Source: Segatella copri
GTDB taxonomy: Bacteria; Bacteroidota; Bacteroidia; Bacteroidales; Bacteroidaceae
Length of the DNA: 64,000 bases
Direction: 5' to 3'
NCBI RefSeq assembly: GCF_026015625.1
Contig: NZ_JAPDVG010000001.1
Location: 2,966,501 to 3,030,500, forward strand
The notes beneath the pieces are model-generated. The model had not been told where the DNA came from. It worked only from the letters and a program-made list of their open reading frames with translations, and made no database searches. A program made the translations under genes and the position numbers. This document shows positions 1-64,000 of this stretch, in pieces (within the stretch, counting starts at the first letter, position 1; every line of letters starts with the position of its first letter).

Positions 1-56
1 GAGTTTCGAGTGAAATCTTCTTATTCCTATGATGTATATCTTCTTTTTTGCGGCTG

Positions 57-64
57 CAAAGTTA
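57..64 (-). promoter_or_regulatory. Bacteroidetes -7 promoter element facing left
   Basis: The minus strand reads TAACTTTG, which fits the Bacteroidetes -7 consensus TAnnTTTG. It points away from dprA toward the left edge, so it probably drives a minus-strand gene just outside the window. Confidence 0.45.
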
Positions 65-92
65 CTGCTTTTTTCTGAAAATAAAGAAAATA

Positions 93-1223
93 CTACTTCA
101 AAAGATGATACATTCCCCCTGCAAAGGTCTTGATGACTCCCTTCATCTCCAATGTGAAGAGGAGGGAAGTGAGGCGAGAAATGTCGATATTCGTCTTTAC
201 GGAGATGAGATTCACTTGCAGGTCGTTGGTCTTGGAGAGGACATCTACGATGAGTTGCTCCTCTGGAGATAATTCCGGGAAGAGGCTGCGCTCGATGCCT
301 TGCTGCTTGGCTCGCATCAGGGTTGTATCATCCTGCCAGCCCATATCCTTCACGAAGTCCTCGGCACTGGTGATGAGCGTGGCGCCGTTGTTGCGTATCA
401 GGTTGTTGCAGCCCTCGCTGTAGTGGTCGTCTATCCTGCCCGGGAAGGTGAAGACGTCCCTACCGTAGGATTGCGAAATATCGCAGGTGATGAGGCCGCC
501 GCCATGAGCTGCGCTCTCTATCAGGATGCAGGCATCCGACATTCCCGCTACGATGCGGTTGCGGCGCACGAAGTTTATCTTATCAGCGTTTGTACGGGTA
601 AGGAATTCGGTGAGCAGTCCGCCCTGTTCTATCATTCTTGCCGCCGTTTCCCGGTGCTGACGGGGGTAGAGGTCATCCAGACCGTGAGCCAGCACGCCTA
701 TGGTTTCGTAGCCGCTGGCGAGTGCCTGGCGGTGCGCCACGATGTCCACTCCGTAGGCAAGTCCGCTCATGATGAGCACGTTGGGCGAGAGCTGCTTCAG
801 GTCGGTGATGAAGCGGCGGATGAGGTCTTCGCCGTAAGGCGTGCAGTGGCGGGTTCCCACGATGTTGATGACGCGCTGCTGGTTGAGGTTGGCGTTGCCT
901 TTATAGAAGAGGATGAGGGGTGCGTCATCGCAGTCTTTGAGGCGTTGCGGATAGTGGTCGTCGTTCATCGGAATGGGTTCTATTCCGTAGCGTATGTCGT
1001 ACTCCAGTTCTTCCTCTGCGCGTTTTCGGGCTTCTTCGCAGTTCTGGATAGCGCTCACGAGTTTATCCGAGGCATCGGGGAGGATGTCTCTTAGGTTGTT
1101 CTTATGCTCCAGGATGAGCGTGGCGGAGCCTACCTTTCTGTATAGCTCCAGCATTCCTGCCAGGCTGAAGTAATTGAGCCTTGTTAAAAGTATAGTATTT
1201 AATATTTCCTGTTGGTCACCCAT
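93..1223 (-). CDS. dprA: DNA-processing protein DprA
   Basis: DprA binds single-stranded DNA taken up by the cell and loads RecA on it during natural transformation. The 376-residue protein has a short helical N-terminal domain (about 1-70), a Rossmann-like DprA/Smf core (about 80-300) and a C-terminal winged helix (about 315-376), the usual full-length layout. Visible core motifs are VGTRHCTPYG, SGLAYGVDIVAH, YETIGVLAHGLD, FVRRNRIVAG and the FPGR turn. It is the last gene of a minus-strand run (thioesterase, DUF2851, dprA). The start is the first ATG, with no better in-frame alternative. The assignment is firm from motifs; natural competence of the organism is not shown by this gene alone. 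Confidence 0.95.
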   Translation of the reverse strand: MGDQQEILNTILLTRLNYFSLAGMLELYRKVGSATLILEHKNNLRDILPDASDKLVSAIQNCEEARKRAEEELEYDIRYGIEPIPMNDDHYPQRLKDCDDAPLILFYKGNANLNQQRVINIVGTRHCTPYGEDLIRRFITDLKQLSPNVLIMSGLAYGVDIVAHRQALASGYETIGVLAHGLDDLYPRQHRETAARMIEQGGLLTEFLTRTNADKINFVRRNRIVAGMSDACILIESAAHGGGLITCDISQSYGRDVFTFPGRIDDHYSEGCNNLIRNNGATLITSAEDFVKDMGWQDDTTLMRAKQQGIERSLFPELSPEEQLIVDVLSKTNDLQVNLISVKTNIDISRLTSLLFTLEMKGVIKTFAGGMYHLLK

Positions 1224-1263
1224 AATCTTAAAAATAATAATTAATAAATGAAAAAAGAATAAA

Positions 1264-1346
1264 GCAGCAAGCAGCAGTCAGCAAGCAGCAGCAAGCATAG
1301 CTCCCTCTTGCCCCCGTTCCGAGCGATTCCAGCGCTCGTCCCCCTT
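1264..1346. repeat. AGCAGCA-rich tract and copy 1 of a dispersed ~38-bp repeat
   Basis: Positions 1264-1299 are a degenerate AGCAGCAAGC microsatellite. Positions 1309-1346 match 6116-6152 almost base for base (TGCCCCCGTTCC, then GAGCGATTCC, then a short complementary CGCTC arm, then GTCCCCCT). The GAGCG/CGCTC arms make a small hairpin. The repeat ends on the stop codon of the DUF2851 gene. Confidence 0.7.
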
Positions 1347-2638
1347 TATCTCTTCAAGTATTCATACCCTATCCTGCACCTCAGGCATTCCTTCCTGTCG
1401 CAGTATTCCTTCTTCAGCTGTATGAGCGCCTGGCTATCCCCGGCGTTCTCCACCGGCAGCCCGCATTGCTTCCACATCCTTACTATGTGGTTATTCTCGG
1501 CCTTCAGCTCCTCCAGGAAGTCGAAGGCGCGGTCGCAGTATTTCTCCTCTCCCCGGTGCCTTCCATAGGCAAAGAGGATGGGAACCACGGTGTTGATGAT
1601 GAGCAGATTGAGCGAGAAAGGGGAGAGATGCTTCTCGTTACGGATGCTCGTGCTGCCGAAGGTATAATGGGTTTCCCAATACTCCGTAACGCTGGTTGAG
1701 AGCACCTGCTTCGCCTCCTTCACCGTGCTTGCCTCGAGCAGCTGGCTGAGGCTGGCCCGGCGGTTATAATAAAGATTGGCTAACTGCGAGATGCGGATGT
1801 GAGGGAAGTTCTGCGGACGCAGGCGCAGGAAGCGCCACTGCTTGTAATCCATCGGCTGCAGTGAGAATTTATGCGAGAGATAGAGATATTCGTTCCTCAA
1901 CCGGGAGAAATACCCGTCGTTCAGTGCGTCTTTCTGATATCTTTCGGGAATGGTGTTCAGCTCCAGCAGTCCGGCTTGCCCCAGGAAGATGGCTTCTATC
2001 TGGAAGAGGTCGTCGCGATGATGGTCTACGGCTCTCAGCGGCAGATGGTAAGCCCACTGCTCGAACGCGTCGCCGTTGATTCCGAACCCGTAGTTGCGCG
2101 CCAGGGTCACGAAGTAGGCGTTCTCCCAATCGCCGTTACATTGCTTCACGCGCGCCTCTATTGCATCGGTTTTCTGAGATAAGCGCTCGGTTTGCAGGGC
2201 GCTCATCCAACTGTGCACGGTGAGGCGGGTGAGCGATGGGATAATCTGGTAGCAGGGAGGATACTGGTCGATGCTCAGCAGTTCCTGATAATGTTTCGAT
2301 ACGTTTTCGGGGATGTCGAGCTGCAACTGCACGAGGGGCTCGCCTTTCGAGTTCTTGGCTTCTACATCGATGGTTCCGCAAACGTGCAGGATGACGTTGT
2401 CGTAGCGTTCATCCTTATCATGTCCGTGCACATACCAGTCGCTTGCCTTGTCGTGAATCTCCACGTTTCCCACCCATAGGGTTCCGTTGAGTTTGATTTT
2501 GGCATTGAAGAAATCGGGCCCTGCATTGCGGTTGTGCAGTCCGGGGTCAATTACTTCCACAGCCTGGTGCCAGGTGGTGGTGAGTGGAGAGAGTGGGAAG
2601 AGCTTGTGCTTCCACACGTAGTGAAGGAGTTGCTCCAT
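1346..2638 (-). CDS. DUF2851 family protein
   Basis: This is a conserved Bacteroidetes protein of unknown function, recognised as DUF2851 from its N-terminal motifs: NAGPDFFNAKI, then GNVEIHDKASDWYVHGH, then YDNVILHVCG, at about residues 35-100. The acidic and histidine residues there resemble a nuclease-like core, but that is only an impression. The start is placed at the internal ATG that gives MEQLLHYVWK, because homologues I recall begin at this position; 48 bases of open frame lie upstream. The product is 430 residues, a normal length for the family. It lies between the thioesterase and dprA on the minus strand and is probably cotranscribed with both. Confidence 0.85.
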   Translation of the reverse strand: MEQLLHYVWKHKLFPLSPLTTTWHQAVEVIDPGLHNRNAGPDFFNAKIKLNGTLWVGNVEIHDKASDWYVHGHDKDERYDNVILHVCGTIDVEAKNSKGEPLVQLQLDIPENVSKHYQELLSIDQYPPCYQIIPSLTRLTVHSWMSALQTERLSQKTDAIEARVKQCNGDWENAYFVTLARNYGFGINGDAFEQWAYHLPLRAVDHHRDDLFQIEAIFLGQAGLLELNTIPERYQKDALNDGYFSRLRNEYLYLSHKFSLQPMDYKQWRFLRLRPQNFPHIRISQLANLYYNRRASLSQLLEASTVKEAKQVLSTSVTEYWETHYTFGSTSIRNEKHLSPFSLNLLIINTVVPILFAYGRHRGEEKYCDRAFDFLEELKAENNHIVRMWKQCGLPVENAGDSQALIQLKKEYCDRKECLRCRIGYEYLKR

Positions 2639-2717
2639 ATTGTTTCGGCTTTTATGGTTTATAGGATTGCCTCTTTCGGAACGCAAGTTCTTCGCTCGTG
2701 TGCGGAAGGGGGGTATT

Positions 2718-2756
2718 GAAAAATCAGCTGTTAACTGTTAACCTGTTAACCTTGGG
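2718..2756 (-). repeat. GTTAAC-rich repeat, minus-oriented partial copy
   Basis: The minus strand carries three GTTAAC hexamers followed by CAGCTGAT, the same core as the elements at 16557, 20135, 23463 and 35577, but without the outer AAGAGCGGAA/TTCCGCTCTT arms. It overlaps the stop codon of the thioesterase gene. Confidence 0.7.
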
Positions 2757-3159
2757 ATGAGAAATATTTCTCGAATGCCTTGTCGTAGTCCTCGCTGTTG
2801 CCCAGCTTTCCGTTGATGAGGCAGACGAGCTCTACGGTTGCCTTGAGGCAGAGTTTCTCGTCCTTGGCACGGAAGATGTCCTGATGGAAAACATATCTCA
2901 CGCCCTGCTTCTCCAGCCACAGACGCGAGAAGAATTCATCATCGCATTGCAGCGGAACCTTATACTGCAGGTTCATTCTCGCCACCACAGCATCCACGCC
3001 CTTGTTGTGCATTTCGGCAAAACTGAGGCCGCATTCCTTCAGAAAGAGATGGCGGGTATGTTCCATGTAGTGCAGATAGTTGGCATTGTTCACGATGCCC
3101 TCAATATCGCACTCATAATCTCTTACTTCCATCTTCGTCTCAAAAATATATCTGCTCAT
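2746..3159 (-). CDS. Acyl-CoA thioesterase, hotdog fold (YbgC/FadM type)
   Basis: A 137-residue single-domain hotdog-fold thioesterase that probably hydrolyses acyl-CoA or acyl-ACP thioesters in the cytosol. The N-terminal block RDYECDIEGIVNNANYLHYM is the 4HBT signature: the Asp before the G-V-N-N stretch is the usual catalytic acid, and the ME-HTRHLF helix follows. Its own promoter (TATTTTTG at 3217-3210) lies upstream. It heads the run toward DUF2851 and dprA. The stop codon is embedded in a GTTAAC-rich repeat, so the C-terminal residues may vary between strains. Substrate specificity cannot be read from the sequence. Confidence 0.88.
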   Translation of the reverse strand: MSRYIFETKMEVRDYECDIEGIVNNANYLHYMEHTRHLFLKECGLSFAEMHNKGVDAVVARMNLQYKVPLQCDDEFFSRLWLEKQGVRYVFHQDIFRAKDEKLCLKATVELVCLINGKLGNSEDYDKAFEKYFSSQG

Positions 3160-3209
3160 AATTTTCTCTTTTTTAGTTACTAAATGAGGCTAAAAGCCTT
3201 AAATCACTG

Positions 3210-3217
3210 CAAAAATA
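3210..3217 (-). promoter_or_regulatory. -7 promoter element of the thioesterase operon
   Basis: The minus strand reads TATTTTTG, about 50 bases before the thioesterase start. It is divergent from the dapB promoter at 3283-3290. Confidence 0.6.
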
Positions 3218-3282
3218 ACCAAAATTTTCTATTTATTATTATAATAACAAGGATTTTTCAAGGTTTTTCGAAGAAAAATGTG

Positions 3283-3290
3283 TATTTTTG
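3283..3290 (+). promoter_or_regulatory. -7 promoter element of dapB
   Basis: TATTTTTG lies about 30 bases before the dapB start codon and fits TAnnTTTG. It probably drives the dapB-lepB-lepB-like run. Confidence 0.65.
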
Positions 3291-3320
3291 CCGAATAGAA
3301 CAAATAAAAAATAGATAAAG

Positions 3321-4082
3321 ATGAAAATTGCTTTGATCGGCTACGGAAAGATGGGACACATGATCGAGGAGATCGCCCTGCAGCGTGGCCACGAAATTGT
3401 TTGTAAGATTGACGTGAATAACCCTCAAGACATCGACAGCTCGGAGTTCTGCTCTGCCGATGTTGCCATTGAGTTTACCAACCCTACTGCCGCCTACGGC
3501 AACTATCTGAAGGCTTTCTCTCACAACGTGAAGGTGGTTTCAGGTTCTACAGGTTGGATGAAAGACCATAAGGAAGACGTGGAGAAGCTCTGCGCCGATG
3601 GTAAGCAGACCCTCTTCTGGGCGTCTAACTTCAGCATCGGTGTAGCCATTTTCTCTGCCGTAAACCGTTATCTGGCTAAAATCATGAATGGTTTCCCACA
3701 GTACTCAGTATGCATGCAGGAAACCCACCACGTTCATAAGCTCGATGCGCCATCTGGAACAGCCATCACCCTTGCCGAGGAAATCATCGACAACATCGAC
3801 AGAAAGAAGGATTGGAAGCGTGGCGTAACTTACTGGACTGAGGATGGCCATCACGATGAGGGCGATGCAAACATCACCGATGAGGATTTGGTTATCAACT
3901 GCGTACGCGATGGCGAGGTTCCGGGAATCCACGCCGTGATGTATGACAGCGATGCTGATATGATTACCATCGAGCACAGTGCCCATTCACGCAAGGGTTT
4001 CGCCCTGGGAGCCGTTCTCGCAGCCGAGTTTACAGCCAACCATTCCGGCTTGCTCACCACATCAGATTTATTTAAGTTCTAA
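3321..4082 (+). CDS. dapB: 4-hydroxy-tetrahydrodipicolinate reductase
   Basis: DapB reduces 4-hydroxy-tetrahydrodipicolinate with NAD(P)H in the lysine/diaminopimelate pathway. The 253-residue protein starts with the nucleotide-binding GYGKMG loop (residues 7-12). The catalytic/substrate block ETHHVHKLDAPSGTA (about 134-148) carries the conserved HH, Lys and SGT residues. The C-terminal part ends in the HSAHSRKGFALGAV region typical of the dimer domain. It begins a plus-strand run with lepB 9 bases downstream, an order often seen in Bacteroidetes. Full length with no anomalies. Confidence 0.95.
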   Translation: MKIALIGYGKMGHMIEEIALQRGHEIVCKIDVNNPQDIDSSEFCSADVAIEFTNPTAAYGNYLKAFSHNVKVVSGSTGWMKDHKEDVEKLCADGKQTLFWASNFSIGVAIFSAVNRYLAKIMNGFPQYSVCMQETHHVHKLDAPSGTAITLAEEIIDNIDRKKDWKRGVTYWTEDGHHDEGDANITDEDLVINCVRDGEVPGIHAVMYDSDADMITIEHSAHSRKGFALGAVLAAEFTANHSGLLTTSDLFKF

Positions 4083-4091
4083 GCAGAAGTT

Positions 4092-5540
4092 ATGATAGAT
4101 AAAGAGAAACAAAAACTCAATATGAAGGTACAGTGGGCGAAGTTCGCAGTGGTTCTCGCCCTCTATCTTCTCTTTCTGGTTTGGGTAGAAAGTTGGCTGG
4201 GACTCATCGTGGTTCCATTCATCTTCGATGTTTACATCACCAAGAAGATTCACTGGCAGTGGTGGAAGGATGAGGAAGGTCCTATCCGTTTCATCATGAG
4301 CTGGGTAGATGCGCTGGTGTTCGCGCTCGTAGCGGTTTATTTCATCAACCTCTTCTTCTTCCAGAACTACGTCATTCCGTCTTCCTCTCTCGAAAAGAGT
4401 CTCCTTACGGGCGACTATCTCTTTGTGAGCAAGGTAAGCTATGGTCCTCGTATCCCTGAAACTCCGCTCACCATGCCGCTCACCCAGCACACCATGCCGC
4501 TGGTCAACGTGAAGAGCTACGTGGAGTGGCCTCACTGGGATTACCGCCGCGTAAAGGGTTTGGGCAACGTGAAGCTCAACGACATCGTGGTGTTCAACTA
4601 TCCTGCAGGCGATACGCTCGTCAATGAGGAGCGCTATCAGGCGAATGATTACTATCAGATGGTTTACAGCATCGGCGACCAGCTGATGCAGCAGAACGGA
4701 CAGGAAAAGGATGTACGTGCGATGAACCCATTGCAGCAGCGCCACTATTTTGAGCAGGTTTATGCTACAGGCCGCAACTACATCAGCAGTATGCCGGGCG
4801 AATATGGCGACATTATCAGCCGTCCTACCGACCGCCGCGAGAACTATGTAAAGCGCTGCGTGGGCTTGCCTGGTCAGACCCTGCAGATCAAGAACCGCAT
4901 CGTTTATCTGAACGGAAAGGCGAACAAGGAGCCTGATAACGTGCAGTATACTTATAAGATGAAGCTCAAGGGCGAGTTCCCTATCGACCTTGCCGATGAG
5001 CTGGGAATCACCAACGAAGACCTGCTGATGTATAATCAGAGCGGCGTGATTCCACTCACCAAGAAGGCTTATCTGGCGCTGAAGGCGAACAGAAACCTCG
5101 TAGAGAGCATCTCTATCAATACGGATGCAACCTATGGCGACCTCTATCCGCTCAACGCCTATACCGGCTGGACAAGAGATAATTACGGTCCGGTTTGGAT
5201 TCCGAAGAAGGGCGAGAGCATCGCTCTGACGCTGAAGAATCTGCCTGTATACGAGCGTTGCATCAAGGTTTACGAGGGCAACGACCTGAAGGTAGACAAC
5301 GCTGGCCGCATCTTCATCAACGGCAAGCTGGCGAAGAGTTACACCTTCAAGCTCGACTACTACTGGATGATGGGCGACAACCGCCACAACTCAGCCGACA
5401 GCCGCTACTGGGGTTTCGTGCCTGAGGATCACATCGTGGGCAAGCCTATCTTTATCTGGTGGAGCCACAGCCCAGATCATCCGGGCTTCTCAGGCATCCG
5501 TTGGAACCGCCTCTTCACTTTCGTAGACAATATTAAGTAA
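4092..5540 (+). CDS. lepB: Signal peptidase I (active copy)
   Basis: This membrane serine peptidase removes signal peptides from exported proteins. Two N-terminal membrane segments (about 12-50) and a third (about 70-95) anchor it. The catalytic serine lies in VIPSSSLEKSL (about 98-108) and the general-base lysine in NYVKRCVGLPG. The C-terminal box GDNRHNSADSRYWG followed by IVGKPIF completes the S26 fold. At 482 residues it has the long insert between the boxes that Bacteroidetes enzymes commonly carry. A shorter S26-like gene follows directly after 17 bases and lacks these catalytic residues. Confidence 0.95.
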   Translation: MIDKEKQKLNMKVQWAKFAVVLALYLLFLVWVESWLGLIVVPFIFDVYITKKIHWQWWKDEEGPIRFIMSWVDALVFALVAVYFINLFFFQNYVIPSSSLEKSLLTGDYLFVSKVSYGPRIPETPLTMPLTQHTMPLVNVKSYVEWPHWDYRRVKGLGNVKLNDIVVFNYPAGDTLVNEERYQANDYYQMVYSIGDQLMQQNGQEKDVRAMNPLQQRHYFEQVYATGRNYISSMPGEYGDIISRPTDRRENYVKRCVGLPGQTLQIKNRIVYLNGKANKEPDNVQYTYKMKLKGEFPIDLADELGITNEDLLMYNQSGVIPLTKKAYLALKANRNLVESISINTDATYGDLYPLNAYTGWTRDNYGPVWIPKKGESIALTLKNLPVYERCIKVYEGNDLKVDNAGRIFINGKLAKSYTFKLDYYWMMGDNRHNSADSRYWGFVPEDHIVGKPIFIWWSHSPDHPGFSGIRWNRLFTFVDNIK

Positions 5541-5557
5541 GAAAAAAGAAATAAGAA

Positions 5558-5998
5558 TTGAAGACTGCCGTCAAATTCCTAATAGCATTGGTGTTGTCGC
5601 TGCTCCTGGCTTGGGCAGTGCGTACCTATGTTTTCACTATCTTCTCGGTGCCTCAGGGTGGGCTTCCGCCCCAGCTGAAGGCAGGCAACCGGGTGATAGT
5701 GAACAGGATTGACTGCGAAAATTTCGGGCGTGGCGATGTGGTTGTTTTCACCGATACGGTGGTTTACCAGCCCAAGAACCAGCGCCGCAAGCGCGTCTTC
5801 GAGTCTCATTTCATAGGCAGGATAGAGAAGCTTCCTGGCGATACGCTGCGCATCGACACCGTGCAGTTCGTCATCCCAACCGTATGCTGCAAGCGCTGCG
5901 GCTGCAAGGATTGCCGCTTCTATCTCTTGAAGACGCCAACCGGCCAGCAGCTCGTCCACAAGCACCAGATGATAGGCAAAGCCCATAAGCTGTTCTAG
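5558..5998 (+). CDS. Signal peptidase I-like pseudoenzyme
   Basis: A 146-residue S26-like protein with one N-terminal membrane segment (about 4-28). The region matching the catalytic-serine box reads SVPQGGLPPQL, so the serine of the usual SSSM-like motif is glycine. In the lysine box, FIGRIEKLPGD, the base lysine position is also not lysine. The GDN-SxDSR box is missing, and a cysteine-rich CCKRCGCKDC stretch takes its place before a VGKA-like end. It should therefore not cleave signal peptides; it may modulate LepB or have another role. The start is TTG with an A-rich ribosome site; there is no in-frame ATG upstream. Confidence 0.82.
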   Translation: MKTAVKFLIALVLSLLLAWAVRTYVFTIFSVPQGGLPPQLKAGNRVIVNRIDCENFGRGDVVVFTDTVVYQPKNQRRKRVFESHFIGRIEKLPGDTLRIDTVQFVIPTVCCKRCGCKDCRFYLLKTPTGQQLVHKHQMIGKAHKLF

Positions 5999-6185
5999 CT
6001 TCCTCGCTCCGCTGCCCCCTCGCTCTCTCGTGCTGCTCGCCGCTGCTTAGAGCTCCGCTGTTCCTCGCTTCAGCTTGCTGCATCCTGGAGTCCCGCCGGA
6101 AGCTTGTCCCCCGTCTGCCCCCGTTCCGAGCGATTCCATCGCTCGTCCCCCTCTTCATCATTAACCCTTCATAACAAAGCAGAAA
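5999..6185. repeat. C-rich spacer with copy 2 of the dispersed ~38-bp repeat
   Basis: This gap is a low-complexity, C- and CT-rich spacer. Positions 6116-6152 repeat 1309-1346, with the same small GAGCG/CGCTC hairpin. No TAnnTTTG promoter is seen, so wbqC probably depends on upstream transcription. Confidence 0.6.
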
Positions 6186-6917
6186 TTGAAAGCCCTTCTT
6201 TCCTCCACATATTTCGGCCCCATCCAGTGGTACCAGAAGCTGAACCGCTACGATGAATGCCTGATAGAGCGCCACGAGAGCTTTATCAAGCAAACCTATC
6301 GTAACCGTATGATCATCCCTACCACCAACGGCCCCCTCTCGCTCACCATCCCCACCAATCACGACATCTCTCTGTCGATGAAGGACATCCGCATCTCCGA
6401 CCACGCCAACTGGCGCCACGTGCATTGGAATGCGCTCCTTTCCGCCTATGGCGAGAGCCCTTTCTTCGAGTATTACCAGGACGACATCCGCCCCTTCTAC
6501 GAGAAGAAATACGAGTTCCTCTTCGATTTCAACATGGAGACAACCGAGAAGATGATAGAGCTCCTCGACATCCGTCCAAAGATAAGCGTTACTGATGAAT
6601 ACGTTTTAAGTGAAGAACGAAAAGTGAAGAGTGAAGAACGAAAAGTGAAGAGTGAAGAAACAACGTTCGGCGACCGAAGGGAAAGCCAATTCAATAGCCC
6701 TGAGGCGCAAGCCCAATTCAACATTCAACACTCAACATTCAACACTCAGATAAGTGATTTCCGCGATGCGATTCGCCCCAAGAAACCGCTTCCTGACCCC
6801 GAATTCGAGTCGAAGCGCTATTACCAGGTTTACGGGCAGAAACACGGTTTTCAGCCCAATATGAGCATCCTTGACCTCCTTTTCAATGAAGGCAACGAGG
6901 CGATATTCTTCCTGTAA
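6186..6917 (+). CDS. WbqC-like family protein with a repeat-derived insertion
   Basis: A WbqC-like protein, a family found near polysaccharide genes in other bacteria and here in the conserved place after lepB. Recognisable parts are STYFGPIQWYQ (start), FIKQTYRNRMII, and HWRHVHWNAL-like residues about 75-85. The second half is interrupted at about residues 141-188 by a low-complexity peptide (SEERKVKSEE twice, then FNSPEAQAQFNIQHSTFNTQ). The DNA there is a dispersed repeat also found in the M16 gene. Without the insert the protein would be close to 195 residues, near what I recall as the usual family length. The frame is kept through the insert. The start is TTG. Confidence 0.85.
   Translation: MKALLSSTYFGPIQWYQKLNRYDECLIERHESFIKQTYRNRMIIPTTNGPLSLTIPTNHDISLSMKDIRISDHANWRHVHWNALLSAYGESPFFEYYQDDIRPFYEKKYEFLFDFNMETTEKMIELLDIRPKISVTDEYVLSEERKVKSEERKVKSEETTFGDRRESQFNSPEAQAQFNIQHSTFNTQISDFRDAIRPKKPLPDPEFESKRYYQVYGQKHGFQPNMSILDLLFNEGNEAIFFL
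6606..6748 (+). repeat. In-frame coding repeat, copy R1 (complete)
   Basis: Two direct copies of a 21-base AGTGAAGAACGAAA-type unit are followed by a unique ~30-base stretch and then a block ending in CAAGCCCAATTCAACATTCA plus ACTC/ATTC decamers. The second block is nearly identical to part of the M16 gene at 13560-13656 (opposite strand) and partly to 41551-41597. In the two genes the same frame is used. Confidence 0.85.
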
Positions 6918-6962
6918 GAGAAGAGTATCGCCTTGTTGTTTTCCCTCCCGTTAACAAAACTT

Positions 6963-7190
6963 ACTCATAGTTTTCTGTCCCGCAACTCATAGTTTTCCGC
7001 TCTATAAAGCCCTTTTTTCTGCATCGCGATGCATTCCCCGTTCCGTCGCGACGCAATATTTCTTCCCTCGCGATGCATGATCCATCCCCTTTGTGAGCCA
7101 TCATTTATGCCCTCTTTCTGCCATCATTTATGCCTCTCGCCAGCCATCATTTATGCCTCTCTCTAGTCATCATATAAGCCCGTAAAACGG
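6963..7190. repeat. Three adjacent tandem arrays with 22/22/23-bp period
   Basis: ACTCATAGTTTTC starts at 6963 and 6985 (period 22). The palindrome TCGCGA starts at 7024, 7046 and 7068 (period 22). GCCATCATTTATGCC and variants start at 7097, 7120, 7143 and 7166 (period 23). Unit sequences differ between arrays, while the period is nearly constant. A period that is not a multiple of three argues against coding. Confidence 0.85.
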
Positions 7191-7617
7191 GCTGTAGCAG
7201 GGCATTTGAGATTTTTCTGCCAAGGCTCAGCCAGCCATCTTTAGCAGGCATCGGGAGAGAGGGCATTTCTGATGGGAGAGGAGCGCTCTGAGAGGGAAAG
7301 GTTAACAGGTTAACAGTTAACACCCCAAAAATGCATACTTCCATCCACACACTTATATAAAAATAAGTATATATATATTATTATATAATAAGGTACGCGA
7401 GGGGGACCATGCAAAAAACTGCTGTTAACTGTTAACCCTGTTAACCCCCCAACAACAAGTTAATAGTTTATAGTTAACAGTTGATAGGGCGTAGCCGTTC
7501 GCAAGATTGCTATAAACTATCATCTATAAACTAACCGAAGTTTAAAACACCCTCTTCTCCGTCCCCCTCTTTTAGGAAATTTAAACAAGAATGCTTGGTG
7601 GTTTCACCGAAAAACCT

Positions 7618-7625
7618 TACTTTTG
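7618..7625 (+). promoter_or_regulatory. -7 promoter element of the HIRAN gene
   Basis: TACTTTTG lies 45 bases before the ATG and fits TAnnTTTG. Confidence 0.6.
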
Positions 7626-7670
7626 TAACCTGACTGCAAACAAACGTAAAAACAATAATAACAACATAAA

Positions 7671-9332
7671 ATGAAGAATCTCACATTCCATATCGTAGGA
7701 CTCACCCATAATGACGTGAAAGGCCATGAGGTAGAGTATGCTAAAGAAGCAGAGGGGAGAACCATCTGCCTCGTGCCCGATGACGCCAACACCTTCGACA
7801 TGCTGGCGGTGAAAGCTTATGACAAACAGCAGCTCATAGGCTATGTTTCAGCCCTGGAAGGCGAGGACGTGCGCGCCCTCATCATCGCCCGCAAGGAGCG
7901 GAACCTGCGCACCCGGTGCATAGGCTGCAACAGTAAGAATGAAGGCGATAAGGCTGGATTGCAGCTCATGGTGAGAGTGCTCTCTGATGTTTCTGATGAG
8001 GAGATGGAGCAGGCGCGCCGCGAAATATATGATGATAAGATTTATGATGACTGGCAATACTCCGGTCCTGTGCTGCCCATCGAACAGCTCACCCGTTTCA
8101 GCGACTGCACCATGATGCTCGAAGGCGTCATCAACAGCATCATCCGCCTCAGGAATACGCTCTCTGAAGGCGCTTCGGATAAAGGCTCTTCTGCGTCCGA
8201 TAACTCCTCCTCTGCATCCGATAAACCCTCTTCTCAGGCAGAGAACCATTCTCTTGATGCAGAAACTGAGGCGATGCTGCGCGAGGAACTTTCTGATTGC
8301 CTTTCTGAGGCTAGAGAGCGGCTCAGCAGTTTCCTCGAAATCCAGCGCAGCGATTATTCCCGCGAAATGACGCAGGCCAGAAACCGCATTCTTCATAAGC
8401 TGGAGCAGATAGACGATGAGGAACTGCAGCGCCTCCGGGCCGTTCTGCTTACCGAGATGGGATTCATCACCAGTTCGGCTTACCGCGAGCGTGCGGCCTA
8501 TTCTTTCTTCGTAGAGGCCCCGAATGCCATTAAGAAGAAGCAGACGGGCACCTACGATTATAAAGACCAGCTGGACGCCATAGAACAGCAGCTGCACGCC
8601 TTCCCTCACAATCTCTACCCAACATTCAAGGCCGACCCGGTAGATTTCCTCCGTCAGGTATTCTATAAGCGTGTGCCTAGAAAGAAGATGCTCCAGCTGC
8701 TCTCGGGCATCGTGCTGATGATTATGAACGGCAGGGTGAACGATGTGAAGCAGTGGGGCAAGCACGGCGATGAGAAGTCACTGAAGGCGATGAAGGCGGT
8801 GGGTGCCAAGCCTTCGAACGAAGTGAAGAAAGAAAAATTCATGGAACTGGTTGATTTGGTAATTCCGAAGATAGCGGTTTATAAGAAAAACGGCTGTCCT
8901 GAATTGCTGGTGAAAAAGCAATCCGACTGGTTCCCTGTGTTCCGACTCTTAAACGGGTGGGGGCTATTCGATATGGAAACTCCTACAGCCTTCTGCAAAC
9001 ATCTGGCCCACCTGTACGAAAAACTACCTCCGGAGAATACAGAGCGTGCTCCGCTCTGCAAATGGAAGGATCTTACGCAGGCGAAATCTGCACCTTTCGA
9101 ATATGCGGCTCTGGAGTGGTGGAGACTTGATTCAGGTGAGTTGGGCTCGGTAAGCAAGGAAAGATTCAATCGTTATTGTGATATCGTGAATGCTTTCAAG
9201 ATGATTTTGGGAACAACAGCCAGTTCGGAGAATGTGAACTTGAAGGAAATCTTGCCGAAACTGGTGGATAAGAAAGTGCCAGTCTCGAACACCATGAAAG
9301 ATGACGAGATGATGGCGGGAGATGGTAGTTAG
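7671..9332 (+). CDS. HIRAN-domain protein
   Basis: A 553-residue protein. Residues about 1-105 look like a HIRAN domain (FHIVGLTHNDVKG, LVPDDANTFDMLAVKAY, IGYVSALEGEDV), a module that in helicases of the HLTF/Rad5 type binds DNA ends. A low-complexity segment with repeated ASDxxSS units follows at about 175-200. The C-terminal 350 residues have no motif I recognise; the end (about 420-520) is rich in aromatic and Trp residues. The next gene encodes a helicase-like protein, which suggests a joint role in DNA maintenance, but function is unknown. A Bacteroidetes promoter sits just upstream. Confidence 0.75.
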   Translation: MKNLTFHIVGLTHNDVKGHEVEYAKEAEGRTICLVPDDANTFDMLAVKAYDKQQLIGYVSALEGEDVRALIIARKERNLRTRCIGCNSKNEGDKAGLQLMVRVLSDVSDEEMEQARREIYDDKIYDDWQYSGPVLPIEQLTRFSDCTMMLEGVINSIIRLRNTLSEGASDKGSSASDNSSSASDKPSSQAENHSLDAETEAMLREELSDCLSEARERLSSFLEIQRSDYSREMTQARNRILHKLEQIDDEELQRLRAVLLTEMGFITSSAYRERAAYSFFVEAPNAIKKKQTGTYDYKDQLDAIEQQLHAFPHNLYPTFKADPVDFLRQVFYKRVPRKKMLQLLSGIVLMIMNGRVNDVKQWGKHGDEKSLKAMKAVGAKPSNEVKKEKFMELVDLVIPKIAVYKKNGCPELLVKKQSDWFPVFRLLNGWGLFDMETPTAFCKHLAHLYEKLPPENTERAPLCKWKDLTQAKSAPFEYAALEWWRLDSGELGSVSKERFNRYCDIVNAFKMILGTTASSENVNLKEILPKLVDKKVPVSNTMKDDEMMAGDGS

Positions 9333-9343
9333 CGGGGTATTAA

Positions 9344-9404
9344 TATACCCCTCTTATACCCTTTGTTTATACTTTTATACCTTTTTATACCCCTCATTAT
9401 ACCC
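9344..9404. repeat. Helically phased TATACC array
   Basis: Six TATACC/TATACT motifs begin at 9344, 9355, 9368, 9376, 9386 and 9398, spaced on average about 11 bases apart, directly after the HIRAN gene stop. They may bend DNA or be a decayed short minisatellite. Confidence 0.55.
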
Positions 9405-9451
9405 CTGCTTTTTTACCTCAGAAAAAACTTGCAAACGGCTTTTTTTTTGTT

Positions 9452-9459
9452 TATCTTTG
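9452..9459 (+). promoter_or_regulatory. -7 promoter element of the DUF3987-like gene
   Basis: TATCTTTG lies 77 bases before the ATG and fits TAnnTTTG, so this gene can be transcribed separately from the HIRAN gene. Confidence 0.6.
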
Positions 9460-9535
9460 CACCGCTTTTCAGAATGGAAGGCGGCAGGTTTCTGCAAAAA
9501 GAGCCTGTCTTTTACAACTAAAAAAATATAGATTT

Positions 9536-12079
9536 ATGACACAAAAATCATTAACCTTTGATGAATGCAAGCAGATGAGCAGCCGCATCATCGCAATGAA
9601 CCCTAACCGCAGAGCGAACATGGGACAGATTTCATCCCATCTCCTCGATTACTACACCGAGCTTACCAAGCAGCCTTGGCTCGCACAGCTCGTTGGTCAG
9701 ATTCGTGACCTCACCGCCCAGCAGAACCAGATGATGCAGCAGGAGGAGATGAAGGCGGGCGAAACCTACCAGCAGCTCGACCGGAAGATTTCTGACCTCA
9801 AGAAGCAGCTGCCTTTCCGCTCACCTCACTACTTCCACTTCCTCGAAGACCATCGCGCCCAGAAATTCATCGACCCGGAGGCTTTCACCTTCCAGACAAC
9901 CGTAGACATCGATAATCCTGAGGAGGTTGAGCCAGCGGTGAAGAACGCCCTCCTGCTGAACGGAATGTTTGATGAGCCTACAGAGAAGCTCTTCAGAGAG
10001 AAAATCTTCTCAGCCGAAGACATTGAACTCTGGAAGGGAAAGGTGCTCCACATCGAGCGCTCAGCCCGCAACAAGGCCCACATCGATATCCGCATCCCGG
10101 TAGGAATGACCATCGCTGAGGCTCAGAGTGCCTTCTGCAAACTCATCCACGCCACCGAAGACCCTAGCTGCGTAACCCCGGAGCGCATCATCTTCATCAC
10201 CGATGCGGCAAGCCAGATTTATACTGCCGACGACTGGTACAAGCGCCTGGATAAGGAAGCTCTGGCTGAATACCGTGAGGCTTACAGAAAGAGAGGACTG
10301 GATATCGACGGCCGTCCGCTGGATGTAGATTCAGCCCGGTCAGGAGCCTCTCAGAGCTCAGCCTCTCAGAATGCATCTGCTGCTCCAACCGTAGACTTCG
10401 AACCCATCGTGAGCGAGGAGGAGAAGGCTAGAAAGGCTGCCAATGCCGTGCAGTATGAGCAGACCTACGACGGCGTTCCTTACGAGGAGATTGTGAAGGC
10501 GCTGGTAGAGCTGATGGGCGGCGCTCCTGTCCACGGCAACCGCAACAACTTCATTTATCGTGAAGCCTGCCTGCTGAGATACATCTGTAATAGTGAGGCG
10601 GCTTGGATCAAGCAGGTAATAGAAAACTTTGGTGAAGACGAGGCGAAGGCGTTCGCCACCGTAGAGAATGCCTGCAAGGTGGCGCAATCTACCGCGATTC
10701 CGGATTTGGTAAAGCAGGCGGTAGAGACTGCCCGCAAGAACTATCTCGCCAAGCAGGCCACCGAGAAGGCGGGAATCTATGCCGATGTTCCTCCTCAGTT
10801 GCCAGCCAAGCTGCCTAAGCTCATCAAGCTGCTCACCAGCAAGGTGCCTGCCGATTTCAAGGCGGCTGTGGCAATGGCGGTCTTCCCTGCGCTTGCCGCT
10901 CATCTTAAGGGCGTAACCTTCCGCTACACCGATAATCAGGTGCACGAGGCGGCGATGATGAATCTGCTCATTGCAGCCATGTCGTCAGGCAAATCGCTGG
11001 TCAACGGACCAATCGACTGCATCATCGAAGACCTGGTTCAGATGGATAAGGTGAACCGCCAGAAGGAGCAGGACTGGAAGGACGAGGTGAACACCATGGG
11101 CGACAACAAGAAGAAGCCTGTGCGCCCGGAAGACATCTGCATCCGCATTGTTTCGCCCGACCTTACCCGCGCTGCCTACATCCAGCGTCTCGACGATGTA
11201 CAGAAGGCTGGCGATGCTTATCTCTACTGCAAGATGGATGAGGTAGACATGCTCAGGAAGTTTAACGACCCTAGCCAGCTGATTCGTCTCTGCTGGGACA
11301 ATTCAGAGGATGGTCAGGAGCGAGTAGGAACCAAGAGCGTTACAGCCCGCGTAAAGACCCGTTTCAACTGGAACGCTTCGAGCACCATTGCCGTTACGCA
11401 GAAGTTCTTCTCGGTTCGTGAGGTGGCTGATGGAGCCGTGAGCCGCCTGTCGCTCGCCACCATCATCCGTCCCGATTTCGCTCCGCGTCCGGAGGTGGGC
11501 AGTTATGATGCGCAGTTCAAGTCGCAGCTTTCTCCTTACATCCAGCAGCTGAACGCAGCCAGCGGTTTCAAGGAGTGCCGTAAGGCCCGCCAGCTTATCG
11601 AGCGCCTGGAGAATGAGATTATGGAGATGGCTCAGCTGGCTTACAACAAGCCTTATGCCGAGTTTGCCAAGCGTGGTCTGGCGAATGGTTTCCGCCGCGC
11701 AATGGTGCTTTATCTGGCGAATGGCGAGAAGTGGGAGAAGGCGATAGAGGATTTCATCGTATGGAGCGTGAAGTATGATTTGTGGTGCAAGATGCGTTTC
11801 TTCGGCAATCAGATGCAGGAGGCGATAGATGCAGACAGCCGCTCTGTGTGTCATACTCCCGGTGTGAGCAATCTTCTTCTCTACGTTCATGACACCTTTG
11901 ACAAGACTGAGATTCAGAACATCTGTCAGGTTCATGGTACCAAGACGAAGCTTGCCATCCTGCTGTGCAACTGGAAGAAGCGTGGCTTCATCATGAAGAA
12001 CGAGGACGGCACCTTCACCAAGACCGCCCGTTTCATCGCCAAGTATGGGCACTACGGAACGCCAGGAATGGCTGCATAG
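9536..12079 (+). CDS. Primase/helicase-like protein (BT4734-like N-terminus, DUF3987-like C-terminus)
   Basis: An 847-residue protein with the arrangement of Bacteroidetes primase-helicase-like proteins. A coiled, charged N-terminus (about 1-90) is followed by a domain with VLHIERSARNKAHIDIR and PERIIFITDAASQIY (about 160-235), which resembles the BT4734-like/VirE-type region. After a Ser/Ala-rich linker (about 265-285) comes a helicase-like module: Walker-A-like AAMSSGKSLVNGP (about 480) and an acidic YCKMDEVDML stretch (about 565), as in DUF3987. The C-terminus looks like a winged helix. Such proteins often occur on mobile elements; here no integrase or relaxase is next to it. The function is inferred. 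Confidence 0.7.
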   Translation: MTQKSLTFDECKQMSSRIIAMNPNRRANMGQISSHLLDYYTELTKQPWLAQLVGQIRDLTAQQNQMMQQEEMKAGETYQQLDRKISDLKKQLPFRSPHYFHFLEDHRAQKFIDPEAFTFQTTVDIDNPEEVEPAVKNALLLNGMFDEPTEKLFREKIFSAEDIELWKGKVLHIERSARNKAHIDIRIPVGMTIAEAQSAFCKLIHATEDPSCVTPERIIFITDAASQIYTADDWYKRLDKEALAEYREAYRKRGLDIDGRPLDVDSARSGASQSSASQNASAAPTVDFEPIVSEEEKARKAANAVQYEQTYDGVPYEEIVKALVELMGGAPVHGNRNNFIYREACLLRYICNSEAAWIKQVIENFGEDEAKAFATVENACKVAQSTAIPDLVKQAVETARKNYLAKQATEKAGIYADVPPQLPAKLPKLIKLLTSKVPADFKAAVAMAVFPALAAHLKGVTFRYTDNQVHEAAMMNLLIAAMSSGKSLVNGPIDCIIEDLVQMDKVNRQKEQDWKDEVNTMGDNKKKPVRPEDICIRIVSPDLTRAAYIQRLDDVQKAGDAYLYCKMDEVDMLRKFNDPSQLIRLCWDNSEDGQERVGTKSVTARVKTRFNWNASSTIAVTQKFFSVREVADGAVSRLSLATIIRPDFAPRPEVGSYDAQFKSQLSPYIQQLNAASGFKECRKARQLIERLENEIMEMAQLAYNKPYAEFAKRGLANGFRRAMVLYLANGEKWEKAIEDFIVWSVKYDLWCKMRFFGNQMQEAIDADSRSVCHTPGVSNLLLYVHDTFDKTEIQNICQVHGTKTKLAILLCNWKKRGFIMKNEDGTFTKTARFIAKYGHYGTPGMAA

Positions 12080-12087
12080 AATAGATT

Positions 12088-12189
12088 AGGCACGGATTAT
12101 GCGGATTACGCGGATGTTCTATGAGATTATGAATGTGGTTTAATTGACATGAGAGACTTAAATCCGTGGAATTCGTGTAATTCGTGCCT
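12088..12189. repeat. Long imperfect inverted repeat (27-nt arms)
   Basis: The arms lie at 12088-12114 and 12163-12189. Of 27 positions, the differences are almost all of a type that keeps G-U pairing in RNA, so a hairpin could survive in the transcript. The 48-base loop is AT-rich. The arms resemble the GGATTnCGCGGATTA-type dispersed repeats common in Bacteroidales. It lies after the helicase-like gene and could act as its 3' hairpin. Confidence 0.7.
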
Positions 12190-12266
12190 GATTTTGTAAT
12201 GAGAATGTAAATGTCCTTGACCTTAATCAAGAAAAAAGGGCTTTTTGAAACTTTTCTCCTAAAATG

Positions 12267-12284
12267 TTTGTGTGCGCACACAAA
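12267..12284. promoter_or_regulatory. Perfect 18-bp palindrome, likely operator
   Basis: TTTGTGTGCGCACACAAA is a perfect palindrome. Its first four bases can serve as the -33 TTTG of the promoter whose -7 TACCTTTG is at 12291-12298 (20-base spacing), so a dimeric regulator bound here would block or help polymerase. Confidence 0.65.
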
Positions 12285-12290
12285 AAGTTG

Positions 12291-12298
12291 TACCTTTG
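12291..12298 (+). promoter_or_regulatory. -7 promoter element of the micropeptide pair
   Basis: TACCTTTG is spaced 20 bases from TTTG at 12267-12270, an almost ideal Bacteroidetes promoter. The micropeptide ATG is at 12329. Confidence 0.75.
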
Positions 12299-12328
12299 CA
12301 CCAGAAAAAGAAAAAAGGATAAAAGATT

Positions 12329-12421
12329 ATGGTAATGTTCGGGATAATGACAGTAGCAGTAGTAGCATTCGCAGTAGTTGCTTGCGCAGGTATGAACCTC
12401 GGAATGAACTGCGGCAAATAA
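12329..12421 (+). CDS. Membrane micropeptide 1 (30 aa)
   Basis: A 30-residue ORF begins MVMFGIM, continues with an Ala/Val-rich hydrophobic segment that contains VVAFAVVACAG, and ends MNLGMNCGK. It should span or insert in a membrane. Support for translation: an ideal promoter with a palindromic operator upstream, a purine-rich ribosome site (AAAAAAGGATAAAAG) and a second similar ORF 126 bases downstream with the same AAAGATTATG start context and a matching VVAC motif. I do not recognise a family. It may be a toxin-like, leader or membrane-regulator peptide; the cysteine after the hydrophobic run also resembles a very short lipobox. Confidence 0.55.
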   Translation: MVMFGIMTVAVVAFAVVACAGMNLGMNCGK

Positions 12422-12547
12422 GCTACGAAGCTAAGAGAGCATAGAAATCCTCCTCCGGGAGGTAAGAAATAAAGAGAGTTAAGATTTTGTTAGGTAAAAC
12501 TACAAGATTGTATATTTAAGATAACAAATTTAAGAAAGGAAAAGATT

Positions 12548-12628
12548 ATGTTAGTATTAGGAATGATTATCGCAGTAGTTGTTGCATGTGTAGCTGAAGT
12601 TGGTGCTATTAACAACAAGTTGGCTTAA
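12548..12628 (+). CDS. Membrane micropeptide 2 (26 aa)
   Basis: A 26-residue ORF, MLVLGMIIAVVVACVAEVG and a short polar tail. It shares the hydrophobic core, the VVAC motif and the AAAGATTATG start context with the ORF at 12329 and appears to be a diverged duplicate. An AGGAAAAG ribosome site precedes it. There is no separate TAnnTTTG promoter between the two, so they are probably on one transcript. No known family is recognised. Confidence 0.55.
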   Translation: MLVLGMIIAVVVACVAEVGAINNKLA

Positions 12629-12943
12629 TCGGAGATTAGCCATGCGAAGGGCTCCAAAAGAGCCGAGATTAAAAAAATGGCTGGCAGCAATGCACAGCTG
12701 AGTAACAGTAGGGAGCCGAAGGGGCTTCCGAAATCAGAGAGGAGAGTAAAAACTCCTTTTCATTTGAAATTCATACTGTCCCCTGAGAGTTTTCGTGATA
12801 AATTCTGATTGGGGATTTCATATATAGATTGTTAAAAATTCGTTTTAGGTTTTATAGATTTTCATTTTAGGTTTTTAGGTTTAAGTTTTTAGGTTAATTG
12901 TTAGTTGTTTTAAGAAAAAAGCAGTTTTAATTCATTAAATTAC
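12629..12943 (+). other. Gene-free, possibly structured 3' region after the micropeptides
   Basis: About 315 bases without an ORF. Two short hairpins are visible: GGCTC/GAGCC near 12650-12664 and GGGAGCC/GGCTTCC near 12712-12731. The second half (12840-12900) is a run of degenerate TTTTAGGTTT units. It may be a 3' UTR or small RNA downstream of the micropeptides. Confidence 0.4.
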
Positions 12944-12991
12944 GAAGGCAACAACGAGGGAAGTCGCATGACGACCCAAGTTGTTGCCTTC
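12944..12991. terminator. Strong hairpin terminator, convergent
   Basis: A 12-bp perfect stem (GAAGGCAACAAC / GTTGTTGCCTTC) is followed on plus by TTTGTTTCT. It ends the micropeptide transcript and also lies just past the stop of the minus-strand M16 gene. Confidence 0.8.
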
Positions 12992-13003
12992 TTTGTTTCT
13001 TAT

Positions 13004-14272
13004 TTATCTGAAAATCAGCGTGGTGAGCCTGTCTTTATCAAACAACTCCTGAGCCACGGCCTGTATCTGTTCGGCTGTAATCTCATCCACCTGCTCGTAG
13101 AGTCGGTCTACGTTCTTCTCCCAGCCATAGTGAAGGAAGCTCTTGCCGAAGTCGAGGGCAAAGTTCTCGCGGTTGTCGCAAGCCACGCCTACCTGTCCCT
13201 TTATCTGCTTCTTGGCGGCCTTGAGCTGCGCCTCGCTCAGCGGCTTCTGCATGAACTTATCCAGTTCCTTGCGAACCAGTCTGAGGCAGCGCTTCACGTC
13301 GTGCTCATCGCAGCCGAAATAAATGCTCCAAATGCCCGTATCGCCATAAGCCGCCATCGTGCTCTCTACGGTGTAAACCAGTCCGTTGTGCTCGCGCAGG
13401 GCTAGGTTCAGCTTGGCATTCATTCCCGGTCCGCCCAGCATATTGTTGAGCAGATAGAGCGGCATTCTGCGGCTGTCGTTCACATCGTAGGCGCGGGTTC
13501 CAATCATCACATGAGCCTGATGCGTATTCTTCTGCATCACAATCGTCTGCCCCTCGAAGGAGTGTTGAGTGTTGAATGTTGAGTGTTGAATGTTGAATTG
13601 GGCTTGCGCCTCTGGACTATTGAATTTTTCACTCTTCACTCTTCGTTCTTCACTTAAAAAGCTCTTCTTCAAGAGTCTTACCAGCTTCTTGAAGTCAATG
13701 TCTCCGTAAGCGAAGAATATCGCATTATCCGGCCGGTAAAGCTTTCTTGTAAAGCGCAGCGCATCTTCTGTCTTGAACGAGCGAACCTGTTCGGCTGTGC
13801 CCAGGATATTGTGGCCCAGCGGCGAACCCTTGAAGATGATATTTTCGAATTCATCATAAATCAGTTCGGCAGGAGAATCGTTGTAACTCTCTATCTCATC
13901 GCAGATTACCTCTACCTCCTTGTCGATTTCCGCTTGCGGATAAACCGAATGGAAAACGATGTCGGTGAGCAGATCTACGGCTCTTGCGATGTGCTCTTTG
14001 AGGATGGCTGAGTAATAAACCGTGCCTTCCTTGTTGGTGTAGGCGTTCAGGTCGCCTCCCACGCTCTCCAGACAGTTGAGAATGTGCCACGCCTTGCGGC
14101 GCTCTGTGCCCTTGAAAGTAACGTGCTCGCAGAAGTGGGCAAGTCCTTCTTCGCCCGGCTCCTCGTTTCGGGTGCCGGCGTTAATCTGGTAACCGCAATA
14201 CACCACCTTGCTGTCTGAAGGCAGGTGGATGATGCGGAGTCCATTATCGAGTGTATAAGTATTGTATTTCAT
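13004..14272 (-). CDS. M16 family zinc peptidase with repeat-derived insertion
   Basis: An insulinase/processing-peptidase type metallopeptidase. The inverted zinc motif HFCEH is present (about residues 46-50) with the downstream glutamate in the EVEVICDEI helix. The second M16 half begins near residue 230. Between them, at about 203-228, sits the peptide LSEERRVKSE...FNSPEAQAQFNIQHSTFNTQ, encoded by a dispersed repeat that also interrupts wbqC. It falls in the linker between halves and so is probably tolerated. I start at the ATG giving MKYNTYTLDNG rather than four codons upstream; the promoter TAACTTTG at 14289-14282 then leaves almost no leader, so the mRNA may be nearly leaderless. Confidence 0.9.
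   Translation of the reverse strand: MKYNTYTLDNGLRIIHLPSDSKVVYCGYQINAGTRNEEPGEEGLAHFCEHVTFKGTERRKAWHILNCLESVGGDLNAYTNKEGTVYYSAILKEHIARAVDLLTDIVFHSVYPQAEIDKEVEVICDEIESYNDSPAELIYDEFENIIFKGSPLGHNILGTAEQVRSFKTEDALRFTRKLYRPDNAIFFAYGDIDFKKLVRLLKKSFLSEERRVKSEKFNSPEAQAQFNIQHSTFNTQHSFEGQTIVMQKNTHQAHVMIGTRAYDVNDSRRMPLYLLNNMLGGPGMNAKLNLALREHNGLVYTVESTMAAYGDTGIWSIYFGCDEHDVKRCLRLVRKELDKFMQKPLSEAQLKAAKKQIKGQVGVACDNRENFALDFGKSFLHYGWEKNVDRLYEQVDEITAEQIQAVAQELFDKDRLTTLIFR
13560..13656 (-). repeat. In-frame coding repeat, copy R2
   Basis: Read on the minus strand this matches R1 (6606-6748): one AGTGAAGAACGAAG-type unit, then the block GAGGCGCAAGCCCAATTCAA followed by ACATTCAACACTC decamers. It lacks the ~30-base middle part of R1. 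It uses the same reading frame as R1. Confidence 0.85.
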
Positions 14273-14281
14273 TTCAAGGTG

Positions 14282-14289
14282 CAAAGTTA
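14282..14289 (-). promoter_or_regulatory. -7 promoter element of the M16 peptidase gene
   Basis: The minus strand reads TAACTTTG only 10 bases from the chosen ATG, which implies a very short or absent leader. It is divergent from the pfkB-family promoter at 14352. Confidence 0.55.
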
Positions 14290-14351
14290 CACTGAAAATG
14301 TAATTTATCCAAAAAAATAGTCATTTATTTTGCATTATCGCCAAAAAGACT

Positions 14352-14359
14352 TATCTTTG
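14352..14359 (+). promoter_or_regulatory. -7 promoter element of the PfkB-family kinase gene
   Basis: TATCTTTG lies 33 bases before the ATG, with TTTTG about 20 bases upstream. Confidence 0.65.
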
Positions 14360-14391
14360 CCACCAAAAAACAAATATAGACAACAAAAACA

Positions 14392-15327
14392 ATGCGCAAA
14401 GTAATAGGAATAGGAGAAACCGTGCTTGACATCATCTTCAAGGGCGGCAAGCCGATAGAGGCAGTACCGGGTGGCTCATCATTCAATGCAGTCATTTCGT
14501 TGGGCCGTGCGGGCGTAAATGCTTCGTTCATCAGCGAGGCGGGCAACGACCGCATAGGAGAGTATGTGATTCAGTTTTTGAGAGATAATGGGGTGAATGC
14601 TGACAATGTGAGCATCTTCCCGGAATCGAAGTCGCCGCTCTCGCTGGCTTTCCTCGACGAGAACAATAATGCCGACTACATCTTCTATAAAGATCATCCT
14701 CACGACCAGCTGGAGTTCGCCACACCGGAAATCAATCCTGGCGACATCGTGCTCTTCGGTTCGTTCTTTGCCCTGAATCCTGTGGTCCGTCCTCAGGTTG
14801 CCGGTTTCCTGGAGTATGCGAAGGAGCACGGCGCCATTCTTTATTACGACATCAACTTCCGTGCTTCTCATCAGAACGAAATCATGAAGATTACGCCTAA
14901 TCTGATAGAGAACCTGGAGATGGCTGATTTCGTACGCGGAAGCCACGAGGACTTTGGAATCCTCTACAAGAAACCGGAGGCGGATAAGGTTTATAATGCC
15001 GAAATCAGTTTCTACTGCAAGAAGTTTATCTGCACCCAGGGTGCTGAGCCTGTAGAGGTTCGTGCCGAGAACGGCTTTGCCAAGAGTTATCCTTCGGAGA
15101 AGATGAAACCGGTGAGCACTATCGGAGCTGGCGATAATTTCAATGCCGGTTTCGTTTTCGGACTGATCAAGGATGGAATCACCCGCGAGGACATCGACCG
15201 CGGCTTATCTGAGGCGCAATGGGATAGCCTGCTGAAGAGTGCCCAGGAGTTCTCCACCGAATGCTGCAAGGACATCTACAATTATATTTCCAAGGAATTC
15301 GGAGAGCAAAAGAAGAAGGAATTATAA
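14392..15327 (+). CDS. PfkB-family carbohydrate kinase (fructokinase-like)
   Basis: A 311-residue ribokinase-fold sugar kinase that probably phosphorylates fructose or a related sugar with ATP. The N-terminal IGETVLDIIF start, the substrate-binding GGSSFNAVISLGRAG block (about 26-40) and the C-terminal anion-hole/catalytic motif STIGAGDNFNAGFVFGL (about 242-258, catalytic Asp) are all present. It has its own promoter and is 16 bases upstream of the flavodiiron gene. The precise sugar cannot be deduced. Confidence 0.88.
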   Translation: MRKVIGIGETVLDIIFKGGKPIEAVPGGSSFNAVISLGRAGVNASFISEAGNDRIGEYVIQFLRDNGVNADNVSIFPESKSPLSLAFLDENNNADYIFYKDHPHDQLEFATPEINPGDIVLFGSFFALNPVVRPQVAGFLEYAKEHGAILYYDINFRASHQNEIMKITPNLIENLEMADFVRGSHEDFGILYKKPEADKVYNAEISFYCKKFICTQGAEPVEVRAENGFAKSYPSEKMKPVSTIGAGDNFNAGFVFGLIKDGITREDIDRGLSEAQWDSLLKSAQEFSTECCKDIYNYISKEFGEQKKKEL

Positions 15328-15343
15328 AATATATATAGAGATT

Positions 15344-16531
15344 ATGACTGAGATTACAAACAAGATTTATTACGTAGGTGTTAACGACCGCAACAAGCAT
15401 CGTTTTGAGGGCCTCTGGCCTTTGCCTAATGGAGTGAGCTACAACTCTTATATCATTGATGATGAGAAGGTAGCGCTGGTAGATACTGTAGAGGTAGATT
15501 TCTTCACCCAGTTCCTCGAGAATATCCACGAGGTGATTGGCGACCGAGAAATCGATTATCTTATCATCAACCACATGGAACCTGACCACAGCGGCTCCAT
15601 CGCCCTCATCAAGAAATATTACCCTAACATCAAGATTGTGGGCAACAAGAAGACGCTGGGAATGCTCGAAGGCTTCTATGGCGTAACAGATGACGTGGTA
15701 GAGGTGAAGAATGGCGAAACCCTTTCATTGGGCAACCGCGAGCTGAGCTTCGTTCTCATCCCTATGGTTCACTGGCCAGAGACCATGGTAACGCTCGATG
15801 CAAAGAACAAGGTGCTCTTCTCAGGTGATGCGTTCGGCTGCTTCGGTGCGCTGAACGGCGGAATCATCGATACGGAAATCAACTGCGAGACTTTCTGGCT
15901 GGAGATGGTTCGCTACTACTCAAACATTGTGGGTAAGTATGGAATCCCTGTTCAGAATGCCTTGAAGAAGTTGGCTGGCGTGGAGCTGGATTACATCTGC
16001 TCAACCCATGGTCCGGTTTGGCACGAGCATATTGAGAAGGTAATCGGCATGTATGATAAGATGTCGAAGTACGAGACGGAGCCGGGCCTCGTTATCTGCT
16101 ACGGAACCATGTACGGCAATACCGAGCGCATGGCTGAAATCATCGCCCGTGCGGCAAGCAAGGCTGGCGTGAAGAACATCGTAATGTACAACATCTCGAA
16201 GACTCACCACAGCTACATCCTGCGCGACATCTTCCGCTACAAGGGCCTTATCGTGGGTGCTCCAACCTACAATGCCGGTCTTTATCACGAGATGGAGGTT
16301 CTCCTCTCCGAGCTTGCCAATAAGGACATCAAGAACCACCTCCTCGGTTGGTATGGTTCTCATTGCTGGGCAAGCAAGGCAGTAGCAAAGATTCAGGAGT
16401 GGAACGAAACCAAGCTCCACTACGAGGCTGTAGGCGAGCCTGTAGATATGAAGCAGGCGATTACTCCAGAGGTAAAGGCGCAGTGCGAGGCTCTGGGTAA
16501 GGCTATGGCAGAGAAGCTGCTGGCAGAATAA
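15344..16531 (+). CDS. A-type flavodiiron protein (FprA family)
   Basis: A soluble flavodiiron protein that reduces O2 or NO and protects anaerobes. The N-terminal metallo-beta-lactamase-like half holds the diiron ligands in NHMEPDHSGS (H-x-E-x-D), the MVHWPETM histidine, FSGDAFG and STHGPVWH. The C-terminal flavodoxin half (about 250-395) begins with the FMN loop YGTMYGNTERMAE. The frame is open upstream to 15239, but MTEITNKIYYVG is the family start and is preceded by ATATAGAGATT. 395 residues is the typical length. It may be cotranscribed with the kinase. A GTTAAC-type hairpin element follows. Confidence 0.93.
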   Translation: MTEITNKIYYVGVNDRNKHRFEGLWPLPNGVSYNSYIIDDEKVALVDTVEVDFFTQFLENIHEVIGDREIDYLIINHMEPDHSGSIALIKKYYPNIKIVGNKKTLGMLEGFYGVTDDVVEVKNGETLSLGNRELSFVLIPMVHWPETMVTLDAKNKVLFSGDAFGCFGALNGGIIDTEINCETFWLEMVRYYSNIVGKYGIPVQNALKKLAGVELDYICSTHGPVWHEHIEKVIGMYDKMSKYETEPGLVICYGTMYGNTERMAEIIARAASKAGVKNIVMYNISKTHHSYILRDIFRYKGLIVGAPTYNAGLYHEMEVLLSELANKDIKNHLLGWYGSHCWASKAVAKIQEWNETKLHYEAVGEPVDMKQAITPEVKAQCEALGKAMAEKLLAE

Positions 16532-16556
16532 AAGATTTCTTGTTAGAGATTATTAT

Positions 16557-16624
16557 AAAAGAGCGGAATGGCAACTGGGGTTAACAGAGTTAACAGTTAA
16601 CAGTTGTTTTTCCGCTCTTTCTTT
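16557..16624. repeat. GTTAAC palindromic element E1 (terminator-like)
   Basis: Outer arms AAAGAGCGGAA / TTCCGCTCTTT enclose inner arms CAACTG / CAGTTG and a core with three GTTAAC hexamers. The right arm runs into TTTCTTTTG. It lies just after the flavodiiron gene and probably ends its transcript. Confidence 0.85.
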
Positions 16625-16652
16625 TGTTTTTTAAGGAACTAATCGAAAACTA

Positions 16653-16737
16653 TTCATTCTAAATGAAAGGTTTTAGGTAAAAGTGTTCATTCAAAATGAA
16701 AGATTTCTGAAAAATTATTCATTCAGAATGAAAGATT
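16653..16737. repeat. Three palindromic TTCATTC-NN-AATGAA sites, 32-33 bp apart
   Basis: TTCATTCTAAATGAAAG, TTCATTCAAAATGAAAG and TTCATTCAGAATGAAAG start at 16653, 16686 and 16718. Each is a near-palindrome with a variable two-base centre. The spacing is three helical turns, and the set sits 36 bases before the -7 element of the ATPase gene, so they may be operators. Confidence 0.75.
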
Positions 16738-16772
16738 TTTGTTTTTCTCTTGCTACTTTCAGATATTTTTCT

Positions 16773-16780
16773 TATTTTTG
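16773..16780 (+). promoter_or_regulatory. -7 promoter element of AAA ATPase 1
   Basis: TATTTTTG lies 26 bases before the ATG. Confidence 0.6.
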
Positions 16781-16806
16781 CCCACGAATCATAAAATAGT
16801 AAAGCA

Positions 16807-18057
16807 ATGAAAGAACTGTTGAAACAAATAATATTTGAGCAGCAGGACAACTGCAGGCATCTTATGCAGGATGCCATCCCTCGACACATAGAAGAGGAAT
16901 GGCTTACCACCTCGGAAATCCTTATCATAACTGGTGTAAGACGATGTGGAAAGTCGGTGTTGCTGCAGCAACTGCGTGATAAGTTGGAGGAGAAAGATTT
17001 CTTCTTCAATTTTGACGATGAGCGTCTCGTAAACTTTAAGCTTGAAGATTTTGCAACCTTGCAGGAATGCTTCTTTGAGCTTTTCGGTGAGCAACACACC
17101 TATTACTTTGATGAGATTCAAAACATTGCGGGTTGGGAAACCTTTGTCAGACGTCTTTACAATGAAGGCAATAAGGTGGTGGTGACAGGCTCCAATGCCC
17201 GGATGCTGAGCAAGGAGATGGGCACTCATCTCACAGGGCGTTATATCTCTGTGGAGGTTTATCCTTTCTCTTTTGCCGAATACCTGCAGCTGGAGCATAT
17301 TGAGCCTTCGCAGAAAGATTTCTATCTGATGGCGAGCCGTTCCAAACTGCTGGGTCATTTCCGTGATTTCTTGGAGAGGGGTGGTTTCCCGAAATATCTT
17401 CAGACGGGTTCCGTCAGTTACCTGTCCTCACTTTATGAGAGCATTATCTTCCGGGATGTGATGGCTCGCAATGGTCTTACAAACGACAAGGAAATTAAAG
17501 AACTTGCATTTTATCTTGCCAGCAATGCCACCCAGCGTGTTACCTATAACTCGCTGGGAAAGATAGTGGGCATTCGCCATCCCGAAACCATCAAGAACTA
17601 TCTGGAATATATTCAGCAAACCTACATGATATTCCAGTTGTTGAAGTATGCTCCATCGGTAAAGACCCAGATGTTGAGCCCGAAGAAGGTGTATTTTATA
17701 GATAATGCCATCATCAGCAGGATGGGTTTCAATGTCACGGATAACAATGGTGTAAAACTGGAGAATGCCGTTTTCATCGAATTGCTGCGAAGGGGTTACG
17801 ACTTGTTCTACCATGCCGACAAGAAAGAGTGCGACTTTGTGGTGAGAGAAGGTGTAAGGATTACCCAGGCTTACCAGGTTACGGTGAAGATGGATGATGA
17901 GAAGACTCGCAAGCGTGAGATAGAGGGCCTGCAAGAGGCGATGGAAATCTATGATTTATCAGAGGGTTACATCATTACGCTAAATGAGAAAGAGGAGCTT
18001 ACCGTGGATGGGAAGACGGTGCATATAATACCTGCTTGGGAATGGATGCTGAAGTAA
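16807..18057 (+). CDS. AAA family ATPase with DUF4143-type C-terminus (ATPase 1)
   Basis: A 416-residue ATPase of the AAA_14/DUF4143 type that is common and multicopy in Bacteroidetes. The Walker A loop is TGVRRCGKSVLLQQL (about 41-55), Walker B is YYFDEIQN (about 99-106) and sensor-like TGSNARML follows. The C-terminal domain carries a nuclease-like ECDFVVREG stretch (about 340). The biological role of this family is not established; many copies behave like accessory genes. A second intact paralogue is at 31690 and two fragments are at 23201 and 47768. Three palindromic sites lie in front of the promoter. Confidence 0.88.
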   Translation: MKELLKQIIFEQQDNCRHLMQDAIPRHIEEEWLTTSEILIITGVRRCGKSVLLQQLRDKLEEKDFFFNFDDERLVNFKLEDFATLQECFFELFGEQHTYYFDEIQNIAGWETFVRRLYNEGNKVVVTGSNARMLSKEMGTHLTGRYISVEVYPFSFAEYLQLEHIEPSQKDFYLMASRSKLLGHFRDFLERGGFPKYLQTGSVSYLSSLYESIIFRDVMARNGLTNDKEIKELAFYLASNATQRVTYNSLGKIVGIRHPETIKNYLEYIQQTYMIFQLLKYAPSVKTQMLSPKKVYFIDNAIISRMGFNVTDNNGVKLENAVFIELLRRGYDLFYHADKKECDFVVREGVRITQAYQVTVKMDDEKTRKREIEGLQEAMEIYDLSEGYIITLNEKEELTVDGKTVHIIPAWEWMLK

Positions 18058-18121
18058 ACCGTGTTTTTACTCCCCAAAATTGTGTCTGACACAAAAAAAC
18101 GTCATAAAATGATGTATTATG

Positions 18122-18176
18122 AAGTAAAGCTACCTTCTACCGAGAAGTCATTCGGCAGAAGGTAGCTTTACTTTTC
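18122..18176. terminator. Long bidirectional hairpin terminator
   Basis: A 17-bp perfect stem (AAGTAAAGCTACCTTCT with its complement) encloses an 18-base loop with its own CCGA/TCGG pairing. It lies between the convergent ATPase 1 and LOG genes, and T-rich sequence follows on plus. Confidence 0.85.
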
Positions 18177-18187
18177 TATAGAGGGTT

Positions 18188-18721
18188 CTATCCCTCGCAG
18201 AGCTTAGCCAGCTCTTCCAGGTTATCCGCCACTTCAATCACATCTCGCCAATCGCCACGAATCATGCTTTTCTCTGCCATGTCATCCAATAGGGCGATGG
18301 TGGAGTTCCAGAAGCCTTTCATGTTGTAGAGAATCACCATTTTGTGATGGTAGCCGATGGTGTGGGCGGCAGCGATGGTGAAGATTTCATCCAGGGTGCC
18401 GACGCCGCCAGGAAGGGCTACGAAGATGTCGCTCTGGGCAAGCATCAGGTCCTTGCGGTCGCTGAGATTATCACACGGAATCTCGATGTCGAGGTCAGGG
18501 AAGGTTCTGCCGCCTCGCTCTACAAGCGTAGGAACCACACCGATGGTTCTGCCGCCATTTGCCTTTACTGCCTTGCCAATGCAATCCATCAGACCAGAGT
18601 TGCAGCCGCCGAAAACCAGGTCGTGGCCGTTCTCTGCCATCCACTTTCCCATCTCTTCAGTCATCGTGAAGAAGTCGGGGTCGATATTCTTATTTGCTGA
18701 ACAAAAAACTGCTATTTTCAT
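18188..18721 (-). CDS. LOG-family (TIGR00730) nucleotide phosphoribohydrolase
   Basis: A 177-residue Rossmann-fold protein of the family that releases free base from nucleoside 5'-monophosphates (cytokinin-activating LOG in plants, PpnN-related in bacteria). The GGCNSGLMDCIG start of the fold (about 38-49) and the signature LPGGVGTLDEIF (about 103-114, PGGxGTxxE) are present. Length is typical. It has its own promoter (TACCTTTG at 18783-18776) and ends at a shared hairpin terminator. The physiological substrate is unknown. Confidence 0.92.
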   Translation of the reverse strand: MKIAVFCSANKNIDPDFFTMTEEMGKWMAENGHDLVFGGCNSGLMDCIGKAVKANGGRTIGVVPTLVERGGRTFPDLDIEIPCDNLSDRKDLMLAQSDIFVALPGGVGTLDEIFTIAAAHTIGYHHKMVILYNMKGFWNSTIALLDDMAEKSMIRGDWRDVIEVADNLEELAKLCEG

Positions 18722-18775
18722 ATTGCTTTATCTTCTATTTGATGATGTTTTATCTGTTGTTATGAATGTTTTAGG

Positions 18776-18783
18776 CAAAGGTA
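18776..18783 (-). promoter_or_regulatory. -7 promoter element of the LOG gene
   Basis: The minus strand reads TACCTTTG, 55 bases before the ATG. Confidence 0.6.
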
Positions 18784-18828
18784 CGCAAAAATATCGAGAT
18801 TATTGGGCTCTTTTTGCGGATAATTTCT

Positions 18829-18836
18829 TAATTTTG
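18829..18836 (+). promoter_or_regulatory. -7 promoter element of the esterase gene
   Basis: TAATTTTG lies 60 bases before the esterase ATG, divergent from the LOG promoter. Confidence 0.5.
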
Positions 18837-18895
18837 CAAACAATAACTAATCTTATAAACAGGAAGAAAGATTTCTAACAAAACAAGACAAGAGA

Positions 18896-20125
18896 ATGAA
18901 AAGGATTATCACATATAGTATCATCGCATTGTTGCAGGTGTCGGAGGCGCTTGCTCAGACCTCTGTGTCGCTTGCAAAAACCTCTCCGAAGCCGAAGCTT
19001 CAGAAGCGGGAGAAGTATGAATGGCAGGGAGAGATTCCTACCTATGTAGAAACGCTGAAGAAGGAACTGACCTATCCGATGGCTTGGGGCAACAGTCCTA
19101 TCAGGAACTTCAAGAAGTGGAAGAAGGCGGCAAGGGCGAAGGTTCTCGAATGCATGATGACGCCTCCGAAAGCGGCTGCGGCTTGGGATATGGAAGTGCT
19201 TGGTGAGGAACAGAGAGACGGGTATAAGGCGCAGAAAATCGCCTTTAATATCAACGCCTATTCCCGTATTACGGCTTATCTCCTGATTCCGGATGGCAAG
19301 GGACCATTCCCAACAGTCAATGCGCTTCATGATCATGGTGCCCATCTCTTTATCGGAAAGGAGAAGATGATTCGCCCTTTCTTTACTCCGGAAGAAAAAG
19401 ATTCCCCTACGAAGCAGGCGCTCTGTCAGGAGATTCTGGATGATGCGGATGCGTGGGTAAGGCAACTTTACGATAATCAGTACGTGGGCGATTATCTGGC
19501 GAAGCATGGCTACGTAGTCTTTTCGGCAGATGCTCCGATGTGGGGAGAACGAGGCCGCAAGGAGGGCGTGGATAGAAACAAATACGACCTGATAGCCGGC
19601 AACATGATGATGCTGGGTAGAGACCTCTCTGCCTTCATGACTTACGATGATATTTCCAGTACCGAGTTCCTGGCTTCGCTGCCGATGGTGGATGCGAAGC
19701 GTATTGGATGCGTTGGGTGTTCGATGGGAGCCTATCGTTCGTGGATGCTCTCTGCTTTATCGGATAGGATCAAGGCGGGTGCTTCCATCTGCTGGATGAT
19801 TACTACGGACGCTCAGCTTACTCGGAGATTCGGAAGAAAGGAGAATGGCGGTTTTGCGAATTGCATCCCGGGGTTGAGGCAATATCTCGATTATCCCCAC
19901 ATTGCCTCCCTCGCCTGTCCGAAGCCGATGCTCTTCATCAATGGCACAAAAGATAAGCTCTTTCCCGTACCTGGTGTAAAAGATGCTTTCGCCGAAATGC
20001 ACAAGGTTTGGAAGAGTCAGGGAGCAGATAATCTGCTGGATACGGAACTTTGGGAAATCCCTCATTCCTGCGGATTGAAGGCGCAGGAGAAAATGCTGGA
20101 GTTTCTGGATAAGAATTTGAAATAA
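18896..20125 (+). CDS. Secreted alpha/beta-hydrolase (acetylxylan esterase / dienelactone hydrolase type)
   Basis: A 409-residue exported hydrolase. A signal peptide ends at about residue 21 (MKRIITYSIIALLQVSEALA). The oxyanion/HDH region ALHDHGAHLF (about 142-151) and the nucleophile elbow VGCSMGAYRSWM (Ser in G-C-S-M-G, about 274) mark the fold; the late His is in the IPHSCGLKAQ stretch, and an Asp precedes it in NGTKDKLF. This type often removes acyl groups from plant polysaccharides, but the substrate is not shown here. A GTTAAC palindromic element follows as a probable convergent terminator with the next gene. Confidence 0.85.
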   Translation: MKRIITYSIIALLQVSEALAQTSVSLAKTSPKPKLQKREKYEWQGEIPTYVETLKKELTYPMAWGNSPIRNFKKWKKAARAKVLECMMTPPKAAAAWDMEVLGEEQRDGYKAQKIAFNINAYSRITAYLLIPDGKGPFPTVNALHDHGAHLFIGKEKMIRPFFTPEEKDSPTKQALCQEILDDADAWVRQLYDNQYVGDYLAKHGYVVFSADAPMWGERGRKEGVDRNKYDLIAGNMMMLGRDLSAFMTYDDISSTEFLASLPMVDAKRIGCVGCSMGAYRSWMLSALSDRIKAGASICWMITTDAQLTRRFGRKENGGFANCIPGLRQYLDYPHIASLACPKPMLFINGTKDKLFPVPGVKDAFAEMHKVWKSQGADNLLDTELWEIPHSCGLKAQEKMLEFLDKNLK

Positions 20126-20134
20126 GAAATAAAT

Positions 20135-20198
20135 AAAGAGCGGAAGAACAGCTGGGGTTAACAGAGTTAACAGTTAACAGCTGATTTTCCGCTCTTTC
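20135..20198. repeat. GTTAAC palindromic element E2 (terminator-like)
   Basis: AAAGAGCGGAA / TTCCGCTCTTT outer arms, CAGCTG / CAGCTG inner arms, three GTTAAC hexamers. It is almost identical to the copy at 23463 and sits between convergent genes. Confidence 0.85.
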
Positions 20199-20205
20199 TT
20201 CTTTT

Positions 20206-22572
20206 TTATTTGATTGCAACCTTTATAATCTTTGATTCTTTAAGATTGCTAACTCTTATAATGTAGATGCCTGGTAATAGTTTCTTGACAGAATGCCAAT
20301 TTTCATCAGCCACAATTTTTCCAGTCTCAACATTATCCCCATTTATGTTGTTGATTCTATATGAGCAGTTTGAGTTGGCTTTGTCTGCAACAGAAACCAT
20401 GATTCCTTTTTGACTATTGAAGTAAATTTGCATTTCTTCAGTATTTTGTTCTGCGTGATTAATCCCTGTCGTGTTCGGTACAGAGAACTCAAAAGTGTCA
20501 CCATATATGGTTTCTTTGCTAGTGGTTGCAAATGTTCGGTATGAATAAGTTGCCCCAGAAATGAGTCCCTTTATTTCTGCTTGCATATATTGCCCTGTAG
20601 ATTCAAGGACAGTCTTGTTTGGGCTTTTTGATGTCCAATATTCAAACCCTTGTTTGGTAATTTTGTCGGAACCACCGATTACGTATCCTGTCAACTTTAT
20701 ACTTTGCTCATTTTGTTCATAGGTAGAAGTAAAAACATCAGGCTTGAAATAAGCGTAAGCGTCTGATGTTCCGAATGCTAACCAATCACCGTAAGTATAG
20801 TCTCCCTTTGCATCTTTGTAGTATGGACGATATTTATAGTATGTGTTTGCACTCAGATTGTTTAGCGTACCAGATAACTTGCCATTGATTACTGGGCATT
20901 CAGAATAGGTGGAAGGAACCAAATCTGGTGCATCATATTTTCGCCATTCAAACCCAATGTTATGTGTAGCATCGCAATTTGTGTTAGCACTTATTCGTGC
21001 GGTTGTATTTGAAACCATGTCCGTTGGTAGATTTTCAAATGTAACACTTGGAGCAAAGAATTCGTATGCATCACTTCTGTAACGTTGCCCTTTAGCATCA
21101 ACTATGAAATAAGCATAGTACGTCTTGCCTGGTACTAAATCTACAAATTTATGTGTTAGTTTATTTGTCCATTTTGTTGTTCCCCAAGCTGTCTTCATAT
21201 CCGAGATTTCCCATCCGCAGCTATCAATATACTGTTCTCCAACATTAAATGTTCCTTTGACAGTGCAACTTGTTGGGGTTATAATAGTTTTCTTACTTAT
21301 TATATATGATCCCGCGGAATTAGTTCCACATATAGTATAGCCAGACATTATGGTATCCCCCTCATAGATGGCATATCCATAGTATTTGCCAAAACTTCCC
21401 CATGGTAAGTCGTTAAACCAAAAGGTACGCCCTTCTTGGTAATTGTAGTTAACTGAAGTGGAAGGGATTCCTTTGGCTATAATTTTATTGTTGGAGATGA
21501 TACCTACTTCTGAAGCCCCTTCGTCAGCGATAACTTCGAATTTGAGAGAGGTATATCCAGTCTCTCGAAGATTAAGATCAACATAAGGGTTGGTTGCAGG
21601 ATAAGTATATACGTTTTGTTTTTCTATATCTCCTTCCTTATAAGTAATTACGACTTCCCTTTCTTTGAAATAGACTCCCTTTAATACCCAAAGGTCGCCT
21701 TCCCAACCTTTCCCTTTAGAAATTAATGTTTTGCCATTGCAGGTTACACTTATAAGTTTTAAAGGTTCGGTATTGGCTTCACTTTTTAAGGTGTCAATAT
21801 ATAGGTAAAGAAATGAACGTTTGTTTTCTGCTTTTGAAACAACAAACCCCGTTTTGCGTCCCTCAAAAATCTTTTCGTTGTTTGTTTTACAGTAAACAGT
21901 ACCGTTTATGTCTTTATATTTTTTGTTGTTGCTATTAATAAAGACATTTTCGAGTAAGTTGGCTCCTTTGAAAGACAAACTATCAATATCTTCAATGTCC
22001 TCACTTATGTAAATGGTACGTAAATCACTTCCAGAGAAGGCGTAGTTGCCGATTTTCTTCACACTTTTTGGCCAGTAAAGTCGTTTGGCGTATAGTTCAT
22101 GATTGTTGTAGTAGGGACAGAATGCGTATCTTAAATCATTACAATAAGTATGATGGTAATAACAGTCGTATCCATTAGGCTTGGGGTAACCTTTATGTTC
22201 GTGTTTGTTTGATATAGAATCTTTCTCCGAGGTGTAGAAATAAGTGTAGTCATATTCTTTTGAGGATTGTTTCTGGTAAGTTTCATAATAGTATTTTTCC
22301 CCCTCTACTAAATAAATATCTGACAAATCAAGAATCTCTAATTTGGTTAGATTTTTTATGACATCAAGATCCTCACTATTAAAAGGACCTGAAACTTTCA
22401 GCTCCGTAATCGAAGCATAGTCTTCTTTTGGAATAAATTGTCTCAAAGTACCACCTTCTGTTAAGGTTACATCTAACAACTTGGCATAGCAAACATTAGT
22501 AAACAACAACATGAGTAATGTAGCAATCAGTTTGAATGATTGATGCCGAATGGAATGTAAATTCGTCTTCAT
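20206..22572 (-). CDS. Secreted surface protein with leucine-rich start, fibronectin-like middle and T9SS-like C-terminus
   Basis: A 788-residue protein with a signal peptide (MKTNLHSIRHQ...VCYA, cut near residue 30). Residues about 55-110 and 170-215 look like BspA-type leucine-rich repeat segments (ITELKVSG, KLEILDLSD, YAFSGSDLRTIYISE). The middle and later parts repeat a beta-sandwich pattern with PGKTYYAYF, ANTYYKYRPYY and SGATYSYRTFA, the fibronectin-III-like edge found in many Bacteroidales surface proteins. The last ~70 residues end LLPGIYIIRVSNLKESKIIKVAIK-like, a type A sorting domain for type IX secretion. It is AT-richer than its neighbours. A structured RNA leader lies upstream on the same strand. 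Confidence 0.8.
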   Translation of the reverse strand: MKTNLHSIRHQSFKLIATLLMLLFTNVCYAKLLDVTLTEGGTLRQFIPKEDYASITELKVSGPFNSEDLDVIKNLTKLEILDLSDIYLVEGEKYYYETYQKQSSKEYDYTYFYTSEKDSISNKHEHKGYPKPNGYDCYYHHTYCNDLRYAFCPYYNNHELYAKRLYWPKSVKKIGNYAFSGSDLRTIYISEDIEDIDSLSFKGANLLENVFINSNNKKYKDINGTVYCKTNNEKIFEGRKTGFVVSKAENKRSFLYLYIDTLKSEANTEPLKLISVTCNGKTLISKGKGWEGDLWVLKGVYFKEREVVITYKEGDIEKQNVYTYPATNPYVDLNLRETGYTSLKFEVIADEGASEVGIISNNKIIAKGIPSTSVNYNYQEGRTFWFNDLPWGSFGKYYGYAIYEGDTIMSGYTICGTNSAGSYIISKKTIITPTSCTVKGTFNVGEQYIDSCGWEISDMKTAWGTTKWTNKLTHKFVDLVPGKTYYAYFIVDAKGQRYRSDAYEFFAPSVTFENLPTDMVSNTTARISANTNCDATHNIGFEWRKYDAPDLVPSTYSECPVINGKLSGTLNNLSANTYYKYRPYYKDAKGDYTYGDWLAFGTSDAYAYFKPDVFTSTYEQNEQSIKLTGYVIGGSDKITKQGFEYWTSKSPNKTVLESTGQYMQAEIKGLISGATYSYRTFATTSKETIYGDTFEFSVPNTTGINHAEQNTEEMQIYFNSQKGIMVSVADKANSNCSYRINNINGDNVETGKIVADENWHSVKKLLPGIYIIRVSNLKESKIIKVAIK

Positions 22573-22621
22573 GTTCAGAAATAAATGCCTAGCTCCTCCT
22601 AATCGGCTATAAATTAATATG

Positions 22622-22870
22622 CAAAAAGCGTGAGGGGCTGTATATTACCTATCCTCTTATCAGGCTTCTCGCATTGCCTACAGAAAGGATAAGCAACAGC
22701 CACCCACGCTAATACGAGTATATAGTTATCCCAAGGGATAGTATATATACATAGCCTGGGCGTTGTTGCTACTCTTCCTTTTCTGTATTCAAACTTTGCG
22801 AGAATTTGATAAGAAGGTCAAGTTTCAATAACGCTCTTCGTTCTAATATGTCTGACGCACATTCGTTTGT
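22622..22870 (-). ncRNA. Structured RNA leader, copy A
   Basis: Transcription should start near 22870 from the minus promoter TACTTTTG. The 3' hairpin pairs 22625-22641 with 22692-22710 (AGCGTGGGTGGCTGT with ACAGCCCCTCACGCT), followed by TTTTTGC, like an intrinsic terminator. The 5' arm of that hairpin can instead pair with 22753-22770 (AGCAACA...GCCCAGGCT) round an AU-rich inner stem, an alternative hairpin. The terminator loop has GGCAATGCGAGAAGCC, also in copy B. The surface-protein gene begins about 50 bases further on and has no other promoter. Confidence 0.75.
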
Positions 22871-22876
22871 CAAGTG

Positions 22877-22884
22877 CAAAAGTA
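22877..22884 (-). promoter_or_regulatory. -7 promoter element of RNA leader A
   Basis: The minus strand reads TACTTTTG, in front of the structured leader and the surface-protein gene. Confidence 0.6.
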
Positions 22885-23005
22885 CGAAAACTTTTTGATT
22901 TTCACGAATGTTTCCTAAAAAACTTTTGATTTTTACGAAATTTATGTTGTCTAAGCGTATAGTCGAATATTCACATTAGTGCTGATGGTTGAGTTTTATG
23001 TTAAG

Positions 23006-23051
23006 AGTTTACTACGCTAACCCCCTTAAAATGTTGTTAGCGTAGTAAACT
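23006..23051. repeat. Perfect 16-bp inverted repeat, copy 1
   Basis: AGTTTACTACGCTAAC and its exact complement are separated by 14 bases and followed by TTTTGCG. A near-copy lies at 23545-23591; the two flank the truncated ATPase gene. Confidence 0.85.
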
Positions 23052-23150
23052 TTTGCGTTTCTAATCTGTCTTATATCTTAACTTTTTGCCTTTAAATTCC
23101 CCAAAAGTATGTTTTTTTTGAGATTTGGGGATTTTGACGACAAAATATTG

Positions 23151-23158
23151 TATCTTTG
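23151..23158 (+). promoter_or_regulatory. -7 promoter element of the truncated ATPase
   Basis: TATCTTTG lies 43 bases before the ATG. The promoter is intact although the gene is not. Confidence 0.55.
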
Positions 23159-23200
23159 CACAGTTTATTTAACACACATTAATTTAACGGCTGTTACATT

Positions 23201-23398
23201 ATGAAGTTTTATGATCGGAAAAAGGAGATAGAGATACTGCGCAGGAACTGGGAAAAATCGGCTGAGCATTCCCTTTTCACTGTGATGATAGGCAGAAGGC
23301 GTATCGGAAAGACGCTTCTCTTGCTCAAGACAGAGCAAGAGCAGAAGTGTTTTGCTTGTGTTTTTATTCCCTTACTCCCGATTATGCAGCTTGGTTAA
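23201..23398 (+). pseudogene. Truncated AAA-type ATPase (N-terminal fragment)
   Basis: 65 residues that look like the start of an archaeal-type/AAA ATPase: MKFYDRKKEIEILRRNW, then the Walker A loop MIGRRRIGKTLLLLK. The sequence then loses homology-like character after EQEQKC and stops; a full member would continue for 300 or more residues. The +2 frame gives a short continuation (YSLTPDYAAWLIKRRDFF) that may be the far C-terminus after an internal deletion; this is a guess. The fragment keeps its promoter, sits between two copies of a 16-bp inverted repeat and is followed by GTTAAC element E3. Confidence 0.7.
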
Positions 23399-23462
23399 TC
23401 AAGCGCAGGGATTTTTTTAATTAGTAATTTTGAAATAACTAACTGAGAAAATACTAAAATAA

Positions 23463-23527
23463 AAAGAGCGGAAGAACAGCTTGGGGTTAACAGAGTTAAC
23501 AGTTAACAGCTGATTTTCCGCTCTTTC
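23463..23527. repeat. GTTAAC palindromic element E3
   Basis: Nearly identical to E2 (20135-20198), with AAAGAGCGGAAGAACAGC on the left and GCTGATTTTCCGCTCTTT on the right. It follows the truncated ATPase. Confidence 0.85.
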
Positions 23528-23544
23528 TTCTATAAATATGTAAA

Positions 23545-23591
23545 AGTCTACTACGCTAACGGCTTTAAAAATGGGGTTAGCGTAGTGAACT
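23545..23591. repeat. 16-bp inverted repeat, copy 2
   Basis: AGTCTACTACGCTAAC and GTTAGCGTAGTGAACT, 15 bases apart; differences from copy 1 are single transitions. It lies just past the stop of the minus-strand DUF3843 gene and could terminate it. Confidence 0.8.
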
Positions 23592-23614
23592 TTTTGAGTG
23601 TGCTGAATGCATCT

Positions 23615-24982
23615 TTACCACAACTCCTTAGGCGACAGGTCTTTATCCTTCCTACCCATCAGGTAGTAATCGGCAAGGAACTGGAGGTTTGCCTGCGTAA
23701 TCTTCAAGCCTTCTTCCTTTACATACTGGCTTGTAAAGATGTTTGCATCAGGAATCAGGTTGTTTTCTATCAGTTTGCAGACAATTTCGTAAGGGAATGG
23801 GAGACCATTGCCGCTGATAATGCCAAAGCTGTCGGTCTCTGCACGCTCCTGTACATAGTATGGGTTCTCAGGCGATGCGATGCAATGAGCCAGACCGAAA
23901 CTGATGTTGATGCCTGTATATGGACTTCCGCTTAAGATGATGCCTTTCTCGTATTTCTGAGGGAATCGGATGTCCTTTGGCAACTCGAATTCAATCTCCT
24001 TGAGGAATTCCTTCAGCGTCTTCACATCTTCCAGGAAGATGAACTTGTCTTCGTATCCCTTCGCTTTGAGCAGATTGTAGTCGTGAATCGCCTTCTCATG
24101 ATCTGCCTTTTCATGTAGCTCTATAGCCTTCTTTCTGAACTCCTCATCCTCCCAGAGCTTGTGGGTAGGCATGTTCTTGCAAATCTTGCAGAGCCATTCG
24201 TAAGAAGTGAGCGCCAGAAGATTGTTTCTGCCGACGATAGTCATTTCCATCTGCACAGAATAAGCGAGCGGTTCGGTAAGACCCTGAGGCGAGTTTGCCA
24301 TCTGCTGGAGGGTAAACTGCAGGCGCTTCTGGTTGCCCACGTTGAAATAGCAGCCATAATGGAACCACGCCAGGGTGTCGCGACGGTGAATCTCATCCAA
24401 CTCCTTGTTCTTCTCGATTTCCTCTTCGGTCGTTTCAGCGTTGCCCTCTATCTCAGGCATTTCGCTGAGATAAGTCAGAAGACGCTCGTTTTCCGGAGCC
24501 GTTTCATACTCTCTGTCGAGAATGTTGTAGGCAAGTTTGGCAGCCAGTTCCAGGGTTCCGAAGAGGAAAGGAACGGCTTCCTGTACGAAACTGCTCTGCT
24601 GGTAATGGTGCCAGAGCAGGAACTTGACATCAGCGATGTTGATTTCCTCTGGGTCGTAAGCCGGGTCATCTTCGTTGAGCGTACTCTTGATGAATTCGCT
24701 TTCTTTCTCATAGAAAGGAATGTAGGTGCCGTAGCGCTGCTTGCATTCTTCCGTGAAAGTCTTCCAAATGCCTGTGCCCGAAATCACATCTTCAAAATAA
24801 CCGGCAATGCTGAGTGCCAGCTGCTTGGCGTCATCCATATTCTTGAAGTTATGGGTGTAGCACGCCTCGTCAAGAGCATGGTATATTTCGTTGGCGAGTT
24901 CTGTATAATACAGATCTGTTTCGTCTGCTTTTTCGTATGGATGCAAAGCAATCCATTCTTGGGTGAAAATAACTTTTTTCAT
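23615..24982 (-). CDS. DUF3843 family protein
   Basis: A 455-residue cytosolic protein of a Bacteroidetes family with unknown function. It is recognised by its start (KKVIFTQEWIALHPYEKADETDLYY) and the AGYFEDVISGTGIWKTF segment (about 60-78). The middle is rich in acidic residues (about 100-215), and the C-terminal part contains FPYEIVCKLIENNLIPDANIF. No catalytic motif is evident. I start at the second ATG (MKKVIF), three codons after the longest start. The promoter TACCTTTG at 25034-25027 supports this. Confidence 0.8.
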   Translation of the reverse strand: MKKVIFTQEWIALHPYEKADETDLYYTELANEIYHALDEACYTHNFKNMDDAKQLALSIAGYFEDVISGTGIWKTFTEECKQRYGTYIPFYEKESEFIKSTLNEDDPAYDPEEINIADVKFLLWHHYQQSSFVQEAVPFLFGTLELAAKLAYNILDREYETAPENERLLTYLSEMPEIEGNAETTEEEIEKNKELDEIHRRDTLAWFHYGCYFNVGNQKRLQFTLQQMANSPQGLTEPLAYSVQMEMTIVGRNNLLALTSYEWLCKICKNMPTHKLWEDEEFRKKAIELHEKADHEKAIHDYNLLKAKGYEDKFIFLEDVKTLKEFLKEIEFELPKDIRFPQKYEKGIILSGSPYTGINISFGLAHCIASPENPYYVQERAETDSFGIISGNGLPFPYEIVCKLIENNLIPDANIFTSQYVKEEGLKITQANLQFLADYYLMGRKDKDLSPKELW

Positions 24983-25026
24983 ATATTTCAAGTTTTCTTG
25001 GTTATCTGTTTGTTGTAACTTTCATG

Positions 25027-25034
25027 CAAAGGTA
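25027..25034 (-). promoter_or_regulatory. -7 promoter element of the DUF3843 gene
   Basis: The minus strand reads TACCTTTG, 45 bases before the chosen ATG. Confidence 0.6.
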
Positions 25035-25077
25035 ATAAAATATTGCAGAAATCTGCAAGAAACTCGCATTTTTTTCG

Positions 25078-25085
25078 TATCTTTG
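25078..25085 (+). promoter_or_regulatory. -7 promoter element of the DEAD-box helicase
   Basis: TATCTTTG, divergent from the DUF3843 promoter. The start codon lies 137 bases downstream, leaving a long leader. Confidence 0.65.
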
Positions 25086-25097
25086 CACCCGAATTTA

Positions 25098-25188
25098 GGC
25101 AATCTTAATAAATGCGTGGGATTGCCGCAAGCGTTTCGGAAGGATTTTGCACCCTAATTCATGGCTGGGAGGGTGAATTCGGCCTTCC
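25098..25188 (+). promoter_or_regulatory. Structured 5' leader of the DEAD-box helicase mRNA
   Basis: Two hairpins: GGCAAT / ATTGCC (25098-25126) and a nested one with GGAAGG / CCTTCC outside (25138-25188) and CACCC / GGGTG inside. The gene starts with TTG after an AAGGTTAAAAAG ribosome site. A folded leader with a weak start suggests post-transcriptional control, such as cold or autoregulation by the helicase. Confidence 0.5.
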
Positions 25189-25221
25189 ATTTTGATTATA
25201 ATGAATTAAGGTTAAAAAGAT

Positions 25222-27180
25222 TTGAAGACATTTGAAGAATTAGGCGTGAGCGAGGAGATTCGCCATGCCATCGAAGAGCTTGGATTTGAGAATCCAATGC
25301 CAGTTCAGGAAGAAGTAATCCCATATTTGCTTGGTAATAAGAACGACGTGATTGCGTTGGCGCAGACCGGTACGGGTAAGACTGCATCTTACGGTATTCC
25401 GGTAATCCAGAAAACTGATGCCGGCAGCAAGCAGACACAGGCTATCATCCTCAGTCCTACACGTGAGCTCTGCCTCCAGATAGCAGACGATTTGAACAGT
25501 TTTGCCAAGTACATCGACGGTTTGCATATTGCCGCTGTTTATGGCGGTACCGACATCGGAAGCCAGATTCGCACCCTGAAGCATGGTGTGCAGATTATCG
25601 TGGCTACCCCTGGCCGTCTGCTCGATTTGATTAATCGTGGCGTGGCTCAGTTGGAGAACGTAAACAATGTGGTGCTTGATGAGGCTGACGAGATGCTGAA
25701 CATGGGCTTCTCTGAGAGCATCAATGCCATCTTTGAGAACGTTCCGGAAGATAGAAACACTCTGCTCTTCTCGGCTACCATGAGCAAGGACATCGAGAAG
25801 ATTGCCCTCAACTACCTGCACGACCACAAGGAAATCGTAGTGGGTTCGCGCAACGAGGGTGCTGAGCATGTAAACCACATCTACTATCTGGTAAATGCCA
25901 AGGACAAGTATCTCGCCCTGAAGCGTGTGGTGGATTTCTATCCACGCATCTTTGCAATTATCTTCTGCCGTACCAAGCTGGAGACTCAGGATATTGCAGA
26001 TAAGCTGATTAAGGATGGTTATAATGCAGAGGCGCTGCACGGCGACTTGAGTCAGCAGCAGCGTGACCTCACCATGCAAAAGTTCCGCAACCATACCGTT
26101 CAGTTCCTGGTGGCTACCGATGTGGCTGCCCGTGGTCTGGATGTAGATGATCTGACTCACGTTATCAACTATGGTTTGCCTGATGATGTGGCAAGCTACA
26201 CCCACCGAAGCGGCCGTACCGGTCGTGCCGGAAAGAAGGGAACATCCATCTCTATCATCCATACCAGAGAGAAGTTCAAGGTTCGCCAGATAGAGAAGCA
26301 GATTGGCAAGGAGTTCGTGGACGGCGTATTGCCTACCCCAGAGGAAATCTGCAAGAAGCAGCTCTTCAAGACCATGGACGACATCATGAAGACCGATGTG
26401 GACGAGGATCAGATTGAACCATACATGGCAGAAATCAACCGCCAGTTTGAGTACATCGACAAGGAGGACATCATCAAGAAGATGGTAACCATCACCTTCG
26501 GTAAGTTCCTCGATTACTATAAGAATGCTCCTGAGATTATCAAGCCTGAGACCGGCAAGGGTTCCCGTGGCGGCGAAGGTCGTGGCAGCCGTGGCGAGGG
26601 CCGTGGCAAGGTTTCCAATGGTCGCAGAAAGCACGAGACTGAGGCTGGTTTCAAGAGACTGTTCATCAACCTGGGTAAGGCGGATGGTTTCTATCCGGGC
26701 GAAATCATGCAGTATCTGAACAAGCATGTGAAGGGTCGCCAGGAGGTGGGTCACATCGACCTGCTGAGTAAGTTTGCCTATATCGAGGTGCCTGAGGAGG
26801 ATGCTAAGCGCGTGATGAAGGCATTGAACGGTACTGAGTACAAGGGCAGAACCGTAAGATGTAACGATGCTGATGAGGAAGGTCATGGCAGAGCAGCCCG
26901 TGGCGGTCGCAGTTCTGAGGGCAGAGGCGGTCGTTCTTCAGAAAGAGGCGGACGCAGCCGCAGAGGTTCTTCTGATGATGCAAGAGATTCTCGTGATTCT
27001 CGTGGAAAGGGAGGACGTGGAAGCCGTGGCGAATCTCGTGGCGGCAGAAAGTCTCGCCCTCAGGAGGATACAGGCGATTGGCGTCAGTTCTTCCAGAACA
27101 ACGACAACGTGAAGTTCAAGGGCGAGGAGCCAAACTTCGAAGAAGAAGGCTGGGCTCGTCGCAGACCTAAGAAGAAGTAA
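25222..27180 (+). CDS. DEAD-box ATP-dependent RNA helicase (DeaD/CsdA type)
   Basis: A 652-residue RNA helicase that remodels structured RNA and ribosome intermediates. Helicase core: Q motif (GFENPMPVQEE), AQTGTGKT (Walker A), PTRELCLQ, TPGRLLD, VLDEADEML, SATM, then ARGLDVDD and HRSGRTGRAG. A DbpA-like RNA-binding domain follows at about 480-555 (RLFINLGKADGFYPGEIMQYL). The tail (about 560-652) is a long RGG/SRGGRSSE-rich basic stretch, typical of Bacteroidetes DeaD. The start is TTG (MKTFEELGVSEEI); no upstream ATG is in frame. A hairpin terminator follows. Confidence 0.95.
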   Translation: MKTFEELGVSEEIRHAIEELGFENPMPVQEEVIPYLLGNKNDVIALAQTGTGKTASYGIPVIQKTDAGSKQTQAIILSPTRELCLQIADDLNSFAKYIDGLHIAAVYGGTDIGSQIRTLKHGVQIIVATPGRLLDLINRGVAQLENVNNVVLDEADEMLNMGFSESINAIFENVPEDRNTLLFSATMSKDIEKIALNYLHDHKEIVVGSRNEGAEHVNHIYYLVNAKDKYLALKRVVDFYPRIFAIIFCRTKLETQDIADKLIKDGYNAEALHGDLSQQQRDLTMQKFRNHTVQFLVATDVAARGLDVDDLTHVINYGLPDDVASYTHRSGRTGRAGKKGTSISIIHTREKFKVRQIEKQIGKEFVDGVLPTPEEICKKQLFKTMDDIMKTDVDEDQIEPYMAEINRQFEYIDKEDIIKKMVTITFGKFLDYYKNAPEIIKPETGKGSRGGEGRGSRGEGRGKVSNGRRKHETEAGFKRLFINLGKADGFYPGEIMQYLNKHVKGRQEVGHIDLLSKFAYIEVPEEDAKRVMKALNGTEYKGRTVRCNDADEEGHGRAARGGRSSEGRGGRSSERGGRSRRGSSDDARDSRDSRGKGGRGSRGESRGGRKSRPQEDTGDWRQFFQNNDNVKFKGEEPNFEEEGWARRRPKKK

Positions 27181-27207
27181 TTTAGGCAGACGATATATAA
27201 TAAGGTG

Positions 27208-27254
27208 AAAGCCTGCATCGAATGGGATGATTCTCCCAGTTTGATGCAGGCTTT
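27208..27254 (+). terminator. Hairpin terminator after the DEAD-box gene
   Basis: AAAGCCTGCATC / GATGCAGGCTTT (12 bp), followed by TGCTATTTTA; the loop itself can pair TGGGA / TCCCA. Confidence 0.8.
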
Positions 27255-27409
27255 TGCTATTTTATAATGTATGCCTAATACTACGCATGTAGACGATATT
27301 GCCAATTGGTGCACTCTGTGATAGTACACATTTTAGCTAACATTCCAAGTTTTTTTCATGAAATTCTAAACTTTTCTACAAAAGTTATTGTGTTTTCAAA
27401 TATCTTTTG

Positions 27410-27417
27410 TATCTTTG
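27410..27417 (+). promoter_or_regulatory. -7 promoter element of RNA leader D
   Basis: TATCTTTG, about 360 bases upstream of the DUF2971 gene and directly in front of a structured region. Confidence 0.6.
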
Positions 27418-27423
27418 AGGCGG

Positions 27424-27632
27424 ATTTGGTGAAAATCATCTCCAGACATGTTAGAAATTAATAAGAAGCGTTATGCTTATTTTGTGAATTGGAAACCTAG
27501 AAAATTTCTCAAACGCACAAGGGTGGCATAGTGGTTCTCACGCAAGCGTGGGCTGCTATTTCACATTCGTGCGTTAAGGTTTCCTAGGACCTCCAATTCA
27601 GAACGTGGCATAGTCAGTACCACGCTTCACGT
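27424..27632 (+). ncRNA. Structured RNA leader, copy D (most diverged)
   Basis: A long nested hairpin pairs GAATTGGA (27486) with TCCAATTC (27592), AAACCT with AGGTTT (27578) and ACGCAC (27513) with GTGCGT (27569). A family-like stem AAGCGTGG (27544) / CCACGCTT (27620) would cross it, as an alternative fold or pseudoknot. The element GTGGCATAGT occurs twice (27523 and 27605). The stem resembles those of copies A and B, but no T-run follows it. Downstream, with no other promoter seen, is the DUF2971 gene. Confidence 0.55.
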
Positions 27633-27770
27633 TTAATTAGAGGTTCATCCGAAGTGCTGGGATGATGATGGAGAATAGACTAATGAGTAACTTTAAAACC
27701 ATTTAAATTTAGTTCGGACGAGAAATGTATATGTATTGCTTTGTTTATAGAAAATCTTAAAAATGATGTG

Positions 27771-28532
27771 ATGGTGAAAGAAAATGTTAAACCTAAGAGT
27801 CAGATAGAATTCTTCATAAATAAGTCTGCAAAGGAATTCAATAACGATACTAAAATTTATCGTTATATGGATTTTGATTGCTTCTTGCAAATCTTAGATA
27901 AAAAGTTTTATATTTCTGCAAAGAAACATTTTTCTGATTGTTATGATGCAGGAACAAAAGTCCCATTGAAGGACATATTTAAGAATTTTGTGAATGTATG
28001 TGAAGGCAAAAGCGTGGTACTGAAAAACTATACATCTATAGAATTGATAGAAATGTTCAAGAAGTCACAAAACTATCTTACCTCTTGTTGGACTTTGAAC
28101 AAAGATGACATTTTGATGTGGCAAGCATATACACATGGCAATTGTGGTATTTGTATTGAATCAACAGTGGGAAATGTAATAGCAGCATTGGATCCAAACG
28201 CAATTAAACCTTATTTGATATGTTGTTCTCCGATGTATTATAACGGATATTCAAGTTTACAGGAAGTTGAAGGAATCTTATTTCAAAAACAGAACCAATA
28301 TAAAGGAGAAAAAGAGGTTCGTTTTTATTTTTTGAATGGTATTTTTAATGACGAATCAGCTAATTATGATAAAAACTACGCAGTGTTTGATATTGATTCT
28401 GATGTTTTGATAGATGAGGTGATATTATCTCCCTTTATGCGTGGCAACAGTGCACAAGTTCTGAAACATAAATTAGAGGAAAGTAATCCATATTTAGAAG
28501 GACGTATATACAAATCAGAAATTAGTTTATAA
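27771..28532 (+). CDS. DUF2971 family protein
   Basis: A 253-residue protein of a family often found in defence or accessory regions; the function is unknown. Family marks are YRYMDFDCFLQILDKKFYIS near the start, then SCWTLNKDDILMWQAYTHG...GICIESTVG (about 105-140) and a PYLICCSPMYYNG strand with a KGEKEVRFYFL segment later. I choose ATG at 27771; a TTG ten codons upstream (27741) is the alternative. Very AT-rich, unlike the DEAD-box gene before it, so probably acquired. It begins the AT-rich island of 27.7-32.9 kb. Confidence 0.78.
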   Translation: MVKENVKPKSQIEFFINKSAKEFNNDTKIYRYMDFDCFLQILDKKFYISAKKHFSDCYDAGTKVPLKDIFKNFVNVCEGKSVVLKNYTSIELIEMFKKSQNYLTSCWTLNKDDILMWQAYTHGNCGICIESTVGNVIAALDPNAIKPYLICCSPMYYNGYSSLQEVEGILFQKQNQYKGEKEVRFYFLNGIFNDESANYDKNYAVFDIDSDVLIDEVILSPFMRGNSAQVLKHKLEESNPYLEGRIYKSEISL

Positions 28533-28570
28533 TGTTTGGGGTATATTTTAAGAATCAAAAAGGAAGCGTT

Positions 28571-29158
28571 ATGAAGAAAGTGTTATCTAAGATTTTTGTA
28601 ATTTTTGCTTTTTGCTTTTCTTTTACGGAAACCTATGCTCAATACAAGATAGAGCAGGATGGATGGGGAGGAGAGTATATGGGACAATTGGTTGCAACAG
28701 GCTATCATGTTTGTGGCTCTTTTTTTGATAAGGTTCCATTATCGTTATTAGTCCAGTGTGAAAGTGCAAAGAATATATATCATGTGTCATGTCTTTTAAG
28801 TCTATATTCTCCTTGTGAGTTTCCTCCAAGAGGTATTCTCTTGTTGAAAACCGACAAAGGTGAAGTCATAGAACTTTCATGTGGTGCAAATGGTGGTAAC
28901 ATAAAAAAGGAACAGCGTTTAGATGGTAAGGTCTTTTATCGTTATAGAGCTGTTGTGTTTTTCGAGATTAAAGAAGAGAAACTTAAAGAGATTATCGAAG
29001 GGCAAATAGTAAAGGTACGCTTTCAAACGGAAAGTAAACCATTGGATAAAGTCTTTAAAAACAATGAATTTAGCTACGTTTTATATTTATCGTGGTTAAG
29101 TATTCAGAGAAGGCTTTATCCAGAAAGGTTTAAGGATGAACTTCGAGAAGGATTTTGA
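28571..29158 (+). CDS. Exported protein of unknown function
   Basis: A 195-residue protein with a clear signal peptide (MKKVLSKIFVIFAFCFSFTETYA, cut before QYKIEQDG). The mature part is beta-rich with two Cys (FDKVPLSLLVQCES and SCLLSLYSPCEF). No known family recognised. The longest frame begins 13 codons earlier at 28532, which overlaps the DUF2971 stop, but the signal peptide and the ribosome site AAAAAGGAAGCGTT fix the start at 28571. Likely cotranscribed with the genes on either side. Confidence 0.7.
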   Translation: MKKVLSKIFVIFAFCFSFTETYAQYKIEQDGWGGEYMGQLVATGYHVCGSFFDKVPLSLLVQCESAKNIYHVSCLLSLYSPCEFPPRGILLLKTDKGEVIELSCGANGGNIKKEQRLDGKVFYRYRAVVFFEIKEEKLKEIIEGQIVKVRFQTESKPLDKVFKNNEFSYVLYLSWLSIQRRLYPERFKDELREGF

Positions 29159-29218
29159 ATTAAAGCGTAATGCATTTGATTGGAAGTATATTTTAGGTTA
29201 ATGATAGATACATAATTT

Positions 29219-29818
29219 ATGAAAAATAAGATTTTTGTTATATTTTGTTTGTTGTTGGCTATAGGTATGAACTCTTGTGGCAATAAGCAAACGACATCTG
29301 GTAAGGATAAACTCGATACAGTATGGAATGAAAGAGTACAAGATACATTTTATGGTCTTGTTTTAGGAAAAGAAGCTTCTGTTGATAAAATTGTTACAAC
29401 ATTAGAAAGCCATGGGTTTTATTGGAATAAACAATACAGCACGGATGAGTTGTTGCATTTTAGATCACGCCAAAGTCAATATTTTTCTTTTGGTGGGCTT
29501 AGTTGGCAAATGCTAGATGTAGAAAGAACCAATAATATTCTTAGTGCTGTTCGATTTATGAATAGTGGTTTAGATAAGGCAGCGGCATTGAGTACTTATA
29601 AAGATATAAAAATTGCAATGGAAGCAAAGTATTCTCCATCAGCGATAGCTACAACGGATACTACGATTTATGCAGAAACTTATTATTTGGGCAGGAATAA
29701 GGTTTATTCAACTCTCTCTTGTTTTAGATATGAAGCTGTAGAAAAGAAAATAATGATAGGGACAAGATTAGTGTATTGGACAAAAAAAGGAAAAAAAGCT
29801 TCTAATGATGAACTGTAA
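29219..29818 (+). CDS. Lipoprotein of unknown function
   Basis: A 199-residue predicted lipoprotein: the signal sequence MKNKIFVIFCLLLAIGMNSCGN has a lipobox-like GMNSC with the modified Cys at residue 20. The mature part has an alpha/beta pattern (SVDKIVTTLESHGFYWN, KAAALSTYKDIKIAMEAKYS) and a lysine-rich end. No family recognised. It sits 60 bases after the exported-protein gene in an AT-rich island and is followed by an insertion sequence. Confidence 0.65.
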   Translation: MKNKIFVIFCLLLAIGMNSCGNKQTTSGKDKLDTVWNERVQDTFYGLVLGKEASVDKIVTTLESHGFYWNKQYSTDELLHFRSRQSQYFSFGGLSWQMLDVERTNNILSAVRFMNSGLDKAAALSTYKDIKIAMEAKYSPSAIATTDTTIYAETYYLGRNKVYSTLSCFRYEAVEKKIMIGTRLVYWTKKGKKASNDEL

Positions 29819-29892
29819 AATAAAAGAAGGTAACTAAAGTTTCCCACCCCAAAATAATGGGGTAAAAATAACAGTTTCTCAATAAAAAGTTG

Positions 29893-29900
29893 TATCTTTG
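29893..29900 (+). promoter_or_regulatory. -7 promoter element of the IS4-like transposase
   Basis: TATCTTTG lies 76 bases before the TTG start of the transposase. Confidence 0.5.
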
Positions 29901-29975
29901 TAATCGTCAAACAACAATAAAACAACGATTTAAAGAGTAACTGTTATTGATGCAAAATTAAGCAATTTTTCTGAG

Positions 29976-31403
29976 TTGTCCAACATATTAAGTGTTAAAA
30001 GTTCATTGAGAACGAATTTAATGTCTCTTTTCACCCGATTTGGGCTTGGTCATCTGCTCTGTAGAATGTCCTTGGAGAAGCAAGCAGGCATTCCTACCGT
30101 TCTGCTAATCCTGTCTCTCTGTCTTTTCCGTATAGCAGGTGAGAGCATACACTCCATGTATAAGAAGTCATATTATGACCTTCTGAATACAGGTCACAAT
30201 TGCTATTATCGAATGATGCGCAGAGCTACCATGGACTGGCGCAAACTCCTTATAGGGATGGCTCTTCGCTTTTTGGCAATTCTTCGTAAGGAACATGCCG
30301 AAGTATCTTCTGATAACGCAAGTTACATATTTGACGACACTACGTTGGAGAAAACAGGCTATGGCATAGAGCAAATCAGCCGTGTCTTTGACCATGTGCA
30401 GGGTAAATGTATCCTTGGATTCAAACTGTTGGTATGCGCATTTTTTGACGGAAAGAGTACGATACCTATAGATATGTCCCTTCACTGCGAGAAGGGCAAG
30501 AAGAAGGACTTCGGACTTACTGCAAAGCAACGTAAGAATCGTTTCTCTAAAAAACGCAAGAAAGAGGATCCTAACTTCATGAGATTCAAAGAATCAACGG
30601 ATTCAAAGCTTCAAGTTGCTGTGGAAATGCTAAAACGAGCATGGGCTCACAAGAGTTTACGTGCCAAGTATGTGCTTTGTGACAGCTGGTTCACCTGCGA
30701 ATACTTCATCAGCGAGGTTCTCAAACTCGGCAAGGGTGATCTGAACCTTGTTGGATTGGCAAAGATGGGCAACACCAAGTACTCTGTAAATGGGAAGTTG
30801 CACAATGCAATGGAACTGATAGCACTATATGAAGGCAATTCTCAATTTTGCCATAACTGCAGACGGTACAAGTGCCATTATATCGCATTGAGAGGAAAAC
30901 TGGGAGACCAGCCTGTACGTATCTTTCTTATAAGATATGGCAGAAACCATCGATGGAATGTTTTGTTGAGCACAGACCTCAGTATGTCTTTTGTCAGGGC
31001 ATTTGAGGTTTACCAAATTAGATGGAACATAGAGGTTCTGAACAAGGAATGCAAGCAGTATCTTGGTCTCGGAGCATGTGCTGGTAGAGACTTTGATGAG
31101 CAAATAGCCGATTGTACTCTCTGCTTCCTTACATATATAACTATGGCCTTAGAGAAGAGATTCTTTGAATATGAAACCATGGGAGAACTGTTTGGAAATA
31201 TGGAGGAAGACCTTATGGCGTTGACTCTTTGGAAACGAGTGCTATACTGCATAAAGCGTCTTTTGGAAGTTCTTTGCGAGCATCTTGGTGTTACCATTGA
31301 CGAACTGGAAGAGAGCCTGATTAATGATGACGAAGCTGCCTCCGCTTATCTTGTCATGGCTAAAGCGCTGGAAGATGGAGAACGAACGAAAAATGTTGCA
31401 TGA
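29976..31403 (+). CDS. IS4-type transposase
   Basis: A 475-residue DDE transposase. The catalytic positions can be placed at FDDTTLEKTG (first Asp), VLCDSWFTCEY (second Asp) and the Y-x2-RW-x-IE block YQIRWNIEVLNKECKQYLG (Glu), which is the IS4-family YREK-like signature. The C-terminal half of an IS4 enzyme is present, so the gene is probably intact. The start is likely the TTG at 29976; ATG at 30021 is possible. I could not find convincing terminal inverted repeats or a target duplication, so the element ends are not given. Confidence 0.88.
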   Translation: MSNILSVKSSLRTNLMSLFTRFGLGHLLCRMSLEKQAGIPTVLLILSLCLFRIAGESIHSMYKKSYYDLLNTGHNCYYRMMRRATMDWRKLLIGMALRFLAILRKEHAEVSSDNASYIFDDTTLEKTGYGIEQISRVFDHVQGKCILGFKLLVCAFFDGKSTIPIDMSLHCEKGKKKDFGLTAKQRKNRFSKKRKKEDPNFMRFKESTDSKLQVAVEMLKRAWAHKSLRAKYVLCDSWFTCEYFISEVLKLGKGDLNLVGLAKMGNTKYSVNGKLHNAMELIALYEGNSQFCHNCRRYKCHYIALRGKLGDQPVRIFLIRYGRNHRWNVLLSTDLSMSFVRAFEVYQIRWNIEVLNKECKQYLGLGACAGRDFDEQIADCTLCFLTYITMALEKRFFEYETMGELFGNMEEDLMALTLWKRVLYCIKRLLEVLCEHLGVTIDELEESLINDDEAASAYLVMAKALEDGERTKNVA

Positions 31404-31549
31404 AACAACATCCATTTTTGTTGATATTCAATGATGCAGTATATATATCTTACCCAACTTTTAGACTTTACAGACTACTTCAAGAGCTAAACCTGAAATT
31501 AGAATTATATGAGGATTATTCTCAAAATGTAGAGTCTGACGAATTATGA
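31400..31549 (+). CDS. Small ORF overlapping the transposase stop (49 aa)
   Basis: The ATG overlaps the transposase stop as ATGA. The frame stays open for 49 codons: MKQHPFLLIFNDAVYISYPT, then LYRLLQELNLKLELYED and a tail ESDEL. It could be a coupled accessory ORF of the insertion element, or the remnant of the gene the element entered. No family is recognised and the protein may not exist. Confidence 0.3.
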   Translation: MKQHPFLLIFNDAVYISYPTFRLYRLLQELNLKLELYEDYSQNVESDEL

Positions 31550-31592
31550 TAGATATGCATCAAATGGGATGTTTTGATGCAATATCCATATT

Positions 31593-31645
31593 TTGCGGTA
31601 AAAATACAGCAATTTCTTTGGTAAATTGCGGTGTTTTTACCGCAA
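31593..31645. repeat. Long two-level hairpin before ATPase 2
   Basis: Outer arms TTGCGGTAAAAATAC / GTGTTTTTACCGCAA (14 of 15 pair), inner arms GCAATTT / AAATTGC. It lies 6 bases before the -7 element at 31652, so it may be an operator or a decayed repeat. Confidence 0.75.
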
Positions 31646-31651
31646 TTTTTG

Positions 31652-31659
31652 TATATTTG
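31652..31659 (+). promoter_or_regulatory. -7 promoter element of AAA ATPase 2
   Basis: TATATTTG, 30 bases before the ATG. Confidence 0.6.
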
Positions 31660-31689
31660 CAGCCGTAAACATCAAATAAGGAAAGAAAT

Positions 31690-32862
31690 ATGGAATTTTT
31701 GAAGCAACTTTCAGACAATCTTATCAAGCGTACCGATACTCGATACCTACGATATATGTATCATCAGATTCCTTGGTCGAATCGGATGACGGCTCTTGTT
31801 GGACCTCGTGGAGTCGGCAAGACAACACTTCTTTTGCAGTATATCAAATTGAATCTTCAGATGAAAGACACACTCTACGTGAGTGCGGAATCCATCTATT
31901 TCGCTAATCATACTCTCTTTGAAACAGCAATGAAGTTTAGCCAACTTGGAGGCAAGCATCTTTTTATCGATGAAATACATAAATATAAGGGATGGGCTAC
32001 AGAACTTAAAATGATATACGATAATCTGCCAACCTTGCAAGTGGTATTTACCGGTTCTTCTGTGCTTGATATTTATAAAGGTACAGCAGATTTAAGTCGA
32101 CGAGTACTGGTCTTTACGATGCAAGGTTTGTCTTTTCGCGAATACATCGGTATGGAAAAGGGCCTAGATATTCCTGTTTCTACATTGGAACAAATCGTAA
32201 ATAATGAAGTCGTTTTGCCGGAGGAGATTGAGCATCCGTTGGCATTGTTTAATGAATATCTGCGCAAGGGCTACTATCCTTTTTCTAAGGATGAGGGCTA
32301 TCGGATGCGACTGAATCAAGTAGTGAGTATGACTTTGGAGACGGATATTCCACAATATGCCAATTATACGGTGATGGTGTCCAGAAAATTGAAGGAACTG
32401 ATGCAGGTAATAGCTGATAGTGTGCCTTTCAAGCCAAACATGAGTACCATTGCTACAACTATCAAGGTGGATCGCAATAATCTGCCCGATTACTTCGAAC
32501 TGATGGAGCGTGCAGGTTTGATAGCCCAGCTTCACGAGTCCACAGGAGGTGTGCGTGGTTTGGGCAAGGTAGAAAAGGTGTATCTTGATAATACCAATCT
32601 CTCCTTTGCTCTCTCTTCTTCGGTACCTGATATTGGCAATCAACGAGAGACTTTCTTTTTTAATCAGATGCGTGTGAATCATGCTGTCTTCAATTCTCCA
32701 ATCTCTGATTTCCAGATAGAAGACAAGACTTTTGAGATTGGTGGTAAAAAGAAAGGTCAGAAGCAGATTTCTGAGGCTAAAGAAGGATATGTTGTGAAGG
32801 ATGATATAGAGACAGGCATGGGCAATGTTATTCCTCTCTGGGCTTTTGGTATGAACTATTAG
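31690..32862 (+). CDS. AAA family ATPase with DUF4143-type C-terminus (ATPase 2)
   Basis: A 390-residue paralogue of the ATPase at 16807. Walker A is VGPRGVGKTTLLLQY (about 36-50), Walker B is HLFIDEIHKYKGW (about 95-107), and FTGSSVLDIYKG is the sensor-like strand. The C-terminal domain carries the nuclease-like FEIGGKKKGQKQI segment (about 352-364). Family function is unsettled. Its start is AT-rich; it is 14 bases upstream of the GH2 gene and may share transcription with it, though the two functions do not suggest a pathway. Confidence 0.87.
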   Translation: MEFLKQLSDNLIKRTDTRYLRYMYHQIPWSNRMTALVGPRGVGKTTLLLQYIKLNLQMKDTLYVSAESIYFANHTLFETAMKFSQLGGKHLFIDEIHKYKGWATELKMIYDNLPTLQVVFTGSSVLDIYKGTADLSRRVLVFTMQGLSFREYIGMEKGLDIPVSTLEQIVNNEVVLPEEIEHPLALFNEYLRKGYYPFSKDEGYRMRLNQVVSMTLETDIPQYANYTVMVSRKLKELMQVIADSVPFKPNMSTIATTIKVDRNNLPDYFELMERAGLIAQLHESTGGVRGLGKVEKVYLDNTNLSFALSSSVPDIGNQRETFFFNQMRVNHAVFNSPISDFQIEDKTFEIGGKKKGQKQISEAKEGYVVKDDIETGMGNVIPLWAFGMNY

Positions 32863-32876
32863 ACAATTATAAGTTA

Positions 32877-35555
32877 ATGAAGAAAACTATTCTTATCGCT
32901 TGTCTGGGACTGGTAAGTCTGGGTTTGCAAGCACAGAGCATTTCGCTCGCTGGTGAATGGAATGTGGAGTTGGGAAAGAGCGGTAGCGCTTTTGCCAAGA
33001 GTAAGCGTGCCTCGCAGGGTGAGGTGAAGCGTGCCATCCTTCCCGGCACCATCGATACGAACCATCTGGGATTCGCTCCGAAAGATACGATGGAAACAAC
33101 GCATCTTACGAGACTCTATGCCTATAAAGGAGCTGCAAGATATTCCAGAACAATCAATATCCCGAAGGACTGGAAGAAGAAGCCGGTAGAACTCTTCCTG
33201 GAGCGTACCCGACCAACCTGGGTGTATGTGGATGGAGAACTGGTGGATTCCTGCAACTTCATCTCTACTCCCCAGCGCTATCTTCTGCCAAAGAAGGTGA
33301 AGCCGGGCAAGCATTTCCTGGAAATCGTGGTGGATAATGGAAGAGGTGTGCCTGAGCAGGTTTACGGTTCCAGCCATGCTTATACAGAAGATACGCAGAC
33401 CAACTGGAATGGAATTATCGGCGAGATACGCCTGGAAGTGAAGAGTGAAGAACGAAGAGTGAAAAATTCAAATGTATTGCCTGATTTCGCCAAGGATTTT
33501 CATATCAAGGGCGCCCACTTCTACGCCAATGGTCATAGGATATTCCTCCGTGGCAAGCACGATGCAGCTGTATGGCCGCTGACGGGACATGTGGAAATGG
33601 GCGTGGAAGGCTGGATGAAGTATCTTGGAATCTGCAAGGAGTATGGAATCAACCATGTGCGCTTTCATTCCTGGTGCCCTCCGGAAGCGGCTTTCGTGGC
33701 AGCGGACAGTCTGGGAATCTATCTCCAGCCGGAGCTTCCTTTCTGGGGTTCTTTTGACAAGAAGGATGAAAGGCTGATGGCGTTCCTGCATCAGGAAGGC
33801 GAGAACATCCTCAGAGAATACGGTCATCATCCATCTTTCAGAATGATGGCGTTGGGTAATGAACTCTGGGGAGATATTGACAAGATGAAGGAGTTTGTGG
33901 ATGATTTCCGCAAGATTGCGCCCGATAAATACTATACCTTGGGAAGCAATTACTATCTCGGTTATCAGGGAATAAAAGAAGGAATGGATTACTTCACCAC
34001 TTGTCGCATCGGAGGCGAGGGATGGGGCAAATACAATACCCATACCCGTGGTTCCTTCTCGTTTGCCGATGCCTACGATGGAGGAATGATCAATCATTTC
34101 CATCCTAATTCTACGATGAATTTTGATGAGGCTTGCGATAAGGCCGGAATCCCAATCATCTCTCACGAAACAGGACAGTTTCAGACCTATCCTGATTATC
34201 GGGAAATGAAGAAATACACCGGAGTGCTTCATCCTTATAACTTCGAAGTTTTCCGCCGTCGTCTGGCTGCAGCTGGAATGCTCTCGCAGGCAGATGATTT
34301 CCACAAGGCTTCGGGTTTATGGAGCGTGAAACTCTATAAAGCCGATATAGAGATGGATTTGAGAACCCGGAATATGGCGGGCTTCCAATTGCTCGATATT
34401 CAGGATTATCCCGGTCAGGGAAGTGCTTTCGTTGGTATCCTGGATGTGTTTATGGAGAGCAAGGGAATCACTACGCCCGAGGAATGGCGTCAGTGGTGTT
34501 CGCCAGTGGTTCCTCTGCTGGAAATGAAGAAGTTCTGCTTCGAGGATGGCGAGAAGATTCTGGCTAAGGTAAAGGTTGCCAACTATGGCGGTTCTTCGCT
34601 GAAGGGCAAGAAACTGAAATGGCGTCTGGCTGCCGAGAACGGATTGTTTTGTATGGATGATGGAACTTTCAGCACCAAGGATGGTGAAGTGAGAAAGAAT
34701 GTGGGCGACTTGATGGCTGAGGATGAGGGAGTATTGAACATCTTTTCATACGAAGAAGGTTTGGTGGATGTGGGTGAACTGAATGGTGTTTTCCACGTGC
34801 AGCAACCTACCAAGCTGCTTCTTACATTAAACATTGAAGGAACAGAGGCGAGAAACTCCTACGAACTTTGGGTTTATCCGAAGAAGGCGATGGAAAAGAA
34901 GGGCGTCATCATAGCCAAGGATTTGAATGATGAAGTGGTGAAAGTCTTGGAAAAGGGCGGAAAGGTGCTTTGGATGCCTACGGCTTCCAGTCATTTCGTG
35001 GCTGCCGATGATACGCTTTCGCAGGCAGATAATGCTACTCCTTATACTGTTGGCGGACTCTTCCAGACCGATTACTGGAATTATCGCATGTTCAAGACCA
35101 TCTGCGAGAACAACAAGAAGAAGGTTTCTCCAGGAACTCTGGGCATTCTTACGAATCCGGAACATCCGATATTCAAGGGATTCCCTACGGAAATGCACAC
35201 CAACTGGCAATGGTTCCCAGTTATCAAGGAATCGCATCCGCTGGTGCTTGACAACTTCGCCAAGGATTATCGCCCGATTGTTCAGGTGATAGATAATATC
35301 GAGCGGAATCATAAGTTGGGTTTGGTGATGGAATGGAAGGTGGGAGCCGGAAAGCTTCTCGTCTGCATGAGCGATTTGGAGAAGGCTTCGAAATATCCGG
35401 AAGGCAAGGCTTTCTATCAGAGTATAATTGATTATATGCGCTCTGCCGATTTCAATCCTCAGGTGAAGATGACAGCCTCTGATTTGCTGAAGACATTGAA
35501 GGAAGAGCCTAGAAAAGTTAGTTTGAAAGAACTGAATAATATCTCGCAGTATTAG
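32877..35555 (+). CDS. Secreted glycoside hydrolase, GH2-like, with a repeat scar
   Basis: An 892-residue exported enzyme. After a signal peptide (MKKTILIACLGLVSLGLQAQ) comes a sugar-binding domain (about 20-180, NGIIGEIRLEV). The TIM-barrel start HFYANGHRIFLRGKHDAAV and the catalytic region with LGNELWG (acid/base Glu) and ISHETGQ (probable nucleophile Glu) are clear. Between the binding domain and the barrel, where related GH2 proteins have an immunoglobulin-like domain of roughly 100 residues, this protein has only a short repeat-encoded peptide (KSEERRVKNS). I infer that a repeat-mediated deletion may have removed that domain. Whether the enzyme is active is therefore open. Confidence 0.82.
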   Translation: MKKTILIACLGLVSLGLQAQSISLAGEWNVELGKSGSAFAKSKRASQGEVKRAILPGTIDTNHLGFAPKDTMETTHLTRLYAYKGAARYSRTINIPKDWKKKPVELFLERTRPTWVYVDGELVDSCNFISTPQRYLLPKKVKPGKHFLEIVVDNGRGVPEQVYGSSHAYTEDTQTNWNGIIGEIRLEVKSEERRVKNSNVLPDFAKDFHIKGAHFYANGHRIFLRGKHDAAVWPLTGHVEMGVEGWMKYLGICKEYGINHVRFHSWCPPEAAFVAADSLGIYLQPELPFWGSFDKKDERLMAFLHQEGENILREYGHHPSFRMMALGNELWGDIDKMKEFVDDFRKIAPDKYYTLGSNYYLGYQGIKEGMDYFTTCRIGGEGWGKYNTHTRGSFSFADAYDGGMINHFHPNSTMNFDEACDKAGIPIISHETGQFQTYPDYREMKKYTGVLHPYNFEVFRRRLAAAGMLSQADDFHKASGLWSVKLYKADIEMDLRTRNMAGFQLLDIQDYPGQGSAFVGILDVFMESKGITTPEEWRQWCSPVVPLLEMKKFCFEDGEKILAKVKVANYGGSSLKGKKLKWRLAAENGLFCMDDGTFSTKDGEVRKNVGDLMAEDEGVLNIFSYEEGLVDVGELNGVFHVQQPTKLLLTLNIEGTEARNSYELWVYPKKAMEKKGVIIAKDLNDEVVKVLEKGGKVLWMPTASSHFVAADDTLSQADNATPYTVGGLFQTDYWNYRMFKTICENNKKKVSPGTLGILTNPEHPIFKGFPTEMHTNWQWFPVIKESHPLVLDNFAKDYRPIVQVIDNIERNHKLGLVMEWKVGAGKLLVCMSDLEKASKYPEGKAFYQSIIDYMRSADFNPQVKMTASDLLKTLKEEPRKVSLKELNNISQY
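33435..33470 (+). repeat. In-frame coding repeat, partial copy R3
   Basis: AGTGAAGAGTGAAGAACGAA followed by GAGTGAAAAATTC, the first module of R1/R2, inside the GH2 gene and in the same frame (KSEERRVK). Confidence 0.8.
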
Positions 35556-35576
35556 TTGAGAACCTATAAGAAAAAA

Positions 35577-35636
35577 TAAGAGCGGAAAGCCAGGAGTTAA
35601 CAGGTTAACAGTTAACAGCTGATTTTCCGCTCTTTT
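35577..35636. repeat. GTTAAC palindromic element E4 (terminator-like)
   Basis: AAGAGCGGAAA / TTTCCGCTCTT outer arms with three GTTAAC hexamers and CAGCTGATT, followed by TTTTATA. It lies between the convergent GH2 and S46 genes. Confidence 0.85.
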
Positions 35637-35708
35637 TATATCATCCTGAGACTAATCTTTAGCCCAGGATAAACCATTCTATCATCTCTGTTGATTTAGA
35701 GATAGGAT

Positions 35709-37850
35709 TTACTTCGCATTGATCTCCTTCAAGAGGCGGTCTGCGTGACCCCACTTATCCATCAGGTAGAGCACATAGCGAATATCCACACCGATGCAGC
35801 GAGCCAGACGCTTGTCGAAGTTGATGTCAGAACTGAGACTGTCCCAGTTGCCATCGAAGGCAAGACCAATCAACTCGCCCTTGCCGTTGAACATAGGGCT
35901 ACCAGAGTTACCGCCGGTAATATCGTTGTTGGTGAGGAAACAGAGCTGCATCTTGCCAGTCGCCTTATCCTGATACTTGCCGAAATCCTTCTCAGAGAGA
36001 AGCTCGTGCATGATAGGCTCAGCGTAGTAATCGATGACCTTATCGCCCTTCTTCATCTTCTCAACGAGACTCTCGGCTGTGGTATAATAGCCTGATGGCT
36101 TGCCACCGAGGTCGAAACCGCCTACCTGACCGTAGCTCAATCGCATGGTGAAGTTGGCGTCGCTGTAGTGAGGCATGTCTTCCTCCATACGGAGTTTAGC
36201 AGCACAGAGATACTTCTCCTGCTCGGCGATACTGTCGTTGATGCTGCCCATCTGAGCAGCGAAATCGCCATATACATCGTTCAGATCCATACCGAAGCTT
36301 ACGCCTGGATCCTTCTCATATCCCTTCTTGTTGAAATAGAGCTTGGCACCCTTCTTCATGATGAGCGACTTCTCCCAGAGATAATCCACATACTTGGCGT
36401 AGTTGCCGCCAAACTCAGTATCGATGGTCTTGTAGAACTTAGGCAACCACTTTGCATCTACGTGCTCCTTGTAGTTCTTCAAGAGGGTAGCGAGCACCTC
36501 CTTATCGAGCGCCATATCCCATTCTGCAGAGTTATCTTCAAACTCATGATACTGCTTCTTCTTGTTCTTCTCAGGGCCCTTCACCTCCATGTTGGTCTGG
36601 AGCTTGATGGCACGGGTAGAGAACTCGATATTGCTTCTTCTGGTGAAAGATTCAGAGAAGTTGGTCCAGGCATACTTCACGTCTGCGCTCTCCTTGTAGA
36701 GCTTGGCGAGCTTGTCGAAATCTACCTTGTGGGCGAGGTCGTTGGCTGCCTTGGCTGTATCCTGCCAAGCACGGAGACGGGTTTCGTACTCACGCTTCAG
36801 ATTCACGATGCCGATAGAGTCGATACACTTGTTCATACCGATGGCATTCTTCCAGTAGTTGGAAGAGCTGGCGTATTTGCTGTCGTACTTGATGCGGACA
36901 GCCTCGTCGGCACGCATGTGCTTCTGCATCACCTCCTGCTTTACGCCACGAACCTGGGCACGAGGTGCATTCTCAGCATCGCGCATGGTCTGGATTCCGT
37001 AGCTTGAAAGATAGCGCTCTGTGCTGCCTGGGTAACCCATGGTCATCGCATAGTCGCCATCCTTGTAACCCTGGAGAGAAACCTGAGCCCAACGCTTAGG
37101 ATGATAAGGCACATTGTCCTTGCTGTAGGCAGCAGGACCATTGGTCTTAGGGTCAGCATAGATGCGGAATACAGAGAAGTCGCAGGTCTGGCGAGGCCAC
37201 ATCCAGTTGTCTGTATCGCCACCAAACTTACCCATAGACTTTGGCACGGTGAAAACCAGACGCAGGTCGGTGAAGTCGCGGTAAGTAGTAGCGTACCACT
37301 TGTTGCCCTCGTAGAAAGGCTGAACGGTGATATGGAGGGTAGAATCGTTCTTCTTCGCCTCTTGGGTCATCTCATTCTCCAGAGAATCGATGAGTTCATC
37401 ACGCTTTTTGTTGTCGAGTTTCTCGTATCCGAGGCTCATCACCTTATCGGTTACATCCTTCTGTTCAACCATGAAGCTTACGAACATATTCTCGTTAGGC
37501 AATTCCTCTGCGTATGATTTAGCAAAGAAACCGTTGAGCATATAGTCGTGCTCCACGGTAGAGTGGCTTCTGATAGCCTCGAAACCGCAATGGTGGTTGG
37601 TAAATACCAAACCGTCTGGAGAAACGACTACGCCCGAGCAATAGCCAGAGAAGTTTACCACAGCATTCTTCAGGGCGTTCTCGCCGTTGTAGAGCTGGTC
37701 GTAAGTCATACTGAAGCCTTCGCGCTGCATCATCTCATACACAGCGTTTGGCAAGTTGTAAATCGTCCACATTCCCTCGTCAGCGTGTGCGGTATTGATT
37801 CCGCAGAACGCCATGATAGAGGCGATAAGGACCGTTGCTTTTTTCTTCAT
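35709..37850 (-). CDS. S46 family dipeptidyl-peptidase (DPP7-like)
   Basis: A 713-residue exported serine peptidase that removes dipeptides from peptide N-termini in the periplasm. It has a signal peptide (about 1-23), the catalytic His in FTNHHCGFEAI (about 87-97), the Asp in DTDNWMWPRQTCDF (about 220-233) and the Ser in GGNSGSPMF (about 650). Eighteen residues after this Ser is Gly (FDGNW), the position known to be Gly in DPP7 and Arg in the acidic-specific DPP11, so hydrophobic specificity is inferred. It shares a terminator with GH2. Confidence 0.92.
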   Translation of the reverse strand: MKKKATVLIASIMAFCGINTAHADEGMWTIYNLPNAVYEMMQREGFSMTYDQLYNGENALKNAVVNFSGYCSGVVVSPDGLVFTNHHCGFEAIRSHSTVEHDYMLNGFFAKSYAEELPNENMFVSFMVEQKDVTDKVMSLGYEKLDNKKRDELIDSLENEMTQEAKKNDSTLHITVQPFYEGNKWYATTYRDFTDLRLVFTVPKSMGKFGGDTDNWMWPRQTCDFSVFRIYADPKTNGPAAYSKDNVPYHPKRWAQVSLQGYKDGDYAMTMGYPGSTERYLSSYGIQTMRDAENAPRAQVRGVKQEVMQKHMRADEAVRIKYDSKYASSSNYWKNAIGMNKCIDSIGIVNLKREYETRLRAWQDTAKAANDLAHKVDFDKLAKLYKESADVKYAWTNFSESFTRRSNIEFSTRAIKLQTNMEVKGPEKNKKKQYHEFEDNSAEWDMALDKEVLATLLKNYKEHVDAKWLPKFYKTIDTEFGGNYAKYVDYLWEKSLIMKKGAKLYFNKKGYEKDPGVSFGMDLNDVYGDFAAQMGSINDSIAEQEKYLCAAKLRMEEDMPHYSDANFTMRLSYGQVGGFDLGGKPSGYYTTAESLVEKMKKGDKVIDYYAEPIMHELLSEKDFGKYQDKATGKMQLCFLTNNDITGGNSGSPMFNGKGELIGLAFDGNWDSLSSDINFDKRLARCIGVDIRYVLYLMDKWGHADRLLKEINAK

Positions 37851-38098
37851 TACTTGTTTTTGTTTTCTATTTTTATTATGATGTTATTATTATCCATTTT
37901 CCACCAGTTCTGTCCACCTTTTAAATTTTCAGTCCACCTTTTCTGTCTACTTTTTGCAAGGTATGTTTATAAAGTGGGCTCTTTGGTTTGGTTGTACCTT
38001 CTTTTCTTCTATAGATCGCCTTTTGGTCTCGGTACATTCCTCTTGCGAAGGCTTTCCTTATTGGTGGCTCTCTTTGAATGGAGCGAAGTTGTTTAAAT

Positions 38099-38593
38099 TT
38101 AATAGTCTTGCTTTTTCTCCAATTCTTCAACTCTATCTTTTAGTATTTGATTTTCGTATTCTAAATCAGAATAAGAATCGAGATGATGTAAATTGTTATA
38201 TCTTCTCTTGCATTCTCTTTCATATAAAAGACTATCTGCTTCTTCGTATGAGAGATTGTTTTTTACAGCAAAGTCTTTAACATAATGAGAAAAACGCTTT
38301 ATTTCTTCAAAGTCTATTCCGCCATTGGGTGTACTTGTCATAATTAAGACATAGCTTTTTCTGATATTAACGTGAGGCTTTCTGAAATATTCATCTAAGT
38401 CTTTTTCTTTAGACTCACCAAGGGAGTCTTTCTTGATGTTTTCACAAATAGTATCTACAAGATTGTCTTCATAGAGTTCTTGATTAATTTGTGTAGAGTA
38501 TGAAGACTCTTTCTTGTTACTAATATAGCACATTATTATGAGTAAAAATGTTGCTATAAGTATTACTATTATTGTTTTAGAAAATTTATTCAT
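38099..38593 (-). CDS. Membrane-anchored coiled-coil protein of unknown function
   Basis: 164 residues: a single N-terminal membrane segment (KTIIVILIATFLLIIMCY, about 6-24), a charged middle, and a C-terminal heptad-like coiled coil (LEYENQILKDRVEELEKKQD). The frame is open nine codons further to 38620, but the ATG at 38593 overlaps the stop of the 55-residue gene upstream by 8 bases, which suggests translational coupling. No family recognised. Very AT-rich compared with the peptidase downstream. Confidence 0.6.
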   Translation of the reverse strand: MNKFSKTIIVILIATFLLIIMCYISNKKESSYSTQINQELYEDNLVDTICENIKKDSLGESKEKDLDEYFRKPHVNIRKSYVLIMTSTPNGGIDFEEIKRFSHYVKDFAVKNNLSYEEADSLLYERECKRRYNNLHHLDSYSDLEYENQILKDRVEELEKKQDY

Positions 38594-38753
38594 ATGATTC
38601 ATTTTTATAATATTTTGCAAGCCGTTGTTCCCGCAAGCGCTTGAATTGAGCTAAGCACTCCTCCAGCGAAAGCGGATGCTCTCGCCAATAAGCCATGGAA
38701 ACCATCTTTTGGGCATTGACTTTCTTGTGATAATCGTTCAGTTGTATCTCCAT
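38586..38753 (-). CDS. Small basic protein of unknown function (55 aa)
   Basis: A 55-residue ORF starting MEIQLNDYHKKVNAQKMVSM and continuing WREHPLSLEECLAQFKRLRE, mostly helical and basic. It has its own promoter TAACTTTG at 38797-38790 and overlaps the start of the membrane coiled-coil gene. GC-richer than that gene. No family recognised, but promoter, coupling and codon texture support a real gene. Confidence 0.55.
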   Translation of the reverse strand: MEIQLNDYHKKVNAQKMVSMAYWREHPLSLEECLAQFKRLREQRLAKYYKNESYE

Positions 38754-38789
38754 CCATTTATGTATTATATTGTTAGAATATTACGTTTG

Positions 38790-38797
38790 CAAAGTTA
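38790..38797 (-). promoter_or_regulatory. -7 promoter element of the 55-aa gene
   Basis: The minus strand reads TAACTTTG, 37 bases before the ATG and just past the stop of the upstream gene. Confidence 0.55.
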
Positions 38798-38800
38798 CGA

Positions 38801-39340
38801 CTATTTCCCGAATTTTCCAAGGCTTCGCTTGATTTTCTTCATAATTTGCCTTTTTGCCGATAACATTCCTGGTGATAGAACCTCTTGCTCCAGCATATCC
38901 AGGGCCATTCTTAACTCTTCCAGGAGTTCGGGATAGTACTTCATCTGCTCGTAGGCGAGCTTCATGCAGTAGCAGCGGATGGCGTAGGGCTGGGAACAGG
39001 CTGTAATCTTGGCGATGCAGAAATCGATGAAATCAGAACGGAGTGATTCTTCCTCGAAAGGCTGACGGAGAAGGAGTTGAAGCATCAGGCGGCGCTTGGT
39101 CTCATTCTTCTCTACGAGAACCCTATCTATCAGGTCATCGTGCTTCTGAAAGAGCCAAGGGTTGTTGGCTTCATCGAAATGGGTTAAAGCCCAAAGTGCA
39201 TTGAACGATACGCGGTCGTTTTCATCGAAGGTGAGTTGGTAAAGCTCTTCCTTCCGGTGGTCGTTCTCCTTGCCTTGTGTCATGATGCATATCTTGTTGA
39301 TATCGTTCATACAGATTTTGTCTTGTAGTATCTTTCTCAT
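38801..39340 (-). CDS. Helical-repeat (HEAT-like) protein of unknown function
   Basis: A 179-residue all-helical protein. VSFNALWALTHFDEANNPWLF (about 43-63) and LMLQLLLRQPFEEESLRSDF (about 86-105) resemble HEAT/ARM repeat pairs, and AIRCYCMKLAYEQMKYYPELLEEL (about 118-141) continues the pattern. Such small proteins occur widely in Bacteroidales without a known role. The promoter TATCTTTG at 39380-39373 is upstream. The start may be this ATG or a later Met (residue 11 or 20). Confidence 0.65.
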   Translation of the reverse strand: MRKILQDKICMNDINKICIMTQGKENDHRKEELYQLTFDENDRVSFNALWALTHFDEANNPWLFQKHDDLIDRVLVEKNETKRRLMLQLLLRQPFEEESLRSDFIDFCIAKITACSQPYAIRCYCMKLAYEQMKYYPELLEELRMALDMLEQEVLSPGMLSAKRQIMKKIKRSLGKFGK

Positions 39341-39372
39341 GCTCTTTATTTTTTATGAGGGAATAATCGTTG

Positions 39373-39380
39373 CAAAGATA
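39373..39380 (-). promoter_or_regulatory. -7 promoter element of the HEAT-like gene
   Basis: The minus strand reads TATCTTTG. Confidence 0.5.
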
Positions 39381-39500
39381 TACTTTTATGAGGGAATAAC
39401 GAAAAGGAAGATTACTTTTTTTGAGAATTCTCGGACTATTTCTTGTTTTTGATGTATAAAATGGGAGAAAAAGTCAAGTTGAACAATCGGTGGATTCATT

Positions 39501-39612
39501 GTTGTACGTCTAAAAGTTTATAGTTGTACAACTGAAGGGTGTGTAGTTGTACAACTAAAAGGTGTACAGTCGTACAACTATAGGGGGTATTGTTGTACGA
39601 TTAAAAGGTGTT
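39501..39612. repeat. Tandem array of palindromic AGTTGTACAACT units, period 22-23 bp
   Basis: GTTGTAC starts at 39501, 39523, 39546, 39569 (as GTCGTAC) and 39592. Each full unit has the palindrome AGTTGTACAACT and a spacer like AAAAGGTGTA. Confidence 0.85.
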
Positions 39613-39613
39613 G

Positions 39614-39703
39614 TCACTAGGCTCGGCAGACCTGCTGACTGCAGTGAGCAGACCTGCTGACTAGGCTCAGCAGAACTGCTGAGCCTAGTGGCAACTTCCT
39701 AGA
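39614..39703. repeat. Second array (GCAGACCTGCTGACT, period 22) within a long inverted repeat
   Basis: GCAGACCTGCTGA and variants start at 39626, 39648 and 39670. The block is framed by CACTAGGCTCGGCAG on the left and CTGCTGAGCCTAGTG on the right, so it can form a large cruciform. Confidence 0.8.
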
Positions 39704-39748
39704 AGCAGTCTCCTTGAACTCCATATTCTATCTCTTTGAACCTGATCA

Positions 39749-39915
39749 GACGCCTTCTTTCACTTGCGCAGTCATATTCTTCAGCTTACGGAGCCGTATC
39801 CTTCGGTTAACGGAGCCGTATCCTTCAGCTTGCATAGTCATATCCTTCAAAATACTCAGTCGTCTCGTTTCGTTCACTCAGCCGTTTGCTTTAGCTCTTA
39901 CAGGGCGCCTTGCTG
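39749..39915. repeat. Third array, eight degenerate units with exact 22-bp period
   Basis: Units related to GCCGTATCCTTCAG start at 39749, 39771, 39793, 39815, 39837, 39859, 39881 and 39903. The best-conserved copies are the third and fourth (GGAGCCGTATCCTTC). The strict 22-base step with divergent sequence suggests old age or selection on spacing. Confidence 0.75.
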
Positions 39916-40013
39916 GCTGCTATTATATCCTGAGTATTGCTCGGGACCAGGAACATTGGGTCCTTTTGTCTATTCTTGAACCGCATGCGAAGGTTCTGTA
40001 TAATATAAACAAA

Positions 40014-40050
40014 AGAAGTCCGTGGACTTACACATTGTCCACGGACTTCT
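40014..40050 (-). terminator. Hairpin terminator of the flippase gene
   Basis: A 14-bp stem AGAAGTCCGTGGAC / GTCCACGGACTTCT with a 9-base loop. On minus it is followed by TTTGTTTATATT. It lies 30 bases past the flippase stop. Confidence 0.8.
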
Positions 40051-40079
40051 TGGAATATAATCTCAATGATTGGAATCTC

Positions 40080-41543
40080 TTACTTTCTAAAGTATTTTCC
40101 TACCACTGGCAGACTCTTTAATGGGAAATCCTTCTTCACGAGATAAGCGGCGAAGATGAGGATGAGCACCGTGTTGATGAGGCAGGCAATTCCACTGGAG
40201 AAGTATCTGTTAGCCTCGGTCATTCCGGCGAAGAGGATGAGGGCGAGAACCACATAAATCATAATCTCCTTCACCGGATAGTTGATTGGATACTTCTTCT
40301 GACCTACAAAGTAGGAGAGAAGCATGGCTGTTCCATAACCTGCGAAACCGGCCCAGGCACAGGCGATGTAACCATAAACTGGTACGAAGATAACGTTGAT
40401 GGCAATCAATACCGCACAACCGATGCCCGAGAAGTAAGCACCCCAGATGGTCTTGTCGATGAGCTTGTACCAGAAACTGAGGTTGAAATATACTCCCATC
40501 ATGATTTCGGCAGCCATTACGATAGGCACTACCTTCAAACCATCCCAGTAGTCGCGACCGATGATGTGGCGCAATACATCCAGATAACCTACTACCACCA
40601 GGAAGGCGAGCAGGGTGAAGATTACGAAATACTTCATCGCCGAAGCGTAAGTCTGTCGGTTGTCCTTATCCTTCGCCTTGCCGAATACGAATGGCTCGTA
40701 AGCATAACGGAAAGCCTGGGTTATCATCGCCATGATCATCGCAATCTTGCTGGCTGCTCCGTAGATTCCGAGCTGCGCATGAGCATCGCCCTTCTCATAG
40801 ATGTAAGGGAAGAGAATCTTGTCGGCTGTCTGGTTCAGAATACCGGCAATACCGAGCACGAGGATTGGCCAGCTGTAGCCCATCATCTTCCTGACGAGCA
40901 CCTTACATTCGCTCCAGGAGCATTTCTCGCCCATGAATCCTTCCTTCAGCTCCTTGTAGAAACAGAAGGTGATGGAGGCGGTACAAACCAAGTTGATGTA
41001 GAAAGCATAACCCACATCGTGACCATCCATGATGACGTAGTAAACCAGGTTGAGCGCAATGTTCAGACCGATGAAGAGCAACTTGAAGGCGGCAAACTTC
41101 AGCGGGCGCTTCTTGTATCTGAGGTAAGCGAACGGAATGCACTGGAAGGCATCAATAGCCACGGTTACGAACATGGTCCATACATAAGCCGGATGGTCGG
41201 CATAGCCCATCGCATCGCTCAAAGGCGTGATGAAGAGGAATACCAGGGCGATGAAGAGTAGGGAAGTGAATCCCACCATGCTCAATACCGTGTGATAAAC
41301 CTTTTCTGAGTTTTCTCCTTCCTTGTTGACGAAACGGAAGAAGGTGGTCTCCATTCCGTAGGTCAGGATAACGAGGAGTAACGCCGTATAGGCGTACATG
41401 TTGGTGATAACACCATAACCACCACTGGCGGCGCTGATCTTAGCCGTATAGAGTGGTACAAGCAGATAGTTGAGGAATCTGCCGATGATACTGCTCAAAC
41501 CATAGATGGCGGTATCCTTTGCGAGTGATTTTAAACTTGCCAT
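40080..41543 (-). CDS. Polysaccharide flippase (Wzx/MurJ-like, MATE superfamily)
   Basis: A 487-residue membrane protein with about 12-14 predicted helices and few charged loops, of the polysaccharide biosynthesis export type. N-terminal marks are KDTAIYGLSSIIGRFLNYLLVPLYT and GYGVITNMYAYTALLLVILTYGMETTFFRF (about 10-70), standard for this family in Bacteroidales, where it flips lipid-linked oligosaccharides. The C-terminus ends in a short LVKKDFPLKSLPVVGKYFRK tail. No glycosyltransferases are next to it, so the substrate is unknown. It follows SpmAB on the same strand; a repeat copy (R4) lies between them. Confidence 0.87.
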   Translation of the reverse strand: MASLKSLAKDTAIYGLSSIIGRFLNYLLVPLYTAKISAASGGYGVITNMYAYTALLLVILTYGMETTFFRFVNKEGENSEKVYHTVLSMVGFTSLLFIALVFLFITPLSDAMGYADHPAYVWTMFVTVAIDAFQCIPFAYLRYKKRPLKFAAFKLLFIGLNIALNLVYYVIMDGHDVGYAFYINLVCTASITFCFYKELKEGFMGEKCSWSECKVLVRKMMGYSWPILVLGIAGILNQTADKILFPYIYEKGDAHAQLGIYGAASKIAMIMAMITQAFRYAYEPFVFGKAKDKDNRQTYASAMKYFVIFTLLAFLVVVGYLDVLRHIIGRDYWDGLKVVPIVMAAEIMMGVYFNLSFWYKLIDKTIWGAYFSGIGCAVLIAINVIFVPVYGYIACAWAGFAGYGTAMLLSYFVGQKKYPINYPVKEIMIYVVLALILFAGMTEANRYFSSGIACLINTVLILIFAAYLVKKDFPLKSLPVVGKYFRK

Positions 41544-41550
41544 TATCTTT

Positions 41551-41597
41551 CTTAATGTTGAATGTTAAGTATTAAATGTTAAATTGGGCTTGCGCCG
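41551..41597 (-). repeat. Dispersed repeat copy R4 (intergenic)
   Basis: On minus it ends GGCGCAAGCCCAATTTAACA followed by ATT/ACTT decamers, matching the second module of R1 and R2. It lies just upstream of the flippase ATG. Next to it, 41613-41637 is an ATCTGTGTAAATCTGTG tandem, another repeat type common in these genomes. Confidence 0.7.
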
Positions 41598-41644
41598 TCA
41601 TTCAAAGATTATCTGTGTAAATCTGTGAAATCTGTGGGAGACTC

Positions 41645-42874
41645 TTATCCGAAGAATAAATATGCAATAGCGATTGCTGCGATGACTCCAGCCAAATCGG
41701 CGAGCAAGCCGCAAGCCACGGCGTGGCGGGTATTCCTGATGCTTACGCTTCCGAAATATACTGCCAATATATAGAAGGTGGTATCGGTGGAACCCTGGAA
41801 GATGCAGCTCAATCTGCCCACAAACGAATCAGGACCATAGTTCTTCATCGCCTCCAGCATCATGCCTCGTGCACCACTTCCCGACAGCGGTTTCATGATG
41901 GCGGTAGGTAGGGCGCCTACGAAATCAGCGTTCAAACCGCATTGTTCTACCGACCACGAAATGCCTTGAATCACCATATCCATCGCTCCCGAAGCACGGA
42001 ACACGCCGATGCCCACGAGAATCGCTACGAGATAAGGGATAATCTTCACCGCAGTAGTAAAACCTTCCTTCGCTCCCTCGATAAATGCATCATATACATT
42101 CACCTTCTTCCAGAAACCAGCCAGGATGAAACAGAGGATGATGCCCAGGAGAATCATGTTAGAAGCCAGGGTGGTAACCGTGTTCATCGTATCCTTGTCC
42201 ATCTGTCCGAATCCCCATATGATGATGCCTACGAAGGCGCACATTCCCAACAGAGTAGCGAGCAATACCGGCTGCAGGATATTGATGCGCTGCCAGAGCG
42301 AAGTGATGATGATTCCGGCAAGCGTAGCCACGAGCGTAGCCATCAGGATAGGGATGAAGACATCCGTAGGCTGGGCTGCACCATAGGAGGCACGGAAGGC
42401 GAGGATGGTGGTAGGGATGATGGTGAGTCCTGATGTGTTCAGAACCAGGAACATGATCATCGGGTTCGTTGCCGTATCCTTTTTCGTGTTGAGCTCCTGC
42501 ATCTGCTGCATCGCCTTCAATCCTGTTGGTGTTGCCGCATTATCGAGTCCCAGCATATTCGAAGCGATATTCATGAAGATGCTTCCCATCACCGGATGGT
42601 TCTTCGGAATATCGGGGAAGAGACGGGTGAAGACCGGGCTGAGTGCTCGGGCCAACACATTCACTACTCCCGCCTTCTCTCCAATCTTCATGATGCCAAG
42701 CCAGAGGGCGAGCACGCCCGTAAGTCCGAGAGAAATCTCGAAGGCATTCTTGGAAGAGTCGAAGGTGGAATCTACAATCTTCTGGAAGATAGTCGTATCT
42801 CCCATTGCCAATCCGATGAGTGCGAAGATGAACGCAATCACGAAAAATGCTATCCAAATGTAATTTAAAACCAT
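41645..42874 (-). CDS. Fused SpmA-SpmB nucleoside-recognition (Gate) membrane protein
   Basis: A 409-residue inner-membrane protein whose two halves resemble spore maturation proteins A and B, fused as is common in non-sporulating Bacteroidetes. Half one has GVLALWLGIMKIGEKAGVV and the signature FMNIASNMLGLDNAATPTGL (about 100-120). Half two has IPYLVAILVGIGVFRASGAMD and LPTAIMKPLSGSGARGMM (about 325-342), then the QGSTDTTFYILAVYFGSV motif. It is probably a transporter-like Gate protein; the substrate is unknown. The promoter TACTTTTG at 42980-42973 is upstream. Confidence 0.9.
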   Translation of the reverse strand: MVLNYIWIAFFVIAFIFALIGLAMGDTTIFQKIVDSTFDSSKNAFEISLGLTGVLALWLGIMKIGEKAGVVNVLARALSPVFTRLFPDIPKNHPVMGSIFMNIASNMLGLDNAATPTGLKAMQQMQELNTKKDTATNPMIMFLVLNTSGLTIIPTTILAFRASYGAAQPTDVFIPILMATLVATLAGIIITSLWQRINILQPVLLATLLGMCAFVGIIIWGFGQMDKDTMNTVTTLASNMILLGIILCFILAGFWKKVNVYDAFIEGAKEGFTTAVKIIPYLVAILVGIGVFRASGAMDMVIQGISWSVEQCGLNADFVGALPTAIMKPLSGSGARGMMLEAMKNYGPDSFVGRLSCIFQGSTDTTFYILAVYFGSVSIRNTRHAVACGLLADLAGVIAAIAIAYLFFG

Positions 42875-42972
42875 TTATTTGTATAATTCTTCAATTTTCT
42901 ATAGCCTCTAATTTTCTGCCAGCTTGGTAGAAAGGTTTGAGAGCCTGTTTGTTGCTTTTCCAAGCACGGGTG

Positions 42973-42980
42973 CAAAAGTA
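42973..42980 (-). promoter_or_regulatory. -7 promoter element of SpmAB
   Basis: The minus strand reads TACTTTTG. Confidence 0.55.
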
Positions 42981-43105
42981 CAATAAAAATTTCGCATAGC
43001 GTGGTTAAATACAGAAAAATCCCTCAGAGAGGGAGGAATTTGATGATTTTTATCCCTCAAAGAAGATTTTTTGCTAAAAACTTTTGTTCTTTCAAACATT
43101 ATTCG

Positions 43106-43113
43106 TATATTTG
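43106..43113 (+). promoter_or_regulatory. -7 promoter element of RNA leader B
   Basis: TATATTTG with CTTTTG about 20 bases upstream. It drives the structured RNA of 43120-43427. Confidence 0.65.
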
Positions 43114-43119
43114 CCGATG

Positions 43120-43427
43120 ATTCTGAGTAAGGATCACGACATAATGGAAAAGGCGCATACTTAGCGCTTTGTTCTTGACTTTCTGAAACTTCGCAAACTT
43201 CATGCACTGTCAATGAACATAGCAACGGTAGGTGCTCTCGGGATGTGTTAATTCACATCCCTTTACTGGTATGGCTTATTGCGTCAAAGCGATAGGTCTT
43301 ATATCCGTATAGGGAAAAGTGTATACATATCGGCGTGGGCTTCGACGTTGCTCGTTCAACAGTGCAGGGCAATGCGAAGGCCTCAGAGAGTGGGACGAGT
43401 GACAGGTAAGTTCCCACGCTTTTTTAT
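43120..43427 (+). ncRNA. Structured RNA leader, copy B (terminated)
   Basis: The 3' hairpin pairs GCGTGGG (43333) with CCCACGC (43413), followed by a T-run (TTTTTTATTTT), a clear intrinsic terminator. The segment GCTTCGACGT (43339) can instead pair with GCGTCAAAGC (43281), so two folds compete. The loop has GGCAATGCGAAGGCC (43368), shared with copy A, and upstream CTTGACTTTCT and TCGCAAACTT match copy A too. An extra hairpin GGGATGTG / CACATCCC is at 43238-43260. The next gene (43632) has a promoter of its own at 43588, so this copy may be a free small RNA. Confidence 0.78.
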
Positions 43428-43587
43428 TTTGCCGAAACCGAAATCTTAACCCGCCAAGTCTCGGGAACACCTGGCAAAATGATAATATACCAATGAAACA
43501 GAACGATTTTTACTACTTTTGTTAAGCCGAAATCAAGAAATTTCGCTTATGAACCATTATGGACTTGATAGTGTCAAGTAGAATCAC

Positions 43588-43595
43588 TATCTTTG
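43588..43595 (+). promoter_or_regulatory. -7 promoter element of the 201-aa gene
   Basis: TATCTTTG, 37 bases before the ATG. Confidence 0.6.
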
Positions 43596-43631
43596 TCCCC
43601 GACATTTAATAACTTTAAAATAGAATAGCGT

Positions 43632-44237
43632 ATGAAACATGTAAATGCTTATCCTTTTGTTGGTAAGGATTACGAGAAAGGATTCTTGAATAGTGGCAAG
43701 AAAGTGTTGTTGTTAGGACTAAGCCATTATAATGAAGAAAATGCTGGTGCTCCTTGTCACCATACATTTACTCAAGAAATTGTGGACGGTTTTGTAAGTG
43801 GTGAAGATGCCTCTTTCTATAGAGGCTATACTAGCCAAACAAAGGCTTTGTTGAACAGGGAAATATCTGTAGATGATAGAGAATGCGTTTGGAATCAACT
43901 TGCTTTTTACAATTTTATTCAGTTCAATATAGCAAGACCAGGTGTAAAGGATACTTCTGACGAGTTTAATAGCTCTGTTTCGGCATTCAAGGAAATTCTT
44001 GAAGAGTTGAAACCTGATGTTATCATAACTTGGGGTTATGGTCTCTTCAATAGACTTTATCCTCTTGGCGAGAAAGATGGTGAGAAACTGTTTCTGGCTA
44101 ATGGTGATGAGGTTAATACTCGTTGGTTTAGCACTGGCGGCGAAGATAAGGCTCTTATGATTCGCCAGCGTCATCCTTCTCGTGGATATTCTTGGCGAGA
44201 ATGGGCTAAGGTTTATCAAGATTTGTTTGACAAATAG
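43632..44237 (+). CDS. Conserved hypothetical protein (possible uracil-DNA-glycosylase-like fold)
   Basis: A 201-residue soluble protein. Early residues KKVLLLGLSHYNEENAGAP (about 23-41) and later KPDVIITWGYGLFNRL (about 128-143) followed by RQRHPSRGYSW (about 178-188) recall the strand-loop pattern of the uracil-DNA-glycosylase superfamily, where a late HPS motif is common; this is a tentative reading. AT-rich. It starts a three-gene cluster with a zinc-ribbon protein (6 bases apart) and a TonB-C protein (12 bases apart). Confidence 0.6.
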   Translation: MKHVNAYPFVGKDYEKGFLNSGKKVLLLGLSHYNEENAGAPCHHTFTQEIVDGFVSGEDASFYRGYTSQTKALLNREISVDDRECVWNQLAFYNFIQFNIARPGVKDTSDEFNSSVSAFKEILEELKPDVIITWGYGLFNRLYPLGEKDGEKLFLANGDEVNTRWFSTGGEDKALMIRQRHPSRGYSWREWAKVYQDLFDK

Positions 44238-44243
44238 AAATGT

Positions 44244-45074
44244 ATGGATACAAAGCATAAACGTTGCCCCTATTGTGGGGAGGAAATCCTTGCCGTGGCA
44301 AAAAAATGTAGATATTGCGGTGAATGGCTTGATGCTGACACAGAAAAGTCTATGACTCAAAAAGTAGATAGTATAGAGCCTGAAGAGGCAAGCACCACAG
44401 TTGATCGTGAGGAGAAAACATCTTTCTGGCGAAAGTCTTGGAAGGTGCTTTCTGCTATACTTGTGGTAATTCTGTTTGTTGGGATAAAAGTAGGACTGAA
44501 AGAAGGGGGCAGAGAGCTTGTGAAAGAAGCAGCAAAAGCACAAACTACAAAAGGTGATACTTTATCTGACGAAGCACAAGAAGTATATGCATTTAAAATG
44601 CTGAAAGAGGGTGATGACTATTTCTGGTATTTGACGGATGGAGGTGATAATGTGTACGTTTATGACGATGAAACATCATACGAGGATTTTGTCTTTCCTG
44701 CAATTGTATCAGGCGAGTTGAAAAGAAGATTGCTTCTGATAATGGAGATGAAGTATCCTAGTAAAACGTTTTGGCATTCTGCAGAGTGTGAACGTCATAC
44801 CGTTGATGCTTTTAACCAATATGGAAGCTGCGTGATGGAACTTCCGATGAAAGAACGGAAGGAATTGGATGGCGTGGATATAACAGAAGTGATAAACAAA
44901 GCATATTACGATTGGAATCCTTTTCTGGTAAGAATCGTAGATAAGGGATATGGCTTCCAAACTTATTGCGTCAGAAAATCTCAAGAGTGGGATGGACAAA
45001 GGTTCGTAAGATTTTCGCGAGGAGAAAATGATGGGATAAAGATGGAAATAAATAGTACTAATGCTTTTCTATAA
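44244..45074 (+). CDS. Zinc-ribbon membrane protein
   Basis: A 276-residue protein. Residues about 7-28 form a double zinc-ribbon knuckle (CPYCGEEILAVAKKCRYCGEW, two CxxC pairs). An acidic linker follows, then a membrane helix (WKVLSAILVVILFVGIKVGL, about 72-90). The rest (about 110-276) is a probable extracytoplasmic or cytoplasmic beta domain with no recognised family. Ribbon plus membrane helix is a common frame for small stress or envelope proteins in Bacteroidales. Same operon-like cluster as its neighbours. Confidence 0.7.
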   Translation: MDTKHKRCPYCGEEILAVAKKCRYCGEWLDADTEKSMTQKVDSIEPEEASTTVDREEKTSFWRKSWKVLSAILVVILFVGIKVGLKEGGRELVKEAAKAQTTKGDTLSDEAQEVYAFKMLKEGDDYFWYLTDGGDNVYVYDDETSYEDFVFPAIVSGELKRRLLLIMEMKYPSKTFWHSAECERHTVDAFNQYGSCVMELPMKERKELDGVDITEVINKAYYDWNPFLVRIVDKGYGFQTYCVRKSQEWDGQRFVRFSRGENDGIKMEINSTNAFL

Positions 45075-45086
45075 AAAAGGAAAATT

Positions 45087-46295
45087 ATGAAACATATTAT
45101 TTTACTTATAGTAGCTTTGCTATGTATGGTTGGTAGCAATGCTCAAACGAGAAAGCCTCAAATGAGAAAAATGGGGCAAACGTCTCAAACGGTTAAGGGT
45201 AAGACCACTTCTATGGGTAAGAACAATAGAGGTGCAAGAAATAAAAAGTCGGTGGATTCAAATACACTGTTTTGGCAAAGACTTATTGAGAATGCAGCAA
45301 AAAATTCAGAACGGGAACGATATGAAATGACCGACAGAGGACGAGTCTTGAAAAATGTGAAGGAAAAATTTAGTGCATGGAATGAGATAAGAGAATTCGA
45401 GAAGACTACAGCTTACGAACTGCGTTTACAGCAATCTTCAAAGTTTGTGTTTGACTCCATTTGCTATGACGCAATTAAGGATAGAATGGGGGGAAATTGG
45501 AGCTTGGATTTGGAAAAGTATAATGCAGACAAAGAATATTTTCCTATTACATGCAATTTTAATGAAATAAAAGCTACTATATATGTATCTGTGCCTATAG
45601 CAGAAGCTCCACAATTTCAAAAGGATTTTAATGAGTATGGGGGATTTCAGACTGCAAAGCGACTACGTCGTTTTGACAAGTTCGTTTATGTTCAGAATAT
45701 GATTTGTCCGACTTCGATACTCGTAAATCGAAAGCCTTATTGGATTTGGCGTGGAGGCAATAGAGAAGGGTATTATGGTGAAATAAATGATGATTTCTTC
45801 ATAGATGCAGATACAGCAAAGGTAACGTATAAAGATGCCAAGCCTTTGGTCGTAAAATTTAATGATTTGGGGATAAAAAACAAGTATCTTACAAATTATG
45901 TCTATGTCTTTAAAAAAGAGGAACATGTCAAGTCGATTATGATGCCTATAGATGGCAATTCGGAATTGGTTGATACAGATAAAATTTACGAACAAGTAGA
46001 AGAAATGCCTTCATTCCCTGGTGGCTCTAATGCCTTATCATCCTTCATTGCGGCTAATCTCAAATATCCTGTAGTTGCACAAGAAAATGGAATCCAAGGT
46101 AGGGTGATAGTAAAATTTGTTGTCGAGAAAGATGGAAGAATTACAGATGTTGAGATTACAAGAAGTGTTGATCCTACTTTGGATAAAGAGGCTATGCGAA
46201 TGGTCAAGGCTATGCCTAAATGGAAACCAGGGAAGCTTAAGGGAAACTGTGTTAGGGTGAAATATACTATCCCGATAGTCTTTGGGCTTTCATAA
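45087..46295 (+). CDS. Exported protein with C-terminal TonB domain
   Basis: A 402-residue protein. It has a cleavable-looking signal peptide (MKHIILLIVALLCMVGSNAQ) and a basic, low-complexity stretch (about 20-55). A central domain of unknown type follows. The C-terminal ~90 residues are a TonB-C domain: EEMPSFPGGSNALSSFIAANL, then VVAQENGIQGRVIVKFVVEK and AMRMVKAMPKWKPGK. Unlike true TonB it shows no retained membrane anchor or proline-rich spacer, so it may be a periplasmic partner rather than an energy transducer. Third gene of the AT-rich cluster; an IS256 element lies just after it. Confidence 0.75.
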   Translation: MKHIILLIVALLCMVGSNAQTRKPQMRKMGQTSQTVKGKTTSMGKNNRGARNKKSVDSNTLFWQRLIENAAKNSERERYEMTDRGRVLKNVKEKFSAWNEIREFEKTTAYELRLQQSSKFVFDSICYDAIKDRMGGNWSLDLEKYNADKEYFPITCNFNEIKATIYVSVPIAEAPQFQKDFNEYGGFQTAKRLRRFDKFVYVQNMICPTSILVNRKPYWIWRGGNREGYYGEINDDFFIDADTAKVTYKDAKPLVVKFNDLGIKNKYLTNYVYVFKKEEHVKSIMMPIDGNSELVDTDKIYEQVEEMPSFPGGSNALSSFIAANLKYPVVAQENGIQGRVIVKFVVEKDGRITDVEITRSVDPTLDKEAMRMVKAMPKWKPGKLKGNCVRVKYTIPIVFGLS

Positions 46296-46377
46296 AATAT
46301 TCGAGTTTATAACTCTCGATTTACTTAGGGATAAATGGCAATCTTGGAGGGGAAATATCCAAGATAGCCATTAGCCT

Positions 46378-46385
46378 TTTCCTTA
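46378..46385. repeat. Target-site duplication, left copy
   Basis: TTTCCTTA directly before the left end of the IS256-type element. The identical 8 bases follow the right end at 47753-47760. Confidence 0.85.
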
Positions 46386-46446
46386 GAGAGTGTAAACTAA
46401 ACTGTGTCAAGCTACAATAAAAGTAGTTTAACACAGTTTTTATATT

Positions 46447-47652
46447 ATGGACAACTTAGAAATTGATTACAAGAAAGCAGCTCAGCAGTTGCGTAGTAGT
46501 GAAGCCTTATTTGGCAAGGACGGAGCATTAGCTCCATTGTTAGAGCGTATTCTCAACTCAGCTCTCGAAGGTGAGATGGACGCTCATTTAAGTGAAGAGG
46601 AACGCTCTTCCGGCAACCGTCGTAATGGTAAGATGGGTAAGAAGGTTCAAACAAAATATGGTGAGGTCACTATAGAGACTCCTCGTGACCGAGACGGAAC
46701 TTTCCAACCTGAGACCGTAAAGAAGCGTGAGACTATTCTTGCCAATGGCATGGCAGACCAGATTATTGAGATGTACGCCATGGGCACCAGCACACGTGAC
46801 ATCAGCAGCTACTTTGAGCGTGAGTTCAACACAACTCTATCAGCCGATACTATCAGCTCTATAACAGACCGTGTATTACCCGAAATCACCGCCTGGAAGT
46901 CTCGCATGCTCGATCCTGTATATGCCATTTGCTGGCTTGATGCTATCCATTATAAGGTAAAGGATGAGAATGGCAGAGCTGTCACACGAGCCATTTACAA
47001 CATTCTTGGTATCAACAAGGAAGGCCAAAAAGAACTGTTAGGTATGTATGTGTCTAAGAGTGAAGGAGCTAACTTCTGGCTAGAAGTTCTTACGGATCTT
47101 CAGAACCGTGGTGTTCGAGACCTCTTGATTTGTTGTATTGATGGTCTCAAAGGCTTCCCAGATGCCATCCAAAGCGTATTTCCTGAGAGTTCTGTGCAGC
47201 TCTGTATTGTCCATCAGATACGCAATTCTATCAAGTATGTTGGCAGTAAGCATCAAAAGGAGTTTATCAAGGATTTAAGAACAGTATATGGTGCAGTAAA
47301 CAAAGACTCCGCTGCTGCTAATTTAGACCTGTTAGAGTCTAAGTGGGGAGAGATGTACCCAATTGTCATCAAGTCATGGCGTGACAATTGGGAACGTCTG
47401 ACAGAGTATTTCCAATATACTCCAGCCATCCGTAAACTCATTTATACGACCAATACGGTTGAGGGGTATCACAGACAGGTAAGAAAGGTCACAAAGACTA
47501 AAGGGGTCTTTCCTACGGATAATTCTTTGGAGAAGCTTGTGTACTTAGCTTACCGCAACATCCGTAAGAAATGGACTATGCCACTGGCAAATTGGGGACA
47601 AATTTCTCAACAATTGGCAATAAAATTTGGAGATAGATTTAAAATTATGTAA
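46447..47652 (+). CDS. IS256-family transposase (MULE-type DDE)
   Basis: A 401-residue DDE transposase. Near the start ALEGEMDAHLSEEERSSGNRRNGKMGKKV is the IS256/mutator N-terminal signature. The first catalytic Asp is in CWLDAIHYKVKD (about 160), the second in LICCIDGLKGFPDAIQSVFP (about 225) and the Glu late in TTNTVEGYHRQVRKVTKTKG (about 340). Full length and apparently intact, within an element with both ends preserved. Confidence 0.93.
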   Translation: MDNLEIDYKKAAQQLRSSEALFGKDGALAPLLERILNSALEGEMDAHLSEEERSSGNRRNGKMGKKVQTKYGEVTIETPRDRDGTFQPETVKKRETILANGMADQIIEMYAMGTSTRDISSYFEREFNTTLSADTISSITDRVLPEITAWKSRMLDPVYAICWLDAIHYKVKDENGRAVTRAIYNILGINKEGQKELLGMYVSKSEGANFWLEVLTDLQNRGVRDLLICCIDGLKGFPDAIQSVFPESSVQLCIVHQIRNSIKYVGSKHQKEFIKDLRTVYGAVNKDSAAANLDLLESKWGEMYPIVIKSWRDNWERLTEYFQYTPAIRKLIYTTNTVEGYHRQVRKVTKTKGVFPTDNSLEKLVYLAYRNIRKKWTMPLANWGQISQQLAIKFGDRFKIM

Positions 47653-47657
47653 CTTTG
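47626..47657 (+). promoter_or_regulatory. Outward promoter at the 3' end of the IS256 element
   Basis: TTTG (47626-47629) and TAACTTTG (47650-47657) are 20 bases apart, an ideal Bacteroidetes promoter. The -7 contains the transposase stop codon. It faces out of the element; the palindrome at 47673-47700 lies between it and the right end but has no T-run. Confidence 0.5.
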
Positions 47658-47752
47658 CAGCCGAAAAGACTTCCCTGCTGGGGGCATGCCCCCAGCAGGG
47701 AGTGGGAATGAAAGTTAAGAACAAGCCTTGACACAGTTTAAATTACACCCCC

Positions 47753-47760
47753 TTTCCTTA
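47753..47760. repeat. Target-site duplication, right copy
   Basis: TTTCCTTA, identical to 46378-46385. Confidence 0.85.
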
Positions 47761-47767
47761 TAAATTA

Positions 47768-47899
47768 TCATATAGAATCTTTATCCAACAAGAAATCAAA
47801 TACGTCCATAAATACGATGCCATCATCGTTTTGGTATTTTTTGATGAGGTCGCCTGTTATCACATACTTCATAAAACTATCGTCTATACGTAGCAAAGG
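47768..47899 (-). pseudogene. C-terminal remnant of an AAA/DUF4143-type ATPase
   Basis: The minus frame reads YLPLLRIDDSFMKYVITGDL, then IKKYQNDDGIVFMDVFDFLL and a short end before TGA. This matches the usual last ~45 residues of the Bacteroidetes AAA ATPase / DUF4143 family (K-Y-V-I-T-x-D strand, then the x-D-F-L-L end). An in-frame stop precedes it, so the rest of the gene is gone. With the fragment at 23201 it shows these ATPases decaying in this genome. Confidence 0.65.
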
Positions 47900-47939
47900 T
47901 AGATATTAGTCTCTATATTTACAATCATAACAGGAAAGA

Positions 47940-48020
47940 TTTTTGCGGATTTCCGCATTTTTCTTTTGCAAAAAGAATGCTTTTATTAATTCTATGTAGA
48001 ATTTTTGCGGATTTCCGCAA
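47940..48020. repeat. Two copies of a TGCGGATTTCCGCA palindromic unit, 62 bp apart
   Basis: TTTTTGCGGATTTCCGCA begins at 47940 and again at 48002. Flanking TTTTCTTT is shared. The region 47653-48324 otherwise holds no gene apart from the ATPase remnant. Confidence 0.7.
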
Positions 48021-48234
48021 TTTTCTTTCGCAGAATTAACAGTTACGGCTTGATATTTTAAGTTCGGTGATTTGTCGAATTCCATAGTTTTTCTTCTTAT
48101 TCTTTTCTCTGTTTTCAAGAAAAAGATACAACTTTATCACAAAATTCCATGCTTTTCTCTCTTCGCTATCACATTATTCCCTATTCGTTATACTTTTTTA
48201 ATCTCTCTTTTTATCCGATTTCAGAAAAAAGATG

Positions 48235-48242
48235 TACTTTTG
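48235..48242 (+). promoter_or_regulatory. -7 promoter element of the CDF transporter
   Basis: TACTTTTG, 83 bases before the chosen ATG. Confidence 0.55.
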
Positions 48243-48324
48243 CCGCTCAATTCATGAAAGACAGGAATTTGGTTATACAAAAACATTATTAAGGAAGCAA
48301 AGGACTTCTGTTATATTTTATAGT

Positions 48325-49308
48325 ATGGACAAGAATGAGAGAATAAATAACGAGCAAGAGATGCCCGCAGAAACGAAAAAGAATCATTCCGCTGATGCGG
48401 ATAGAGTAAAGGAAGTATATAAGGTGACGATAGCGGGAAGCATCATCAATGTGGTGCTGCTCGTACTGAAGTTTGCTGCAGGTATTCTCGGACATTCTGC
48501 AGCCATGATAGCGGATGCCATCCATTCGCTTACCGATTTCGCCACCGATGTGGTGGTACTGGTATTCGTAAAACTAGGCAATAAGCCGAAGGATAAGGAC
48601 CATGATTATGGGCATGGCAAATACGAGACGCTTGCCACAGCCATCATCGGTATTTCGCTATTCGTGGTGGGTGTGATGATCTGTTATTCTGGCGTAACCA
48701 AGACCTATCGTGCCATCTGCGGCGAGACACTCCAGCAGCCGGGCGTTGTAGCCTTGATTGCTGCCATCGTAAGTATCGTGATGAAGGAATGGGCTTATCA
48801 GTTTACGGTTAAAGCCGGAAAGAAATATCATTCCGAGGCTGTAGTGGCGAATGCCTGGCATCATCGCAGCGATGCTTTATCGAGTATCGGAACGATGTTC
48901 GGTATTGGTGGCGCCATCATCCTGGGAGAAAAGTGGGCGGTGCTCGATCCGCTTGCAGCCATCATCGTGAGTGCCTTCATCATCAAGGCTGCCTGGGGAC
49001 TGGTGATGCAGTCTGTGAAAGAACTGACGGATGCCAGTCTTCCAGAAACTGAGGAAGATGAAATCCTGAAGATTGCGAACGAAGAGCAGGGAGTAGAAGA
49101 GATTCATAACCTGCGTACCCGTCGCATCGGAAACAAGATTGCGATAGAAATGCACGTCCGTATGCCGGGTTCTCTTTCGCTTTATGAGGCGCATGAGCAT
49201 GCTACTCATATCGAAACAAAACTGAAGCAGCACTTCGGTGCAGATACCCATGTGGGAATCCATCTCGAACCGATTAAAGTGAACGGAAAATATCAGAAAC
49301 CGGAATAA
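48325..49308 (+). CDS. Cation diffusion facilitator (divalent metal efflux)
   Basis: A 327-residue inner-membrane proton/metal antiporter for Zn2+, Fe2+ or similar ions. Six helices; the metal-site motifs are HSAAMIADAIHSLTDFATDV in helix 2 (H-x3-D type) and WHHRSDALSSIG in helix 5. The cytosolic C-terminal domain (about 225-320) has EEIHNLRTRRIGNKI and THVGIHLEP. The ATG at 48325 is chosen because the frame upstream (to 48232) would overlap the promoter. It ends at a strong terminator. The exact metal is not readable. Confidence 0.92.
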   Translation: MDKNERINNEQEMPAETKKNHSADADRVKEVYKVTIAGSIINVVLLVLKFAAGILGHSAAMIADAIHSLTDFATDVVVLVFVKLGNKPKDKDHDYGHGKYETLATAIIGISLFVVGVMICYSGVTKTYRAICGETLQQPGVVALIAAIVSIVMKEWAYQFTVKAGKKYHSEAVVANAWHHRSDALSSIGTMFGIGGAIILGEKWAVLDPLAAIIVSAFIIKAAWGLVMQSVKELTDASLPETEEDEILKIANEEQGVEEIHNLRTRRIGNKIAIEMHVRMPGSLSLYEAHEHATHIETKLKQHFGADTHVGIHLEPIKVNGKYQKPE

Positions 49309-49342
49309 CTGAAATAAAAGGAAATAGCCGGAATAAAAGGAA

Positions 49343-49390
49343 ACGAGCCTTGACGGAAGGAAGAAACCTCCATCAAGGCTCGTTTTTTTA
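49343..49390 (+). terminator. Intrinsic terminator after the CDF gene
   Basis: ACGAGCCTTGA / TCAAGGCTCGT stem followed by seven T. It lies between the convergent CDF and TonB-receptor genes. Confidence 0.9.
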
Positions 49391-49453
49391 TTTGATATCC
49401 GAATCGTGTTTCGGATATTTATCATCTTTTGGGATGATTATTATCTGATTATA

Positions 49454-51511
49454 TTATCGGCCGAGATTTACGCTGGCTCCTGCCATAATCCACAAACCTG
49501 GCTGCTTAACAGCTGTGAGGTCGTAGTAGCGGTGGCAAGTGATGTTGTCGGCTTTCACGAAGATATTGTATTTCTTCTCGTCCCACATCAGCTTGCAATC
49601 CACCTTGGTGTATGGATGATAGCCATTCATTCTCTGCTGCCATCTTACGCTCCATGATGCTGAAAGCTTGTTCCAGATTTGATGATCCAGGCCGAATACT
49701 GCCTTGTGCTTCAGATACTCCAATGCATAGAGTGATTTCAGGATGTTGGTCTCAGTCTTATGATCCTGATAGATGTAAGCATAACCCAACTTGATGCGGG
49801 TGATGAAACTGTTTGGTACCAACTCTCTCATGTAGATAGTTGCATCCACGTTGTAGCCCATGTTGTTGAGCTTTCCGATGTTCATCACGTGATACTGGCT
49901 GTCGTTCTGCTCGGTCACGGATGTCTGAACCCAGTCAATCATGTTGGTGCCGTGTGCGTAGAATCCGCTTACGGTTGCGGCAAAACCAGTCTGGCGATAT
50001 TGAGTACCTACCTTGAAGGTGGAGTTCTTCTCCGGGTTTAGGTTGATGTCGCCCTGCTGCACCACATTATTTATGTATAAGTCGGTGTAGGTAGGCATTC
50101 TCAATGCCTTGTTCCAGGAAGCGTAGAACTTCCAGTTGTCGTTAGGACGATAACTCATATCCACACCAGGATAGAAACGGAAGTCGTTGTCCAAACCTGT
50201 ATTCTTGTTAGCCAAGACACCAGCCGACAAGGTGAAGCCGCCGAAGATGAAGTTGTGCTCCAGCATGATGTTGGTATTGGTGCGCTCGCCCTTTCGGGTA
50301 TATTGACGATCAGACCCCGAGATATCTTTATAGTCTTTCTCTGCGAGTTCCTCGCCCAATGCAGTAGAGTAGATGCACTCCTTACTGATGTCGAAACCTA
50401 CTGCGGTCTTACCCAAAGCCCAAGCCACGTTGGCATTCAGTCCACCACCATAAACATCTAGGTCGTGATAGTTCTCGCCTGCTGCAGCTCCAGCTATACC
50501 GCGTTTCAGCTGGTAGTGATCCTTGAATTTGTTATAATAGAATTGAGGCGCAATCTCCCAGGTCTTCTCCTGGTTATGCAGACTCAGGTTGAGAGAAGCC
50601 ATACCGTGGTCTGTCTTCTCATATTGGTTGTTGTAATTGGCGCTGTAGAAAGTATTGGCGCCGTAGCTCTGGCTAGCAATACCCAACTGGGCGATGATGT
50701 CGAAACGCTGGTCGTAAGAGAAAGAGAGATTGCCGTAGCCCTGTCCCTTCTCGAAATCGCTGTTCTCCGTGCCGCCATCCGAGCGCTTGTAGCCTCCGCT
50801 TACGGAATAAGCCTGGGTCCACTTGCCCGTTTCAAAAGCCGTCTGCACACGTCCCTGTGCTCCGAAACTTCCAAAGCTTCCGCCTTCTACACTTGCAGAT
50901 ACCCCCTCACTCTTAGCCTTCTTGGTTACGATGTTGATGGCACCATTGAAGGCTGAAGTTCCGAATAAGCGCGATGCCGCCCCCTCGAGCACTTCGATGT
51001 GGTCGATGTCAGCAAGAGCTACAGGAAAATCAGAAGCATTGTGACCAGTCTGAGGATTGGAAATGTTGACGCCATTCAAGAGAATGGTAATCTGGTCGAA
51101 GGTTCCACCATTGATGGAGATATCCGTCTGAACACCAAAGCCACCACGCTGACGGACATCCACGCCGGTAGCTAATTTCAATACATCGTTGATAGTCTGC
51201 GCAGCCGCACGATGAATATCGTCGCGGGTAATGACAGACACAATCTTAGGTGACTGCTCTACAGTCATTGGCGCACGAGATCCGGTAACGCTTACCGCAT
51301 CCAGCTCGTAAGCCTTTCCGCCCTTGTAGAGGGTAGAGTCAACCTTGGCTCCCTCTGTGCTTACGCCTGCTGCCTTAGCATGGCTCAGGGTAGCAACGCT
51401 GAGTGCGCCAACAAGTACCTCTCTTCCCAAAACTGCGAAGAGTGAGTAGTTCTTGTTAGAGAATCGGTTGAACTTCAAGCTGTTGCGCTTGTTGAAAATT
51501 GTTTTGTACAT
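49454..51511 (-). CDS. TonB-dependent outer-membrane receptor (BtuB-like)
   Basis: A 685-residue outer-membrane receptor. An unusually long, basic N-terminus precedes the signal region (LVGALSVATLSHAKAAG). The plug domain starts near residue 80 (DAVSVTGSRAPMTVEQSPKI, TonB-box-like, then VSVITRDDI) and has TGVDVRQRGGFGVQTDISING and NPQTGHNASDFPVALADIDH. The barrel (about 215-685) ends in an aromatic-type final strand (PGLWIMAGASVNLGR). No carboxypeptidase-like domain or SusD partner is present, so it is not a SusC. BtuB-like proteins take up corrinoids or metals; the short leader (promoter at 51589-51582) leaves no room for a B12 riboswitch, so the ligand is open. Confidence 0.88.
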   Translation of the reverse strand: MYKTIFNKRNSLKFNRFSNKNYSLFAVLGREVLVGALSVATLSHAKAAGVSTEGAKVDSTLYKGGKAYELDAVSVTGSRAPMTVEQSPKIVSVITRDDIHRAAAQTINDVLKLATGVDVRQRGGFGVQTDISINGGTFDQITILLNGVNISNPQTGHNASDFPVALADIDHIEVLEGAASRLFGTSAFNGAINIVTKKAKSEGVSASVEGGSFGSFGAQGRVQTAFETGKWTQAYSVSGGYKRSDGGTENSDFEKGQGYGNLSFSYDQRFDIIAQLGIASQSYGANTFYSANYNNQYEKTDHGMASLNLSLHNQEKTWEIAPQFYYNKFKDHYQLKRGIAGAAAGENYHDLDVYGGGLNANVAWALGKTAVGFDISKECIYSTALGEELAEKDYKDISGSDRQYTRKGERTNTNIMLEHNFIFGGFTLSAGVLANKNTGLDNDFRFYPGVDMSYRPNDNWKFYASWNKALRMPTYTDLYINNVVQQGDINLNPEKNSTFKVGTQYRQTGFAATVSGFYAHGTNMIDWVQTSVTEQNDSQYHVMNIGKLNNMGYNVDATIYMRELVPNSFITRIKLGYAYIYQDHKTETNILKSLYALEYLKHKAVFGLDHQIWNKLSASWSVRWQQRMNGYHPYTKVDCKLMWDEKKYNIFVKADNITCHRYYDLTAVKQPGLWIMAGASVNLGR

Positions 51512-51581
51512 TAAATTAAATGTTTATAAATGAATAATAAATCGAAGCCTTCCGCCTTCCCAGCTTTCGGCATTCGGGGTG

Positions 51582-51589
51582 CAAAGGTA
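51582..51589 (-). promoter_or_regulatory. -7 promoter element of the TonB receptor
   Basis: The minus strand reads TACCTTTG, about 70 bases before the ATG. Confidence 0.6.
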
Positions 51590-51797
51590 CTGCCTTTTGG
51601 GCAACTGACAAAATAAAATGTGAATTATTTTTTCAACTGCCGATACAAAGTTAATGTAAATTAAGGTCGGTTTCCTACCTCACAAATCGTATTCAATTCA
51701 GCCTTCTTGTGGCATAAAAAAGTATTAATTAGGCATAATCCTCAATAGGGTGATGCGATTTTCTTAAAGAAACATTCGCTTTTTCAGATTATTCTTG

Positions 51798-51805
51798 TAT
51801 CTTTG
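51798..51805 (+). promoter_or_regulatory. -7 promoter element of the flavin reductase-clpS-clpA-aat run
   Basis: TATCTTTG, about 88 bases before the first gene; no other TAnnTTTG was noticed in the short gaps before clpS, clpA and aat. Confidence 0.55.
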
Positions 51806-51892
51806 CAGTTGATATGGGCAGCATTCAGCAATCAGAATACTGCTGTCGCAATTTTATGGTAATTAGAAATTAAAAAGAAAGGAACAGATAAG

Positions 51893-52399
51893 ATGGAAAA
51901 GATCAACGTAAAAGAACTGAATGACAACGTCTTCGAGACTATTGGTAAGGAGTGGATGCTGGTATGTGCCGGCAACAAGGATCATTTCAATATGATGACC
52001 GCCTCTTGGGGCTGTTTGGGATGGCTTTGGAACAAGCCGGTGGCTGTGGTCTTTATCCGTCCGGAGCGTTTCACCCACGGCATCATCGAGGAGAATGAAT
52101 TCATGACTCTCTCTTTCCTCGGCAACAGCGAGGAGGCTCGGAAGATTTATAACTTCTGCGGCTCTAAGAGCGGACGCGATTTGGATAAGGTGAAGGAAAC
52201 AGGACTGATTCCTGTAGAAACCGATAATGGCTGCATTGGTTTCGAGCAGTCACGACTCACCCTGGAATGCCACAAACTTTATAAAGACAGTATGACCGCC
52301 GAGAAGTTCCTCGACAAGGACCTGCTCCAATGGTATGGTGCCAAGGGTGGATTCCACGATGTTTATGTTGTGGAGATTACCAATGCTTATAAAAAGTAA
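51893..52399 (+). CDS. Flavin reductase-like (FMN-binding split barrel) protein
   Basis: A 168-residue split-barrel protein likely binding FMN. The motifs FNMMTASWGCLGWLWNKPVAVVFIRPERFTH (in parts, about 31-62) and FMTLSFLGNSEEARKIYNFCGSKSGRD show the flavin-binding family pattern (MTASWG, RP-R-T). It probably reduces flavin or another small electron acceptor. It is 10 bases upstream of clpS and may be the first gene of that operon, although its role in N-degron proteolysis is not obvious. Confidence 0.85.
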   Translation: MEKINVKELNDNVFETIGKEWMLVCAGNKDHFNMMTASWGCLGWLWNKPVAVVFIRPERFTHGIIEENEFMTLSFLGNSEEARKIYNFCGSKSGRDLDKVKETGLIPVETDNGCIGFEQSRLTLECHKLYKDSMTAEKFLDKDLLQWYGAKGGFHDVYVVEITNAYKK

Positions 52400-52409
52400 G
52401 AATTAAAAT

Positions 52410-52712
52410 ATGGCTCAAGAACAAACAGCAATTCGTGAACGCCAGAAAACCAGGCTCAAGGAGCCGGGGCGTTACGTGGTAATGATGTTCAACGACGACT
52501 TCACACCGATGGACTTCGTGGTAGAAATCCTCGAATCCATCTTCTTCAAGTCGCAGGCTGAGGCTGAAGCAATCATGCTCAAGGTTCATCACGAAGAAAA
52601 AGCCGTGGTGGGCACCTACAGCTATGACATCGCCAAGAGTAAAGTGGAGAAAGCGATGGAGAAAGCCCGTACGCAGAAGTTTCCGCTTAAACTCACTTAT
52701 ATGCCGGAATAG
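52410..52712 (+). CDS. clpS: ClpS adaptor
   Basis: A 100-residue adaptor that binds N-degron substrates (bulky hydrophobic N-terminal residues) and hands them to ClpAP. The core shows the conserved YVVMMFNDDFTPMDFVVEIL motif (about 22-41, NDD-x-T-P-M-x-F) and the late VHHEEKAVVGTYSYDIAKSKV helix. Flexible charged N-terminus. It is 59 bases upstream of clpA, and aat follows, giving all the specific parts of the N-degron pathway in one place. Confidence 0.95.
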   Translation: MAQEQTAIRERQKTRLKEPGRYVVMMFNDDFTPMDFVVEILESIFFKSQAEAEAIMLKVHHEEKAVVGTYSYDIAKSKVEKAMEKARTQKFPLKLTYMPE

Positions 52713-52771
52713 GCGTTGATTTCGGGGAAATATCCCCAATATATGCTAAGAAAAAGAAAGGAAAGAATAGA

Positions 52772-55057
52772 ATGGATAATATGGGATTGACCCGATATAT
52801 GAGTGTTCTGATGGACGATGCCATGAAGCAAGCCCGGTTCTTCGATCACGAGTTCGTGATGCCCGAGCACATGCTGCTGGCGTTGCTCAGGCAGTATGCA
52901 TTCTGTCAGGCGCTGCAGGAAGAAGGCGTAGACAGCCTCAAAATGCACGAAGACTTGGTGGAATGGCTCGCCAAGCAGGAGCGTGTGCCTGAAACCATCA
53001 AGTATCTGCCAGAGCCGTCATCGCTCTTCAAAACCATGTTTGGAACGGCGTGCGCCCTGGCTGCTGCTGCCGACAGACAGCTGGTGAATGTACCCCATTT
53101 TGTGCAGGCGATGTTTGGCTTGCAGAATTCAGAAGCCGCTTTCCTGCTGTGCAAGAATGTGGGCGACCGGCAGGGCGAGTTCCTGGCGAGCGTTGACAGT
53201 TATTATCCTATAGGAGAAGATACTGGAGAGGCTGGCATGGGCATGGGAGCAGACTTTGATGATGACGATTATGCCAACGAGTATGACGACGACGAGGAAG
53301 AAGGCAGAAGACAGGTTGTACAGGATTGGCATCAGCTGGTTACCTGTATTTCTGACAAGGTAGAAGAGCACAATCCGCTCATCGGAAGAGAACAGGAACT
53401 GGACAGAACCATCCAGGTGCTCTGCCGTGCCGAGAAGAACAATCCGCTCCACATCGGAGAAGCCGGAGTCGGCAAGACAGCTCTGGTCTATGGTCTCGCC
53501 AAACTCATCAACGAAAACCAGGTTCCTGAACGCCTCAAGGGGGCTCGCATCTACGGCATGGATATGGGACAGATGCTTGCCGGTGCCCAATATCGCGGCG
53601 ACTTCGAGAAACGCATCAAGATGGTGATGGAGGGAGCCGTGAAGGAAGGCAATACCATTATCTACATCGATGAGATTCATAATATGATAGGTGCCGGTCG
53701 TGGCTCAGATGGCGGACCTGATGCATCCAATATGCTGAAGCAATATCTGGAGGCAGGCGATATCCGTTTCATCGGCTCTACCACCTACGAGGAATATAAC
53801 CGTTACATGGCTCAGAGCAAGGGCATCGTGCGCCGGTTCCAGCAGATAGATATCAAGGAACCTACCGAGGAGGAGGCTATCAAAATATTGGAGGGCTTGC
53901 AGTATAAATACAACAAGTTCCACAATGTAACCTATCGCAAGGACGCCCTGGAATATGCCGTCCGTGCCAGCGCCAAATATATCAGCAACCGCTGTCTGCC
54001 AGACAAGGCCATCGACCTGATGGATGAGGCGGGTGCTTATCTGGAGGTGCATCCGGTAGAATCTCGCCAGCGCTCTTATGTTACCAAGTCTATCATCCAG
54101 CAGATTCTGATTAAAGTCTGCAAGATTGATGCGGCTGCGATGAAAGATGAGAATAACGATGCTTTGGCTACGCTCCGCCAGCGCATACTCGACAAGATTT
54201 ACGGTCAGGACAAGGCTGTAGACAAGGTGGTTGAGGCTGTGATGATGGCAAAGGCGGGATTGACAGATGATGACAAACCATTGGCTTCGCTCCTCTTCGT
54301 GGGACCTACCGGAGTAGGAAAAACCGAGGTGGCACGACAGTTGGCCAAGGAACTCGGCATCGAACTGGTACGCTTCGATATGAGTGAATATACCGAGAAG
54401 CATACCGTGGCAAAACTCATCGGTTCGCCAGCCGGATACGTGGGTTATGAGGATGGAGGACTTCTGACCGATGCCATCCGCAAGACGCCAAACTGTGTAC
54501 TCCTGCTCGATGAGATAGAGAAGGCGCATAGCGATATCTACAACATCCTGCTCCAGGTAATGGACTATGCCCGTCTGACTGATAACAAGGGTCAGAAGGC
54601 TGATTTCCGTAACGTGATTCTCATCATGACCTCAAATGCCGGAGCACAATATGCTTCACGGGCTAGCGTAGGTTTCAATGGAAACGTAAGTCGTGGCGAA
54701 GCGATGCTGGCACAGGTGAAGAAGACTTTCAAGCCTGAGTTTATCAACCGACTTTCTGACATGGTGGTGTTCAACGATATGGATAAGCACATGGCTGAGC
54801 TGATTCTTGCCAAGAAACTTCGTCAACTTGATGCGAAACTGGCTGCAAAGGGAGTTACCGTAACGTTAACCGATGCTGCGCGTGAACAGTTGCTGAAATG
54901 GGGCTTTACCAAGGAATATGGTGCCCGCGAGATGGACCGTGTCATCGGTAACCGCCTGAAACCGATCCTGATGAAGGCGCTGCTCTTCGGCAAACTCAAG
55001 AAGAGTGGCAAGGCGCATGTCGACTTTGACGGAAAGGAACTGGTGATTAATTATTAG
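52772..55057 (+). CDS. clpA: ClpA ATPase unfoldase
   Basis: A 761-residue Hsp100 unfoldase that feeds substrates to ClpP. The N-domain (about 1-145) binds ClpS. The acidic linker (about 160-185, GADFDDDDYANEYDDDEEEG) is longer than typical. AAA domain 1: Walker A GEAGVGKT (the more common form has Pro in place of this Ala), Walker B IIYIDEIHNMIG. AAA domain 2: GPTGVGKTEVARQLA and VLLLDEIEKAH. No ClpB middle domain, so it is ClpA and not ClpB. Its position next to clpS supports this. Confidence 0.94.
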   Translation: MDNMGLTRYMSVLMDDAMKQARFFDHEFVMPEHMLLALLRQYAFCQALQEEGVDSLKMHEDLVEWLAKQERVPETIKYLPEPSSLFKTMFGTACALAAAADRQLVNVPHFVQAMFGLQNSEAAFLLCKNVGDRQGEFLASVDSYYPIGEDTGEAGMGMGADFDDDDYANEYDDDEEEGRRQVVQDWHQLVTCISDKVEEHNPLIGREQELDRTIQVLCRAEKNNPLHIGEAGVGKTALVYGLAKLINENQVPERLKGARIYGMDMGQMLAGAQYRGDFEKRIKMVMEGAVKEGNTIIYIDEIHNMIGAGRGSDGGPDASNMLKQYLEAGDIRFIGSTTYEEYNRYMAQSKGIVRRFQQIDIKEPTEEEAIKILEGLQYKYNKFHNVTYRKDALEYAVRASAKYISNRCLPDKAIDLMDEAGAYLEVHPVESRQRSYVTKSIIQQILIKVCKIDAAAMKDENNDALATLRQRILDKIYGQDKAVDKVVEAVMMAKAGLTDDDKPLASLLFVGPTGVGKTEVARQLAKELGIELVRFDMSEYTEKHTVAKLIGSPAGYVGYEDGGLLTDAIRKTPNCVLLLDEIEKAHSDIYNILLQVMDYARLTDNKGQKADFRNVILIMTSNAGAQYASRASVGFNGNVSRGEAMLAQVKKTFKPEFINRLSDMVVFNDMDKHMAELILAKKLRQLDAKLAAKGVTVTLTDAAREQLLKWGFTKEYGAREMDRVIGNRLKPILMKALLFGKLKKSGKAHVDFDGKELVINY

Positions 55058-55099
55058 AATGAAAGTCTAGTCAAGAATTTCTTGATAAAAGATAAGCGT

Positions 55100-55765
55100 A
55101 TGATATTACAGATAGATGATACTGCGGACGAGATTTATTTTCCCGATCCGCATTATGGCGATGAGGATGGATGCTTTGCGATTGGTGGCGATTTGAGTAT
55201 CGACCGCCTGTTGCTGGCTTATAGCAATGGCATCTTTCCCTGGTATAGTTTCCGTGACCAGCCTGAAATACTCTGGTTCTGTCCGATGAAGCGTTTCGTC
55301 ATCTTCCCTGATGAAATCCACATCAGTCATTCCATGCGTACCCTGATGAGAAAGAACCGGTACAGCGTAGGAATCAACGAAGATTTCGATGGCGCAATAC
55401 GGGGATGCAGCAAGACCAACGGACGGTATTGGGAAGATGGCGCATGGCTGGGCGAGAACATCATCCAGGCATTTACTGCCCTCCATAAGCAGGGCTTTGC
55501 GGCGAGCGTAGAGGTATGGGATAATGAAACTGATGAACTGGTGGGGGGACTTTATGGTGTCACCATCGGCAAGGTTTTTATCGGAGAAAGCATGTTCTCC
55601 AGGGTTCCGTCAGCTTCTAAGATTGCCCTCATCTTCCTTGCCAGATACTTGCAGGAGCACGGTGGCAAGATGATAGATTGTCAGTTGGAGACTCCTCATC
55701 TCAAATCGATGGGTGGCAGATATATTTCTTACGAGGAATATATGAAGATTATGAACGAAGAATAA
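55100..55765 (+). CDS. aat: Leucyl/phenylalanyl-tRNA-protein transferase
   Basis: Aat attaches Leu or Phe to proteins beginning with Lys or Arg, creating N-degrons for ClpS. The 221-residue protein has the family blocks [40 protein letters not shown], then [20 protein letters not shown] and [23 protein letters not shown]. The ATG at 55100 is chosen; a TTG at 55082 is a less likely start. Gene order clpS-clpA-aat is a complete pathway unit. Two terminators follow. Confidence 0.95.
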   Translation: [221 protein letters not shown]

Positions 55766-55766
55766 G

Positions 55767-55800
55767 AGATGTTCTTCTCGGAATAGAAGAACATCTTCTT
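55767..55800 (+). terminator. Terminator of the clpS-clpA-aat run
   Basis: A 12-bp perfect stem AGATGTTCTTCT / AGAAGAACATCT with a 6-base loop, followed by TCTTTTG. Confidence 0.85.
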
Positions 55801-55813
55801 TTGAATAAAAAAT

Positions 55814-55849
55814 AAAGGCTAGGTTCCCAGAATCGTGAACCTAGCCTTT
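55814..55849 (-). terminator. Terminator of the PafA-type phosphatase gene
   Basis: A 13-bp perfect stem AAAGGCTAGGTTC / GAACCTAGCCTTT. On minus it is followed by ATTTTTTATTC; it lies 27 bases past the phosphatase stop. Confidence 0.8.
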
Positions 55850-55875
55850 GTTATTATCTGGCTTTTTGCTTTTTA

Positions 55876-57486
55876 TTAGAATATCGGTGTGCCGATGCAG
55901 CCGTTAGGTGCCTGAATATGCAGCATCGCACAAACGGTAGCGGCAATATCTGTCATATAGTGAGGCTGGGCACTCTCGCCGTGCTGGATGCCCCAACCCA
56001 TAAACAGGCAAGGAATATGGATATCGTATGGATTCCATGCTCCGTGGGTAGTTCCCTTGCTGCTGTAATAATCGTAGTGACCTGGTTTCAGTACAATCTG
56101 AACACCTCCGCTGCGCTCACGGTTATAACCGTTAATGGCGCGGAACTTCAGCTCTTCAGGGATGCTCTCGATAGAGGTCTTCTCCATGTCGAAGGCATAG
56201 TGCACGTCCTTGTCTTTCTTCAGTCTGTCTACTACCACCTGCTTGATGGCTGCGTAATCCAGACCGAGTTCCTCGATGATGTCTGTATTGAAGAATACCT
56301 GATAGTTCATAATGGTCTTTACTAGGTCCTTGTCGGTGTTGAACTTTGTCTTCAGACTCTTGTTCAATTCATCTACCAGTCCCTTCTTGTTCCAGATGCC
56401 GGCAGGGATTCGCTGGTCTTGCAGGAAGGTGGCGTTGTTTACGCCTCCATGGTCGGCGGTGAGGAAGGTGAGATAATTTCCCTTGCCCACGGTCTGGTCG
56501 AGATAAGCGAAGAAATCTGCCAGAGCCTTATCTAATCTAAGATAGCAATCCTCTGTTTCGATAGCGTTTACGCCCACCTGATGACCGATGTAATCGGTGC
56601 TTGAGCAGCTGATGGTCAGCAAATCAGTATCTGTGTTTCTACCCAGATTTTCTCCCTCAATGGCAGCCTTGGCAATATCGAAAGTCAGGTTGCAGCCGAA
56701 TGGGGTACTGCGGAGAATCTTGTAACCATGCTTTTTATATAAGGTAGGCAGGTCGAGTGGCAATACAGCCTTTTCGCCTTCAACAATTCCATTCTCGTAG
56801 TTGTTGTCATCGCTGGTGCTCTCCTTGTAGGAATCGATAGGGTAGAGCGTCTCCCATTTCTTGGAAAGATACTTGTTAGGGAGTTTCTGCTTGTTGAACT
56901 TGTTCACCCACTCAGGCAACTTATCCATATAGAAAGTACTGGTGATGAACTTGCCCGACTTGTCATTAAACCAGAAAGCGCCATTGGCGTGATGGCCCGC
57001 AGGGAGGATGGATGCTCTGTCTTTCAAGGCTACACCAATCACCTTAGAGCGGTTGTTGGTAGCCAGACGGAGTTCATCGCCGATGGTGGTTACCCACAGA
57101 TTGCGAGGCGACATCTTGCCAGCCTTGCTGTCAGAACCTACCGGGTTGACGGTATCGTCGGCAGTACAATACACTACTTTTCCATCTTTCATGAAGTTAT
57201 TTCCTGCAATTCCGTGGATGGAAGGAACGGAACCGGTCCAGATAGAAGAGTGGCCGATGGCTGTAACCGAAGGGATGTAAGGAATCTTGCAGTTTTCTAC
57301 GCTGAATCCTTCTCCGAGCATTCTCTTGAATCCGCCTTCGCCGTAGCGGGCGTAGTAGCGATAGAGATAATCCCATCGCATCTGGTCGATAACGATGCCT
57401 ACAACGAGCTTAGGACGTTGAGGCTGAGCCTGTGCAATGCCGCAGAAGCAGCAGAGCACGAAGATGAGTTTGATAATCTTATTCAT
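55876..57486 (-). CDS. PafA-type alkaline phosphatase
   Basis: A 536-residue exported phosphatase of the nucleotide pyrophosphatase/phosphodiesterase superfamily. After a signal peptide (MNKIIKLIFVLCCFCGIAQA) comes the metal-binding IVIDQMRWDYLYRY; the nucleophile Thr lies in SVTAIGHSSIWTG (about 78-90). Further metal ligands are in the TADHGG block (about 335) and the DYYSSKGTTHGAWNPYD block (about 480-500). PafA gives Bacteroidetes phosphate from organic esters without Pho control. The start follows the internal ATG (57486) that begins the signal peptide. The promoter TATCTTTG at 57551-57544 is upstream. Confidence 0.9.
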   Translation of the reverse strand: MNKIIKLIFVLCCFCGIAQAQPQRPKLVVGIVIDQMRWDYLYRYYARYGEGGFKRMLGEGFSVENCKIPYIPSVTAIGHSSIWTGSVPSIHGIAGNNFMKDGKVVYCTADDTVNPVGSDSKAGKMSPRNLWVTTIGDELRLATNNRSKVIGVALKDRASILPAGHHANGAFWFNDKSGKFITSTFYMDKLPEWVNKFNKQKLPNKYLSKKWETLYPIDSYKESTSDDNNYENGIVEGEKAVLPLDLPTLYKKHGYKILRSTPFGCNLTFDIAKAAIEGENLGRNTDTDLLTISCSSTDYIGHQVGVNAIETEDCYLRLDKALADFFAYLDQTVGKGNYLTFLTADHGGVNNATFLQDQRIPAGIWNKKGLVDELNKSLKTKFNTDKDLVKTIMNYQVFFNTDIIEELGLDYAAIKQVVVDRLKKDKDVHYAFDMEKTSIESIPEELKFRAINGYNRERSGGVQIVLKPGHYDYYSSKGTTHGAWNPYDIHIPCLFMGWGIQHGESAQPHYMTDIAATVCAMLHIQAPNGCIGTPIF

Positions 57487-57543
57487 AGTCAAAATGTCTT
57501 TTTTATACATAACCATTCAGTATTGTATATTAGAATTCGGCTG

Positions 57544-57551
57544 CAAAGATA
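57544..57551 (-). promoter_or_regulatory. -7 promoter element of the PafA-type gene
   Basis: The minus strand reads TATCTTTG, about 60 bases before the ATG. Confidence 0.55.
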
Positions 57552-57567
57552 CAACTTATTTTGGTAT

Positions 57568-59685
57568 TTAACGATAAAAAAGACGATTTTTACCCAAACT
57601 TCTCATGGCGTTCAATACAGCCAGTACCGTAACACCTACATCGGCAAAGACAGCCATCCACATGGTGCCGAGACCAATGGTGGCGAGAATCAGTACGGCA
57701 ACCTTTACTCCGATGGCAAATATCACGTTCTCGTGAGCGATATGAATGGTTCTTCTGGCTATCTTTACGGCAAGGGCAATCTTTCTAGGGTCATCATCCA
57801 TCAGTACTACATCGGCAGCTTCGATGGCAGCATCGCTACCCAGTCCACCCATGGCAATGCCCACATCGGCACGTTTCAATACAGGGGCATCGTTGATGCC
57901 ATCGCCTACGTAAGCGAGTGTCTTGCCTGCTGGTTTTGTCTTCAGCAGTTGTTCTACATGCGAAACCTTGTCGGTTGGCAGCAGTTCTGCGCGGCACTCG
58001 TCCAGTCCCAGTTTGTGGGCAACATCTTCTCCCACTTCTCTGCGGTCACCCGTCAGCATTACCGTTTTCTCTATTCCAAGTTCTTTCAGCTCTCTGATGG
58101 CATGGGCGCTTCCTTCCTTAAGGGTGTCGTTGATCACAATATGTCCCGCGTACTTGCCATCAATGGCGACGTGGATGATGGTTCCCACCTGGTTGCAGTC
58201 GTGCCATTGGGCACCGATGTTTTCCATCATCTTCTTGTTGCCCACGCAAACCACCTTGCTGTTCACTTTGGCACGGATACCTTGTCCTGCAATTTCCTCT
58301 ACATCGGTCACCTCGCAGCCATCCGTTGCTTCTTGCGGGAAGGCAGAACGCAGGGCTGCGCCGATAGGGTGGGTAGTGAAATGTTCAGCATGAGCCGCCA
58401 AATGCAGCAGAATCTTCTCCTTGTCAGAATATTCGCCAACATGTACATTATCTGCATCGTGGGATGAATGGTCTGGGCAGGAATCATCAGCATGAACAGC
58501 CGCTACGGCAAACTCTCCGTGGGTCAGAGTTCCGGTCTTGTCGAACACAACGGTTCCCACCTTGGCTAAAGCATCCATATAGTTGCTGCCCTTGATGAGA
58601 ATACCATTCCGGGATGCTCCGCCGATGCCGCCAAAGAAGGTGAGGGGCACGCTGATAACCAGGGCGCAAGGACAGGAAACTACCAGGAATATCAAGGCGC
58701 GGTTGAGCCATAATGGGAAGTTCTCGCCAAAGGTTCCTTCACCTACGATTCCTGTTGCTGCCAGGAATGGAGGAATAACCGCCAGGGCAATGGCTGCGAA
58801 AACAACGATAGGAGTATAGACTCGGGCGAAACGGGTGATGAAAGCCTCGCTCTTCGACTTGTTCTTGTCTGCACTCTCTACCAGAGAAATAATCTTGGAT
58901 ACGGTACTCTCGCCAAAACTCTTGGTGGTGCGTACACGAACTACTCCTGAAAGGTTGATGCAACCGGACATGATAGTATCGCCTTCATTTAAATCCCGTG
59001 GCATACTCTCACCTGTCAGGGCAATGGTATTCAAGGCTGAGCTTCCCTCAACAACAATACCATCCAATGGAACTTTCTCTCCCGGACGGATTACGATAGT
59101 TTCTCCTATCTTGACGTCTTCCGGCGAAACTGACTCTACTTTTCCGTTTCTTTCAACATTCGCTACATCCGGTCGGATATTCATCAGATGCGAAATACTG
59201 TCGCGGCTCTTTCCTTCCGCATATCCTTCGAAGAGTTCGCCCACCTGAAAGAAGAGCATCACAAAGACTGCCTCCGGGAATTCTGTATCTGATCCTGGGA
59301 AGAATCCGATGCAAAGTGCTCCGATGGTTGCAATAGCCATCAGAAAGTTTTCGTTAAACATATCGCCCTTGGCAATACCTTCTGCAGCTTCGCCCAGCGT
59401 CTCATGTCCTATCAATAAATAAGGAATGAGATAGACGAGGAGCAACTGCCAGGTAGCCAGACTGTATTCCTTTTCGATGAAAACAGCGATAATCAGGAGG
59501 ATGATGGTTGCTCCTATCAGAAAGAGTTTGGATTTCAAACCGCCTTCTTCATGGTGATGATGGTGGCAACCGCACCCCTGGTGCTCATGTTCTTCTGTGC
59601 CGCATGAGCAGTCATGATGATGTTCGTGAGAATCTTCACAATGGCATTCATGATGATGTTCGTGAGAATGTTTCATTTCTTCCAT
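57568..59685 (-). CDS. Heavy-metal P-type ATPase (Zn/Cd/Co export type) with His/Cys-rich N-terminus
   Basis: A 705-residue P1B-type ATPase that exports divalent soft metals. Instead of a folded HMA domain it has a His- and Cys-rich tail of about 50 residues (HSHEHHHECHC, HEHHHDCSCG, HQGCGCHHHHHEE), encoded by a short direct DNA repeat. Core motifs: LTGES (actuator), VSCPCALVISVP (ion channel, CPC), VFDKTGTLTHG (phosphorylation), MLTGDRREVGEDVA, VGDGINDAPVLKRADVGIAMG. CPC plus this tail points to Zn/Cd rather than Cu. Promoter TAATTTTG at 59757-59750. The start could be M1 or M4. Confidence 0.93.
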   Translation of the reverse strand: MEEMKHSHEHHHECHCEDSHEHHHDCSCGTEEHEHQGCGCHHHHHEEGGLKSKLFLIGATIILLIIAVFIEKEYSLATWQLLLVYLIPYLLIGHETLGEAAEGIAKGDMFNENFLMAIATIGALCIGFFPGSDTEFPEAVFVMLFFQVGELFEGYAEGKSRDSISHLMNIRPDVANVERNGKVESVSPEDVKIGETIVIRPGEKVPLDGIVVEGSSALNTIALTGESMPRDLNEGDTIMSGCINLSGVVRVRTTKSFGESTVSKIISLVESADKNKSKSEAFITRFARVYTPIVVFAAIALAVIPPFLAATGIVGEGTFGENFPLWLNRALIFLVVSCPCALVISVPLTFFGGIGGASRNGILIKGSNYMDALAKVGTVVFDKTGTLTHGEFAVAAVHADDSCPDHSSHDADNVHVGEYSDKEKILLHLAAHAEHFTTHPIGAALRSAFPQEATDGCEVTDVEEIAGQGIRAKVNSKVVCVGNKKMMENIGAQWHDCNQVGTIIHVAIDGKYAGHIVINDTLKEGSAHAIRELKELGIEKTVMLTGDRREVGEDVAHKLGLDECRAELLPTDKVSHVEQLLKTKPAGKTLAYVGDGINDAPVLKRADVGIAMGGLGSDAAIEAADVVLMDDDPRKIALAVKIARRTIHIAHENVIFAIGVKVAVLILATIGLGTMWMAVFADVGVTVLAVLNAMRSLGKNRLFYR

Positions 59686-59749
59686 AATTTTGCAATACTT
59701 TTAGTTCTATATAACCAGGAACATTCAGTTCCTTTTTCTATTTCGGTTG

Positions 59750-59757
59750 CAAAATTA
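59750..59757 (-). promoter_or_regulatory. -7 promoter element of the P-type ATPase
   Basis: The minus strand reads TAATTTTG, 65 bases before the ATG. Confidence 0.5.
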
Positions 59758-59882
59758 CGAAAAGGTTTCTGCAACTTGGTTGCAAAAGCTCCAGTTGGCC
59801 TTTTTTTTTTCTGTCGGATACGTTTTGTGAAAAAAGAAAAACAGCGGCCTACGATTGCTCGTAAGTCGCTGTAATAGAAGCG

Positions 59883-59988
59883 TGGACCAGCTAGGGCTTG
59901 AACCTAGGACCTCCAGATTATGAGTCTGTGCCGAGCCTTACTAACTCCTGCGGACTTAGCAAGGTGTAACCAACTGAGCTACAAGTCT
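59883..59988 (-). tRNA. tRNA-Met (CAT)-like gene with a 35-nt hairpin insertion
   Basis: On minus, positions 59988-59967 look like the start of a tRNA (AGACTTG, then GTAGCTCAGTTGGTTA). The anticodon arm CAGA-CTCATAA-TCTG (anticodon CAT at 59922-59920), the T arm CTAGG-TTCAAGC-CCTAG and the acceptor 3' strand CTGGTCC-A are all intact. Where GAGC of the D stem should follow, 59966-59932 carries an insertion whose core, CCTTGCTAA / TTAGTAAGG, folds into a hairpin. The acceptor stem has two mismatches. The gene is probably inactive or needs unusual processing; it lies at the border of an accessory region. Confidence 0.6.
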
Positions 59989-60139
59989 TTTTATGCTATT
60001 TGTCAACCTGTTAATGAACACTGAAAGAATGAAATTAGTCAACAATGAGTCAACAATCATCCTTTATGCAGGTGCAACGATAGATTGCACGATGCAAAGT
60101 TTTTAGGGATTCATTTTATAGAGAGAACCCCCATGTCTC

Positions 60140-60262
60140 TTATAATTCATCAAGAAGACTATCTAAGGATTGGAGTCGCTTCTTACCCTTGATATGGTCT
60201 TTCACTTCTTGAAGTGCTCCACGAAGTTCTGTCGTGATGTCTTGTCTCTTGTATTCTGTCAT
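60140..60262 (-). CDS. Small antitoxin-like protein (40 aa)
   Basis: A 40-residue ORF, MTEYKRQDITTELRGALQEV, then KDHIKGKKRLQSLDSLLDEL. The pattern of an opening basic segment, E-V-K-x-H-I-x-G-K and a Leu-Asp-rich helix resembles short antitoxin-like proteins of Bacteroidales, but no toxin is next to it. It has a good promoter (TATCTTTG at 60295-60288). Identity is uncertain; its coding nature is supported by promoter, ATG and compact stop. Confidence 0.5.
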   Translation of the reverse strand: MTEYKRQDITTELRGALQEVKDHIKGKKRLQSLDSLLDEL

Positions 60263-60287
60263 ATTGATATATGTTGGTGTATGACTG

Positions 60288-60295
60288 CAAAGATA
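60288..60295 (-). promoter_or_regulatory. -7 promoter element of the 40-aa gene
   Basis: The minus strand reads TATCTTTG, 26 bases before the ATG. Confidence 0.6.
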
Positions 60296-60418
60296 ATGTT
60301 TTTATTTGATTTGGCAACCATTTGGGTAACCAAATTTTTGTTGATAATTAGCAAAAATAAAGCCAACCTCCACATGAAAGAAGAAGTTGGCAAGTATTTG
60401 ATATGTTGTAATTATATT

Positions 60419-61183
60419 CTATTCCCAAGTTAAAGTGTAAACTTCTGGGCTACCAGAATCATATTGGTTCTTTTTCTCGGTTTCGGTTATCTTTACAGGA
60501 TAGCCATCTCCATCAAGTTCGTATGTATAAGAAAGTGTATATCCTTCACTATCTGTAACGCTCTTTAATAGGTTCTTGTTGTTGAGACCAAACAAGGTTG
60601 GATGAGCCATAATAAGAAGATTACCATATTCCGCTAAAATCGCATCATCGAATCCTAGTGCATCAACATCAAAGACAGAATGCTTGTTAGGCATATCGGT
60701 ATAATAAGTACAGTTATAGGTGTTACCTTCACTAACTTCTTTGTAATTTACGATATTACCATTCTCCCATGTATATTTGTTGATATTGTAGCCAGTAATT
60801 TGAGAAAGATAGTTTCCCGAATAGGCAGCCTTATATGTCTCTTCACCATCAGTAGCTTTTGAGATTTTTCCATTATCAAGAGTAATAGTACAAGGGTTCT
60901 CATCCCATCTAGCATGAGTTGTAAGCGTGATAGTGTTACCCGACCAATCAAGGTTTATGTATTCAGAATTTCCATTTACGTTTCTTGAAGCTCTAGTGAG
61001 TTTACCATCTTCTCCATAAGTAAAGTTTATGGTCTCATATTTACTACTGATGCGTACAAGTTTCTTGCCACTTGTAATGCTACCACCACCATTGTTATCA
61101 TCATCATCGCTGCTACAAGCAACGAATCCAATTGACATAATCATAGCAAAGATTGCCATTGCTAAAAATTTGAATTGTTTCAT
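60419..61183 (-). CDS. Lipoprotein with DUF4595-like repeats
   Basis: A 254-residue predicted outer-membrane or surface lipoprotein. Signal and lipobox: MKQFKFLAMAIFAMIMSIGFVACSS, with Cys about residue 23 followed by SSDDDDNNGGG, a typical Bacteroidales lipoprotein-export tail. The mature part repeats short beta pairs such as NFTYGEDGKLTRASR, TITLDNGKISKA, LSYTYELDGDGYPVKI, which matches the DUF4595-type beta scaffold. Function unknown. It lies behind the structured RNA leader copy C. Confidence 0.75.
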   Translation of the reverse strand: MKQFKFLAMAIFAMIMSIGFVACSSDDDDNNGGGSITSGKKLVRISSKYETINFTYGEDGKLTRASRNVNGNSEYINLDWSGNTITLTTHARWDENPCTITLDNGKISKATDGEETYKAAYSGNYLSQITGYNINKYTWENGNIVNYKEVSEGNTYNCTYYTDMPNKHSVFDVDALGFDDAILAEYGNLLIMAHPTLFGLNNKNLLKSVTDSEGYTLSYTYELDGDGYPVKITETEKKNQYDSGSPEVYTLTWE

Positions 61184-61261
61184 AAATCTGTAAGTTTAAA
61201 TTTAATAATTCAGTCTTGAATCCCCAGACGGCTTTTGCTGTAAATTGTTTATTGGTTGACA

Positions 61262-61496
61262 CATAAAGAAAGGAGCATGGGGACTATTGATGTTTACTAA
61301 CATAAAGCTCTGGACTGCTTGCGACATATAAACAGACAATAGCCCATGCTCCATGTGTTATATATATGAGTATATATATGCAACATGAAAGCATGAGCAC
61401 CTTGACCTGTTACCTATGTCGTTAGAATTGTCCAGATTCTATGTTAAGATAACTTCAAACGCTCATTCTAAATATGTACTTCTACTCCTTGTAGAA
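61262..61496 (-). ncRNA. Structured RNA leader, copy C
   Basis: Transcription should start near 61496 from the minus promoter TAAATTTG. The 3' hairpin pairs 61272-61281 with 61343-61352 (GGAGCATGGG with CCCATGCTCC, plus CTATTG / CAATAG), followed on minus by TTTCTTTAT. The 5' arm of this hairpin can instead pair with 61390-61398 (GCTCATGCT) around an AU-rich inner stem, so two folds compete as in A and B. GAGCGTTTGAA upstream matches copy A. The lipoprotein gene follows about 80 bases later with no separate promoter. Confidence 0.72.
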
Positions 61497-61502
61497 TTGG
61501 TG

Positions 61503-61510
61503 CAAATTTA
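61503..61510 (-). promoter_or_regulatory. -7 promoter element of RNA leader C
   Basis: The minus strand reads TAAATTTG. Confidence 0.6.
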
Positions 61511-61682
61511 GCAATAATTGTTTGATTGACCAAGAATTTGTCTGTCTTTCTTCTAATATATGTTGAGATTTAACATTTCAGCTTAGTTTCTCTCATAGCT
61601 ACATATATCAATGAAGCGTCTTTTGCTTATTAGTTAGTAACTAAAGGACACCTACCATTTCTGATAGATGTCCTGTCTGTGG

Positions 61683-62675
61683 TTAGTCGATAAACCATTT
61701 ATATCGCTCGTCACCATGCAAGGCTGCATTGATGCCAAGTGCAAGTTGGGTGGTGTTGAGGCTTCTATCCAAGAATGAGTCTATATAGCTAGACTTGTTA
61801 GCTCCTGTTAACAGGTTGTAGAACTTCCACATGTTGATGTCCTCTCCAAAACTATTAAAGTTCTCATCATTGATGTATGCTTTGGCTACGCTGTTAATCT
61901 GTGTATCAGTTAGCAACATCTTAGGAATGTTTCTCTGATAGTAATTAGGTAAGCACTGATAGAGTCTCATCTTGCCAAGTATCTGGCAAAACTGATGTTC
62001 GTTCATGGTGGTGTTCCCTAACGAGTGGAGTCGTTGAAGTTGTCTAGCAGGATTGAAACTGTTGAATAGCTCCAAGGCTGCACGATAGAGTTCATTAGTA
62101 GATGTCACTCTCAAATCCTCTTTGTAGCCATCTGTAAAGATGCACATGTTGCAGCAAACTTGATTCTTGAAACCGATAGCTAGTCTGAATAGCTCTGGTG
62201 ATTTCTTGGAATATAAGTTCATCTGGTTGTATGCTCTAACTCCTACGATGGATAGGTTCAGCTTGTTACCCATTACAGTCTCAAAGACCGTAGGAATGTC
62301 GATGCTGAATGCTGCACGTTCATAGTAGATGGTCTTGTCTGAATCCAAGAGTTGATTGGCAGGCTTTCTAACAGCCTCTGGTATTCTACCCTTGATTACA
62401 TGTGAAACTCGAATGCTTGGAGTTCTAACCTTTTGACCATGGAAGAAAGTTCTGGTTGCATCCTCGATGGTCTCAATAAAGTCAGCGTGGTTGATGGTCA
62501 ACTCGTTGTCCTTAGCAAAAACAGGAGTGATGCAATCGTTCTTTAAGTGCTCGAAAGTTACCTCTTGCGTGTTAGCCTCGATAAAGTGATTCTCTGCTTT
62601 AAACTCGTCCAAGATAACTGCATCCTCGATGTGATTTGTTCTCTGTGCCTGTGGCAATAAAATAATGTTGTTCAT
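61683..62675 (-). CDS. DUF3871 family protein (mobile-element associated)
   Basis: A 330-residue protein of a family repeatedly found on Bacteroidetes conjugative and mobilisable elements. Marks include TPSIRVSHVIKGRIPEAVRK (about 86-105), ERAAFSIDIPTVFETVMGNKLNLSIVGVRAYN (in parts) and the C-terminal ALGINAALHGDERYKWF. The function is not known; a role in element maintenance is inferred from distribution. Its presence near a broken tRNA gene suggests integrated or degenerate mobile DNA from about 60 kb to beyond the right edge. Confidence 0.75.
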   Translation of the reverse strand: MNNIILLPQAQRTNHIEDAVILDEFKAENHFIEANTQEVTFEHLKNDCITPVFAKDNELTINHADFIETIEDATRTFFHGQKVRTPSIRVSHVIKGRIPEAVRKPANQLLDSDKTIYYERAAFSIDIPTVFETVMGNKLNLSIVGVRAYNQMNLYSKKSPELFRLAIGFKNQVCCNMCIFTDGYKEDLRVTSTNELYRAALELFNSFNPARQLQRLHSLGNTTMNEHQFCQILGKMRLYQCLPNYYQRNIPKMLLTDTQINSVAKAYINDENFNSFGEDINMWKFYNLLTGANKSSYIDSFLDRSLNTTQLALGINAALHGDERYKWFID

Positions 62676-63429
62676 AATCTCAATAAATTAGAAGTGAATA
62701 ATGTTGTTTATAATCTCTATATAAATATTGACGTTAGTACATGGGCTATTTATATATATATTTATTTTTCTATCTAAGAGTGAGGAGGGGACTAAAGTGT
62801 ATGTCCACCGTCTTTTGTAGAACACATGGGGAGATATAAAGTAGGGGGCATAATATATAGTAATGTGTAAAGTCCTTATTTTTAGTCATCTTCTCTCTTC
62901 TCTAAACTTCTGATTTTTGGAGATATGATGTTTCCTAACTAATTCGCTAGGTTGAAAAAGTTGAGGCTGTATATTGGTGTTGTAGGATAGTTTTGGAATG
63001 GTCAGGTGAAATAGAAAAAATGGGTTGGCTTGCCCTGTGCTCCCCTTGTTAAAGGATGGTATAAAAACGAAAAAAGCCGCAAGCGTTGAGGCTCACGGCT
63101 TAGTTTGATTAATCAGATAATTATTAAAATTTATGGTCAAAAAGTGAAAACTAGTTCCATCTTCTTAGACGATGATATGTATATTCTTGAAAAATCCAAG
63201 TGATTTCTGATATTTTTTAGAGCAAGATTTTAGACTTATTTTCTATTGATGCTGTACTTGGAACATGATTCTTGAAAAATAGAAACGACTTTGGGGCTAA
63301 AATGGAGGACACCATTATTGGCATCCTCCAAATAGCGATATTATATTCGGATAATCTATATTTCTTTTTCAAGAGTACATTTTTCAATTTCCCCCTTTAT
63401 TGAAGAAAAACAAGAAAAAATGTTCTACC
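62676..63429. other. Gene-free stretch in the mobile region
   Basis: About 750 bases, AT-rich, with no believable ORF on either strand. The only clear structure is a hairpin at 63074-63101 (AAGCCG / CGGCTT) whose minus-strand side runs into TTTTTTCG, a probable terminator for the minus genes to its right. Confidence 0.5.
63068..63101 (-). terminator. Probable terminator for the right-edge minus genes
   Basis: Minus-strand stem AAGCCG / CGGCTT with loop TGAGCCTCAACGCTTG, then TTTTCG. Confidence 0.55.
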
Positions 63430-63549
63430 TTATATCAGACTTTCAACAATGAGATATGCTCTTTTCCCTTTCACCTTACATTCTTTCACATCGAAGAATT
63501 TTTTGATATAGGTTCCTGTTACTTTCTCTTTTGGTGAAATTCTTACCAT
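63430..63549 (-). CDS. Small ORF of unknown function (39 aa)
   Basis: The ATG lies one base after the stop of the gene to its right. The product starts MVRISPKEKVTGTYIKKFFD and ends YLIVESLI. It may be a coupled gene or the displaced C-terminus of its neighbour after a frameshift. No family recognised. Confidence 0.4.
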   Translation of the reverse strand: MVRISPKEKVTGTYIKKFFDVKECKVKGKRAYLIVESLI

Positions 63550-63550
63550 A

Positions 63551-64000
63551 TCAAAGATTCTGAGAAGTTCTTTCTATAAATGAGCGTTCGTACTTATTGT
63601 TCACTTTGAAAGAATTTTTTAGTAATTGGACGCATTCTTGCCCATTTCTTTTCTTCTCGAAGTCTTTCATTATGATAGCTTCCTTTATGCGCTTCTCGTT
63701 ATAGTTGCATTTTTCGATAACTTCTTTTCCTAATGTTTCATAAGCATTAACGATAAAAGCATCTTTGCTGCGCAATTCTTCAATGTTGTATCTGACCATA
63801 GGCAAATCCATGTCTTCTTTAAGCGATTCCAATATGTCAACAGCTTCTTTTCGGAACTGCTTTATGTATTTGGAACTTTTTTCCAATTTTAGTCGCTCTT
63901 TATCCCCAAACTTCCAATAGAGAGGCATCCCTTTAACTATATAAAATTGTTTGGCACGTTCGTATCTTTTCACCAAATCGTCAAAGTTGTTATAGGCGGA
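63551..64000 (-). CDS. Partial protein of unknown function, runs off the right edge
   Basis: At least 149 residues, open to the window edge; in-frame codons upstream of the TTG at 63976 read YNNFDDLVKRYERAKQFYIV. Highly charged and helical (LRSKDAFIVNAYETLGKEVIEKC, FEKKRNGQECVQLLKNSF). The first residues are outside the window, so the start is unknown. AT-rich like the DUF3871 gene. No family recognised; it could be part of a mobile-element gene. Confidence 0.55.
   Translation of the reverse strand, partial: SAYNNFDDLVKRYERAKQFYIVKGMPLYWKFGDKERLKLEKSSKYIKQFRKEAVDILESLKEDMDLPMVRYNIEELRSKDAFIVNAYETLGKEVIEKCNYNEKRIKEAIIMKDFEKKRNGQECVQLLKNSFKVNNKYERSFIERTSQNL

Follow-up and report, generated by a model that had tools for sequence, protein, structure and literature searches.

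A probable bistable attenuator leader recurring before accessory surface-protein genes in Bacteroidales

Bacteroidales are major gut bacteria and, to our knowledge, few cis-acting RNA switches have been described in them. The window analyzed here, i.e., the whole 64-kb stretch of DNA, raises the question of whether the leader of one of its surface-protein genes is such a switch and, if so, whether it belongs to a known class. The initial annotation had proposed a promoter followed by a T-tailed hairpin that competes with an upstream hairpin with AGCAACA/TGTTGCT arms, and all of these parts were present before the gene, on the minus strand. The leader (hereafter copy A) runs from a Bacteroidetes -7 box (TACTTTTG, 22884-22877, of the TAnnTTTG form that recurs among the elements) through 22573, ~300 nt from the -7 box to the start codon. 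The two arms lie at 22770-22764 and 22698-22692, and the T-tailed partner CCTCACGC-TTTTT lies at 22635-22623. Its fold had a z score of -6.2, with 0 of 100 shuffles equally stable. The gene that follows (20206..22572, minus strand) encodes a 788-aa secreted BspA-type leucine-rich repeat (LRR) protein with a signal-like N terminus (PF13306, E 5e-8). A block that had been said to recur, GGCAATGCGA at 22678-22669, was found again at 43368 on the plus strand within a second copy (copy B), and this 10-mer alone is not significant in 64 kb (seven matches with at most one mismatch versus 4.3 expected; 16 of 100 shuffles had as many).

The multicopy family that had been suspected proved to be large. 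When 100 related genomes were searched at the DNA level, 30 loci came up, of which an A+B profile accepted 14 as true members, and an exact pattern (segment 2, GTTGC, and GGCAATGCGA, the last two being fixed by the pattern in the loci so found) returned at least 117 stretches from a species-genome collection. Among the 117 matches listed, 113 were Bacteroidales by record title, including Bacteroides, Phocaeicola, Paraprevotella, Prevotella, Xylanibacter, Barnesiella, Parabacteroides, Paludibacteraceae, and Duncaniella and other Muribaculaceae, and four were metagenome bins labeled Clostridia or Firmicutes. The elements compared were 206 distinct ones (from 210 records, copies A and B among them) plus a third copy from the window (copy C), 207 in all. 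A covariance model of 96 positions (R1) was built from 60 relatives, with copies A and B in the training set and copy C outside it. On the window, the E values were 3.7e-20 for copy B, 1.2e-12 for copy A, and 9.5e-4 for copy C (61351-61269, minus strand). In the nearest genus, the model matched 84 of 120 genomes at E ≤ 0.001, and single genomes had as many as 11 copies; for the order, the figures were 37 of 198 genomes and as many as 12 copies. When 296 genomes were drawn from across the phylum, the nearest genome itself was the only one matched, at 1e-5. These genus, order, and phylum-wide counts leave no clear case outside Bacteroidales and a patchy distribution within the order. Carriers available in culture include Duncaniella muris DSM 103720, Paraprevotella clara YIT 11840, Xylanibacter rarus 109, and Prevotellamassilia timonensis Marseille-P2831T.

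The terminator half of the proposed switch was assessed in an alignment of 60 members. Of its cells, 99.8% were paired for the helix between segments 2 and 3 (2:3), 86.6% for c:d, and 94.4% for the terminator-state pairs taken together, compared with 39-57% for slid controls. Changes on both sides of a pair occurred in 70 cells versus 23 in shuffles, and G-U pairs were frequent, which favors RNA over DNA. In copy A, segment 2 (AGCGTGGGT, including AGCGTGGG at 22710-22703) occupies 22702..22710, and segment 3 with its U-run (CAGCCCCTCACGC-TTTTT), placed by the alignment and the covariance model, occupies 22623..22640, both on the minus strand. A T-run ended all 60 aligned rows and followed segment 3 in 125 of 132 elements, a presence owed in part to selection, since the pattern locating segment 3 included T's. 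By computation, then, a terminator hairpin with a U-run, the latter partly selected for, stands between promoter and gene. The 132 elements were what remained of 134 after one had failed the segment-2 pattern and one near-duplicate had been removed; five had no P3a anchor and seven no segment-3 anchor, so that the strand-swapping tests on this set had 121-127 rows.

To compare pairing without an alignment, the duplex energy of an element's own strands was set against that of the same strand with partners from other elements. For the region of helices P5/P6, the putative antiterminator, the own energy was -21.7 versus -18.65 after swapping, and the own partner was better in 109 of 127 elements. 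Segment 1, the 5' strand of this antiterminator (GCCCAGGCTA, 22752..22761, minus strand, in copy A), pairs with the same segment 2 that serves the terminator, as GCTCACG:CGTGGGC in distant members and as GCCC:GGGC elsewhere. Swapping the strands of 2:3 (-14.4 versus -13.95) or 1:2 (-11.4 versus -11.0) barely mattered, because both are so conserved. The compensatory changes looked for in both competing stems were thus borne out by the both-side changes of the terminator state and by the P5/P6 region, whereas the 1:2 core alone was only weakly own-specific. A competing pairing that co-varies was seen in the P5/P6 region and again, by eye, in copy C, where segments 1, 2, and 3 have been altered jointly (GCTCATGC, GCATGGGC, and CCCATGC). 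These results agree with the cis-acting terminator/antiterminator leader that the initial annotation had put forward.

Further helices, which that annotation had not described, connect the 5' and 3' parts of the leader. From 5' to 3', the elements are ordered e, a, x, P3a, z, b, f/segment 1, a variable apical stem, segment 2, c, z', P3b, x', d, segment 3, U-run, segment 4, and start codon, and a TAnnTTTG box lies 60-190 nt upstream of P3a in 105 of 125 elements, compared with 8.5 expected from shuffles. In copy A (all on the minus strand), the local stem e:f is formed by GAGCGTTATTG (22826..22836) and CAACAACGC (22760..22768), and the local stem a:b by arms of approximate extent at 22811..22822 and 22771..22782. 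The long-range helix P2 joins x (CCTTCTTATCA, 22807..22817) to x' (TGATAAGAGG, 22653..22662), and the long-range helix P4 joins z (TACAGAAAAGG, 22777..22787) to z' (CCTTTCTGTA, 22679..22688). Between them, P3 joins P3a (TTCTCGCA, 22797..22804), in the loop of the local hairpin P3', to P3b (TGCGAGAA, 22666..22673), in the loop of the small hairpin P8.

The two local stems and the three long-range helices all weakened when partners were taken from other copies. The effect was greatest for x:x' (own -11.9 versus swapped -4.3 kcal/mol; own better in 125 of 127) and z:z' (-10.1 versus -3.3 kcal/mol; 124 of 127). For a:b, the energies were -10.7 and -8.7 (101 of 127), and for e:f, they were -10.8 and -8.95 kcal/mol (133 of 166, p 2.6e-18), 31 of 197 elements having been left out of the e:f test because the e motif was absent or at another distance. 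The own partner was also better for c:d in 113 of 125 elements and for the arms of the P3' hairpin in 111 of 127. Own and swapped energies did not differ for the control pairs x:z', z:x', a:c, and b:d, as well as for segment 2 with segment 4, an upstream 10-mer with segment 4, and e with z-b. For e with segment 2, also a control, a gap of 0.02 kcal was enough for p 1.8e-3, and energy differences as small as this are therefore not to be read. When partners were swapped among the paralogues of a single genome (15 of 19, four having no anchor), the own partner was better in 15 of 15 for both x:x' and z:z' and in 12 of 15 for a:b; the P3 row of this comparison is circular, since P3a is located by its own complement. 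As the same-genome swaps gave the same result, the co-variation of x:x' and z:z' is not caused by lineage.

In close relatives, P3 is nearly always TCGCA:TGCGA, with complementary substitutes elsewhere. Among the 30 elements with a loop other than TGCGA (two of these records, L184 and L216, being one locus), 29 had a Watson-Crick match of at least 7 in their own upstream part, against a background of 68 of 870 for swapped and 63 of 1500 for shuffled sequences. In 28 of the 30, copy C included, the compensation was in place, behind a conserved AA and with at least 7 Watson-Crick pairs; the exceptions were L206, whose stretch was out of place, and L203, with only 5 pairs. A looser count gave 207 of 210 records and is not relied on, because it allows G-U pairs and any place.

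Three other structural proposals were set aside. A single continuous rod (strands a:d and b:c), an idea taken from distant members, was not own-specific (p 0.98 and 1.0), the energies for b:c with GUUGC included being -12.16 and -11.85 (p 0.015). A local P1 hairpin as a general element was weak (p 3.6e-5) and unsupported in 21 distant members and paralogues (p 0.51), and e:f was kept. The RNAalifold consensus of one alignment (A3), which paired GUUGC with GCAAU, was given no weight, since those letters were fixed by the search pattern.

A fourth segment, likewise beyond the initial annotation, lies by the start codon. After the U-run there is a small hairpin whose arms were own-specific in 41 of 54 elements (p 3.8e-7) and whose loop holds segment 4, complementary to segment 3. 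The own 3:4 pairing was better in 98 of 125 elements, in 67 of 88 with a start codon in range, and in 10 of 15 same-genome swaps (p 0.06). At least 6 contiguous pairs were present in only 55 of the 88, and in these 55, the median gap from the end of segment 4 to the start codon was 26 nt, with 10th and 90th percentiles of 21 and 44. In copy A, the hairpin (GGAGGAGCT, 22586..22610, minus strand) is directly 5' of the start codon, and 3:4 has only 4 contiguous pairs. Transcription reaches segment 4 only past the terminator, so 3:4 comes too late to govern termination and should instead act on translation initiation or on the stability of the read-through RNA. This late synthesis, together with the co-variation of 3:4 at such a distance from the start codon, would also suit a purely translational riboregulator, in which 2:3 is no terminator and merely hides segment 3 from segment 4. 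We regard that as quite unlikely, given that the T-run after segment 3 in nearly all elements is as expected for an intrinsic terminator, even though the pattern asked for T's.

Nearly all of the copies examined have kept matching strands of their own, which makes a real on/off control very likely, and the four-segment chain (1:2, 2:3, 3:4) implies that transcription is attenuated and that a second level of control operates at translation initiation. On the strength of the sequence comparisons, we put at roughly three in four the probability that the element serves a protein gene as its 5' leader RNA and belongs to a large Bacteroidales family of bistable attenuators. In the proposed mechanism, the segments would alternate, with 1:2 as the antiterminator, 2:3 as the intrinsic terminator followed by U's, and 3:4 forming at the hairpin loop ~26 nt before the start codon. 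Two mutually exclusive sets of helices would result: 2:3, whose stem with its U-run would end transcription, or 1:2 plus 3:4, with read-through and the start region engaged, 3:4 then acting on translation. The choice would be set by the 5' domain (e:f, a:b, and the P3' hairpin) and a 3' hairpin (c:d and P8), whose loops are complementary over ~20 nt (x:x', P3, and z:z'). These loops could kiss via P3 and extend into x:x' and z:z', and the long duplex should favor 1:2. For steric reasons, neither local stem seems able to coexist with such a duplex, which would give two states, the helices of both co-varying. A ligand, a protein, or an elongation-rate signal may shift the balance.

Several known systems resemble parts of this design. 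Leaders of the trp type have alternating 1-2-3-4 segments and a terminator with a U-run, and both are found here. In the present element, however, the U-run follows 2:3, which makes 2:3 the terminator and places 3:4 near the start codon, and a terminator formed by 3:4, as in the trp type, was not found; in addition, the element has a large 5' domain and a long-range loop pairing. The same alternation of segments could point to a ribosome-mediated attenuator with a leader peptide, but no conserved leader peptide was seen among the ATG frames of 127 leaders. The longest of these frames vary widely (median 45 codons, with 6 of 127 under 8), and sampled peptides look unrelated, so that we hold this possibility to be very remote. 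Complementary hairpin loops kiss in CopA-CopT and RNAI-RNAII, as those of the element could before extending into a duplex; here, however, the two loops are in one molecule and would drive the choice of terminator. Metabolite riboswitches and T-box leaders also have a large 5' domain, a switchable terminator, and several copies per genome, as the element does, but no Rfam riboswitch or T-box model exceeded its threshold on the element, and the genes that it precedes are diverse, many of them secreted, rather than of one pathway.

The other two copies in the window differ in what follows them. Copy C (61510-61190, minus strand; promoter box TAAATTTG at 61510-61503, switch domain 61351-61269, segment 4 GGGGATT at 61225-61219) precedes the gene (60419..61183, minus strand) for a 254-aa putative lipoprotein. 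By eye, P3 (TCTGGAC/GTCCAGA), x:x', z:z', 1:2, 2:3, and 3:4 are all readable in it with altered letters. Copy B (43106-43480, plus strand; promoter box TATATTTG at 43106-43113, U-run 43420-43425, segment-4 hairpin 43453-43475) has a fold z score of -7.5, with 0 of 100 shuffles equally stable, and directly 3' of it are only tiny frames and no obvious gene of its own. Copy B may be an orphaned leader or trans-acting. After it (43425-43632), the next gene (43632-44237, 201 aa, no Pfam family) comes with a promoter-like box of its own (TACTTTTG, 43514-43521); by eye, the start of this gene resembles those of the first genes after two other leaders, L116 and L126, and the three are perhaps one unannotated family. 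Copy B, together with the promoter box and U-run of most copies, is what one would expect if the element were a stand-alone, trans-acting small RNA of ~300 nt, complete with promoter and terminator, and the adjoining gene were incidental. We consider this unlikely, since in relatives the start codon lies at a narrow distance and segment 4, which is beyond the U-run, fits the segment 3 of its own locus better than those of other loci.

That distance was measured in 105 frames: from 134 elements, 121 had a downstream frame and 105 of these were within the length and distance limits. The frame started a median of 119 nt after GGCAATGCGA, within 95-140 nt in 72 of the 105, and the order promoter, element, U-run, gene recurs among relatives. 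The 105 proteins included LRR_5 in eight cases, LytTR in four, HTH_26 in two, and Big_2 in two, and five frames matched TIGR04117, a Cys-repeat radical-SAM target family. Consistent with the idea of accessory surface genes, secreted-looking proteins were enriched downstream, accounting for 40 of 52 proteins of at least 200 aa versus 155 of 333 other frames (p 3e-5), as scored by a crude hydrophobicity rule with a background from the named-genome loci only. In a genome with 12 copies, 10 of the 12 genes begin, by eye, with a signal, lipoprotein, or membrane-like sequence. As no single pathway is found among the genes, they do not name a ligand. Leaders also stand before short Tat-like, Cys-rich peptides at six loci (L013, L067, L076, L080, L140, and L219), with three such genes in a row at L013. 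One of the 105 frames (alignment A4) matches EF-Tu and is possibly misassigned.

Whether the element is already known was addressed in Rfam and in the literature. Over the gathering threshold, no Rfam family fell on the element in the 64-kb window and five loci, the only match being FopS (RF04319), elsewhere on one locus. When matches up to E 10 were admitted, the three copies in the window gave only sub-gathering ones, mostly to microRNA models. The strongest were to mir-568, which scored 40.9 bits against a required 75 (E 8.7e-6) on copy C, and to MIR1435, with 29.8 of the 94 bits needed on copy A. The Bacteroidales-1 motif (RF01693), to which the initial annotation had thought the element might belong, is listed by Weinberg 2010 (PMC2864571) as a structured RNA whose role in cis-regulation is uncertain. 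Its model has 179 positions, and it occurs in the same order and the same genomes as the element. Membership was nevertheless rejected: in four of four carrier genomes tested, RF01693 had one copy, at another position, and it was absent from the window at the gathering threshold and from copies A, B, and C at E ≤ 10. FopS, a Bacteroidetes family of paralogous small RNAs, is alike in being paralogous in Bacteroidales but is 71 nt long, and its match (L041:4062-4129), though it shares a contig with a leader, lies off the element at a distance of ~4 kb. Among titles and abstracts on leaders, riboswitches, and attenuators of Bacteroidales, Bacteroides, or Prevotella, none describes the element, and a word search of PMC8632094 and PMC11109978 found no mention of Bacteroid*, Prevotella, Porphyromonas, leucine-rich, or lipoprotein. 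The element could already be an unnamed entry in supplementary candidate lists or preprints. With no Rfam family over threshold and no description in titles or abstracts, it seems to represent a new class of RNA, an attenuator leader in kind, with an unusual loop-loop and start-codon design, in line with the earlier suggestion that it was perhaps undescribed.

More tentatively, and with odds that we place somewhat below even, the element may represent a new class of riboswitch-like RNA that is ancient in Bacteroidales. A kissing contact between two hairpin loops of the same nascent transcript, extended through x:x', P3, and z:z', would decide between the terminator and a fold with 3:4 paired near the start codon. 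Up to 12 leaders per genome would then answer to one signal, forming a regulon of accessory surface proteins and LytTR/HTH regulators, with private pairings avoiding cross-talk. The element is large, widespread, multicopy, and tied to surface proteins, and every helix is open to compensatory mutants. If it is truly such a switch, it would offer a common handle on how accessory surface genes are turned on and off in these gut bacteria, and a signal newly found to be sensed by RNA may come to light.

Matches also turned up in mobile DNA. One of two viral-contig matches, on an IMG/VR contig (L149), was a real-looking copy; the other (L148) was not and was left out of the comparison. A plasmid record, OY725995.1 (Phocaeicola massiliensis), holds an unannotated 71%-identical stretch, and two short, weak, unannotated matches were found in phage records. 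From L149 and OY725995.1, occasional mobility is possible. A phage or plasmid cassette was rejected, as there were just the one plasmid stretch and the two short phage matches, all unannotated. That the element is itself a palindromic, MITE-like mobile element or a DNA-level recombination site is highly improbable: it does form a long imperfect inverted repeat in many copies, with single matches in viral and plasmid records and the two weak ones in phage records, but the copies within a genome are divergent and have private compensated stems, and most copies keep their promoter box, U-run, and gene orientation, with many G-U pairs.

A fourth R1 match in the window, at 35578 (E 0.72), was rejected as a copy because it overlaps a repeated intergenic hairpin. 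This 73-nt hairpin, perhaps a repeated terminator, occurs four times, at 16558-16630, 20135-20207, 23464-23536, and 35573-35645. Two further hairpins, which resemble each other and surround TACTACGCTAAC, lie at 23002-23070 and 23541-23600 and flank a short frame (23202-23400) that we take to resemble the start of an AAA-type ATPase gene.
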